Source: a virus
Virus record (IMG/VR): IMGVR_UViG_3300031237_000021
Span: 1 to 34,311 of that record
Direction: 5' to 3' (one strand)
DNA length: 34,311 bases
Shown here piece by piece: positions 1-34,311 of the stretch (position 1 is the stretch's first letter; each line of letters starts with the position of its first letter). The notes under the pieces were generated by a model. It was not told the origin of the DNA. It did not search any database and saw only the letters and a program-made list of their open reading frames with translations. A program made the position numbers and the translations under genes.

Positions 1-127
1 TGAGCGAGCGCACCGACGCAGCACTCGGCTGCGCCACCGACCTGCAGATGCTGCACGACTACGTCGTCGAGCTGGACGACGCCCTCGCCGCCGGGGACGA
101 ACGGCGCGCCGCCTGCGCAGTGGCGAC
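1..127. repeat. terminal direct repeat, left copy (circular junction)
   Basis: Bases 1-127 are identical to bases 34185-34311. An exact overlap of 127 bases matches the largest k-mer commonly used by de Bruijn assemblers, so I read it as an assembly overlap of a circular or circularly permuted molecule rather than a biological terminal repeat. The unit length is then 34,184 bp. A gene reads cleanly through the junction, which supports closure. Confidence 0.93.
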
Positions 128-245
128 CATCGCCCAGGCGGCCCACCTTCTCGGCAACGTCATCGACCCTGCCGACCGAGCCTGCGCCGCGCTGCACGGC
201 ACCCGACCGGCCTCTGCCCTCGCCGCCGGAACGGCGAGGCGATGA
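1..245 (+). CDS. hypothetical protein, 3' part of the gene that spans the circle junction
   Basis: This is the continuation of the gene whose ATG is at 34184; base 1 is the second base of that start codon. The whole protein is 81 residues, helical and Ala/Asp/Glu rich, with no motif I recognise. It starts with an ATGA overlap on the repressor stop and ends with an ATGA overlap on the next gene at 242, so it is translationally coupled on both sides. It is the second gene of the rightward lysogeny operon. If the phage integrates at the attP core inside the repressor, this gene is separated from the repressor promoter. Real gene: likely. Function: unknown. Confidence 0.75.
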   Translation, partial: SERTDAALGCATDLQMLHDYVVELDDALAAGDERRAACAVATIAQAAHLLGNVIDPADRACAALHGTRPASALAAGTARR

Positions 246-451
246 ACGACCTCGAGCCGCTGGTCGAGCAGTGGTGGGTCGTCATGGCCCGGCACCCGGA
301 GACCGGCTGGCGCATGCACTCGGACGCGCCCCGCAGCCAGGCCAGGGCCGAGCAGTTCGCCGGCGACCTGAACATCCTCGGGTCCACCCGCGAGCGCGGC
401 CTGCTGTACGCCGCGGCGTCCGTCACGGTGCTGGCGGAGGTGCCGGCCTGA
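242..451 (+). CDS. small hypothetical protein (69 aa)
   Basis: The ATG at 242 overlaps the previous stop (ATGA) and the stop overlaps the next ATG at 451, so the frame is fixed by coupling on both sides. The protein is 69 residues. Its N-terminal half holds a Trp-Trp pair and a stretch reading VVMARHPETGWRM, which resembles the short alpha/beta proteins common in actinophages that hold one strand pair and a helix. No catalytic or binding motif is visible. It belongs to the repressor-integrase operon, so a role in lysogeny or its regulation is possible but only inferred from position. Confidence 0.72.
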   Translation: MNDLEPLVEQWWVVMARHPETGWRMHSDAPRSQARAEQFAGDLNILGSTRERGLLYAAASVTVLAEVPA

Positions 452-816
452 TGGGCGGCGGGGACCACAGCGAGTACTCCGCGTTCATCCGCCGGGCACT
501 GCGCGCGTACGGCCGGCGGGTGGCCGCGGCCGACGTCGAGGACCTGGCCGAGCTGCTCGCCGTACGGGATGCGGTCGACGAGGCGATCACGCGGGCCGTG
601 GCCGGGCTACGGGCGGCCGGTCGGTCCTGGGGCGAGATCGCGCACGCGACAGGCACCACACGGCAGGCCGCTCAGCAGCGTTGGGGCGTCAAGGTCGCCT
701 TGACGCCGGAACCGGCGGGCCGGCTGGTGTCGAGCGAGGCACCGCACGTGGCCCCGACAACGCGCGAGACCGCTGCCCAGGGGCCCTCAGCGCTGGTCGT
801 CGCCCAGTCGGCCTAG
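451..816 (+). CDS. helix-turn-helix protein (121 aa)
   Basis: The start is the ATG at 451, overlapping the previous stop by one base; an upstream in-frame ATG at 271 would run through the previous gene and was rejected. Residues about 30-80 form a predicted helical domain ending in a clear helix-turn-helix (GRSWGEIAHATGTTRQAAQQ), of the sigma-4-like type often seen in actinobacterial small regulators. The C-terminal 40 residues are Ala/Thr/Pro rich and probably disordered. It lies 78 bp upstream of the integrase. It could be a local regulator or a recombination directionality factor, but no excisionase signature is visible, so only DNA binding is claimed. Confidence 0.78.
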   Translation: MGGGDHSEYSAFIRRALRAYGRRVAAADVEDLAELLAVRDAVDEAITRAVAGLRAAGRSWGEIAHATGTTRQAAQQRWGVKVALTPEPAGRLVSSEAPHVAPTTRETAAQGPSALVVAQSA

Positions 817-830
817 CCGTCGCGACGATC

Positions 831-836
831 TATGGT
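831..836 (+). promoter_or_regulatory. possible -10 element for integrase and lipoprotein
   Basis: TATGGT fits the actinobacterial TAnnnT -10 pattern and is the same hexamer as the proposed cro -10 at 33629-33634. It sits in the only gap (817-894) between the HTH gene and the integrase. No good -35 hexamer is found 16-18 bases upstream. A promoter here would let the integrase and lipoprotein be expressed from the prophage after integration separates them from the repressor promoter. Weak evidence. Confidence 0.3.
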
Positions 837-894
837 CCTAACCCTCGTGGCGGCCGATGGGTCCTTCCACCCACACCCTGGAAGGGACACCACC

Positions 895-1758
895 ATGAGC
901 AGAGCACTCGAGACCTGGGCCGCGACGATGCGCGCCGAGGGGATCCGCGAGCGCACCATCAGCGAGCGCGTTCGGATCGTGGCCCAGGCCGCCCGGCAGC
1001 TCGACGAAGAGCCCACCGCGCTGACTCGGGAGAGCATCGTCGCCTGGCTCGGAGACCTGCCGTCCGCCGGCACCCGGGCCAGCTACTTCGGCGCGATCCG
1101 GGCCTGGAGCCGATGGCTGCGCGACGAGCAGATCCGGGCCGACGACCCGACCGCCCGCCTCAAGACACCACGCGTGCCCCGGCGCCTGCCGCGGCCGATC
1201 AGCCGCGAGCACCTCGAGGACCTCCTCAACAAGTCCGGGGTCCACCTGCGCGCCCGGGTGATGATCCACCTGGCCGCCTACGAGGGTCTGCGGGTCCACG
1301 AGATCGCCGCGGTGCGCGGCGAGGACGTGGACCTGCTCGGCCGCCGGCTGTTCGTCCGCGGCAAGGGCGGCGTCGAAGCGTGGCTGCCGCTGCACGAGAC
1401 CGTCGCGGCCGACGCGCTGCTGATGCCCCGGCGGGGCTGGTGGTTCGAGTCCTACAGCTACAAGGACCGGGCCGGCGAGCACATCCTGCCCGGCTCCGTC
1501 ACGTCCGCCATCGGGCGGGCGCTGACCCGGTGCGAGATCCGCGCCACCGCCCACCAGCTGCGCCATTTCTTCGGCACCGAGCTGCTGCGGTCCGGCGTCG
1601 ACGTGCGGGTCGTCCAGGAGCTCATGCGCCACGCCTCGCTGTCGTCGACGCAGATCTACACGCTCGTCGTCGACGACCAGGAACGCGCCGGCCTGGCGAA
1701 GTTGCGACCCGTCCATGAGCAACCCCGCAGCACCATCGAAGGAAGGAAGGCAGCATGA
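895..1758 (+). CDS. int: tyrosine integrase (site-specific recombinase), compact form
   Basis: A 287-residue tyrosine recombinase. The start at 895 is chosen for its Shine-Dalgarno GGAAGGGA (880-886); the upstream in-frame ATG at 832 lacks one. Residues 1-77 are a SAM-like core-binding domain and residues 100-270 the catalytic domain, with the full set Arg133 (GLRVHE), Lys157 (RGKGG), His220/Arg223 (HQLRHF), His246 and nucleophile Tyr255. There is no N-terminal arm-binding domain, as in the simple integrases of integration-dependent immunity phages. The probable attP core lies about 1 kb away across the circle junction. The protein ends in GRKAA, a possible ClpXP degradation tag. It is coupled to the lipoprotein by ATGA. 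A second role in tail-gene inversion is conceivable but unsupported. Confidence 0.95.
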   Translation: MSRALETWAATMRAEGIRERTISERVRIVAQAARQLDEEPTALTRESIVAWLGDLPSAGTRASYFGAIRAWSRWLRDEQIRADDPTARLKTPRVPRRLPRPISREHLEDLLNKSGVHLRARVMIHLAAYEGLRVHEIAAVRGEDVDLLGRRLFVRGKGGVEAWLPLHETVAADALLMPRRGWWFESYSYKDRAGEHILPGSVTSAIGRALTRCEIRATAHQLRHFFGTELLRSGVDVRVVQELMRHASLSSTQIYTLVVDDQERAGLAKLRPVHEQPRSTIEGRKAA

Positions 1759-2342
1759 ACCACCCGCCGAACCACCCCCACGCGCGCCGCGAGCGGAGCA
1801 TCATCGGGATCGTGCGCACACGAAGCCTCACCCTCGCTGTCATGATCGCTCTCCTGGCGGGCTGCTCGGCCAGCAAGACGCCCGCCACGGAGCCCAGCAG
1901 CGGCGCCGCGAGCACCGCAACGACGACGGCCGCCAGCACCGCAACGACGACGGCCGCCAGCACCCCACCGAGCGCCAGCAACACGCCCAGCGAGGTCCCG
2001 ACGACCGAGGCGGCCGCTCCGCCTGCCACGCCTGCGGCGCCAGCAGAGACGGCGGCTCAGGCCAACGCCCGCCGGAAGGCGGCTGACTACCTGTCGTACA
2101 TGGCCTTCTCCCGCGACGGCCTGGTCCGGCAGCTCGTGCAGGGGGAGCAGTTCGCGCAGGCGGACGCTGAGTACGGGGTCGACGCGCAGCACGCCGACTG
2201 GAACGTCCAGGCCGTGGCCATGGCCGAGGACTATCTCGCGATGATGTCGTTCTCGCACGCGGGGCTCGTCGACCAGTTGGTGAAGGGAGAGCTGTTCACC
2301 GCGGCGCAAGCCGAGGCTGGCGTCACGGGCGCAGGCCTGTAG
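1755..2342 (+). CDS. Ltp-family lipoprotein, probable superinfection exclusion
   Basis: A 195-residue secreted lipoprotein. The ATG overlaps the integrase stop and is preceded by an A/G-rich Shine-Dalgarno. A basic N-terminus and hydrophobic stretch lead to the lipobox LLAGC (Cys37), then a Ser/Thr/Ala/Pro linker to about residue 105, then two Ltp repeats (about 107-144 and 152-190) with the family hallmarks DYLSYMAFSR and DYLAMMSFSHAG. In Streptococcus thermophilus phage TP-J34 the founding Ltp sits on the lysogen surface and blocks DNA entry of related phages, probably through the tape measure protein. Placement after the integrase fits expression from the prophage. A GTG at 1812 would give a more usual signal-peptide length but has a poorer ribosome site. 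Confidence 0.9.
   Translation: MNHPPNHPHARRERSIIGIVRTRSLTLAVMIALLAGCSASKTPATEPSSGAASTATTTAASTATTTAASTPPSASNTPSEVPTTEAAAPPATPAAPAETAAQANARRKAADYLSYMAFSRDGLVRQLVQGEQFAQADAEYGVDAQHADWNVQAVAMAEDYLAMMSFSHAGLVDQLVKGELFTAAQAEAGVTGAGL
1911..1958 (+). repeat. 24-bp tandem repeat, two perfect copies
   Basis: A 24-bp unit (1911-1934 and 1935-1958) is perfectly duplicated inside the lipoprotein linker, encoding two copies of the octapeptide STATTTAA. It sits in the low-complexity spacer between the lipid anchor and the Ltp repeats, so copy-number changes would alter spacer length without breaking the frame. Confidence 0.9.
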
Positions 2343-2360
2343 CCGCCGAACGCACGAACG

Positions 2361-2398
2361 CGGCCCCCGCCCCACCCGTGAGGGTGAGACGGGGGCCG
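2361..2398. terminator. bidirectional terminator hairpin between convergent operons
   Basis: CGGCCCCCG (2361-2369) pairs with CGGGGGCCG (2390-2398), and the inner CACCC/GGGTG also pairs, giving a very stable hairpin. It lies between the stop of the rightward lipoprotein gene (2342) and the stop of the leftward holin gene (2418), so it can end both transcripts. There is no long T tract, as is usual in high-GC actinobacteria. Confidence 0.8.
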
Positions 2399-2417
2399 TC
2401 GCGTATGGAGGTGATGC

Positions 2418-2876
2418 TCAGGTGGCGTGTCTGCCGGTGCCGACATCCTGCGCCGCGCCGCTCACACCGGTCGGCTTCCACAGGCCGTAGTGACCGGCCA
2501 CGGACACCACGAACGCCGGCAGCGCGGTCAGCAGGGACGCGCCGACGTCGAAGACACCACCGGCGGCGAGCACCCGGCCGAGCTCGACCAGCAGGGACGT
2601 GACCAGGGTGAGACCAGCGAGCAACCATGCCTTCCGGCCGGCGGACGTCACCCTCGTGGTGACCAGGCCGACGAGCACGGGCAGCACGAACGCCACGAGC
2701 AGGTGCACGGTGGCGGCGCCGTCGAGGGTGAACGCGACCCCCTCGACCACCGCGGCGGCAGCGCCGGGCTCGGCGGCCGCGGCGGGGCCCGCGAGCAGGA
2801 ACATGGCCGCGCCGATCGCCACGAGGGCGAACGCGACGACGAGCAGGAGACGGCCGAGCTGGTACAGCACACGCAT
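2418..2876 (-). CDS. probable holin, four-helix membrane protein
   Basis: A 152-residue very hydrophobic protein with about four membrane segments (residues 10-30, 57-75, 83-101 and 110-131), an Ala/Glu loop after the first, and a short polar C-terminus. The start at 2876 has a strong GAGGAGG ribosome site. It is the last gene of the leftward late block, downstream of the endolysin and two other membrane proteins, which is the usual lysis cassette place. Holins open the inner membrane at a set time so that the endolysin reaches the cell wall. The assignment rests on topology and position, since actinophage holins share little sequence. Confidence 0.72.
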   Translation of the reverse strand: MRVLYQLGRLLLVVAFALVAIGAAMFLLAGPAAAAEPGAAAAVVEGVAFTLDGAATVHLLVAFVLPVLVGLVTTRVTSAGRKAWLLAGLTLVTSLLVELGRVLAAGGVFDVGASLLTALPAFVVSVAGHYGLWKPTGVSGAAQDVGTGRHAT

Positions 2877-2891
2877 GATGACCTCCTCAGG

Positions 2892-3182
2892 TCAGATGCC
2901 GTCCGGGCGGGACGGTGGGGGTGGGGGCTTGCGTTGCCAGATGTGGGCCTCGAGGACGTCGACGAAGTCGCCCAGACGGCGGATCGTCACCGCGTCGGTC
3001 TGACGCAGCTGCCACAGACGCTCGACCTGGCCCTCGAGATCGGTGATCCGCTTGCGGTCGACCTCACGGGACTGGACCTCGACGGCCTGGGCAGCGGAGC
3101 GGCCCGTCGTGCGGGCAACCAGCCAGGACCCGCCGACCGCGACCGCGGCCGTGATGAGGACCGCGGCGAGGGTGACGTCCAT
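2892..3182 (-). CDS. one-TM membrane protein with coiled coil, lysis cassette
   Basis: A 96-residue protein with an N-terminal transmembrane segment (about residues 3-24), a charged amphipathic coiled coil (about 30-80, heptad-like around KRITDLEGQVERLWQLRQ) and a Pro-rich tail. The ATG at 3182 overlaps the previous stop in a TGATG arrangement. One-TM proteins with a cytoplasmic or extracellular helix sit beside many actinophage holins and have been proposed as antiholins or as third lysis factors that act on the cell envelope. The exact role here cannot be told from sequence. Confidence 0.7.
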   Translation of the reverse strand: MDVTLAAVLITAAVAVGGSWLVARTTGRSAAQAVEVQSREVDRKRITDLEGQVERLWQLRQTDAVTIRRLGDFVDVLEAHIWQRKPPPPPSRPDGI

Positions 3183-3322
3183 CAGGTCGGGACCTCCGAG
3201 ACGATCAGAGTGACGGTGCGCAAGGGGCCGAGCAGGGTCAGGTCGACGAGGGCCACCGCGAGCGCGACCGCGCCGGCGATCGTCAGGAGGACGAGGAACG
3301 CGATCAGCAGCGCCTCGCGCAC
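3182..3322 (-). CDS. very small membrane protein (46 aa), lysis cassette
   Basis: A 46-residue protein that is almost entirely one long or two short membrane helices (residues 4-40). The GTG at 3322 is 5 bases after the endolysin stop at 3327, and the stop is coupled to the next gene by TGATG. A longer in-frame extension upstream is an antisense reading through the endolysin gene and was rejected. Its place between endolysin and the one-TM protein makes it a candidate holin, antiholin or pinholin-like peptide. The hydrophobic composition, tight spacing and coupling are the support for a real gene. Confidence 0.6.
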   Translation of the reverse strand: MREALLIAFLVLLTIAGAVALAVALVDLTLLGPLRTVTLIVSEVPT

Positions 3323-3326
3323 GAGG

Positions 3327-4031
3327 TCACCGGCGCCAGCGGATGTCACGCGCCGCCAGGTAGGCGCCGTCGGTCTGCGAGGCCCAGACCCCGTCCGGCC
3401 GGCCGCGGTAGTAGCCGTCGACCGCGAGCGCCTGCTGGATCGCCGCCACCGTCGCGTCGTGCGCCGCCCGACTGTTCTTGCCCCAGTCGCCGTCGTCCTT
3501 CGTGCCCACGACCCGCTGCGTCTCGGCGACGCCCTGCGGGAACGTGTGCCCACGCCACACCGCCGCGGCGCGCACCAGCTCGAGGCGCCGGTCGGTATCC
3601 GTACCCCAGACCTGGTCCGGGGACGTGCGCACCGCGACCTGTAGCGCGTGGGTGAGGATGTCGCCACCCGGGCGCGGCGTGCCCGCGGAGCGGCCGAGGT
3701 GGCTGTACGGGCCGACGTCGGTGTGCAGGTGCGTCTGGTGGGCCTTCGCCTCACCGTTGATGCCGTCCCGGGCGTAGATGACCGCCAGGCCCAGCTCCTG
3801 CGCCACCTCGACCGCGCGGACCAGTGCGTCGCGCTCACGCGATCCGTTCTTGTTGATGTCCGCGGCCAAGCCGATCCCGCCGACCTGGTCGTAGTGCCAG
3901 CTGCCCTTCGTGTGGACCGGGTGCACGGTGCCGAAACCATGCATCTCACCCACCGCGTAGCCCAGCCGGCGAGCCCACAACGCGAACGTGTGGATCGAGC
4001 TGACCGGAGCGACCTGCTTGCCGAGTCCCAT
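3327..4031 (-). CDS. endolysin, M15-like zinc peptidase with C-terminal peptidoglycan-binding-like region
   Basis: A 234-residue protein. Residues 1-125 look like a D,D-/L,D-peptidase of the M15 (VanY/Hedgehog-like) family: GSWHYDQ with His46, LAADIN with Asp58 and HLHTDVG with His101/His103 are the zinc ligands and catalytic region. These enzymes cut the peptide cross-links of the cell wall. Residues about 175-234 carry WGKNSRAAH and DGVWASQTDGAY, resembling peptidoglycan-binding repeats. The start at 4031 has the ribosome site AGGAGGTCC. There is no signal peptide, so release depends on the holin. It starts the lysis cassette. Family: confident; exact bond cut: not determinable. Confidence 0.82.
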   Translation of the reverse strand: MGLGKQVAPVSSIHTFALWARRLGYAVGEMHGFGTVHPVHTKGSWHYDQVGGIGLAADINKNGSRERDALVRAVEVAQELGLAVIYARDGINGEAKAHQTHLHTDVGPYSHLGRSAGTPRPGGDILTHALQVAVRTSPDQVWGTDTDRRLELVRAAAVWRGHTFPQGVAETQRVVGTKDDGDWGKNSRAAHDATVAAIQQALAVDGYYRGRPDGVWASQTDGAYLAARDIRWRR

Positions 4032-4060
4032 GACGGACCTCCTTCTGGTGACATGACGAA

Positions 4061-4087
4061 GCCCCGCCGGCGGAGTGCTGACGGGGC
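4061..4087. terminator. hairpin upstream of the endolysin gene
   Basis: GCCCCG (4061-4066) and CGGGGC (4082-4087) form a short stem with a 15-base loop. On the minus strand it is followed by TTCGTC, a weak T-rich tract, just upstream of the endolysin ribosome site. It may attenuate read-through from the tail genes into lysis genes, or mark the edge of the tail-tip module discussed below. Modest stem, so moderate confidence. Confidence 0.4.
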
Positions 4088-4555
4088 GGAGGATCGGAAC
4101 GAAACCCCGGGTCGGACTGGTCCCCGCTGACGCCGCTGGGTGGCACCTGGGTGCCGGCGCTCACGCGGGCGACCTTGGGCGATGGCCAGGTCGAGGGGTG
4201 GTGGTCGCGCGTCGGGCAGCTGGTGGAGGGCGTCGGGCGGTTCGCGCTCGGGCCGAGCTCGTCGCTGGCGGCCGCGTCGGGCAACAACACGGTCGGCTGG
4301 TCGCTTCCGCTCCCCGCGGCCGCGTTCTACGGCACGGCCGGCACCAACCACGACCTGGGCACCGCGACCCTGCTCAACAGCGGCGTGCAGATCTACTTCG
4401 GCCGGGTGCTGGCTGAGGCCTCCGTGTCCGAGGCGAAGGTGTACGCCGAGGCCAGCAGCCCGACCGTCCGCGCGCCCGTGAACGCGACGGCACCGTTCAC
4501 CTGGAAGCCCGGCGACGTGCTCTCGTGGACCTTCCGCTACGTCGCCGCCTCGTGA
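4082..4555 (+). pseudogene. orphan tail-fibre C-terminal domain, no start codon, inverted relative to the tail genes
   Basis: An open frame on the plus strand, opposite to all neighbours, in a stretch with no minus-strand gene. It is open from 4082 after an in-frame stop at 4079; the first usable start is a GTG at 4151, already inside the domain. The encoded part begins SERNPGSDWSPL and continues as the beta-rich type of domain found at the C-termini of phage tail-fibre and receptor-binding proteins (ATLGDGQVEGWWSRVGQLVE, then GWSLPLP, ending LSWTFRYVAAS). It stops 19 bases before the convergent stop of the tail-tip gene. The linker SERNPGSDW matches LERNAGSVW of that gene in the same frame. 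I read it as a silent alternative C-terminus; whether it can be switched on is open. Confidence 0.7.
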
Positions 4556-4574
4556 TGCCAGGTGCTGGCGGCCA

Positions 4575-5159
4575 TCACAGCCACCAGGACAGGTCGATGA
4601 CCTGTGCAGTGGCGGCCGCACCGGCCGCGGTCGCCACGACGGCTCCCGACGGCTGGATCTGCGCGGCGATCACGCCTACCGACCCCGCCGCCGTCCGCGC
4701 CGTTGGGCGCATCTCCGTCGCGACCGTCAGGATCACGTCGCTTGCGACGATCGCGGTCGCCTTCTGCACGAGCCCGTTCAGCCGTACTTCGTGGCCAACC
4801 CGTCGCAGCGCCAGGGACTGCCATCCCGATACCGGGGCGGAAGCCGACCAGCCCGCCGAGAAAGCGAAACTGGAGGCCCCCGCAGGAAGCCACCCCGTGT
4901 CGTCGAAGGGTGCGAACGACGTCCACACGGACCCGGCATTCCGTTCCAACTGCCCGGTGTCCAGGCGGTCCACGATCACCGGGTTCGCCGCCGGGTCCAC
5001 ACCCGCCGCGACGGCCGCCGCGTAGATGGCATCCCGGTCGGCCTGGTTGACCGCGGGGACGATGCCGCCGGTCGTGTCGGCGAGCTGCTTCATGTGCAGA
5101 TGCGGGGCGAACAGATCCCCCGCGACCGGGTAGAAGACCTTGCGCCAGTCGAACGCCAC
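4575..5159 (-). CDS. tail-tip/fibre protein, putative receptor binding
   Basis: A 194-residue protein, the last gene of the tail block. The GTG at 5159 follows a GGAGGTG ribosome site. Residues 1-75 form a helical N-terminal part typical of actinophage minor tail proteins (PAVNQADRDAIYAAAVAAG, then VDRLDTGQLERNAGSVW), where RLDTGQLE-N-GS-W is a recurring linker in such proteins. Residues about 80-194 form a beta-rich C-terminal domain (LRRVGHEVRLNGLV, ending QVIDLSWWL) like those that contact the host surface. It is convergent with the orphan domain at 4082-4555, which carries a homologous linker in inverted orientation. Host-receptor binding is inferred from position and domain type. Confidence 0.75.
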   Translation of the reverse strand: MAFDWRKVFYPVAGDLFAPHLHMKQLADTTGGIVPAVNQADRDAIYAAAVAAGVDPAANPVIVDRLDTGQLERNAGSVWTSFAPFDDTGWLPAGASSFAFSAGWSASAPVSGWQSLALRRVGHEVRLNGLVQKATAIVASDVILTVATEMRPTARTAAGSVGVIAAQIQPSGAVVATAAGAAATAQVIDLSWWL

Positions 5160-5214
5160 GAGAGCACCTCCGAGGGATCACGGCCGACACGTCACCCGCG
5201 CCGGGGAAAGAAGG

Positions 5215-6153
5215 TCAGCGGGCCCACGTCAGGCGCAACGCACCCGACTGGCCGTTCTGCAGGAGACCGTCGAGCAGCAGGTACGGGTCACCGAAGATCG
5301 CCAACCCGCCGCCGCCGTCGACGATCGACTGACCCCACGCCGCCGGGACATCCGCCCACCCGGCCTCCCCGCGAGCGCGGGAGACATCAGAAGGGCCGGC
5401 GACACGCGCCACGTTGCCCGCCGGGCGGGTGTTCGAGGTGTGGCGGTACAGGTGCACGGCGGCTGCGCCACCCGGGCCCTGGATCGACGCACGGATCACG
5501 TACACCTCGGCGCGGGTGATCGTGCGGCCCGCGAGCGCGGCGGCCGGACCGGCGCCGTAGAACCAGGCGCCGGTGTTCGTGCCACCGGACGTGCCCTGCT
5601 GCGGGCGGCCGGCGTAGGTGCCGTCAGCAGCCCAGCCGTAGGTCGTCGACCAGCGGCCGGAGTCGACGGCCGCGAACGTGTCGACGCCCGTGACCGGCCC
5701 GGTGGGTGGCGGTGCAGGCACGGTCGGATCGGTGGGGGCCACGGAGCTGTCGGTGAGGGTCTGGCCGATCACCCACGGCACAGGCTCGGACCAGTCGAGA
5801 CGCACGACGTGACCGACGACCGGGGTGTAGGCGGCGTCGCGCAGGCACTGGTAGAGGACGCCGCCGGCGCTGACCGTGCAACGGGGCGTGCCGGCGGCGG
5901 TGACGGTGCCCGTCGCCGGCCGGGCGGTGGACTGCACCCGGCCGACGACCAGGTACTCGCCGGCGTAGGCCAGGACCCGGACGACGTCACCCACAGCCGG
6001 CACCCACCCGGCGACCCACCGCACCGGCGGGTAGGTGCCGCCGACGTTGACCGCGAGCGCACCGTCGAGCATGACGACGTCGCCGGCGAGGATCACCGCG
6101 CCAGGCAGGCGGCCGGTGGCGACCTCGAGCGCGAGCTCAGCCGCGCCGCTCAC
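5215..6153 (-). CDS. minor tail protein
   Basis: A 312-residue protein following the DUF5047-type gene, with which it overlaps by 17 bases; the GTG at 6153 has a GAGAGG ribosome site. The N-terminal 130 residues are beta-rich with OB-like character (VGDVVRVLAYAGEYLVVGRV), a Pro-rich hinge follows (about 140-155, PTVPAPPPTGP), and the C-terminal half is a Gly/Thr/Trp-rich beta domain (GRWSTTYGWAADGTY) resembling carbohydrate-binding or fibre domains. Such two-part proteins sit at the tail tip of actinophages. Adsorption or tail-tip structure is likely; no enzymatic motif is visible. Confidence 0.75.
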   Translation of the reverse strand: MSGAAELALEVATGRLPGAVILAGDVVMLDGALAVNVGGTYPPVRWVAGWVPAVGDVVRVLAYAGEYLVVGRVQSTARPATGTVTAAGTPRCTVSAGGVLYQCLRDAAYTPVVGHVVRLDWSEPVPWVIGQTLTDSSVAPTDPTVPAPPPTGPVTGVDTFAAVDSGRWSTTYGWAADGTYAGRPQQGTSGGTNTGAWFYGAGPAAALAGRTITRAEVYVIRASIQGPGGAAAVHLYRHTSNTRPAGNVARVAGPSDVSRARGEAGWADVPAAWGQSIVDGGGGLAIFGDPYLLLDGLLQNGQSGALRLTWAR

Positions 6154-7315
6154 GGCGCAGCCTCTCGGCGATCACCTGCAAGGCGTCGGTGGGCACCGAC
6201 ACCGACAAGGTCATCGGGTGCACGCTCGAGGCCCTCCCCGACAGCCGCATGGTCTCGACGATGCCGTCCAGCGGCAGCCCGTCCGGGGTGCCCGGGACCG
6301 GGATCATCAGCCGCACCGGGTCCCGCACCTGCAACGCCGGGTTCGGCAGGCAGGTGACCGGCAGGACGGCCCGTTGGGCGGTCGTGCGGGTGGCCAGGTA
6401 GGTGGCCGCGTCGGCGTCGACCATGGCCTGCGTCTTGGCGAGGTTCGCGCCGTGGAACGCGGGGATGCGGCCGTGCGGGCCACCGAACCTCAGGGCGCTG
6501 TCGTTGAGGGTGGCGATGCCGACGAGCTGCTTGCCGTCCTCGGTCGTCGACGTCGACACCGCGGCGTTGTACAGCCCCTCGGCGTCCTGCGAACGGGACA
6601 CGTCGACCAGGACCCCCTCGTCGCCGCCGACGAGGAACGTCGGGTCACCGGCGGCGCCGGCGATCGGCACGACATCGAGGAGGCCGTCGGCGGACATGCG
6701 GTGCGTCGCGTCGAGGGAGGCCAGGAGGTCCTCGACGGCGTCCATCCGGCCCGACCCGTAGATGACGGTGGAGGAGACCGGCTTGTCCGTGATGCCGGCG
6801 GTGGAGCCGAGCGGCACGATGTCCTGCAGGAGGCGGGCGACCTCGGCCAGGGTCGAGGCCGTCACCTGCGGGGACTGCGGGCCGAGGAACCGCTCGGCGC
6901 GGGCCTGCCACGTCAGCGACTCGGCGCCGAGCGTGACGGTCGCCCCGGTCGACAGCCACGCGAGGGTGCGCGGGTGGATGCGCCACGACTCGACCGTCTC
7001 CGGGCGGACCAGCCGCAGCCACTCCAGCTGCACGTCCTGGCCGACGTCGACCATCCGATACCGGCACCGCAGCCGGGTCCCGCCCGCGCCGAGCGGGTCG
7101 TCGGGCGCCCACGGGGCGAGCACGCCCGACTCGTCGGAGACCGTCACCCGGGCCTGCGCCTGCACCTGGCGGGTGACGTCCCAGGAGATCTCCCACTCCG
7201 CGACCGGCAGATCCTCGGCGACCGTCACGCCACCACGCCACGCGTCGACGACGAGCCGCACCTCACCCTGCGAGCCGGCGAGCGCGTCGGCGACCTGCCG
7301 GCTGTGCGGCCTCAT
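6137..7315 (-). CDS. minor tail protein, DUF5047-like (tail hub)
   Basis: A 392-residue protein. The ATG at 7315 overlaps the previous stop (ATGA), which fixes the start; an upstream in-frame start was rejected. The N-terminus MRPHSRQVADALAGS, the early strand pattern VAEWEISWDVTRQVQAQARVT and the middle helix GRMDAVEDLLASL match the layout of the DUF5047 family, found in siphoviruses of actinobacteria next to the distal tail protein and corresponding in position to the gp27/Tal-type hub that links tail tube to fibres. It acts in the virion baseplate. Family assignment is from remembered sequence pattern and position. Confidence 0.78.
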   Translation of the reverse strand: MRPHSRQVADALAGSQGEVRLVVDAWRGGVTVAEDLPVAEWEISWDVTRQVQAQARVTVSDESGVLAPWAPDDPLGAGGTRLRCRYRMVDVGQDVQLEWLRLVRPETVESWRIHPRTLAWLSTGATVTLGAESLTWQARAERFLGPQSPQVTASTLAEVARLLQDIVPLGSTAGITDKPVSSTVIYGSGRMDAVEDLLASLDATHRMSADGLLDVVPIAGAAGDPTFLVGGDEGVLVDVSRSQDAEGLYNAAVSTSTTEDGKQLVGIATLNDSALRFGGPHGRIPAFHGANLAKTQAMVDADAATYLATRTTAQRAVLPVTCLPNPALQVRDPVRLMIPVPGTPDGLPLDGIVETMRLSGRASSVHPMTLSVSVPTDALQVIAERLRRERRG

Positions 7316-8136
7316 GGGGTGGGGTCCTTCATCCAGTCCAGGTAGGTGCGGCCGGCCGCGGCCGCGTCCGCGTACGTCGCCCACAACGCCGTCACCTGCT
7401 CATACGTCCACGTCGGCACCAGCAGGTTCACCGACGGTGGGCGGACCAGGTCCCCGGTCAGCTCCCACACGGTCAGGGTGCCGCCCATCAGCGACGTGAC
7501 GGGCCGCTCGACCGCCTCCGCGCGCAGGTACGCCAAGGACGGCAGCGGGGAGAGGGCCGGCACGGTGCGCAGCAGCAGCGGGAACGCCTCGCCGATCAGC
7601 AGCCGCACCCGGTTGCACTCCTCGACCGAGTCGGCGAACACGTCGAAGGGGACACCGGCAGCGGTCGACGGACGGCCACCCAGGGCCGTCGGCAGCCGTG
7701 ACCCGAGCACCTGCACCAGGTCGCCGGCCGCGGCGTAACCGAGCCGGGACAAGGCGCGGGAATGGAACCACACGCCACCGTCGACCACATCGAGCGCCAA
7801 CGCGACCGCGGTCGACGGCTCGAGCGGGTCCTGCAGCCACGCATCATCCGACGGCACGGTCACCGTCACCTCCAGCGTGTCCGGCACCACCGCGCCGGCC
7901 GTCACCTCCAACGTGTACGTGACCGGCCGGCCCAGCGGCACCTCATGGTCCACGACATAGGTCGCGTCGACCACCACGACCGAACGCAACCCACGCACGG
8001 GTGCACGGGCCTCACCGATGGGCGCACGCCACACGGTGATCGTCGACTCGCCGGCGTTGTCCAGGCCGGTGATCGTGACACCGACCCGCGGACAGGGGTT
8101 GGCATCCGCCAGCACCACCAGCTCGAGCCCGGCCAT
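7312..8136 (-). CDS. minor tail protein, distal-tail position
   Basis: A 274-residue protein immediately after the tape measure gene. The ATG at 8136 overlaps the tape measure stop in a TGATG arrangement. The first 100 residues are beta-rich with fibronectin-III-like strands (VGVTITGLDNAGESTITVWR, then GRPVTYTLEVTAG); the rest is mixed, ending in a helix-rich segment. Position between tape measure and DUF5047-like hub is that of the distal tail (Dit-like) protein that forms the first ring of the tail tip. Product class is confident, exact fold is inferred. Confidence 0.75.
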   Translation of the reverse strand: MAGLELVVLADANPCPRVGVTITGLDNAGESTITVWRAPIGEARAPVRGLRSVVVVDATYVVDHEVPLGRPVTYTLEVTAGAVVPDTLEVTVTVPSDDAWLQDPLEPSTAVALALDVVDGGVWFHSRALSRLGYAAAGDLVQVLGSRLPTALGGRPSTAAGVPFDVFADSVEECNRVRLLIGEAFPLLLRTVPALSPLPSLAYLRAEAVERPVTSLMGGTLTVWELTGDLVRPPSVNLLVPTWTYEQVTALWATYADAAAAGRTYLDWMKDPTP

Positions 8137-10991
8137 CAGCCCCACCCTCCCCCGGAGCGGCGCCCCGCCGCGTCACGAGCCGTCGCCGTCAGCGCCGACC
8201 CAGCCACCGCCCCGGCACCGGCCAGGACCTCCCGGCCGATCTCGACACCCAGGGCGCGGATCGTCTCCGTAGACAGACTCACCGGGCCGGCGGGGGCACC
8301 GGCCGCCGCCACCTGCACCACCACCGGCGAGCTGTCCGGGCCCCAACCCATCATGCTGCCGGCGGTCTCCCACAGGCTCCTGGAACGAGCCGAATAGTCC
8401 AGTGGCGCGAAAAGCTCGGGGACGTCGGAGCGGTCGCCGACCACACGCAACGAACCCGGCGGAACCATCTGCGCAACCCTGTCCATCGGCCGGATCGCGC
8501 CATCACGGAAGAAGTCGATCGACCCGCTCGCGCGCTGCATGTAGTACTGGCTGCTGAAGGGCAGCATCGGGTTGAACTTCACCTCGCGGACGGCGAGCTT
8601 GCTCTTCCAGCCGGCCAGCTGCCTATCCGCCTCCACCGTGTCCAGGATCGCCTGCGTCGTCGCAGTGTCCGGGATCCCCAGCACCGCGTCGACGTAGAGC
8701 TGCGCCTCGCCGGCGGTCAGCCCGTACTGCGTGGCTGCGAGCGTGAGGGCGGTGCGCTGCTCGCCGAGGACACGGTTGTAGTCGTCGAGCGAGCCGGTCT
8801 GCTCCAGGACCGCGTTGGCGCGGTCGATGCCGGCGCGGGCGAGGCCGTCGAGGACGTCCTGGTTCTCGCGGCCCTTCTCCGTGTTGACGTCGAGGGTCGC
8901 CCCGTTCGCCTCGAGCGCCTCCCGGACCTTGTCGAGCTGCTCGGCCCAGCGCCGTTCGGCCTCCCTGGCGTTCAGCGTCGGACCGTTCAGGTCGTCCAGG
9001 GCGGTGGAGAGGTCGTCGATCGCCTCCTGGGCGTCCTCGGCGAGCTGCGCCTGCCGGGTCAGGTCGGCGTTCAGGTCGCTAGTCGCCCCCGACGCGCCGT
9101 CCGTCGCCGTGGTCGTCCTGCCGAGCGCCTCAGCGTGCAGCTCCCACTCGTGCCGGGCAGCCTCCGTCTCGCCTCGCTGCTTGACGAGACCGCGCTCGAG
9201 CACCTCGGAGGCGTACAGCGCATCCTGGCTGGCGTCGAGAGCCGCGCGGCCCGTCTGGCCCGCCGCGATCGCGTGCTCCCGTTCAGCAGCGACGGCGTCG
9301 CGGCTCGCCTGAGCCACATAATCGATGGCGTCCTTGTTGCCCAGTGCGGCGTCGGTGACCCGATCCAGCTCGATGCCCAGCTCAGCCGCAGCCTCCAGCA
9401 TGCCGCGCTCCTGCAGCCGGGCCACGGTCTTCTCGCGGGTGTTCTCGGTGATCGCGCCCGTCTGCTCGTCGAGCGTGTCCGTGAGCGCCTGCACGTTGCG
9501 GCGCATCTCGCCCTGCTGCTGCAGCCACCACCCGCCGGCGACCACCGCACCCGCGAGGGCCAGACCCCACGGACCGGTGAGGAACGAGGCGGTCTTGCCG
9601 ATCGCGGTGCCGAACATCGACGAACCGCCCTGCAGGGCGTCCAGCGTCTTCTTGAGCTCACCGAGCTTCGGGATCACCAGGGCGGCCCCGCCGACCACGC
9701 CGAGCAGGCCGGTCGCGGCGGTGCCGAGCTTGACGGTCCAGTCCTGGAGCGGCTCGGGCAGGGACCGGAAGCCGTCCGCGAGGTCGGCGACCATCTCCCC
9801 ACCAGTGACCATCACCGGCAGGAAGTTCGCGCCAATGTCGATCGCGACGTCGTTGAGGCGGTTACGGGCGGTCGCCAGCCGCGCCTCGGCCGTCTCATAC
9901 CGGCGGGACGCCTCCTCGGTCAAGGCGTTGTTCTCCGCCCAGCCCCGCTTCCCGGTCTCGAGCGCGTCGTTGAGGAGCTCGCCGGCGTAGGCGGCACGAC
10001 GCATCGCGTCGGTGACCCGCACCTCGGAGAAACCGAGAGTGTCCAGGACCCGGGTCGTGTCACCGCCGGCGGTCTGCATCCTGCCCAGGCCGTTCAGGAA
10101 CCCCGTCAGGGCGCCGGCGGCGTCGGTCTGCCACTGCTTCTTGAACGCCTCGACAGTGGTACCGGACACCTGCGCGTAGGTGGTGAGCGTGTCGGCTCCG
10201 CCGCGCACATCCTTGTCGATCTGGATCAGCACCCGGGAGATCGCGGTGCCACCGGCCTCGACCTCCAGGCCCACCGACGACAGACCAGAGGCGATCGCCA
10301 GCACCTGGTCCGCCGTCAAGCCGACGGTGCGGCCGGCGCCGGCGATCCGCAGCGCCATCGACACGATGTCCTGCTCCGTCGAGGCGCCATCGTTGCCGAG
10401 CGCGACGATCGCCGAACCCATCTCGTCGGCCTTGTCCGCGCCGATGCCCATGATGTTGCTCAGCTGGGCCATCGCCGTGGCCGCCTCGTCGGCAGCCATG
10501 TTCGTGGTCTCGCCCATGTTGATCGCGGTGCGGGTGAACTCCGCGACGTCCTGCCGGCGCACGCCGAGCTGACCGGCGACCTCCGCCACACCGGCGATCT
10601 GCTCATGGGTGGCCGGCAGAACCTGCGCCAGGCCGCGCAGCTCACGCTCGAGCTGCGAGATCTCCTCCGGGGACCCGTCGACCACCTTGCGCACCCCGGT
10701 GAAGGCCGACTGCCAATCCATCGACGCCTTCGTCGCCAGGCCGAGGCCGACCGCCACCGCCGCGGTGATCCCCAGCATGACCTGCCCGGACCGGCGCATC
10801 GCATCGGCCTGCGCCGCGTTCGCCGCGGCGACCGCCGCCGCCTTCTGCGCCTCCCGCTGAACATCCTCCGCCGCGGCCGCCATCTGCAGGGACGCCAACC
10901 GCCGCTGGGCACGCTCGGCGGCCTTCGACCCGGCGTCGTAGTACTCGGACAGGATGCGGATCTTGACGTCACGCTGCTGGCGAGCGGCCAC
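8136..10991 (-). CDS. tail tape measure protein, TP901 type
   Basis: A 951-residue protein, the longest in the genome. The GTG at 10991 has the ribosome site GGAGGTG; upstream in-frame codons run through the chaperone gene. It opens with a coiled coil (about 10-60, AERAQRRLASLQ), then the conserved TP901/PhageMin_Tail region (about 90-290, LPATHEQIAGVAEVAGQLGV), a hydrophobic stretch (about 430-480) and long coiled coils. It sets tail length and is ejected ahead of the DNA; at about 0.15 nm per residue the tail would be near 140 nm. In TP-J34 the tape measure protein is the target of Ltp, so phages with a similar protein may be the ones excluded by the lipoprotein here. Confidence 0.93.
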   Translation of the reverse strand: MAARQQRDVKIRILSEYYDAGSKAAERAQRRLASLQMAAAAEDVQREAQKAAAVAAANAAQADAMRRSGQVMLGITAAVAVGLGLATKASMDWQSAFTGVRKVVDGSPEEISQLERELRGLAQVLPATHEQIAGVAEVAGQLGVRRQDVAEFTRTAINMGETTNMAADEAATAMAQLSNIMGIGADKADEMGSAIVALGNDGASTEQDIVSMALRIAGAGRTVGLTADQVLAIASGLSSVGLEVEAGGTAISRVLIQIDKDVRGGADTLTTYAQVSGTTVEAFKKQWQTDAAGALTGFLNGLGRMQTAGGDTTRVLDTLGFSEVRVTDAMRRAAYAGELLNDALETGKRGWAENNALTEEASRRYETAEARLATARNRLNDVAIDIGANFLPVMVTGGEMVADLADGFRSLPEPLQDWTVKLGTAATGLLGVVGGAALVIPKLGELKKTLDALQGGSSMFGTAIGKTASFLTGPWGLALAGAVVAGGWWLQQQGEMRRNVQALTDTLDEQTGAITENTREKTVARLQERGMLEAAAELGIELDRVTDAALGNKDAIDYVAQASRDAVAAEREHAIAAGQTGRAALDASQDALYASEVLERGLVKQRGETEAARHEWELHAEALGRTTTATDGASGATSDLNADLTRQAQLAEDAQEAIDDLSTALDDLNGPTLNAREAERRWAEQLDKVREALEANGATLDVNTEKGRENQDVLDGLARAGIDRANAVLEQTGSLDDYNRVLGEQRTALTLAATQYGLTAGEAQLYVDAVLGIPDTATTQAILDTVEADRQLAGWKSKLAVREVKFNPMLPFSSQYYMQRASGSIDFFRDGAIRPMDRVAQMVPPGSLRVVGDRSDVPELFAPLDYSARSRSLWETAGSMMGWGPDSSPVVVQVAAAGAPAGPVSLSTETIRALGVEIGREVLAGAGAVAGSALTATARDAAGRRSGGGWG

Positions 10992-11022
10992 CTGAGGCAC
11001 CTCCCGCCTGGCGTCGGGCCGG

Positions 11023-11355
11023 CTACACCGGCGTCTTGTCCTTGCTGCTGCAGGTCGGGCAGTGCTCACGTGCACCAGGCGCCCACACCACGTGCTCGCC
11101 GAGCTCCGGGTGGGCGTCGCGGCGGGCGGCCGCGAGCGCGGCACAGTCCGGGCACCGCTCGACGTGCGGGTGCCGGGGCTGGTCGTCCGGGTGGCGGCCG
11201 CACGTCGAGCAGCGCGCCGCCTCGTGCGCCTGCCAGGAGAGGGCCGCCTCCTGGTCGGTGGGTGACCAGCTGAGGAACTCGCCGGTCAGGGGCAGGCCGC
11301 GAGGGCCGACGTAGCCCATGCGGGCTGCGTACAGGCGGTCGCGGCTCAGCCTTTT
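11023..11355 (-). CDS. tail assembly chaperone, -1 frameshift extension (gpT-like)
   Basis: This frame is made only as a C-terminal extension of the preceding chaperone by -1 ribosomal frameshifting at 11352-11358, where the minus strand reads G GGA AAA in the zero frame, a canonical slippery heptamer. The extension has 110 residues and starts KRLSRDRLYAARMGYV. It contains EAALSWQAHEAARCSTCG, the usual actinophage pattern, plus two more Cys pairs (CPDC, CPTC) that probably bind zinc. The shifted product coats the tape measure protein during tail assembly. It has no start or ribosome site of its own near the shift, in line with frameshift expression. It ends 31 bases before the tape measure gene. 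Confidence 0.85.
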   Translation of the reverse strand, partial: KRLSRDRLYAARMGYVGPRGLPLTGEFLSWSPTDQEAALSWQAHEAARCSTCGRHPDDQPRHPHVERCPDCAALAAARRDAHPELGEHVVWAPGAREHCPTCSSKDKTPV

Positions 11356-11822
11356 CCCGGGCCGGGCCCGGGCACCGCATAGTTCAGCTCGACGAGGGTG
11401 GTCAACAGGTCGGCTATCTCGCCGGCGTTCCACCGACCCGACGCCAGCTCATCGGTCCACCACTGCGCATCCATCAGGGACTCGTCGGTGACGCACGCGG
11501 CAGCCAGGGACGGCAGGGCGGCGCTGTGGTCGAGATAACCGGACTCGTCGACGAACCCCGCCAGCAGGGCCTCGTAGGCGTCCGGGTCGAGCGCGTCGAA
11601 CAGAAGCGTCTCGTACGCGCCCTCGAGCGCCACACGGGCCCGTTCGAGGTCCGCCTCGGCGGAGTCCACGAGGACCTGGTCGCCGGTCAACCGCACCGCG
11701 GCCAGGAGAGCATCCCTCTGGTGAACGAGCGAAGCCGCCGCGCCCGCCGCCTCGACGTCGATGACGACACGGACGGAGGCGCGGCGGCGCTGCTTGCCGG
11801 CGAGGCGGTCGCGAACGGTCAT
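11346..11822 (-). CDS. tail assembly chaperone (gpG-like, unshifted product)
   Basis: A 158-residue mostly helical protein between the major tail protein and the tape measure gene. The ATG at 11822 overlaps the previous stop (ATGA). It ends in a Pro/Gly run (AVPGPGPGKG) whose codons form the slippery heptamer, with the stop 4 bases beyond it. As in lambda gpG/gpGT, the short form is abundant and the shifted long form is a minority product; both help the tape measure protein and tail tube assemble and are absent from the virion. Identification rests on position, size and the frameshift site. Confidence 0.87.
   Translation of the reverse strand: MTVRDRLAGKQRRRASVRVVIDVEAAGAAASLVHQRDALLAAVRLTGDQVLVDSAEADLERARVALEGAYETLLFDALDPDAYEALLAGFVDESGYLDHSAALPSLAAACVTDESLMDAQWWTDELASGRWNAGEIADLLTTLVELNYAVPGPGPGKG
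11352..11358 (-). promoter_or_regulatory. programmed -1 frameshift slippery site GGGAAAA
   Basis: On the minus strand the codons are ccG GGA AAA ggc tga, a perfect X XXY YYZ heptamer in the zero frame. Slipping back one base gives GGG AAA AGG and opens the downstream frame to 11023. It sits just before the stop of the short chaperone. The long, conserved-looking downstream frame without its own start makes use of this site very likely. Confidence 0.88.
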
Positions 11823-12301
11823 GCGGGGATCGGGAGGTCCTGCGCCGGCTTGCGGGGCGTGGAGAACCCGATCGTGACCTGGGAGGCGTTCGAGCCGGTG
11901 ACGGTGCGCGGCTTGCCCACCGACTTCACCCGGACCGGGAAGACGTCCATCACCCCGGTGGCGACGTCGCCGGCGTCGGCGATCACGATGAAGCCGGACA
12001 GGCCCGGGGTCAGCACCCCGCGCACGTCGACGCCGAGCTCGTCGGCGTAGAACGTGATCGAGGAGGCGTCGACGCTCGTGCGGCCCGGGACGTTGCCGGT
12101 GAACGGGTTCAGACCCGGGGTGGGGACGTCCTCACCGGTGACGGTCCATCCGGCGATGTCGGCGACCTCGTCGGACAGGTCGGTACCCGCCGTCAGCTCG
12201 AGGCGGGTCGCGGCGAGGGTCGCGGCGGCGATCGCCGGCAGGAACCAGATCTTCGTGACGAGCGGTGCGTAGTACCGCGTCGACGTGGGCAGGGTGGCCA
12301 T
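11819..12301 (-). CDS. major tail (tube) protein
   Basis: A 160-residue protein. The ATG at 12301 is chosen for its GAGGAG ribosome site 5 bases upstream; a GTG two codons earlier is less well placed. The N-terminus MATLPTSTRYYAPLVTKIWF and the strand-rich core (SDEVADIAGWTVTGEDV, then SSITFYADELG) follow the pattern of siphovirus tail tube subunits in actinophages, with a C-terminal strand region RTVTGSNASQVTIGFSTPRK. It polymerises around the tape measure protein. It lies directly upstream of the chaperone pair, the invariant order in siphoviruses. Confidence 0.87.
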   Translation of the reverse strand: MATLPTSTRYYAPLVTKIWFLPAIAAATLAATRLELTAGTDLSDEVADIAGWTVTGEDVPTPGLNPFTGNVPGRTSVDASSITFYADELGVDVRGVLTPGLSGFIVIADAGDVATGVMDVFPVRVKSVGKPRTVTGSNASQVTIGFSTPRKPAQDLPIPA

Positions 12302-12303
12302 GC

Positions 12304-12555
12304 TCACTCCTCAGGGTTGGTGGTGTCGGGCGCCAGGGCGTCCGGAGCCACGATCGATTCGACCGTGGCCGGCTTGGATGCCGCGCGGCGGCGCGGCGGG
12401 CGGGTGCGCTTCCTCGCAGCCTCCGGCGAGTCGGGCGACGAGGCCGGCACCGGCTCGTCGGTGGGCACCCAGCCGGCCTTCTGCGTCCAGAACGGCAGAA
12501 CCCTGTCCGGAACCTCGACGGTCCCCTCGACGCCGGCGTGGCGAAGCTTGGCCAT
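12304..12555 (-). CDS. small head-tail region protein (83 aa)
   Basis: An 83-residue protein. The ATG at 12555 has a GGAGGG ribosome site; the longer in-frame reading overlaps the upstream gene and was rejected. The N-terminal 35 residues contain VEVPDRVLPFWTQKAGWVPT, a motif seen in small proteins near the connector genes of many actinophages. The remainder is basic and Pro/Ala rich with an RRRAA patch. Its stop is 3 bases from the major tail protein start. A role in head completion or as a small decoration or assembly factor is possible, but not shown. Confidence 0.72.
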   Translation of the reverse strand: MAKLRHAGVEGTVEVPDRVLPFWTQKAGWVPTDEPVPASSPDSPEAARKRTRPPRRRAASKPATVESIVAPDALAPDTTNPEE

Positions 12556-12583
12556 GACACCCTCCTGGTGCTCGATGGGACGG

Positions 12584-13066
12584 TCAGCCGAAGCCGGCCG
12601 CGTGGAACGCCGCGGCGATCGCCTCGTCGACGGCATCGGCCACCTGCTGCTGGGTCTCCTGCACACCCGGCCAGACGAAGCGCCGGACATCCTGGCTCAC
12701 CCACACGTCGACGTCACCGAACACCGGGTGCCGGAACGAGTCCTTCAGCAGGCCCTCGTAGGGGCGCGCGTGCGGCGCCGCGGCCGCGTCGACGTAGATC
12801 AGCAGGCCCGGGTCCTTGCCGGTGAACCGCACCCGCAGGTGCACGGCGCCGGGAATCCGGCTCGACCACGACGCGTGCCGGCGGACCGCCGCCACAGTCA
12901 CGTCACCGACCGAACGCAGTCGCCGGTCGAGCATCTTGCGCAGCTGCGTGGGCACGTCGCGCAGATCGAGCTCGAGGCGGACGAAGTCCTTGCCCGTGTA
13001 CGTGTACGCGGTGCGGCCGACCTCACTGTGGAGGGTCGAGTCGACGTAGCTGAACCGGACGCTCAC
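12584..13066 (-). CDS. head-tail connector/tail completion protein, HK97 gp10-like
   Basis: A 160-residue protein. The GTG at 13066 overlaps the previous stop (GTGA). The middle reads LDLRDVPTQLRKMLDRRLRS and VAAVRRHASWSSRIPGAVHL, then PYEGLLKDSFRHPVFG with a C-terminal helix VADAVDEAIAAAFHAAGFG. This layout matches the HK97 gp10-like family that acts between head completion and tail terminator proteins. Position between connector and tail tube genes agrees. It acts in the neck of the virion. Confidence 0.75.
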   Translation of the reverse strand: MSVRFSYVDSTLHSEVGRTAYTYTGKDFVRLELDLRDVPTQLRKMLDRRLRSVGDVTVAAVRRHASWSSRIPGAVHLRVRFTGKDPGLLIYVDAAAAPHARPYEGLLKDSFRHPVFGDVDVWVSQDVRRFVWPGVQETQQQVADAVDEAIAAAFHAAGFG

Positions 13067-13539
13067 AGGACGGAACGCCCCTCGAGGGAGAAGAACACCA
13101 CCACCGTGGCGCCCCTCTCGTTGAGCACCGGATACCAGGCCATCTCCGCGTCGCCGATCGCCGCGTCGTCCCACACGCCACCGCGGCGGTGCGCAGCCCG
13201 CAACGCCGTGTCGAGAAGCTGCAGCACGCCCGCGGCCTCGGCGCGAAGCCCCTTGAGCGCGAACGTGTCACCGGCGGCCAGACACAGGCCGCAGCGGACC
13301 TCCCACGCCTCCACGTACCGGGCGGCGCCGAGGCCGTCCTGACGCTCGTAGCGGGTCGTGTACGGGGCGACGTCAGCCGAGTCCGTGACTCCGAGCATCA
13401 GGTGCCGCCACGGCAGCTCACCGACCCGCGCACCGTCGAGGATCTCGACCGGGTCGCTCAGGTCCGCGAGCGCGGCAGCCAGCACCGTGGCGAGCTCGTC
13501 GATGACGGCATCGATCCGGCTGATCGGAGGCGCGCTCAT
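13063..13539 (-). CDS. head-tail joining / tail terminator-like protein
   Basis: A 158-residue protein whose ATG at 13539 overlaps the previous stop (ATGA). It has an N-terminal helix (ISRIDAVIDELATVLAAALA), then strands and a helix (YVEAWEVRCGLCLAAGD) and a long helix with Arg/Ala residues, a pattern like tail terminator or minor capsid proteins of siphoviruses. The gene order connector, this gene, gp10-like, small protein, tail tube fits a terminator or stopper role. Sequence-level identification is weak, so the call is mostly positional. Confidence 0.68.
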   Translation of the reverse strand: MSAPPISRIDAVIDELATVLAAALADLSDPVEILDGARVGELPWRHLMLGVTDSADVAPYTTRYERQDGLGAARYVEAWEVRCGLCLAAGDTFALKGLRAEAAGVLQLLDTALRAAHRRGGVWDDAAIGDAEMAWYPVLNERGATVVVFFSLEGRSVL

Positions 13540-14093
13540 CGGCCGGTCCTGCGGTACGGGGCGAGCAGCTCGGCCGCCCGCCGGGGGATCGCGAAGCCCA
13601 TCGGCGCCGGCGTGTCCTCGCCGCCCGACGGGTAGGTGCGGCCACCCGGCAGCGCACCGGTGCCACGGTGGTCCTCGTATAGGTGCGAGGCGATGATCTT
13701 CACCGCCCGCCTGAGCTGAACCACGTCCTGGCCGGCGGTCGCCCGCACGGTCCACGCCTTCGTCGTCGCCGGCTCGCTGGTCAGCTCGACGATGCCGGAC
13801 AGCAGGTTCACGTCGTACGGGGCGACGACGTTCCCGGCGGGGTCGCGCACCTCCACGACCGCCTGCAGGCGGGTCACCGGCAGGACCAGCTTGTCGCGGC
13901 GGGGCCGCACCAGGTAGTCGCGGGTGGCCAGGGAGATCGGGCCGACCAGCTTCTCGACGTGGCCGATCGCCGAGTCGAGCGCCTCCTGCAGCCGACCCTG
14001 CTCAAGCACGTCAGCGATCGGCCAGCTGATCCGCTGGAAGGCCGCCTGCTCCTCGAGCGTGACGGGCGGGAACGGGACGGGAGGCTCACTCAC
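13536..14093 (-). CDS. head-tail connector (gp6-like adaptor)
   Basis: A 185-residue protein. The GTG at 14093 has a GGAGGA ribosome site. Residues about 35-125 read LQEALDSAIGHVEKLVGP, then a beta hairpin region (VTRLQAVVEVRDPAGNVV) and a helix with VVQLRRAVKIIASHLYEDHR, the classical layout of the HK97 gp6 / SPP1 gp15 adaptor that binds under the portal ring. The C-terminal tail is Pro/Arg rich (MGFAIPRRAAELLAPYRR), also typical. It acts in the neck complex as the first connector after the capsid genes. Confidence 0.83.
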   Translation of the reverse strand: MSEPPVPFPPVTLEEQAAFQRISWPIADVLEQGRLQEALDSAIGHVEKLVGPISLATRDYLVRPRRDKLVLPVTRLQAVVEVRDPAGNVVAPYDVNLLSGIVELTSEPATTKAWTVRATAGQDVVQLRRAVKIIASHLYEDHRGTGALPGGRTYPSGGEDTPAPMGFAIPRRAAELLAPYRRTGR

Positions 14094-14126
14094 AGGTACT
14101 CCTCCCGTCCCGTCCCCGGCACCACG

Positions 14127-14468
14127 TCAGGCCTGCGCCCCGTCGGCCTTCTCGGCCTGCGCCGCAGCGGCCGCCTCCGCCTCCGCGGCAGCCTCCGCCT
14201 CCGCGGCAGCTGCCGCCTCGGCGGCAGCCGCCGTGTTCTGGGCGGCGCTGCGCCGGGCCTTGGTCGAGCCCTTGGGCTCAGCCGCCGGCCCCGTCGCGCT
14301 CGGGGCGTCGCCGAGCAGCACGAGCTGCTTGTCGACCTGGGCGGCCCGATCCTTCAACCCTCGGGCCACGTAGCCGCGGCGCTCCTCGAGCAGCGCCGAG
14401 CGCAGCTCCTCCCGGTCGCCCGCCGCCGCGGCCGCACGCCTGGCGGCGGCCTCCTTGATGCTGGTCAT
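14127..14468 (-). CDS. Ala/Glu-rich small head-region protein
   Basis: A 113-residue protein. The ATG at 14468 has a strong GGAGGGAGTG ribosome site. The first 55 residues form a charged helix (AAGDREELRSALLEERRGYV), and residues about 75-110 are a low-complexity Ala/Glu run made by near-tandem codons. It lies between the capsid hairpin and the connector. Similar small alanine-rich proteins occur downstream of actinophage capsid genes; their role is not known to me. It could be a decoration or assembly protein. Confidence 0.7.
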   Translation of the reverse strand: MTSIKEAAARRAAAAAGDREELRSALLEERRGYVARGLKDRAAQVDKQLVLLGDAPSATGPAAEPKGSTKARRSAAQNTAAAAEAAAAAEAEAAAEAEAAAAAQAEKADGAQA

Positions 14469-14505
14469 GCTCACTCCCTCCATGGGGTGTCGAACAGTGG
14501 GTGGT

Positions 14506-14545
14506 CCGGGTGGGCGGAAGCCTCACGGGCGTCCCGCCCACCCGG
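14506..14545 (-). terminator. strong hairpin just after the capsid gene
   Basis: A perfect 12-bp inverted repeat, CCGGGTGGGCGG (14506-14517) with CCGCCCACCCGG (14534-14545), starts 7 bases beyond the capsid stop on the minus strand. There is no T tract. It can act as a partial terminator or, by blocking 3' exonucleases, stabilise capsid mRNA so that capsid is made in excess of downstream connector and tail proteins. Confidence 0.72.
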
Positions 14546-14552
14546 TGTCCGG

Positions 14553-15968
14553 TCAGAACGTCGGGGCGACCAGGCCCGTCCCGGTGAGCTTCTGGTGCAC
14601 CGCCTTCGGCGTGCCCTGCTCGTCGACGACCCGGTCGAAGCAGGCCGCGAAGTAGCCGTAGACGACCAGGTTGATCGCCAGGTTCTTGGCCTGCGTCTGC
14701 TCGGCGCGGATGTACAGCGGCGCCGCCGGGTCCTCCCACAGGTGCGCCTCGTGCTGGGCCACCACGACGACGACGTCCTCGTTGGTCCCCAGGCCGAGGT
14801 CGGCCGGGAGGTTGTTGTCGGTGACCACCCGGCCGCCGTTCGGCAGGAAGCCCCGCACACCTGCCGGGTACGGGTTGCCCGCGTTGGTCCCGAAGGCCTC
14901 CAGGGGCACGCTCGGCTGAGCGATGAACGGCTTCAGGTTGGTCACCTCGCCGTTGAACCACGCCCACCGGCGACCCCGCATGAGCGTGATCAGGTCGTCC
15001 TCGTCGAAGTCGAGGAGGGTGTCCTCGACGTTCGCGACCGCGCCCAGGATCTTGCGGTACGCCTCGGGGGCCGTCGGGTCGGCGTCCGTGTAGGTCACCG
15101 CGTTGGCGACCGCGAGCAGACCCCAGACCGCCGAGTTGAGCAGCAGCGAGTCCAGCGACGTGTCGTACGACTTGAGCAGGTCGCCGAACACGATGTCCTC
15201 GGTACCCACGCCACGCTCGGCCGCCTGCCGGGAGATCGACTGCGAACCCGACGCGGTGCGCACCGCCACCGCGATGTTCTCGTCGTCGTAGTCGGACTCG
15301 GCCACCGCGTCGAGCTCGGTCGCCTGCAGCCCCACCGCGGTCTTGGCCGTCTGCCGGGGGATGTACACCGTCATCCCCGTCTCGGGCAGGTCGTGGTGCC
15401 GGCACTGGTCGGCGAACTTGCGACCCGGGCGGCCCTTCGGGGCGTACAGGTCGATCAGGTACACCGGGATGATCGTGCCCGGCGAGCCGGCCGCGGTGAC
15501 CGCCCGCTGCACCTGCGCACCCCGCTCGGTGCGCTCCTCGGCCATGTGCCGGCTGAGCCGCTCGCGCGCCTCCCGGTTGCCGAGCTGGTCGCCGACGACG
15601 TCGGACAGGAACCGGCGGCCCTGCGGGTCGCTCTCGCGGCTGTACGTGCGCGGCTCGGTGACGACCGACACCGGGGTGCGGGTGCTCTCCCGCTGGTCCG
15701 CCGGGGCGCCGCTCGGGGAGCTCTGCTGCTGCAGACGCGCGACCGCCTGGTCCTCACGCAGCTCGGACTCGTAGCCGTCGAGCTGCGTGGTCAGCGCGGC
15801 CCGCTCCGCGGCCAGGTTCTGCCGCTCGGTGAGGAGCACGGTGATCCGCTCCTCGTCGGGGGTCTCGGCAGCGCGCAGCTGCTCGAGGTCCTCGGTGATC
15901 GCGTTGTGGCGGGCGATCCGGGAGTTGATCTCGCCGCGGGTCCGCCGGATGAGCTCCTCGAGCTTCAT
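14553..15968 (-). CDS. major capsid protein, HK97 fold, with scaffold (delta) domain
   Basis: A 471-residue protein downstream of the prohead protease. Residues 1-80 are a long coiled coil (MKLEELIRRTRGEINSRIAR, then TVLLTERQNLAAERAALTT), the usual delta/scaffold region removed by the protease, followed by a linker to about 115 and the HK97-fold capsid domain with DLYAPKGRPGRKFADQC and, near the C-terminus, NLAINLVVYGYFAACFD. The ATG at 15968 is preceded by GGAGCACG. It forms the icosahedral head. The hairpin just downstream may raise its expression. Confidence 0.93.
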   Translation of the reverse strand: MKLEELIRRTRGEINSRIARHNAITEDLEQLRAAETPDEERITVLLTERQNLAAERAALTTQLDGYESELREDQAVARLQQQSSPSGAPADQRESTRTPVSVVTEPRTYSRESDPQGRRFLSDVVGDQLGNREARERLSRHMAEERTERGAQVQRAVTAAGSPGTIIPVYLIDLYAPKGRPGRKFADQCRHHDLPETGMTVYIPRQTAKTAVGLQATELDAVAESDYDDENIAVAVRTASGSQSISRQAAERGVGTEDIVFGDLLKSYDTSLDSLLLNSAVWGLLAVANAVTYTDADPTAPEAYRKILGAVANVEDTLLDFDEDDLITLMRGRRWAWFNGEVTNLKPFIAQPSVPLEAFGTNAGNPYPAGVRGFLPNGGRVVTDNNLPADLGLGTNEDVVVVVAQHEAHLWEDPAAPLYIRAEQTQAKNLAINLVVYGYFAACFDRVVDEQGTPKAVHQKLTGTGLVAPTF

Positions 15969-15984
15969 CGTCGTGCTCCGTCCT

Positions 15985-15999
15985 GCCCCACACGGGGGC
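15985..15999 (-). promoter_or_regulatory. small hairpin in the capsid gene leader
   Basis: GCCCC (15985-15989) and GGGGC (15995-15999) can pair with a 5-base loop, 17 bases upstream of the capsid start. It is the only notable structure in the 130-bp gap between protease and capsid. It might protect a processed capsid mRNA or influence initiation; no promoter is evident in the gap. Short stem, so modest confidence. Confidence 0.35.
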
Positions 16000-16098
16000 G
16001 GTCGTGGTTGGTGGTGGATCCCGAAAGCGACAGGCGGTGCCCGGCCAGGCCTCAGCGCGGCAGGCCCTCACGCGACGCGTCAGGGGGTGTCGTCGTCC

Positions 16099-16881
16099 TC
16101 AGACGAACGACAGCAGCAGCTCCCCGTCAGCGCGGACGGGCGAGGCACTGCGAGACGTCGACGCCGGCGGCTCGAGCCGCGAGCGCAGAGCGGCGAGCGC
16201 CACCCGGGCGGCGGCGTCGTCGAGGGAGCGGACGACTTCGAGCACGTCGTTCTTGCCGCGGAGGCCGGCGCCGGCGGTCCACGGGTTGGCCCCGTAGCCG
16301 ACGATCGCGACGTCCCCGCGGTGGATGTCGTACTCGTTGATGCGGTACTCGGTGTAGTCCGGCGCCCACTGTCCGCTGATGATGCGGAACATGAAGCTCA
16401 TCTCGTCGATGAGCTCGGCGCGCAGCTTGGGCGCGATGTACCGGACGTCCTCGTCGTCACGGTCGAGGGCGGGGGCGTCAGTCAGCAGGCCCGTGTCGTC
16501 CTCGCTGAGCGTCAGCGTGCCGTTCGTGGTGCGTGCGATCCGGCGCAGGCTCGAGTGCTGCAGCACGAGCGGCACGTCGAGGTCCGAGCGGGCGAGGCTC
16601 CGCGCGCCCGCACCGGCCGAGACGATCTCCGTGTACGGGCCGTACCAGTCCCACATCTCGTAGCCGCGCTCGTACACCGTCGCGTAGCCCGAGAAGTGCA
16701 GCGGTCCGGTGCCGTCGTCCGTCTCCCGCAGCTGCATGCGGGACGCGGGCGCGGACACCCACGCCCGCGCGTTCGAGTCCTGCGCGCAGCGGCGCTGCGA
16801 CGGGCGGTCCGCGCGGGCGGCGACCGCATGCGAGCGCTCACGGCCGGCGGCGGCGATCTGCTCGAGCAGCTCCGGGTCCAT
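16099..16881 (-). CDS. prohead protease, HK97 (S78/U35) family
   Basis: A 260-residue serine protease between portal and capsid. The core is FSGYATVYERGYE (start of the fold), LVLQHSSLRRIAR with catalytic His109, and LIDEMSFMFRI with catalytic Ser162, both in the expected contexts. It cleaves the capsid delta domain and itself during head maturation. The C-terminal 60 residues (after 200) are Ala/Arg rich and probably a flexible tail. The start at 16881 is 4 bases after the portal stop at 16885. Length is near the family norm. Confidence 0.9.
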   Translation of the reverse strand: MDPELLEQIAAAGRERSHAVAARADRPSQRRCAQDSNARAWVSAPASRMQLRETDDGTGPLHFSGYATVYERGYEMWDWYGPYTEIVSAGAGARSLARSDLDVPLVLQHSSLRRIARTTNGTLTLSEDDTGLLTDAPALDRDDEDVRYIAPKLRAELIDEMSFMFRIISGQWAPDYTEYRINEYDIHRGDVAIVGYGANPWTAGAGLRGKNDVLEVVRSLDDAAARVALAALRSRLEPPASTSRSASPVRADGELLLSFV

Positions 16882-16884
16882 CGG

Positions 16885-18057
16885 TCACTCCCCTCCGGGG
16901 TTCTCCGCCCGGGACGGGCGCTTGGTTGGCCACAGCCGGTCGAACTGCGCGTAATCCGCCTCGGCGAGCGGCAGCTCGTCGACGATCGCGCGCGCCTGGT
17001 CCGGCGTGAGGGTCCGGGAATCGATGCGGGTCTTGAACAGGTCGGCCTGCGACTTGGGGTCCATCGCGAGCATCGCGTTCGAGTTGAGCCGCACGAACCG
17101 GGTGCCGGGCGTGAGCCGCGTCAGCGCGTCGTCACGACGCTTCTTCGCGGCGCCGAGGTTCATCACGAGCAGCTGCAGGTTGCGCTGGGTGATGTTCGCG
17201 TAGTTGATCGTGGCCGAGTCCACGTGCACGTCGACGAGATCCGCCGGCACCCCGTAGTAGCGGGTCATCGCCAGGTCGGAGAACGTCATCTGCTCGATGA
17301 ACTGGGTCTCGGAGGCCTTCGCCGCCACCGCCTGATACTCCCAGTCCTTGCCGACCACAAGGTTGCCGCCGTTGTACAGCGTGGCCTGCATCCGGTCCTC
17401 GATGATCTGAGCGTCCTCCGGGTCGACGAGGATCTCCTTGTTCCGCAGGATCGCGCCCGGCACGGTCCCGTTCTGGAACCAGTCGACCGCGAACTGCTGG
17501 GCCGACAGGCCGCCGGCGAGCTGCAGGGCGGAGAAGGCGATCGGCGACAAGCCGATCGGGAGGCCCGCCTTCGTGAACTGCCGCTCATGCCAGATCAGGC
17601 GCGACTCGTGCTTCTCGCCGTTGATCCGGTACTCCAGGATGCGGCGGCCCCGGACCCTGGCCGTGACCAGCTCGGTCTCGACGAGCTCGATGCGGCGGGG
17701 CAGCCCGAACGCGTCGAGCGCGGTGATGACGCCGAAGTTGTTCCCATGGGTGTCCAGCGCGGTCTGCCCGGAGTAGATCCACTCGCCGATCGACATCGGG
17801 TGACCGTCGGCTATCTCGCACGGCTCGACGAGCACCGGGGGCGTCGGCGCCGGCACGTTGATACCGGCCGTGGCCGACGGCCGGAACACATCGACCGGCA
17901 TCAACGAGAGCAGATCCGCGCGGAGCCGGATCGCCGCCCACACGACCGAGTGCTGCAAGGCCTTCGACGTCGTCCCGGTCGACGCGCCGCTACCGAACCC
18001 GCGCCGGCCGGACACACCCACGGACTCCAGCGAGACACCCCTGCGGAACCAGCTCAT
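16885..18057 (-). CDS. portal protein, HK97 family
   Basis: A 390-residue protein. The ATG at 18057 (MSWFRRGVSLES) overlaps the previous stop (ATGA); longer in-frame readings run through the upstream gene. Family signatures are SVVWAAIRLRADLLSLMPVD near the N-terminus, THGNNFGVITALDAFGLPRR, HERQFTKAGLPIGLSPI, NGTVPGAILRNKEIL and YYGVPADLVDVHVDSATINYA. It forms the dodecameric ring at one capsid vertex through which TerL pumps DNA and to which the gp6-like connector binds. The C-terminus is TLTPDQARAIVDELPLAEAD, typical of phage portals. Confidence 0.95.
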   Translation of the reverse strand: MSWFRRGVSLESVGVSGRRGFGSGASTGTTSKALQHSVVWAAIRLRADLLSLMPVDVFRPSATAGINVPAPTPPVLVEPCEIADGHPMSIGEWIYSGQTALDTHGNNFGVITALDAFGLPRRIELVETELVTARVRGRRILEYRINGEKHESRLIWHERQFTKAGLPIGLSPIAFSALQLAGGLSAQQFAVDWFQNGTVPGAILRNKEILVDPEDAQIIEDRMQATLYNGGNLVVGKDWEYQAVAAKASETQFIEQMTFSDLAMTRYYGVPADLVDVHVDSATINYANITQRNLQLLVMNLGAAKKRRDDALTRLTPGTRFVRLNSNAMLAMDPKSQADLFKTRIDSRTLTPDQARAIVDELPLAEADYAQFDRLWPTKRPSRAENPGGE

Positions 18058-18245
18058 CGCGGCCGCCTTGCCGCACGGCCGCGCTTCGCGGCACGCGCCC
18101 GGTCGCCGAGCCACGAGACGATCATCAGCCCACCGCCGGCGACTGCCAGGCCGAGGGCCGGGTGCACCGTCCACGCCAGCAGCGCCACCGCGGCGACCAG
18201 CAGGACGCCGCCGAGCAGGTCCAGAACGGTGGACACGAGCTGCAC
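18054..18245 (-). CDS. small membrane protein between terminase and portal (63 aa)
   Basis: A 63-residue protein with two hydrophobic segments (about residues 5-25 and 28-46) and a strongly basic tail with RAAKRGRAARRPR. The GTG at 18245 is preceded by GAGGGGAG and lies 13 bases after the terminase stop; its stop is coupled to the portal by ATGA. A longer in-frame reading is antisense-like through the terminase and was rejected. Membrane proteins are unusual at this point of the packaging module. It could be an accessory protein of superinfection exclusion or DNA entry, but nothing beyond topology is shown. Confidence 0.7.
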   Translation of the reverse strand: MQLVSTVLDLLGGVLLVAAVALLAWTVHPALGLAVAGGGLMIVSWLGDRARAAKRGRAARRPR

Positions 18246-18258
18246 GGAGGCTCCCCTC

Positions 18259-19749
18259 TCAACCGACCGACGACGCGGCGTCGTACCGCCGGCCGGCATG
18301 CTTGACGAACACCGCGCGCGCGATCGTCTCCGCGTACAGCGGCGAGATGTCACTGGCAGACCGGCCCCGCACGAACAGCCACGCGTCACCCGACGCCCGC
18401 GTCGCCGCCGACGCCAACGACTCGTCGACATCCGGGTCAAGCTCGTGCAGCACCATCCCGGCGAGCACGTCGTCGTACAGGCCGCCACACGCATCGACAA
18501 CCTCTTGCCGCGACAGCCGGTCGACCGTGAACCCTGCCGCCTCGAGGTCCGGGATCAGCGCCGCGGCGGGGCTCGTCCCGTCGACGCCGACCAGACGGCC
18601 GCCGAGCTCGCCGGCGAGCTGCTTCAGCAGGTCGACCAGCCACGGACCGTGCTCACGGTGCGCAGGCACCTCGAGCCAGCAGCGCACACCCGGATGCTGC
18701 GCCGCCATGCCGATCGACGCCCACGCCCGATCCGGAGAGACATCAACCGACCACACCGGCTCACCGGACCAGTCCGCCCGATCGCCCGCGAGCGCGGTGT
18801 CCTCCCAGGAACCCCGGGGAATCGCCCACGGCTTGGCCTTCGCCGACGGCCACCACCCGAAGTAGGCCCGGTTCCACTCCTCCGGACCGGCCGGGCCGTC
18901 GTCCATCGTGACCTGCTCGGCCAGGATGTCGTCGACGGTGATCGTGAACCCGACAGCCGGGTGCACGCCGGAGATCGTGTCCGGATCGGAGCGATCCGCG
19001 CCAGGTGGCGCCGAGTACTCGAGGTAGCAGGTCCGTGACTCGATGCCTGCTTCGACACGTGCCCGGCCGGCTTCGACCTTCGCCCACAACGGCGCGGAAC
19101 CCGCGTCGCCGGCGGCCGACATCACCCAGCGCTGCGCGCCGGCGACCGTGATCATCGTGGGGCCGACCGCCTGCTCGAGCCGCTGGTCGACCTGCGCGAA
19201 GTACTCGTCGAGGTGCGCCTCGGGAAGGGTGTCGCCATGAGCGGCGTCCTTCTTCTTCGCCGCGATGATGAAGATCTCGGACCCGTTGGCGAACTTGACC
19301 TTCTCCCGGCCGTTGGCGCCGTCCCAGCCGAGCCTCCCCCCGGCCGTCGCCGGCGCGAGATACGCCGCCAAGGGAGACGCCGACAGAGGGTCCAGGAACG
19401 ACTTCTCCAGGCGGCGGCGGGCCATGTTCCGGTCCTGGGCGGTGTACAGCACCGGCGCCTTCGGTGTGGTCAAGCACCGGTGGGTGACCTTCCCCCGCGA
19501 CATCGACGTCTTGCCCGCCTGCCGGGGGACGACGACGACGACCTCGCGGTACCAGAACCCGCCGGTCGCGGGGTCGATCTCGCACGCGACGTCGAGCGCG
19601 TCCTGCTGCCACGGCATCGGACCGCGGACCCCGTCGAGGCGCCGCGGCGGGTCGATCAGCGACATGACCCGGCCCACCTTGCGGCCGAGCGTCTGCCGAG
19701 ACGGGTTCCGCGGCGTGGCGAACCGCGGGACCGCCTCAGTCCGGCTCAC
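18259..19749 (-). CDS. terL: terminase large subunit
   Basis: A 496-residue DNA-packaging motor. The GTG at 19749 overlaps the end of the small subunit by 14 bases; upstream in-frame sequence is the other frame of that gene. The ATPase domain has Walker A PRQAGKT (about 75-81) and Walker B with HLDEY (Asp181/Glu182). The nuclease domain follows from about residue 330 with acidic residues in VWSVDVSPDRAW, LVGVDGTSPAA and LHELDPDVDES. It cuts concatemeric DNA and pumps it through the portal. The cut is probably at a cos site, given the adjacent HNH endonuclease, but headful packaging is not excluded. Confidence 0.94.
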   Translation of the reverse strand: MSRTEAVPRFATPRNPSRQTLGRKVGRVMSLIDPPRRLDGVRGPMPWQQDALDVACEIDPATGGFWYREVVVVVPRQAGKTSMSRGKVTHRCLTTPKAPVLYTAQDRNMARRRLEKSFLDPLSASPLAAYLAPATAGGRLGWDGANGREKVKFANGSEIFIIAAKKKDAAHGDTLPEAHLDEYFAQVDQRLEQAVGPTMITVAGAQRWVMSAAGDAGSAPLWAKVEAGRARVEAGIESRTCYLEYSAPPGADRSDPDTISGVHPAVGFTITVDDILAEQVTMDDGPAGPEEWNRAYFGWWPSAKAKPWAIPRGSWEDTALAGDRADWSGEPVWSVDVSPDRAWASIGMAAQHPGVRCWLEVPAHREHGPWLVDLLKQLAGELGGRLVGVDGTSPAAALIPDLEAAGFTVDRLSRQEVVDACGGLYDDVLAGMVLHELDPDVDESLASAATRASGDAWLFVRGRSASDISPLYAETIARAVFVKHAGRRYDAASSVG

Positions 19750-20242
19750 CGAGCAGGCCGGCCAGGCTGTCCGGTGCCCCGGCGCCGGCGCCCTCGCTCG
19801 TGCGGCGCAGCCGGTCCAGGACGTCGAGCAACCGCAGCTGCACACCGGACAGCACGTCGAGCCGCTGGTGGCGCGGCGCCTGGTCGATGATCCGCGCGTT
19901 CGCCCGGCCCAGCGCCGACAGCGTCGCCTTCCACGGCGGCTCACCGACGAGCTTGGCGAGATCTGCCGCCAACGCCTCCTCGACCGGACCGGCGGGCGCG
20001 TCCGGGTCGAGCAGCATCGGCGCCTGCGACGTGTCCAGCGCCGGCGGCAGCGCGTCAGTCTCCGCCTGGGCGCGGGCGGACTCGTCGAGCCGCTCGAGCT
20101 CCAGCGCGCGCCGCCTCTTCGCCCGCCAGGCCGCGACGTCAGCCGTGTGCGCCGCCCGGCACACCGTGCAGCCGCAGCCGTGCTTCCAGCCCTTGAGGCC
20201 GTGCTCCGGCAGGTCCAGGACCGGGCGAGCATGACGCGGCAT
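19736..20242 (-). CDS. terS: terminase small subunit (probable)
   Basis: A 168-residue protein directly before TerL, with which it overlaps. The ATG at 20242 has a GGAGGGGG ribosome site; an ATG five codons earlier is less well placed. The N-terminus contains HGLKGWKHGCGCTVCRAAH, a Cys-rich segment also seen in DNA-binding small terminases of actinophages, then a helical region to about 125 and a C-terminal part NARIIDQAPRHQRLDVLSGV. TerS recognises the packaging site and delivers DNA to TerL. The candidate packaging region lies immediately upstream (20270-20411). Position is strong evidence; fold is inferred. Confidence 0.8.
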   Translation of the reverse strand: MPRHARPVLDLPEHGLKGWKHGCGCTVCRAAHTADVAAWRAKRRRALELERLDESARAQAETDALPPALDTSQAPMLLDPDAPAGPVEEALAADLAKLVGEPPWKATLSALGRANARIIDQAPRHQRLDVLSGVQLRLLDVLDRLRRTSEGAGAGAPDSLAGLLGEPD

Positions 20243-20269
20243 CGGGACCCCCTCCACGAGAGCCCGACC

Positions 20270-20411
20270 AAGGGCCTGACCTGCGAGAACATGCCCCGAC
20301 TACAGCTGTGGGCGGACCACCCCGGCAGATCCGTGGGGAGAAAAAGGTCGGGGGGCGCGGGTGAACCGAATCTGCAAATCAAAAAAAGTCAGGCCCCTGA
20401 CCTGCGCAAAC
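20270..20411. other. candidate packaging (cos) region with direct repeats
   Basis: The 146-bp gap between TerS and HNH genes holds two direct repeats, CCTGACCTGCGAGAAC (20275-20290) and CCTGACCTGCGCAAAC (20396-20411), 14 of 16 identical and 121 bp apart. Between them lie A-rich tracts and the run GGTCGGGGGGCGCGGG (20346-20361), the sort of G-rich sequence found at actinophage cohesive ends. HNH plus terminase next to each other is typical of cos phages. The exact nick sites cannot be read. Confidence 0.45.
20381..20401 (-). terminator. intrinsic terminator at the end of the early operon
   Basis: On the minus strand GTCAG-GGGC-CTGAC is followed directly by seven T residues, a textbook intrinsic terminator and very rare in such a GC-rich genome. 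The stem includes the last codons and stop of the HNH gene (stop 20389-20391). It separates early leftward transcription from the late genes, so the late operon probably has its own promoter or an antitermination step. Confidence 0.85.
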
Positions 20412-20733
20412 GCTCAGCCACGAGGCGAGCGCGCGACGGGCGGTAGACCGGTCGCCGGCCCCGTCGCAGCCGGTTGCCGCGGGTCGAGTTACACCCAAGA
20501 TGCGCCGGCCGAAGGTTCCACCGGGCCGTCGGATGACCACCATCCTCAAGCGGGACGATGTGATCGAGGCTCGGGCCCATCGGATGCCGCGGCCGCAACC
20601 CGAACACGATCTCCCGCGTCGGCTTCGTACACTCCGGCACCTGGCAGAACGAACCCGGAGGACACAGCTCGGCCACCAGGCGGCGCCACGTGCGACCCTC
20701 GCGGCCGCGGCGGGGATCCCACTCGTCGAGCAT
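20389..20733 (-). CDS. HNH endonuclease, packaging-associated
   Basis: A 114-residue HNH protein. The ATG at 20733 lies 9 bases after GGAGG; an ATG at 20742 is too close to that site. The motif region is SLDHIVPLEDGGHPTARWNL followed by RPAHLGCNSTRGNR (HNH), and two zinc-site cysteines occur at CPPGSFCQVPEC. In cos-type phages of Gram-positive hosts an HNH protein encoded beside TerS/TerL is needed for cos cleavage. It is the last gene before the early terminator, with its 3' end forming part of the terminator stem. Its own promoter is not evident in the 225-bp gap upstream. Confidence 0.87.
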   Translation of the reverse strand: MLDEWDPRRGREGRTWRRLVAELCPPGSFCQVPECTKPTREIVFGLRPRHPMGPSLDHIVPLEDGGHPTARWNLRPAHLGCNSTRGNRLRRGRRPVYRPSRARLVAERLRRSGA

Positions 20734-20958
20734 CGACGCCATCCTCCAGGTCGGGCCGGCGACGACGGACCGCTCGCCGCTCCTCAGCGCCCCGACGACG
20801 CCCGCCGACCCTGCGCTCACCCGTCGTGCCGTGCTCAGGTGAGGCGGTCCGCTCCCGGGACCTGCGACGGCCCCGGGAAGCACAAGAGCCCGACCCCAAC
20901 CAGGACCGGGCTCCGGAGCCTCTTCGGCTCACTGTGACAGACCATAGCGTTCGCGATG
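20734..20958. other. 225-bp intergenic region with two hairpins
   Basis: No gene is seen here on either strand. It contains the two hairpins described separately near 20886-20930. On the minus strand it also has TTGACA (20958-20963) followed 10 bases later by TATGGT (20941-20946); the spacing is too short for a standard promoter. The part next to the HNH gene is GC-rich and featureless. Confidence 0.5.
20886..20930 (-). terminator. tandem hairpins downstream of the zinc-ribbon HTH gene
   Basis: On the minus strand GAGCC-gaaga-GGCTC (20916-20930) is followed by GAGCCCG...CGGGCTC (20886-20892 with 20907-20913) and then TTGTGCTT. The second stem is perfect over 7 bp and followed by a T-rich tract, as in an intrinsic terminator. 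Together they probably reduce early transcription before the packaging-site HNH gene. Confidence 0.7.
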
Positions 20959-21912
20959 TCAAGCAAGGTGGACCGGGCGGTCAGCGCGGCGTGTCGCCGG
21001 CTCGGCCAGGCCCAACCGCACCGCGGCATCCCAGACATCCGCGAACCGGTAGAGCGGATCATGCCGCCGCGACGCGGCCCAGGCCCTCGGCTTGAGCCGG
21101 CCCCGGTGCACCCAGCCGCGGACCATGGACGGCGTCGCGGACTCGACGCCGAGCGCGTGCAACGCCATCGCCGCCTGAGTCGCGGTCATCATCTTGCGCC
21201 GCACCTCGAACAGCAGCGCCGAACGCAGCTGCTCCGCGCCGTACGTCGCCCCACACCACCGGCACTCGACGAGCGGACGACCCGGCGGAGCGTACAGCGG
21301 CCGATCGCACAACCCCTCACCCGACGGCGCCGGCCCGGTGCAGCGGCCGCGGTACACCAGATCCGCCGGATGATCGACGGCCCGGCGCGCCGCGACGATC
21401 GCCTCCGTGATCGCCAGCACCCGAGCCGGGCCGTCGTCCCGGGTGCGCATCCACGAGACCTGCGGCACGAGGAACGCCGCCGCCGGCACCAGCGCCCGAG
21501 CCGGCGCCGCCAGACCCCGGATAGCCGCGACGTCACGCGCCTGACCGTCGAGCACCTCGAGCAGCTCATCGCGAGCGAACACCGACGCCGGCACCAGCGG
21601 CAACCGCGACCCGCCGCCACGCGAGATCGGCGCCGGCTCCGCGAACCGCAGCTCGCGCCGGACCGCCGCCTCGAGCGACTCCGCCAACCCGGGCACCACC
21701 ACGCTGCCATCGATCGCCCGCCGCACCACGAGCCGACCGTCGCGCCGGGCCGGCCGCACCACCACCATTCCAGCCTGACGCTCCGTCAGCGAACCGATCC
21801 CGCGAAGCAACCCACGAAGCCGCGCCAGGCAAGGACCACACACCGCCTCCCCGACGATCAGATCAAGGACCCGCTGGCCGCACACCGGGCACAGCTGCCG
21901 CTCGCCCATCAT
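20959..21912 (-). CDS. zinc-ribbon and helix-turn-helix DNA-binding protein
   Basis: A 317-residue protein. The ATG at 21912 overlaps the previous stop (ATGA). It has an N-terminal zinc ribbon (CPVCG at 8-12 and CGPC at 25-28), a long Arg/Ala-rich helical middle, a second Cys set (CTGP.., CDRP, CRWCG) and a C-terminal winged-helix or MerR-like unit (ATPSMVRGWVHRGRLKPRAW). Proteins of this layout are common near the replication or late-switch genes of actinophages, usually annotated only as HTH proteins. Its location at the end of the early operon just before the terminators makes a late-gene activator an attractive but unproven idea. Confidence 0.8.
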   Translation of the reverse strand: MMGERQLCPVCGQRVLDLIVGEAVCGPCLARLRGLLRGIGSLTERQAGMVVVRPARRDGRLVVRRAIDGSVVVPGLAESLEAAVRRELRFAEPAPISRGGGSRLPLVPASVFARDELLEVLDGQARDVAAIRGLAAPARALVPAAAFLVPQVSWMRTRDDGPARVLAITEAIVAARRAVDHPADLVYRGRCTGPAPSGEGLCDRPLYAPPGRPLVECRWCGATYGAEQLRSALLFEVRRKMMTATQAAMALHALGVESATPSMVRGWVHRGRLKPRAWAASRRHDPLYRFADVWDAAVRLGLAEPATRRADRPVHLA

Positions 21913-22985
21913 CGCCGACCACCGCGGCCGCCCCGGTGAGGACGACGACGAGGAGGAGCAGGCGGCGGCGCGAGACCCTGCCCAGCCCCGCCAGGCCCAG
22001 CCCTGCCCGTGCCCTCCCGATCAGACCTGACCTGACCCGACCCGACCCGTCCCGGCGGATCTAGATCCTGCAGACTTCCGATCTGCTGAAACCTGCCGTT
22101 ATCGGTAGGTTCACGCGACCTAGATCGGCGCCCACCGCGGCGCGCATCAGGCCGGGCCTCGTCGCCCGTCGCAAGCCCAGCGCCGGCCCCGGAGGGCGTC
22201 GCAGGGGCTGCGCCTGGCGCCGGCGTACCCGGCTCTAACGGCTGCTCATCGGGGTCTGCCAGGGGCGGCGGCACCAGGCCGTACTGCCCGAGGATCGTCG
22301 TCCACCTGTGGAGCCAGGCGCGCGTCGACGGCGAGTAATACGGCTCGTCCGGTGCCGGGCGCAGCGGGTACGCCTCGTCCGCGGCCGCGAGCGCGGCGTC
22401 GACGTCGTCCTTGGCGAACTCCTTGGTGATCCCGCCCCGGGCGGAGTTGCAGGCGCCGCACGCCACGACCGAGGTGTCGGCCGAAGCTGGGCGGCCAGGC
22501 GGCCGGTGGTCGTACGTCCCACCCTTGGCGCCGCGGCGGTCGGCCCAGAACACCACGTGCCCGCAGTAGCGGCACGCGTCCCCGTCACGCATCCGCACCC
22601 GCAGTGTGACGTGCCTGTTCGAGTTGTCGGTGCGCTGCTGGGCCTCCCAGTCGAGGACCTCCTGAGGCTTCATGTGGACGAACTTCACGTCGTTGATCAG
22701 CCGCAGCGCCGGGCGGCCGTCGACATTGATGCGCCACACCAGGCCGCCGTACTCGGCAAACCGGATTCGCACCTCGAGCCGCTCCCGGCTCCCGGCGATC
22801 AGCCGCGCGGTGGCCATCGACACGATGTACTCAGTCGCGTGCGGGTGCAGCGCCGCCTGCGCGGCCACGCGGATGAACCAGCCGAAGACCAGGTCGACAG
22901 TGTCGTCGTCAGCGTCGGGGTGCTCACCGCACTCCAGCAGCTTCGGATACGTCGCCGCGTTGTCACCGAGCCTCAGCCAGGCCAT
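21909..22985 (-). CDS. probable replication initiation protein with HNH domain
   Basis: A 358-residue protein with three parts. Residues 1-125 look like the N-terminal domain of phage replication/organiser proteins (MAWLRLGDNAATYPKLLE, later FAEYGGLVWRINVDGRPALR). Residues about 127-190 are an HNH unit: RDGDACRYCGH, TYDHRPPGRP and ACGACNSARGG, complete with zinc cysteines, Asp-His and Asn. The C-terminal 130 residues are low complexity (Pro/Gly/Arg) and their DNA carries dyads and short repeats that could be the origin, as lambda O contains its origin. The ATG at 22985 has a GAGGAGC ribosome site. Role in replication is inferred from layout and neighbourhood. Confidence 0.72.
   Translation of the reverse strand: MAWLRLGDNAATYPKLLECGEHPDADDDTVDLVFGWFIRVAAQAALHPHATEYIVSMATARLIAGSRERLEVRIRFAEYGGLVWRINVDGRPALRLINDVKFVHMKPQEVLDWEAQQRTDNSNRHVTLRVRMRDGDACRYCGHVVFWADRRGAKGGTYDHRPPGRPASADTSVVACGACNSARGGITKEFAKDDVDAALAAADEAYPLRPAPDEPYYSPSTRAWLHRWTTILGQYGLVPPPLADPDEQPLEPGTPAPGAAPATPSGAGAGLATGDEARPDARRGGRRSRSREPTDNGRFQQIGSLQDLDPPGRVGSGQVRSDREGTGRAGPGGAGQGLAPPPAPPRRRPHRGGRGGRR
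22020..22126. other. candidate replication origin inside the replication gene
   Basis: Within the coding region lie short tandem repeats of GACCT/GACCC (about 22023-22050), the perfect palindrome GGATCTAGATCC (22057-22068) and a 9-bp dyad AACCTGCCG-ttat-CGGTAGGTT (22090-22111, one mismatch). CTAGATC is repeated at 22061-22067 and 22120-22126. The stretch 22057-22126 is locally AT-richer than its surroundings. This clustering in the low-complexity tail of a replication-type gene resembles origins nested in initiator genes. Confidence 0.42.
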
Positions 22986-23084
22986 GTGTAGGTGCTCCTC
23001 AGGGTCGATCGGGTCGCGTGTCCGCGAGCGCGGGGTGGTCCCCGGGCTCGACGGATGGCGTCCACGTGCGGGTGCCGCCCGGGC
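22986..23084. other. short gap with a relic of a neighbouring gene and a repeated hairpin
   Basis: There is no convincing gene. Bases 23058-23077 match 24042-24061 inside the 97-residue gene at 19 of 20 positions, and 23024-23049 match 23852-23877, just downstream of that gene. The gap thus looks like a deleted and shortened copy of the 23.85-24.06 kb region, or two uses of the same element. An upstream ribosome site for the replication gene lies at its left edge. Confidence 0.5.
23026..23049. repeat. repeated imperfect hairpin, copy 1
   Basis: The arms GAGC and CGGGG pair with CCCCG and GCTC around a TGGT loop, with one mismatch position. A second copy with only a loop change is at 23854-23877, also in an intergenic gap of the early operon. 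It could be an RNA processing or attenuation element. Confidence 0.6.
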
Positions 23085-23192
23085 TCAGCTTCTGAGTCGG
23101 CCAGCAGCGCGACGAGCGGCGCGGCGTGCGTCGTTGGCGACCTTGCGGCGCTTGGCACGCCGACGGGTCCGGGTATGGGATCGCGCGGTCAT
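23085..23192 (-). CDS. very basic small protein (35 aa)
   Basis: A 35-residue reading frame that is half Arg and Lys (HTRTRRRAKRRKVAND). The ATG at 23192 overlaps the stop of the DUF4326 gene (ATGA) and has AGGAGG 9 bases upstream, so it fits the coupled gene chain. A competing GTG frame from 23202 across the same region encodes an unlikely peptide. Arg-rich micro-proteins of this kind are common in actinophages and may bind nucleic acid. Support is the coupling and ribosome site only. Confidence 0.5.
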   Translation of the reverse strand: MTARSHTRTRRRAKRRKVANDARRAARRAAGRLRS

Positions 23193-23812
23193 CCGTCCTC
23201 ACCTCCTCTCGCTTCGTCGAGGTCGGCGTCGGCGTTGGCGCGGACGACAGCCGCGGCCGGATCGGTGCGAGCCAGGGCGACGAGCGCGTCGAGCTCGTCG
23301 GCCAGGTGCGTGACCTCGGATGGCTCCATGCCCGTCAGGCGCCCGAACTGGCCGAGGGCGACGGACACCTCCACCGGGGACCGTGGGGCCGACCAGGCGC
23401 CCAGGAGCAGCCGGGCGACCTCGGGGACGTCGGGCCGGTTCGCGAGCTCCAGGAGCACGTCGACATGGCACGGCCAGCCCTCCGCGCACCAGCAGGCCAG
23501 GTCATGGCCGGCGAGCGTGTGAAGGCGCTCGAGGATCGTCCGGTGCCGGTCGGCCTCGAACACGATCGAGCGGGTCGGGGTGGTCAGCCACTGGCGGTAC
23601 AGCCAGACGGCGTGCTCGTCGTCGCGGACCAGGCCCCAGCCGAGGCCGTTCGGCTCGCCCGCCACGAACGGGTTCCCGAAGGTGGTCGAGCGGTCGACCT
23701 TGATCGCGCCGGCCGGCATACGCCAGCCCTTCCTCCGCTGGAGACGGACCCGCTTGGGCGCGGCGGGGATCGGTCGCCGGGTCCGGGACGGGGGCGGCGG
23801 GTGCTCGTTCAT
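23189..23812 (-). CDS. DUF4326 domain protein
   Basis: A 207-residue protein. The ATG at 23812 has a GGAGAGAG ribosome site; the longer in-frame reading has none. Residues about 14-125 match DUF4326 as I know it: VRLQRRKGWRMPAGAIKVDR, then TTFGNPF, then a helix WLYRQWL, and GHDLACWCAEGWPCHVDVLL with the conserved Cys-Trp-Cys...Cys-His. The domain is frequent in phages and its biochemical function is not established. The C-terminal 75 residues form a helical extension (EVTHLADELDALVALART). It is an early gene. Confidence 0.85.
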   Translation of the reverse strand: MNEHPPPPSRTRRPIPAAPKRVRLQRRKGWRMPAGAIKVDRSTTFGNPFVAGEPNGLGWGLVRDDEHAVWLYRQWLTTPTRSIVFEADRHRTILERLHTLAGHDLACWCAEGWPCHVDVLLELANRPDVPEVARLLLGAWSAPRSPVEVSVALGQFGRLTGMEPSEVTHLADELDALVALARTDPAAAVVRANADADLDEARGGEDG

Positions 23813-23892
23813 GCTCTCTCCAGGTCGTCGTCGAAGTCGATTCGGATGGCTGCGAGCGCGGGGCGGTCCCCGGGCTCGGTGGGTGGCGGGCG
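23813..23892. other. 80-bp intergenic gap with repeated hairpin
   Basis: Carries the second repeat hairpin (23854-23877) and the ribosome site of the DUF4326 gene. A 27-codon open stretch runs through it and ends coupled to the DUF4326 ATG, but it has no start codon. No other feature is seen. Confidence 0.5.
23854..23877. repeat. repeated imperfect hairpin, copy 2
   Basis: Same GAGC-g-CGGGG / CCCCG-g-GCTC arms as 23026-23049, with loop CGGT instead of TGGT. Conservation of the arms in two non-coding gaps 0.8 kb apart suggests a functional RNA structure or a duplicated segment. Confidence 0.6.
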
Positions 23893-24186
23893 TCACGTCA
23901 GGCGCCGGAACTGTGCGCGCAGGGCGGCGTCCTGCTCGGCCGCCGCGCGGCGTGCCTCGAGTACGTGGCGACCCCGGCGCATCGCCTCGTCGTACGGGTC
24001 GCGGCCCTCACGCTTGAGCCGCTTGAGCTCCCGGCGAGTCGGCGTCCACGTGTGGGTGCCGAGGGGTACGTGCTGCGCGCCCGCGCGGGCGCCGAGCAGC
24101 GGCAGCCGGTGGAAGGGGACGATGTCGAAGGAACCGTCCGTGTTGGGTCGGACCTCGACGTAGATGTCCGGGTCGTCGGCGCTCAT
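23893..24186 (-). CDS. hypothetical early protein (97 aa)
   Basis: A 97-residue protein. The ATG at 24186 overlaps the previous stop (ATGA). An acidic N-terminus (MSADDPDIYVEVRPNTDGSF) and short strands are followed by LGTHTWTPTRRELKRLKRE and a long basic helix (YDEAMRRGRHVLEARRAAAE). I do not recognise the family. The codons for GTHTWTP are echoed in the gap at 23058-23077, a sign of past duplication. Confidence 0.75.
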   Translation of the reverse strand: MSADDPDIYVEVRPNTDGSFDIVPFHRLPLLGARAGAQHVPLGTHTWTPTRRELKRLKREGRDPYDEAMRRGRHVLEARRAAAEQDAALRAQFRRLT

Positions 24187-24701
24187 CGGGTGACCGCCGG
24201 GTCGGTGCGGCTGGTCTCGCCGCAGTTGTCGCAGACCCACAGCTTCGGCGGAACGCCGTGCATCGTCGGCGGGCGCGAGATCTCCCGCCACTGGTGATCG
24301 CCGACGGTCTTGCACTCGCGCTTCTCCCGGCACGACGAGCACAGCAGGTCCTCACCGACGAACGTGTACACCGGGTCGGCGTCCCACTCGGGCGGGGTGA
24401 CCGAGGTGCGGGCCTCCTCGATCGACGAGTAGTGCACCGCGCCGTAGTCGCTGTCCTCGGCGGGCTCCTCGCAGTCGGAGCAGCGGACCGTCACACACAA
24501 CGGCTCGACGACGATCCACGACGGCACCGGGTGCGGGACCAGGCGCCGCAACCCGAGGATCGCCTCGAAGTCCGCGACGCGCTGCTCGTCGTACTCCTGG
24601 TCGTAGGCCGCCAGCGTCGAACGGACGGCCTCCACTCGACGCTCGTCGGGCGTCGGCGGCTGCCGTGGTGGCACCACCAGGGGGAGCGGTTCCTGCGTCA
24701 T
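24183..24701 (-). CDS. zinc-binding hypothetical protein (172 aa)
   Basis: A 172-residue protein. The ATG at 24701 has AGGAGAC upstream and overlaps the previous stop (ATGA). An N-terminal Pro-rich stretch leads to a helix (VEAVRSTLAAYDQEYDEQRV), then three Cys pairs: CSDCEE, CSSCREKREC and CDNCGE, enough for two zinc sites. Proteins with several Cys-x-x-Cys knuckles and no catalytic motif are common in actinophage early operons and may bind nucleic acids or host factors. No specific function can be assigned. Confidence 0.78.
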   Translation of the reverse strand: MTQEPLPLVVPPRQPPTPDERRVEAVRSTLAAYDQEYDEQRVADFEAILGLRRLVPHPVPSWIVVEPLCVTVRCSDCEEPAEDSDYGAVHYSSIEEARTSVTPPEWDADPVYTFVGEDLLCSSCREKRECKTVGDHQWREISRPPTMHGVPPKLWVCDNCGETSRTDPAVTR

Positions 24702-24931
24702 CGTGTCTCCTGCCTCGTCATCAGCTCGTGCACGACGAGCCACGTGTCCTCGGACTTCACCTGCTTGACGCCGGCCGCCTTGCGCACCCGGGCGCGGTTC
24801 CCCGACCCCACCGCCAGGTCCTCGTCCGTCAGCCCCAACGCCCGGGCGGCATCCGCCAGCCGACGGGCCTTGTAGCGGCGGCGGGCCTCGTCGACGGGCC
24901 GATGCCCGAACACCTCACGCTCCTCAGCCAC
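24698..24931 (-). CDS. small basic hypothetical protein (77 aa)
   Basis: A 77-residue protein. The GTG at 24931 has GGAGG upstream and overlaps the previous gene by 8 bases; the longer in-frame reading duplicates that gene in another frame and was rejected. It is helical and basic (HRPVDEARRRYKARRLADAA, then DEDLAVGSGNRARVRKAAGV), which would suit DNA or RNA binding. The helix-turn-like arrangement LGLTDEDLAVGSGNRARV is suggestive but not a standard HTH. Function unknown. Confidence 0.7.
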   Translation of the reverse strand: MAEEREVFGHRPVDEARRRYKARRLADAARALGLTDEDLAVGSGNRARVRKAAGVKQVKSEDTWLVVHELMTRQETR

Positions 24932-25148
24932 GACGCGCCTCCGCCCGCAGATCCGCGAGCGCCGGGTCGGCGTAGCAGCGCTGGCACAGGCCCAACGAGC
25001 CGTGCCGGCGATACCCCGGCGGGACGGCCCAGGTCGGCCAGTGGCGCGACGCCGGCACCATCGGCGTGCCACACGCGTAGCAGGGATCACCGACCCGCAC
25101 ATGCGGCTCGTGCGCCCACCGGGTGCCCCTGGTCAGGTCGACGGTCAT
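24924..25148 (-). CDS. small zinc-ribbon protein (74 aa)
   Basis: A 74-residue protein whose ATG at 25148 overlaps the previous stop (ATGA). CYACGTPM and CQRCYAD, 32 residues apart, form a four-Cys zinc site. The connecting region is Trp/Pro/Arg rich (HWPTWAVPPGYRRHG). It follows another zinc-finger gene and may come from the same type of early-gene family. No further function is visible. Confidence 0.73.
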   Translation of the reverse strand: MTVDLTRGTRWAHEPHVRVGDPCYACGTPMVPASRHWPTWAVPPGYRRHGSLGLCQRCYADPALADLRAEARRG

Positions 25149-25318
25149 CGCCGCACCCCGTGGACCCAGCGCTGATGCGCCGCCAGATCTGTCGTCTCCT
25201 CGTGACCGAGCCACGTCTGCCCTTGAAGCCCGCACACCTCACAGCGCCAGCGCTGCGCGCAACGTCCCCGCTGCTCAGGCGTGGGGCTCGCCGACGTGGT
25301 CTCCTCGACGTCCCTCAT
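25145..25318 (-). CDS. C2H2-like zinc finger protein (57 aa)
   Basis: A 57-residue protein, ATG at 25318 overlapping the RusA stop (ATGA). It has CEVCG, then LGHEET and AAHQRWVHG, giving Cys-x2-Cys and two or three histidines, the layout of a compact zinc finger. Bacterial and phage proteins of this size often act as DNA-binding or partner-binding modules. Coupling on both sides supports it as a real gene. Confidence 0.72.
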   Translation of the reverse strand: MRDVEETTSASPTPEQRGRCAQRWRCEVCGLQGQTWLGHEETTDLAAHQRWVHGVRR

Positions 25319-25719
25319 CGACGAACACCTGCCTCGACCGGCTTCCACTCGAACACCAGCCGGGCGAGATCCTTGCGGCCTGTCGAACCCAGCGAGACCC
25401 GCAGATCCGGGCCGACCATCCGGGTGTCATCGTCATCGGGCAGCACGCCGGCGGCGATCGCCCCGTCGACGAGCGCCTTCACCGTGGGGGACAGGTTCGC
25501 CACGTCCCGGCGACGCCTGTCGGGCCACTCCACGAACACCGTCAGGTGCGCGCGCTGCACCCCGTACTGGGCGAACTCCCGGGCCACACCACGATGCGCG
25601 GCCGCGGCCTTCCCACGCAGCACCCGCGTGCGAGCGGCCCTCGTCGACCAGTGCTCCCGCGCGTTCGCCGACAAGGCCTCCTGGCGCAGATCCAGCGGGA
25701 TCGTCACGATCGTCTTCAC
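25315..25719 (-). CDS. RusA-like Holliday junction resolvase
   Basis: A 134-residue protein. The GTG at 25719 overlaps the previous stop (GTGA); the longer in-frame reading was rejected. The N-terminal LSANAREHWSTRAARTRVL and the acidic core DVANLSPTVKALVDGA with Asp72, Asn75, Lys81 and Asp85, then GVLPDDDDTRM, match the RusA family, whose members cut four-way DNA junctions as dimers using acidic residues and a lysine. In phages the enzyme resolves recombination or replication branches before packaging. It sits in the early operon near the other DNA genes. Confidence 0.88.
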   Translation of the reverse strand: MKTIVTIPLDLRQEALSANAREHWSTRAARTRVLRGKAAAAHRGVAREFAQYGVQRAHLTVFVEWPDRRRRDVANLSPTVKALVDGAIAAGVLPDDDDTRMVGPDLRVSLGSTGRKDLARLVFEWKPVEAGVRR

Positions 25720-25970
25720 CGGGCACCCACCCCACCCGAGCCACGCCAACGCAGCACCCGGCCCGTCGTCTTCTCCCTCGGATGGTCCACGCGCCGGTCG
25801 GTCAGCTCGTACTCCAGGTACACCGAGCCGGCCTGGCCACGCTCGACCAGGTACCGGCCCGCCGCGACCTTCCTCCGCCAGTCGTCCTCGAAGTACCACC
25901 GCGACCCCAGGGGGCCGTCCACGGCGACGACGAGCGGGTGATCCACCCACGACGCGGCAGCCCTGGTCAT
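25716..25970 (-). CDS. hypothetical protein (84 aa)
   Basis: An 84-residue protein, coupled to neighbours at both ends (ATGA at the start, GTGA at the stop). It is beta-rich with many aromatic residues (GSRWYFEDDWRRKVAAGRY, then GSVYLEYELTDRRV) and a basic tail. I do not recognise the family. It precedes RusA and may belong with it, but this is only positional. Confidence 0.72.
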   Translation of the reverse strand: MTRAAASWVDHPLVVAVDGPLGSRWYFEDDWRRKVAAGRYLVERGQAGSVYLEYELTDRRVDHPREKTTGRVLRWRGSGGVGAR

Positions 25971-26473
25971 GACGCATCCCGGATCGTGCGCAGGTCGCCG
26001 ATGAACTGGCCCACCGCCTGCTCGCCCACGCCGATCGCGCGCAGATGCTTGACGACCGCGGCGTCGGACTCGGCCGCCTCAGCAGCAGCCAGGATCGACA
26101 TCGCCGTCTGGCGGGCGTCGTCCGGCGAGCACTGCCCCACGTGCGAGCCCCACCGCAACGTCACGAACGGCTCGCCCGTGAACAGCGAGACACCCGACTC
26201 CGCCCACAGGACCCCGCCCTCCTCGAGCTCAGCCACGGCCGGCCCCGTGCTGCTCATGCCGCGGGCGACGACGACGAGCGGACCCCACTCGTCGACCAGC
26301 TCGCCCGGCAGCCAGTTCCCCATCGCGCCGGCCTGGTCGATCATCACAACCCCGTCGCCGCAGTCGAAGGTCACGAAGTACGTCGGCCCGTAGCCCGGCC
26401 GCTCCGAACACAGCAGGCACTCGGCCGGCAGACCCTGGACCTCGGCAGCGGTCGTGATCATCTCGCCGGTCAC
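25967..26473 (-). CDS. hypothetical protein (168 aa)
   Basis: A 168-residue protein. The GTG at 26473 overlaps the previous stop (GTGA). The first half is beta-rich with a Cys pair (ECLLCSERPGYG) and GGVLWAESGVSLFTG; the second half is helical (ARQTAMSILAAAEAAESDAA, then GEQAVGQFIGDLRTIRD). No known domain was recognised. Coupling, length and codon pattern support it as real. Confidence 0.73.
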   Translation of the reverse strand: MTGEMITTAAEVQGLPAECLLCSERPGYGPTYFVTFDCGDGVVMIDQAGAMGNWLPGELVDEWGPLVVVARGMSSTGPAVAELEEGGVLWAESGVSLFTGEPFVTLRWGSHVGQCSPDDARQTAMSILAAAEAAESDAAVVKHLRAIGVGEQAVGQFIGDLRTIRDAS

Positions 26474-26685
26474 GGGTGCCTCCGGTCGGTCCAGTACTGC
26501 GCGGCGGCACCGGCGCACGACGCGCACGGCTGCTCACCGACCGCGACGTGCAGCCGCCACCGGTCGAACGTGCCGTGCTCCGTCACCGGAATCCGCAGCA
26601 GGTCACGGCGGCCACGGATCGGACGACCCCGGGTGTCCCGCTCGTCGGCGAACACCACGACCGAACCCACCTGCGCCGCGCTCAT
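26470..26685 (-). CDS. hypothetical protein (71 aa)
   Basis: A 71-residue protein, ATG at 26685 overlapping the previous stop (ATGA). Beta-rich N-terminal half (VGSVVVFADERDTRGRPIRG) and a single CASC pair near the C-terminus (VGEQPCASCAGAAAQYW), possibly a half zinc site used in a dimer. No family recognised. Confidence 0.7.
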   Translation of the reverse strand: MSAAQVGSVVVFADERDTRGRPIRGRRDLLRIPVTEHGTFDRWRLHVAVGEQPCASCAGAAAQYWTDRRHP

Positions 26686-27452
26686 GCGGCGGCCCTGCGC
26701 TGCTGCGAACGCAACCCCGCGAGCGCGGTCAGGACGTCGCGGCGGACCGGGGTGGCGCGCCAGGCGGCACGCTCGGCGCCGGAGACGGACGCCCCGCAGC
26801 GGGCCAGCGCCCGGGTGGGGCTCTCGCCGGCGCGGATGAGCCACATGAGCTCGTCGAGGTCCAGACGCTCGACCCTGGGGCGCGCCGCGTGAGGCCTGGC
26901 GTGCGGGTTGTCGAGGTCCTCGTCATCCCAGCACAGCGGCGGCAGGTAGCCCGCAGCGGCCGCGTACGCGCGGGTCCGGGGGTTCGTGCCGGGCACCGCC
27001 GAGAGGGCCGCGTACGCGGCGCACGCAGCCTCGTGGACCCGCAGGAACGTCCACCCACGGCCACGGTCACGGGTGACAGTGCCGGAGTCCCAACCCGGGC
27101 CGCCCGCCGCGGTGATCACCATGTGCGAGTGCCCCAACGCGAGGAGCCCCTGCACGCGGCGGATCGCACCCGCCGCCGGCACACGGTCCTTCGGGCGGCA
27201 CCGGCCCGCGATCACGTCGTCGACGCCGAGGCGCAGCAGCTGGGAGGCCAGGCGCCGCTGCACCGTGGCGAACGTGCCACGCTCGATGTTCGCGACCGCG
27301 GACGGCGAACAGCCCGCAGCCGCCGCGAGCGCCAGCTGCGAGACGTGCGCGGCCCGCAGCGCCAGCACGTGCTGGCGCACCGGGGCGGCCGGGACCGGGG
27401 ACGTCGACCGGCCGCGAGCGCGGGCCAGCGTCCACGCCTTCTGCCGGTTCAC
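26682..27452 (-). CDS. helix-turn-helix regulator (256 aa)
   Basis: A 256-residue protein. The GTG at 27452 overlaps the previous stop (GTGA). Residues about 27-60 form an XRE-like HTH (LRAAHVSQLALAAAAGCSPS followed by AVANIERG). The middle repeats the idea with IAGRCRPKDRVPAAGAIRRV, and the C-terminal part is helical with RAGESPTRALARCGASVSG. Similar proteins in actinophages and actinobacteria are annotated as HTH proteins related to WhiB-region regulators; I cannot say which promoter it controls. It lies in the middle of the early operon. Confidence 0.78.
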   Translation of the reverse strand: MNRQKAWTLARARGRSTSPVPAAPVRQHVLALRAAHVSQLALAAAAGCSPSAVANIERGTFATVQRRLASQLLRLGVDDVIAGRCRPKDRVPAAGAIRRVQGLLALGHSHMVITAAGGPGWDSGTVTRDRGRGWTFLRVHEAACAAYAALSAVPGTNPRTRAYAAAAGYLPPLCWDDEDLDNPHARPHAARPRVERLDLDELMWLIRAGESPTRALARCGASVSGAERAAWRATPVRRDVLTALAGLRSQQRRAAA

Positions 27453-27913
27453 CGGTCGTCCCCGTCGTCCGGGTCGTCGTCGAGGTCCAGCTCGTCCTGG
27501 CCGTCCTCGTCGTCCTCGTCGTCCTCGTCGTCGCCGTCGTCGGCCGGCACCCGGACGACCCCGGAGCCGTCGATCTCGTGCGCGTGCCACGGGCCGTCGA
27601 TGACCTCCCCGGTGCCCTTGGTGACCGTCAGGCCGTCGAGCTCGAGCTCGGACTGACCCGAGTGCGCCTGACGGGCCGCCCGCATCAGCCGGTCCGCGAC
27701 GTCCAGGTCCCCGGGGAGGACCGGCTGGACCTGCACGATCTGCAGCTGCGCCTCGACCTCACCGGTCTTCACCGACCGCTTCGTGAACGGCACGGCGACC
27801 TCGACGAGCAGCGTCCAGCGGTCCTCCTCCTCCGCGTCGACCAGGGAGTGCTCGATCGAGTGCAGCCCGTTGAGCTTCGAGTCCTTCGGCAGCTTGCCCG
27901 ACAGCGTCGTCAT
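27449..27913 (-). CDS. protein with extreme acidic tail (154 aa)
   Basis: A 154-residue protein, ATG at 27913 overlapping the previous stop (ATGA). The N-terminal 90 residues look like a compact beta domain (RWTLLVEVAVPFTKRSVKTG, then EAQLQIVQVQPVLPGDLDVA), and the last 30 are almost only Asp, Glu and Gly. Single-strand DNA-binding proteins have a folded beta domain plus acidic tail, and the location among replication and recombination genes would fit, but no OB-fold signature was recognised. Acidic tails can also mark DNA mimics. Confidence 0.7.
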   Translation of the reverse strand: MTTLSGKLPKDSKLNGLHSIEHSLVDAEEEDRWTLLVEVAVPFTKRSVKTGEVEAQLQIVQVQPVLPGDLDVADRLMRAARQAHSGQSELELDGLTVTKGTGEVIDGPWHAHEIDGSGVVRVPADDGDDEDDEDDEDGQDELDLDDDPDDGDDR

Positions 27914-28338
27914 CGGAGCTCCACCACCATCAGCGGGAACGCGAGCGTGGCGAGCGTGACCGGTGAGCCGTACCGCGGCGTCAGCGCCGCCGGCGAGCCG
28001 TCGCTGCGGAACAGCAGTGCCGGCACACCCTGCCCGTCGAGGACCACCACCGCCGGCCCCGTGAACCGGTAGACGAACTCCGTCGCCTCGATCGGGCTCA
28101 TCAGCAGCATCACCGGGAACCCGCCGGCGGGCGCGGCCGCGAGCGCGGCGTCGAGCTCGACGAGCTGCCGCTCGACGAACGCGACATCGGACTCGTCCGC
28201 GGCGAGCAGCTCGCGGCGGTTGGCCGCCTTGCGGACCAGGCCTGGCAGGTCCTCGGCGTAGCGGCGGCGTGCCTGCTCGAGCGCGGCGCGCACAGCCGGC
28301 GTCTCGGACGTGTCGGGGGTGTCGGGGGTGACGGTCAT
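27910..28338 (-). CDS. hypothetical protein (142 aa)
   Basis: A 142-residue protein, ATG at 28338 overlapping the previous stop (ATGA). A Thr/Pro-rich N-terminus is followed by a helical part (VRAALEQARRRYAEDLPGLV, then DVAFVERQLVELDAALAAA) and a beta-rich C-terminal half (FPVMLLMSPIEATEFVYRF, ending ATLAFPLMVVELR). No family recognised. Early operon. Confidence 0.73.
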   Translation of the reverse strand: MTVTPDTPDTSETPAVRAALEQARRRYAEDLPGLVRKAANRRELLAADESDVAFVERQLVELDAALAAAPAGGFPVMLLMSPIEATEFVYRFTGPAVVVLDGQGVPALLFRSDGSPAALTPRYGSPVTLATLAFPLMVVELR

Positions 28339-28652
28339 CTGGGCTCTCCTTGGGGTGTCGGGACGGGCAGGTGAACGAGGAGCATCGAGATCTCGGAGTG
28401 CGCGCGAAGTACCCGGACCCGGGTCTGCTCGGCGAGGGACTCGACCTCGACGAGACCATCGAGCGCGTCACGCAGCGCCGCGGCCGCAGCGATCAACCGG
28501 TCGTTCCACTCGGCCACGGCCGGCAACGGCAACAGCGGCACCGGAGCCACGTCCGGGACCGCCGGCGCAGGCGTCGACAACGGGGCCGGCGTCGACGGCG
28601 CAGCCGGAGGAAGACCCGGCGACGGGTCCGGCGCGGCAGCGGCGGCGCTCAT
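28335..28652 (-). CDS. Pro/Ala-rich hypothetical protein (105 aa)
   Basis: A 105-residue protein, ATG at 28652 overlapping the ParB-like stop (ATGA). The first 45 residues are Pro/Ala repeats (PSTPAPLSTPAPAVPDVAP) and the second half is a helix (AEWNDRLIAAAAALRDALDG, then QTRVRVLRAHSEIS). Probably a flexible arm plus coiled coil. No function can be given. Confidence 0.68.
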   Translation of the reverse strand: MSAAAAAPDPSPGLPPAAPSTPAPLSTPAPAVPDVAPVPLLPLPAVAEWNDRLIAAAAALRDALDGLVEVESLAEQTRVRVLRAHSEISMLLVHLPVPTPQGEPR

Positions 28653-29365
28653 GAGGCACCTACGGTTGGATGCGCACGCTCGTCCTCGCGGATAGTGGCC
28701 TCCCAGCAAGGCGAACACGCGACATGGCCGACGAGGTGCACGCGCTTCACCTGAGCCGACAACCTGTGCTGCGTACAACGGGCACGTGCGGCTGCGGCGA
28801 GCGGATGGCCGGAGCCGAAGTACGGCGGCGTGAAAACGCGGCCGATGCGGGCCGCACCGGATCCCCTCGTCGCCACCTGACGCGCCAGATCGTTCGCCGC
28901 ACCCAACGTCAGATCGCCGCCAGCGACCATGTCCCGCGCCTCGGGCGGCAGCAACAGAAGCCGCAGCGACTCCGACACGGTGCGCGCCGAGTAGCCCGTA
29001 CGCTGCGCGATCGCCGTCACCGACAGGTGCTGCCCGTCATGCAGCTGTCGGAACGCGGACGCGCGATCCAGCGGTGACAGCTGCTTGTGCATCGCCGCCG
29101 CGAGCGCGAGCGCGGTGTCAGGGCCCTCGTCGCCGGGCCTGATCGCCACACACGGCACCGCGTCACGGCCGGCGAGCCTGGCTGCCGCCAGCCTGCGATG
29201 GCCGTCGATCAGCATCCAGCCGCCACGGACCTGCGTGACCACGAGCGGCTGCAACAGACCCACCGCGCGGATCGACGCCGCAAGCTCGGTGACGTCACCG
29301 ACGTCGCGGCGCGGATTACGCGGGTTCGGCCGGATCTCCGAAACCGGGATCGATGGAACGCTCAC
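28649..29365 (-). CDS. ParB-like DNA-binding protein 1 (238 aa)
   Basis: A 238-residue ParB/Spo0J-type protein. The GTG at 29365 overlaps the previous stop (GTGA); an earlier GTG at 29374 is possible. The N-terminal domain has IPVSEIRPNPRNPRRDVGD, LQPLVV and WMLIDGHRRLAAARLAG with the GHRR box (the CTP-binding region in true ParBs), then an HTH (LSVTAIAQRTGYSARTVSES). The C-terminus has CTQHRL and CSPCW, a likely zinc site instead of a ParB dimer domain. No ParA is encoded, so partition is unlikely; a regulatory or nuclease-like role is more plausible. Confidence 0.85.
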   Translation of the reverse strand: MSVPSIPVSEIRPNPRNPRRDVGDVTELAASIRAVGLLQPLVVTQVRGGWMLIDGHRRLAAARLAGRDAVPCVAIRPGDEGPDTALALAAAMHKQLSPLDRASAFRQLHDGQHLSVTAIAQRTGYSARTVSESLRLLLLPPEARDMVAGGDLTLGAANDLARQVATRGSGAARIGRVFTPPYFGSGHPLAAAARARCTQHRLSAQVKRVHLVGHVACSPCWEATIREDERAHPTVGAS

Positions 29366-29631
29366 GACCAGCACCCCCGAGCCCGGCCGGCGCGGTCCTC
29401 GAGCAGGAACGCGGCCGCCAGGTAGTCAGCCGCGAGCGCGGCGCTCGACGGCGAGGCGTTCGAAGCCGCGTGCCAGTACGACGACTCGCGGCGGCACCGG
29501 GCCGCGGCACCCCGGATCGCGTCAGCGCCGCGGGCGCCATGACCGGCCCGGTCGAACCCGACCAGCGCGTGCTGCTGGGCCAACAGCACCGCCGCCAGGC
29601 GCCGCGGACGGAACGACGTCGGCCGGCTCAC
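29362..29631 (-). CDS. hypothetical protein between the two ParB genes (89 aa)
   Basis: An 89-residue protein coupled at both ends (ATGA start at 29631, GTGA stop). Helical, Ala/Arg rich, with RRLAAVLLAQQHALVGFDRA and WHAASNASPSSAALAADYLA. No domain recognised. Placement between two ParB-like genes suggests a partner function, which is only an inference. Confidence 0.7.
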   Translation of the reverse strand: MSRPTSFRPRRLAAVLLAQQHALVGFDRAGHGARGADAIRGAAARCRRESSYWHAASNASPSSAALAADYLAAAFLLEDRAGRARGCWS

Positions 29632-31217
29632 GGCTCCTCGCCGTCCTCGCCGAGATCGGCGTCCGCGTCGTAGAAGTCATCCTCGTCGTCGCCGGTGCCC
29701 TCGACGGCGCCCTCCTCCTCGACGGGCGGGCGCATGGCCTCGGCCTCGTCGGTCGAGACCTGGTAGCCGAGCCGCTCCAGCAGGAGGTAGTAGGCCACCG
29801 TGCGCGGCGCCGCGTAGTTGGGCCAGTGCCAGGTGGTGGGCGCAAGCTCCGCCTCCTCCGCGAGCACCGCGAGCGCCAGCAGGGCCTGGTCGAACTTCGC
29901 GTAGCTGATCGCGTCCCGAACGGCCAGCTCGATCATGGCCTCGACGTCCGCCTTCGGGTCGGCCTCGGTGGCCGCGGTCTCGATCTGCGTGGCGTCGATG
30001 CCGAACCAGGAGCGCAGCTGCCCCTCGTCGGCGTACGCCGGCTGGTCCTCGTACGCGTCGACCAGGTGCCGTCGCGCGACGAACAGCGCCAGGTCCTCGA
30101 CCTGCGCGAGCGTGAGGCGGCGCTTCTTGAGGCCCTCGAGGAAGGCGGTGCGCAACACGGTGAACCGCTCGTGCCGCTCCGCGGCCGCGGCAGCCGCAGC
30201 GCGCTCCTCCGCGAGCTGCCGCTGACGCTCCGGGTCGACCGCCGGTGCAGCCGCCGTCGGGGACTCGTCCTCGTCGGTAAGCGGCCGGAACGTGTGCAGG
30301 TAGTCGTCGTAGCCGGTGCGGCTGACCGCGAACGTCCAGCCCGCGTCGGCGCCGGCCGTCTTCTCGATGAAGTTCTTCACGCCGCCGCTGTTCAGGCCGC
30401 CCTGCAGCTCGTAGCGGTTCACGTAGTCGACCCGCAGCATGCCCTCCGGAGAGGTCCAGTAGGGACTGCCGGCGGTCTCGATCTTCTTCGCGCCGGCGGC
30501 CTCCAGCTGCGCCACGAGGTGCTCGATCGTGGTCTGGACCCGGCGCTTCCTGACGGCCTTCTCGAGCTCGTTGTCGAAGTCCTTCGAGCCGAGCAGCCCG
30601 GCCAGCAGCCCGGCCAGCTCCGGGTCGTCGTCGAAGTCGTTCAGCCGGTCAGCCTGCGCCAGGGTCGCCTGTCCGTTGTGGAGCTTCTCTCGGGCCTTCT
30701 CCGGCAGTCCGACGAGCCGCAGCCGGCGCCGCACCGTCGACTCCGACCGACCCGTCTCGCGGGCGATCGCGTCCGGCAGCAGACCAAGATCGAGCAGCCC
30801 CTGGTAGCCGTCGGCCTCCTCGATGACCGTCAGATCGGCGCGCTGCACGTTCTCGATCAGCATCAGCTCGAGCTGCTGCGCCGGCGACAACGCCTCGTCG
30901 ACGATCGCCGGCACCGCCGGCAGGCCCGCAAGCGCGGCGGCCGCGGCGCGGCGATGACCGATGACAGTGCGGAAGGAGCCGGTGCGGCCGGGGTTGGGCA
31001 CCACGGTGAGCGGCTGGCGGATCCCGGAGACCCTGATCGAGTCCGCGAGCTCGACCAGGTCGCCGAGGTCGCGGCGGGGGTTCTGCGGGTGCGGCTCGAG
31101 CTGGTCGAGCGGGATCTCGACGAGCCGCGGCAGCGCGCCGGTCAGCTCGTCCAGCGCCGGCGACGCCGGCGAGGCCTCGGGCACCGGCACCCCGGCCCGC
31201 TTCGTCCGGGTGGCCAT
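29628..31217 (-). CDS. ParB-like DNA-binding protein 2 (529 aa)
   Basis: A 529-residue protein, much longer than classic ParB. The ATG at 31217 overlaps the previous stop (TGATG). Residues about 25-110 are the ParB N-domain (LVEIPLDQLEPHPQNPRRDL, FRTVIGHRRAAAAALAG with the GHRR box), about 110-200 the HTH region (MLIENVQRADLTVIEEADGY, then RSESTVRRRLRLVGLPEKAR). The large C-terminal part has a coiled coil (ERQRQLAEERAAAAAAAERH) and ends in an Asp/Glu-rich tail. Such long ParB-like proteins occur in actinophages and integrative elements. No ParA gene is present. Confidence 0.87.
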   Translation of the reverse strand: MATRTKRAGVPVPEASPASPALDELTGALPRLVEIPLDQLEPHPQNPRRDLGDLVELADSIRVSGIRQPLTVVPNPGRTGSFRTVIGHRRAAAAALAGLPAVPAIVDEALSPAQQLELMLIENVQRADLTVIEEADGYQGLLDLGLLPDAIARETGRSESTVRRRLRLVGLPEKAREKLHNGQATLAQADRLNDFDDDPELAGLLAGLLGSKDFDNELEKAVRKRRVQTTIEHLVAQLEAAGAKKIETAGSPYWTSPEGMLRVDYVNRYELQGGLNSGGVKNFIEKTAGADAGWTFAVSRTGYDDYLHTFRPLTDEDESPTAAAPAVDPERQRQLAEERAAAAAAAERHERFTVLRTAFLEGLKKRRLTLAQVEDLALFVARRHLVDAYEDQPAYADEGQLRSWFGIDATQIETAATEADPKADVEAMIELAVRDAISYAKFDQALLALAVLAEEAELAPTTWHWPNYAAPRTVAYYLLLERLGYQVSTDEAEAMRPPVEEEGAVEGTGDDEDDFYDADADLGEDGEEP

Positions 31218-31708
31218 CACGCCGCCACCCCAACCGCGAGCGCGGTGGCGCACGGCCAGTGCGAGGCGGCGCCGTAGCCGTTGTCCGCGACGGATTCGCC
31301 GTCGTCGTACTCCCAGGCGACGTGCATGCAGTGCTCGCACAGGCGGAACTCGTACGGCACCGGCTTCTCGGTGGGCTCGCCGTCGTCGAATGGGTGCGAG
31401 TTCCAGTGCTCGTCGACGTCCGTCTGGGCCGCCTCGCGGCTCGGCCACAGCCGCTCGTCGGTGTACCCGATCCAGAAGACCACCGGCCTGTGCAGCTCGA
31501 GGACGGCGTCGATCTGCCCGTGCTGGGCCGCCACCGCCTCGAGGAGCTGCTCGCGGGATGCGATGAGCCGGGTCAGGTCCGCGGCCTCATCGGCCTCGTG
31601 GCTGGTCGCGCCGGCGGGGATGTCGCCGAGCGCCTCGGCGATGCGCCAGCCGAGGGTGTTCAGCAGGATCGAGTGCTCACGGAATCGCTCAAGGTCGGTG
31701 TCGGTCAC
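31217..31708 (-). CDS. hypothetical protein (163 aa)
   Basis: A 163-residue protein with GTG start at 31708 and only a weak ribosome site; it is coupled downstream to ParB 2 by TGATG. The N-terminal half is helical (ERFREHSILLNTLGWRIAEA), and the C-terminal half contains VPYEFRLCEHCMHVAWEYDD with a Cys-x2-Cys and a His, possibly zinc-binding. No family recognised. Confidence 0.7.
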   Translation of the reverse strand: MTDTDLERFREHSILLNTLGWRIAEALGDIPAGATSHEADEAADLTRLIASREQLLEAVAAQHGQIDAVLELHRPVVFWIGYTDERLWPSREAAQTDVDEHWNSHPFDDGEPTEKPVPYEFRLCEHCMHVAWEYDDGESVADNGYGAASHWPCATALAVGVAA

Positions 31709-31757
31709 GAGGGGGTCCGTTCTGCTCGCCGTCGGAGGCGGGCGGTCGGTGTCGGGG

Positions 31758-32015
31758 TCAGTCGGGGAGGGTGTCGTCGTTGGCCTGCCGCATCGCCGTG
31801 TCGCGAGGCGGGCGGCCCTTGTGCCAGCCGAGGCGGCGCAGATACTCGCGGCGGGCCCGCTCCGCCTCCGCGAGCGCCTGCCGGCGGGCCTGCTCGGTGA
31901 CGGCGTCGGCGCGGCACTGCGGGCACCAGTACTGCCCGTCCGGCATGCGTCCGGCGCGGCCGCCGTGCCGGCACGTGACCGGGGTCAGCAGGTCGTCGAC
32001 GGGGCTGCGCTTCAC
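31758..32015 (-). CDS. small zinc-binding protein (85 aa)
   Basis: An 85-residue protein, ATG at 32015 overlapping the previous stop (ATGA). CRHGG and YWCPQCRAD form a Cys/His zinc site near the N-terminus, followed by a long basic helix (EQARRQALAEAERARREYLR). Typical of small actinophage early proteins that may bind nucleic acid. Function unknown. The 49-bp gap downstream holds nothing I can name. Confidence 0.72.
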   Translation of the reverse strand: MKRSPVDDLLTPVTCRHGGRAGRMPDGQYWCPQCRADAVTEQARRQALAEAERARREYLRRLGWHKGRPPRDTAMRQANDDTLPD

Positions 32016-32326
32016 GGGGACACCCCCGGTGGGGCGTGCACGGCACGGTCGAACGCCGCGTCGATCAGCCGCAACGCAACCCGGGCGCGCAGCAGCTGCT
32101 CCCAGCCGATCGGGCGACGCCAGGTCGCCATCGTCAGGTGCAGCTCGAGGAGGAACGCCTCACCGATCGACCGCCACGTGTCCGGGGCCGCCTGGGCGAG
32201 GACCGCCTGCGCGAGCCCCTCCGCATGGTCGTAGAAGCGGGACACCCCGAGCAGCGGGGAGTTCACGGCCAGGACAGCACGCCAGTCACTGGTCAGCTGG
32301 CCGATGTCCACCAGCGGCCCGCTCAC
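32012..32326 (-). CDS. hypothetical protein (104 aa)
   Basis: A 104-residue mostly helical protein. The GTG at 32326 overlaps the previous stop (GTGA). Features are GVSRFYDHAEGLAQAVLAQA, TWRSIGEAFLLELHLTMATW and RARVALRLIDAAFDRAV. No catalytic motif or known domain is visible. Coupled on both sides in the early operon. Confidence 0.7.
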   Translation of the reverse strand: MSGPLVDIGQLTSDWRAVLAVNSPLLGVSRFYDHAEGLAQAVLAQAAPDTWRSIGEAFLLELHLTMATWRRPIGWEQLLRARVALRLIDAAFDRAVHAPPGVSP

Positions 32327-32805
32327 CAGGCACCACCACGACGACGGCGGCGGTACGCGAGACGGTGGACCCGCTCACGCCAGGTCAGCAGCACCTCCAC
32401 CGCGAGCGCCAACCCGGCCACAGCCATGCAGACCCGCACGATCCAGTCACCGAGAGGATCCGGCTCCGCCGACGGCGCCCACCACTCGACGAGGACCACG
32501 CCGAGCAGCCCGCCCAAGCCGATCCCGGCCAGCACACCCGTCACCCACGCCAGGCGCCCCGGACGCTCATGCTGGCGACCACGAGCCGCGTCCCACAACC
32601 CCGGCGACAACACCGGGACCGGGACCGAGGCCGGGGCCGGCAGCTCGCCCGGGGCGGCCAGCAGCCGCAGGTCCGCCAGATCCCGGTCCGAGTACTCCGG
32701 ACGCAGCTGCCCGGCCGGAGCCGTCGGCGTCGACGCGATGATGCCCAGCACCCGATCCACGTCACCGTCGAACCCGCCGCCGGCCGGGGGCGTCGGGGCG
32801 TTCAT
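32323..32805 (-). CDS. two-TM membrane protein (160 aa), early operon
   Basis: A 160-residue protein, ATG at 32805 overlapping the previous stop (ATGA). The N-terminal 80 residues are soluble and Pro/Ala rich (EYSDRDLADLRLLAAPGELP), followed by two membrane segments (about 86-106 and 122-142) and a basic tail with RRRRRGG. As an early-expressed membrane protein it is a candidate for superinfection exclusion or modification of host physiology; this is inferred from timing and topology only. Confidence 0.72.
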   Translation of the reverse strand: MNAPTPPAGGGFDGDVDRVLGIIASTPTAPAGQLRPEYSDRDLADLRLLAAPGELPAPASVPVPVLSPGLWDAARGRQHERPGRLAWVTGVLAGIGLGGLLGVVLVEWWAPSAEPDPLGDWIVRVCMAVAGLALAVEVLLTWRERVHRLAYRRRRRGGAW

Positions 32806-33110
32806 CGCCGGCCCCGCTCGTCGAGCATCCCCAGCAGCACCTCGACGTCCGAGCCCTCATACCCGGACGGCAACTCGACGGCGAGCGACTCGGGAACGCG
32901 AGGGGAGAGCGGCGCCGGGCGCAGGACACGTTCATCACAGGCGGGAAGACGAGCGCCCGAACGGCCTTCGCTGGACCCATGCGTCCGGACGTTGACGCCC
33001 GACGCCACAAGAAGACCCTGCTCGACGACCCGCACGCCGCGCCGGGACCGGCGGTGCACCGCACGAAGCTCGTCGAATAGGGAGTACGGGAGACCATGAC
33101 GCGCGCTCAC
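32802..33110 (-). CDS. hypothetical protein (102 aa)
   Basis: A 102-residue protein. The GTG at 33110 overlaps the previous stop (GTGA) and the stop overlaps the next ATG. It is basic in the first half (DELRAVHRRSRRGVRVVEQG) with an acidic, helical end (GYEGSDVEVLLGMLDERG). No known domain. Coupling is the main support. Confidence 0.66.
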   Translation of the reverse strand: MSARHGLPYSLFDELRAVHRRSRRGVRVVEQGLLVASGVNVRTHGSSEGRSGARLPACDERVLRPAPLSPRVPESLAVELPSGYEGSDVEVLLGMLDERGRR

Positions 33111-33376
33111 CGGGCACGCTCCTCAGGCCGAGTCGCAACCAACTCACGCCACGCCTCGTCGACCAACCGACGCAGCACCGGGTGCAGCCCCGGCCACAAC
33201 GACGCGCATCGCGAGCACGCCACCACGAACGCGGCCGCATCAGCCTCACCGAGCCCGGGGGACACGTGCAGGAACCGGCCACGCTCAGCCCGCCACGAGG
33301 CGAAGCGCACGACGCGGCCACACAGACGGCACTCGTCACCATCACGCAGACGAACCTCGACCGCCAGCGCGCTCAC
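33107..33376 (-). CDS. degenerate HNH-like zinc protein (89 aa)
   Basis: An 89-residue protein. The GTG at 33376 overlaps the cro-like stop (GTGA). It aligns well with the HNH unit of the replication protein at 21909-22985: VEVRLRDGDECRLCG versus LRVRMRDGDACRYCG, and FVVACSRCAS versus SVVACGACNS. The catalytic Asp-His (DH) is replaced by LH and the Asn by Ala, so zinc cysteines remain but cleavage is unlikely. It may have become a DNA-binding or regulatory protein. It is the second gene from the leftward switch promoter. Confidence 0.75.
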   Translation of the reverse strand: MSALAVEVRLRDGDECRLCGRVVRFASWRAERGRFLHVSPGLGEADAAAFVVACSRCASLWPGLHPVLRRLVDEAWRELVATRPEERAR

Positions 33377-33621
33377 GACGCACTCCGCGCTGGCTCGACG
33401 ATCTCGAGGATGTCCACGTCGAGGGCGCGAGCGACAGCCGCGAGCTCGTCGACGTCCCACGCCGCGTCACCGATGAGACGCCGCGAGATGCTCGACTGTG
33501 ACCGGCCCAGCCGACGAGCGAGCTCGGCGCCGGTGATGCGCTGGACTGCGAGTCGAGCCCGCAGGCCGCTAGAGATCGCGGCCGATGCTTCGCCTACCCG
33601 CTCAATGGGTGCCTGAGACAT
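33373..33621 (-). CDS. Cro-like XRE regulator
   Basis: An 82-residue XRE-type HTH protein, first gene leftward from the switch. The start at 33621 is preferred because TATGGT lies 7 bases upstream, giving a leaderless message; ATGs at 33642 and 33633 are alternatives. The HTH is ITGAELARRLGRSQSSISRR, about half identical with the divergent repressor over 60 residues, so the two arose by duplication and probably share operators. By position it should favour lytic growth by repressing the repressor promoter, as Cro does. It starts the long early operon. Confidence 0.85.
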   Translation of the reverse strand: MSQAPIERVGEASAAISSGLRARLAVQRITGAELARRLGRSQSSISRRLIGDAAWDVDELAAVARALDVDILEIVEPARSAS

Positions 33622-33628
33622 GGCCGCG

Positions 33629-33658
33629 ACCATATGCGCCACGTGGGTATCCGCGCAA
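33629..33658 (-). promoter_or_regulatory. early leftward promoter (cro)
   Basis: On the minus strand TTGCGC (33658-33653), an 18-base spacer and TATGGT (33634-33629) precede the ATG at 33621 by 7 bases. The start point would be at or next to the A of ATG, i.e. a leaderless mRNA, common in actinobacteria. This mirrors the repressor promoter on the other strand. Confidence 0.62.
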
Positions 33659-33722
33659 GGGGCACTATCGGCGTGTCGTGGTTGTGCGCCTCAGGGGTCG
33701 CATGAGTCACCCGCTAGGTGGG

Positions 33723-33751
33723 TTGCACGAGCGCCAGGCGGGCGCTAGCGT
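33723..33751 (+). promoter_or_regulatory. repressor promoter (rightward)
   Basis: TTGCAC (33723-33728), a 17-base spacer and TAGCGT (33746-33751), then 7 bases to the ATG at 33759, which again predicts a leaderless transcript. It would drive the repressor and the coupled small genes. Both hexamers fit the actinobacterial housekeeping sigma consensus well. Confidence 0.68.
33730..33746. promoter_or_regulatory. candidate operator, perfect 6-5-6 inverted repeat
   Basis: AGCGCC (33730-33735), AGGCG, GGCGCT (33741-33746) is a perfect inverted repeat between the -35 and -10 of the repressor promoter. A dimeric HTH protein bound here would block that promoter, so it is a natural site for the Cro-like protein or for autoregulation. 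No perfect second copy was found in the switch region. Confidence 0.5.
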
Positions 33752-33758
33752 GGCGGGC

Positions 33759-34187
33759 ATGTCAGTCGACCGAGTGATCCCGATGCCGAGCCGTCAAGGC
33801 CTGACGGCCATCGTCTCGACGGCACTGCGAGGCATCCTCGCTGAACGCCGCATCACGGGCGTCTCGCTCGCGAGCCACGTGGGCATGTCGCAGTCGAAGA
33901 TGTCCCGGCGGCTGACGGGCGAGTTCCCGTTTGACACCGACGAGCTCGAGCGCGTGCTCGGCGCTCTGGAGATCAGCCTCGCGGATTTGCTGGCGCGGGC
34001 ATCCAACGTCACCGCGCCGGTCGGCCCCAGGCCGCCGACGCCGACCGCCGGCGAGGGCATCGACCGGCGGCTGCGCCTGGTGGTGCGCCCGACTGGACTC
34101 GAACCAGCGGCCTTCTGCTCCGAAGCCCGACAGTCCGCTCCCTGGCCGTGGCCCGCGAGCGCGCCCGACGAGGAGCAGGCGGCATGA
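33759..34187 (+). CDS. immunity repressor, viral (long) form, contains attP
   Basis: A 142-residue XRE-type repressor. The ATG at 33759 lies 7 bases from a good -10; upstream in-frame ATGs fall before the promoter. The HTH is at 33-55 (TGVSLASHVGMSQSKMSRRL), a helical dimer region follows to about 82, then a linker. Residues 108-122 are encoded by the tRNA-like attP core (VRPTGLEPAAF, the familiar translation of an antisense tRNA), and the tail ends in DEEQAA, similar to ssrA-type degrons. Integration would replace this tail by host-encoded residues. BPs-type phages do the same: the long form is unstable and the shortened form establishes immunity. The cro-like paralogue is divergent. Confidence 0.87.
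   Translation: MSVDRVIPMPSRQGLTAIVSTALRGILAERRITGVSLASHVGMSQSKMSRRLTGEFPFDTDELERVLGALEISLADLLARASNVTAPVGPRPPTPTAGEGIDRRLRLVVRPTGLEPAAFCSEARQSAPWPWPASAPDEEQAA
34081..34125 (-). other. attP: attP core: 3' half of a tRNA-Arg gene
   Basis: On the minus strand this is the 3' part of a tRNA: anticodon loop CTTCGGA (anticodon TCG, Arg), 3' anticodon arm GCAGA, T arm GCTGG-TTCGAGT-CCAGT, acceptor strand CGGGCGC, discriminator A and CCA. The 5' half is missing: the bases before the loop (TCGGG) do not pair with GCAGA. A 45-bp partial tRNA in a phage with a tyrosine integrase is the usual attP core, able to rebuild the host tRNA after integration. Confidence 0.87.
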
Positions 34188-34311
34188 GCGAGCGCACCGA
34201 CGCAGCACTCGGCTGCGCCACCGACCTGCAGATGCTGCACGACTACGTCGTCGAGCTGGACGACGCCCTCGCCGCCGGGGACGAACGGCGCGCCGCCTGC
34301 GCAGTGGCGAC
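34184..34311 (+). CDS. hypothetical protein, 5' part of the gene that spans the circle junction
   Basis: The ATG at 34184 overlaps the repressor stop (ATGA). The frame continues at base 3 of the window and ends at 245, giving 81 residues in all, starting MSERTDAALGCATDLQMLHD. Described with the entry at 1-245. In this window the 5' part also appears without its first base at positions 1-127. Confidence 0.75.
   Translation, partial: MSERTDAALGCATDLQMLHDYVVELDDALAAGDERRAACAVA
34185..34311. repeat. terminal direct repeat, right copy (circular junction)
   Basis: Identical over all 127 bases to positions 1-127; see that entry. Features in this copy should be counted once. Confidence 0.93.

Follow-up and report, generated by a model that had tools for sequence, protein, structure and literature searches.

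An attachment site inside the repressor gene of phage genome IMGVR_UViG_3300031237_000021: a very probable integration-dependent immunity switch with counterparts in three related prophages

Integration-dependent immunity is known from phages of Mycobacterium and Gordonia and from prophages of Bifidobacterium (PMC4557955, PMC9262239, PMC5559632, PMC6109161), and a survey of Arthrobacter phages also names it. No Actinomyces prophages with this type of immunity were found in the open full-text literature, which is a limited test. In phage BPs of cluster G, attP lies within the repressor gene, attB is a tRNA-Arg gene, the long form of the repressor (gp33-136) is tagged, the prophage repressor is truncated (gp33-103) and a Cro-like gene is divergent from the repressor gene (PMC4557955, PMC9262239). 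In BPs the integrase and repressor genes are neighbours (32/33), and the core edge is where the stop codon of the short form is made. Brujita has int directly downstream of rep, its repressor and integrase end in -EHAA and -LSAA, respectively, and the divergent neighbour of rep carries the annotation of a putative, MerR-like excisionase. Outside the mycobacteria the same logic is seen in Gordonia cluster CW phages (e.g., GMA5) and in the Bifidobacterium prophages Bb423phi2 and 689b-1; in GMA5, too, rep and int are separated by an additional ORF (PMC5559632, PMC6109161). The target of GMA5 and its relatives is tRNA-Lys.

Here we describe a locus in the IMG/VR record IMGVR_UViG_3300031237_000021, which was analysed as a stretch of 34,311 nucleotides (the window). 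As in BPs, attP is in the repressor gene, the target is a tRNA-Arg gene (anticodon CCG, unlike the tRNA-Lys of GMA5), the long repressor is tagged, a Cro-like gene is divergent from it and the prophage repressor is predicted to be truncated. We consider it highly probable that the locus is a BPs/Brujita-type switch, in which immunity depends on integration. The mechanism itself is already established, and the departures found here are two. There are three genes between rep and int, unlike in BPs and Brujita, and the stop codon of the short repressor is predicted to come from the antisense strand of the D arm in the host tRNA gene, about seven host-encoded residues on, whereas that of BPs is at the core edge.

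An end comparison of the window gave an exact 127-bp direct repeat (1–127 and 34185–34311), as long as an assembly overlap at k=127 would be. The record closes into a circle of 34,184 bp and represents the circular, viral form of the genome. Because the circle is closed, the attP form is intact and uninterrupted, and because the record represents the viral form, the core is not simply the edge of a prophage. The GC content of the genome is 72.4%. The first-pass annotation had proposed that the geometry of BPs recurs in what seemed an otherwise different phage. Of the structural proteins, the capsid protein (~31% identical to those of Optimus-like mycobacteriophages) and the portal protein (best identity ~25%) are both far from known phages. 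The integrase groups with those of Brujita, and a nucleotide search of the right end against phage genomes gave zero matches. Two adjacent ParB-like proteins, each with ParB_N and HTH_ParB domains (28649–29374 and 29628–31448, both on the minus strand), are encoded in the genome that also encodes the integrase.

The viral, long form of the immunity repressor (33759–34187, plus strand) has 142 residues, an XRE/Cro-C1 HTH within residues ~19–83 and the C-terminus ...SAPDEEQAA. It matched Pfam HTH_26 (9.6e-7) and PHROG 4583, “transcriptional repressor” (1e-14), and a search of IMG/VR with the repressor found no sequence relatives. Divergent from it is a Cro-like HTH gene (33373–33621, minus strand; 82 aa from an ATG at 33621), which the first-pass annotation had regarded as a paralogue of the repressor and which is indeed 44% identical to it over 63 aa (E=1e-15); in this it differs from the MerR-like gene of Brujita. 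Between the two genes is a 137 bp divergent control region (33622–33758, plus strand), in which a sigma-70-like promoter scan found none, although consensus scans of this type often miss promoters in actinobacteria. Two weak candidate operators were noted, ACCCGCTAGGTGGGT at 33709–33723 (plus strand), with an ACCC-N7-GGGT dyad, and ACCCGCTCAATGGGT at 33596–33610 (plus strand), in the 5' end of the cro-like gene. The motif ACCCGCT-N3-TGGGT that they represent has these two copies (33596, 33709) in the genome at ≤1 mismatch versus 0.23 expected, a weak enrichment.

The attP common core is a 41 bp segment (34082–34122, minus strand, with the CCA side at the low coordinate) corresponding to the 3' half of tRNA-Arg(CCG). 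It lies in frame within the repressor ORF, where it is translated as V(V)RPTGLEPAAFCS / (V)VRPTGLEPAAFCS. A tRNA-Arg 3' half embedded in the repressor gene had been proposed at 34081–34125; its identity was upheld, and its limits were redrawn on the exact attL/attR repeats of the three related prophages described below. These repeats all end ...CTTCTGCTCCG, after which the phage has AAG and the hosts have GAG. Alignment of the core to host tRNA-Arg genes, which had been suggested as a check, yielded matches and added the anticodon of the target: BLAST of 34070–34131 found matches in 47 of 395 Actinomycetes genomes (E≤1e-6 per genome), and in 12 of the matching loci ARAGORN recognised tRNA-Arg(CCG) at ten, tRNA-Arg(TCT) at one and no tRNA at the last. 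The locus without a call was the half-gene of Actinomyces succiniciruminis, a species in the family with the best core matches. The best match in a family-wide host search of 213 genomes was 90% over 52 bp (E=3e-14, one genome). The exact 45-bp core was absent from 85k genomes (best, two mismatches over 43 bp), and the exact 40-bp core was absent from IMG/VR. The failure of the exact-core searches is partly explained by the last three bases (AAG) being of phage rather than host origin. The GC content, the core and the relatives of the integrase point to an actinobacterium as the likely host.

Downstream of the repressor, the circle closes within small ORF A (34184–34311 plus 1–245, plus strand; 80 aa), whose start overlaps the repressor stop (ATGA) and which reads unbroken through the closure, with bases 1–127 duplicating 34185–34311. 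ORF B (242–451, plus strand; 69 aa) overlaps the stop of ORF A (ATGA), and ORF C (451–816, plus strand; 121 aa), an HTH protein of PHROG 686, overlaps that of ORF B (TGATG). A homologue of ORF C is also found upstream of the integrase in loci L040 and L041. BPs/Brujita-type systems lack a recombination directionality factor (RDF), and ORF C, as an HTH protein, might be one. After a 78 bp gap comes the tyrosine integrase (895–1758, plus strand), preceded by GGAAGGG, with 287 aa, a Pfam Phage_integrase match of 1.1e-22 and the C-terminus ...IEGRKAA. It is compact, or armless, in that it aligns to positions 163–449 only of PHROG_1 and is colinear with the Brujita integrase from residue 5 of the latter. 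Its best matches include the Brujita and Island3 integrases, and it is 43% identical over 279 positions to that of Brujita (297 aa). A compact tyrosine integrase in the rightward arm had been noted in the first reading; the gene type was right, and its position is not adjacent to the repressor but ~0.8–0.9 kb downstream across the circular junction. The int stop overlaps the start (ATGA) of a gene for an Ltp-type superinfection-exclusion lipoprotein (1755–2342, plus strand; Pfam Lipoprotein_Ltp 2.4e-25, PHROG 4980 4.9e-33, lipobox LAGC), and no ltp homologue was found in the other loci examined. The genes from rep to ORF C are on one strand with overlapping ends, and the arrangement suggests that rep to ltp could form one transcript.

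The phage's own lysogen was not found in the genomes searched, and the frame-swap test was run on three relatives, prophages of A. succiniciruminis, G494 and G666. Their integrases are 40–45% identical to that of the phage, and all three elements occupy the tRNA-Arg(CCG) that is the target here, flanked by exact junction repeats of 41–46 bp. In all three, the tRNA-Arg(CCG) at the repressor-side junction is intact, the frame of the repressor N-terminus is the same across the core and terminates within the tRNA (...CSGGRRSI[H/P] and stop), and the continuation of the repressor frame sits by the integrase at the opposite junction; the relatives were partly picked for a recognisable tRNA half, and the repressor frames were chosen by inspection as continuing from the HTH region. 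The phage and these prophages thus share the tRNA, the frame across the core and related integrases. Just past the core, CCGAAG was present in place of the host CCGGAG at four of four attP or int-side junctions (34123–34125 in the phage; L093, L078 and L107), a one-base difference common to them all.

The A. succiniciruminis prophage was found with a degenerate core pattern. On one contig, a tRNA-Arg half-gene precedes an integrase gene of 45% identity that, unlike that of the phage, contains one internal stop. On another contig, an antisense XRE ORF enters the intact tRNA-Arg(CCG) and stops (...VPRTGFEPAAFCSGGRRSIH); the int-side frame is ...GFEPAAFCSEDRADADESCEVIQLVTFRELAAS with a tail ending ...FRELAAS, and the repeat is 41 bp. 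In G494, both junctions are on one contig, 41.3 kb apart, with an exact 41-bp repeat. Its truncated repressor, ...GFEPAAFCSGGRRSIP / ...VPAAGFEPAAFCSGGRRSIP, ends inside the intact tRNA-Arg(CCG), and the int side reads ...GFEPAAFCSEGRDFDRTLTQTSPVAA, with a tail ending ...TSPVAA. The G494 integrase is ~0.2 kb downstream of the core, is 40–41% identical to that of the phage and ends RPAA; beyond the integrase, G494 and the phage have only a short tape-measure match. The genus of G494 offered only one other genome, and a search of it for an unoccupied site gave no match. In G666, the junctions are 23.3 kb apart with a 46-bp repeat, the integrase is 44% identical, and the repressor, 33% identical to that of the phage over 101 residues, has a lysogen form that ends ...GFEPATFCSGGRRSIH. 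The viral frame of G666 (L107, 2021–2600) runs ~80 residues past the core, unlike the phage lacks a terminal A-A, and may be either decayed or of a different tail design.

Joining the phage core to seven different host tRNA genes in silico gave a 128-aa product each time, comprising 121 viral residues and GGRRSI[H/P], with a predicted TGA stop that is the antisense of the D-arm TCA. The first-pass annotation had proposed the logic of BPs with a loss of about 20–35 C-terminal residues. The logic is supported by the frame alteration at tRNA-Arg(CCG) junctions in the three relatives, none of whose attL/attR junctions was at another site or left the repressor frame unchanged; the shortening also held, with the prediction for the phage becoming 21 viral residues replaced by seven host-encoded ones. 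Other tRNA-Arg(CCG) pairs, 4.6–10 kb apart in G445 (L094), G009 (L095) and G610 (L096), were excluded as their integrase matches were weak or absent. These apparent small elements leave duplicated tRNA 3' halves in tRNA-Arg(CCG), which seems to be a much-used integration site among actinobacteria.

Both the repressor (-EEQAA) and the integrase (-GRKAA) of the phage have ssrA-like A-A ends, resembling those of Brujita. A terminal Ala is found in 37 of 45 distinct integrase relatives versus 103 of 413 background proteins of the same loci (Fisher 5e-14), and Ala-Ala ends are found in 21 and 38 of these, respectively (Fisher 2.5e-9), p-values that are optimistic, the sequences being related, L006 and L008 near-identical and the frames picked by inspection, and that serve as guides rather than strict probabilities. 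The IMG/VR loci with an HTH and the core in one frame (L006, L008, L011, L012, L042, L047, L051) end A-A or A-S, and so do most viral repressors of the relatives, with G666 the one exception.

Based on these sequence features and on BPs, we propose the following mechanism. The circular genome would express the 142-aa repressor, whose viral-only tail (34122–34184, plus strand; residues 122–142, EARQSAPWPWPASAPDEEQAA) ends in the A-A tag, so that the protein is probably degraded. The A-A-tagged integrase from the same transcript would recombine the 41-bp core with an identical or near-identical host tRNA-Arg(CCG) 3' half. Recombination would rebuild the tRNA, remove the viral tail and carry the repressor frame beyond codon 121 across the anticodon and D arm in antisense, where the host would add the ~7 residues and the TGA from the conserved D arm; the expected lysogen junction is the repressor N-terminus running into ...TCCGGAGGCAGACGCTC, with the stop in the tRNA. 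The resulting 128-aa tagless repressor, presumably stable, would maintain the prophage and confer immunity. By analogy with BPs, then, the viral repressor would be degraded and integration would yield a stable, immunity-conferring form (PMC4557955, PMC9262239), and integration very probably switches immunity on. The same event would sever the integrase and the downstream lipoprotein gene from the repressor promoter, and integrase turnover may set the lysogeny frequency, as in BPs (PMC4557955, PMC9262239). We also considered a further role, which we regard as rather unlikely, in which, throughout the tRNA-Arg(CCG) lineage, a conserved C-terminus of the repressor (GGRRSI[H/P]) is provided by the host tRNA together with a stop fixed by the D arm, and the cut rep-orfABC-int-ltp operon shifts protection from a pre-integration exclusion lipoprotein to post-integration repressor immunity.

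The frame swap could have no regulatory role if the long and short repressors repress equally. This would fit with the distance of the HTH from the swap, with the report that the long and short forms of BPs bind DNA alike (PMC4557955) and with the untagged long form of G666. We nonetheless think it quite improbable, given that the attP-in-repressor geometry is repeated among distant integrase relatives, that A-A type tags recur on repressor and integrase, and that the viral tail overlaps the next gene, an ATGA overlap that gives the tail the look of coding sequence shaped by phage evolution rather than of chance read-through. There is even less in favor of the record being a prophage or chimeric assembly with an attachment site at its right edge by chance and an artefactual long repressor. 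The core is only ~190 bp from the linear record end, as this would predict, but the exact terminal repeat and the unbroken 80-aa ORF over the closure oppose it, and the sequence past the core is phage-like, with no tRNA 5' half matching tRNA-Arg; the explanation is very improbable.

ARAGORN called a complete tRNA-Asp(GTC) at 34081–34162 (minus strand), whose 3' half is the tRNA-Arg core and whose 5' part is capable of acceptor-stem pairing. Together with the tRNA-dependent lysogeny known in actinophages (PMC10865867), this call would allow the tRNA piece to be a phage-encoded tRNA or tRNA-like element rather than an attP core. However, an Rfam search with a cutoff as loose as E≤10 detected no tRNA there, it is tRNA-Arg(CCG) rather than tRNA-Asp that the 3' half matches, and the int-side half-genes of the relatives were not called as tRNAs; the tRNA-Asp was rejected as probably a chance call. 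In addition, tRNA-dependent lysogeny has short (~10 bp) cores, a tRNA that is not rebuilt and a replacement tRNA, in contrast to the 41–46-bp cores and intact tRNAs of the relatives and to the window, which has no credible tRNA gene, making this alternative extremely unlikely. The integration-dependent switch has its own limits, in that no sampled host has the exact core, three genes separate rep and int, and the G666 long form is untagged.

The location of attP, the operon-like gene order, the tags and the frame swap in three related prophages, all read at the sequence level, make this a well-supported example in a phage lineage that differs from the mycobacteriophages with the same trick. 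The switch is thereby documented by prophage junctions in Actinomyces and other actinobacteria for a phage that has no close kin in the phage collection, and its geometry, with the same tRNA and the same reading frame, is seen to recur. These findings support attP-in-repressor as a widespread coupling of integration and immunity among actinobacterial phages.
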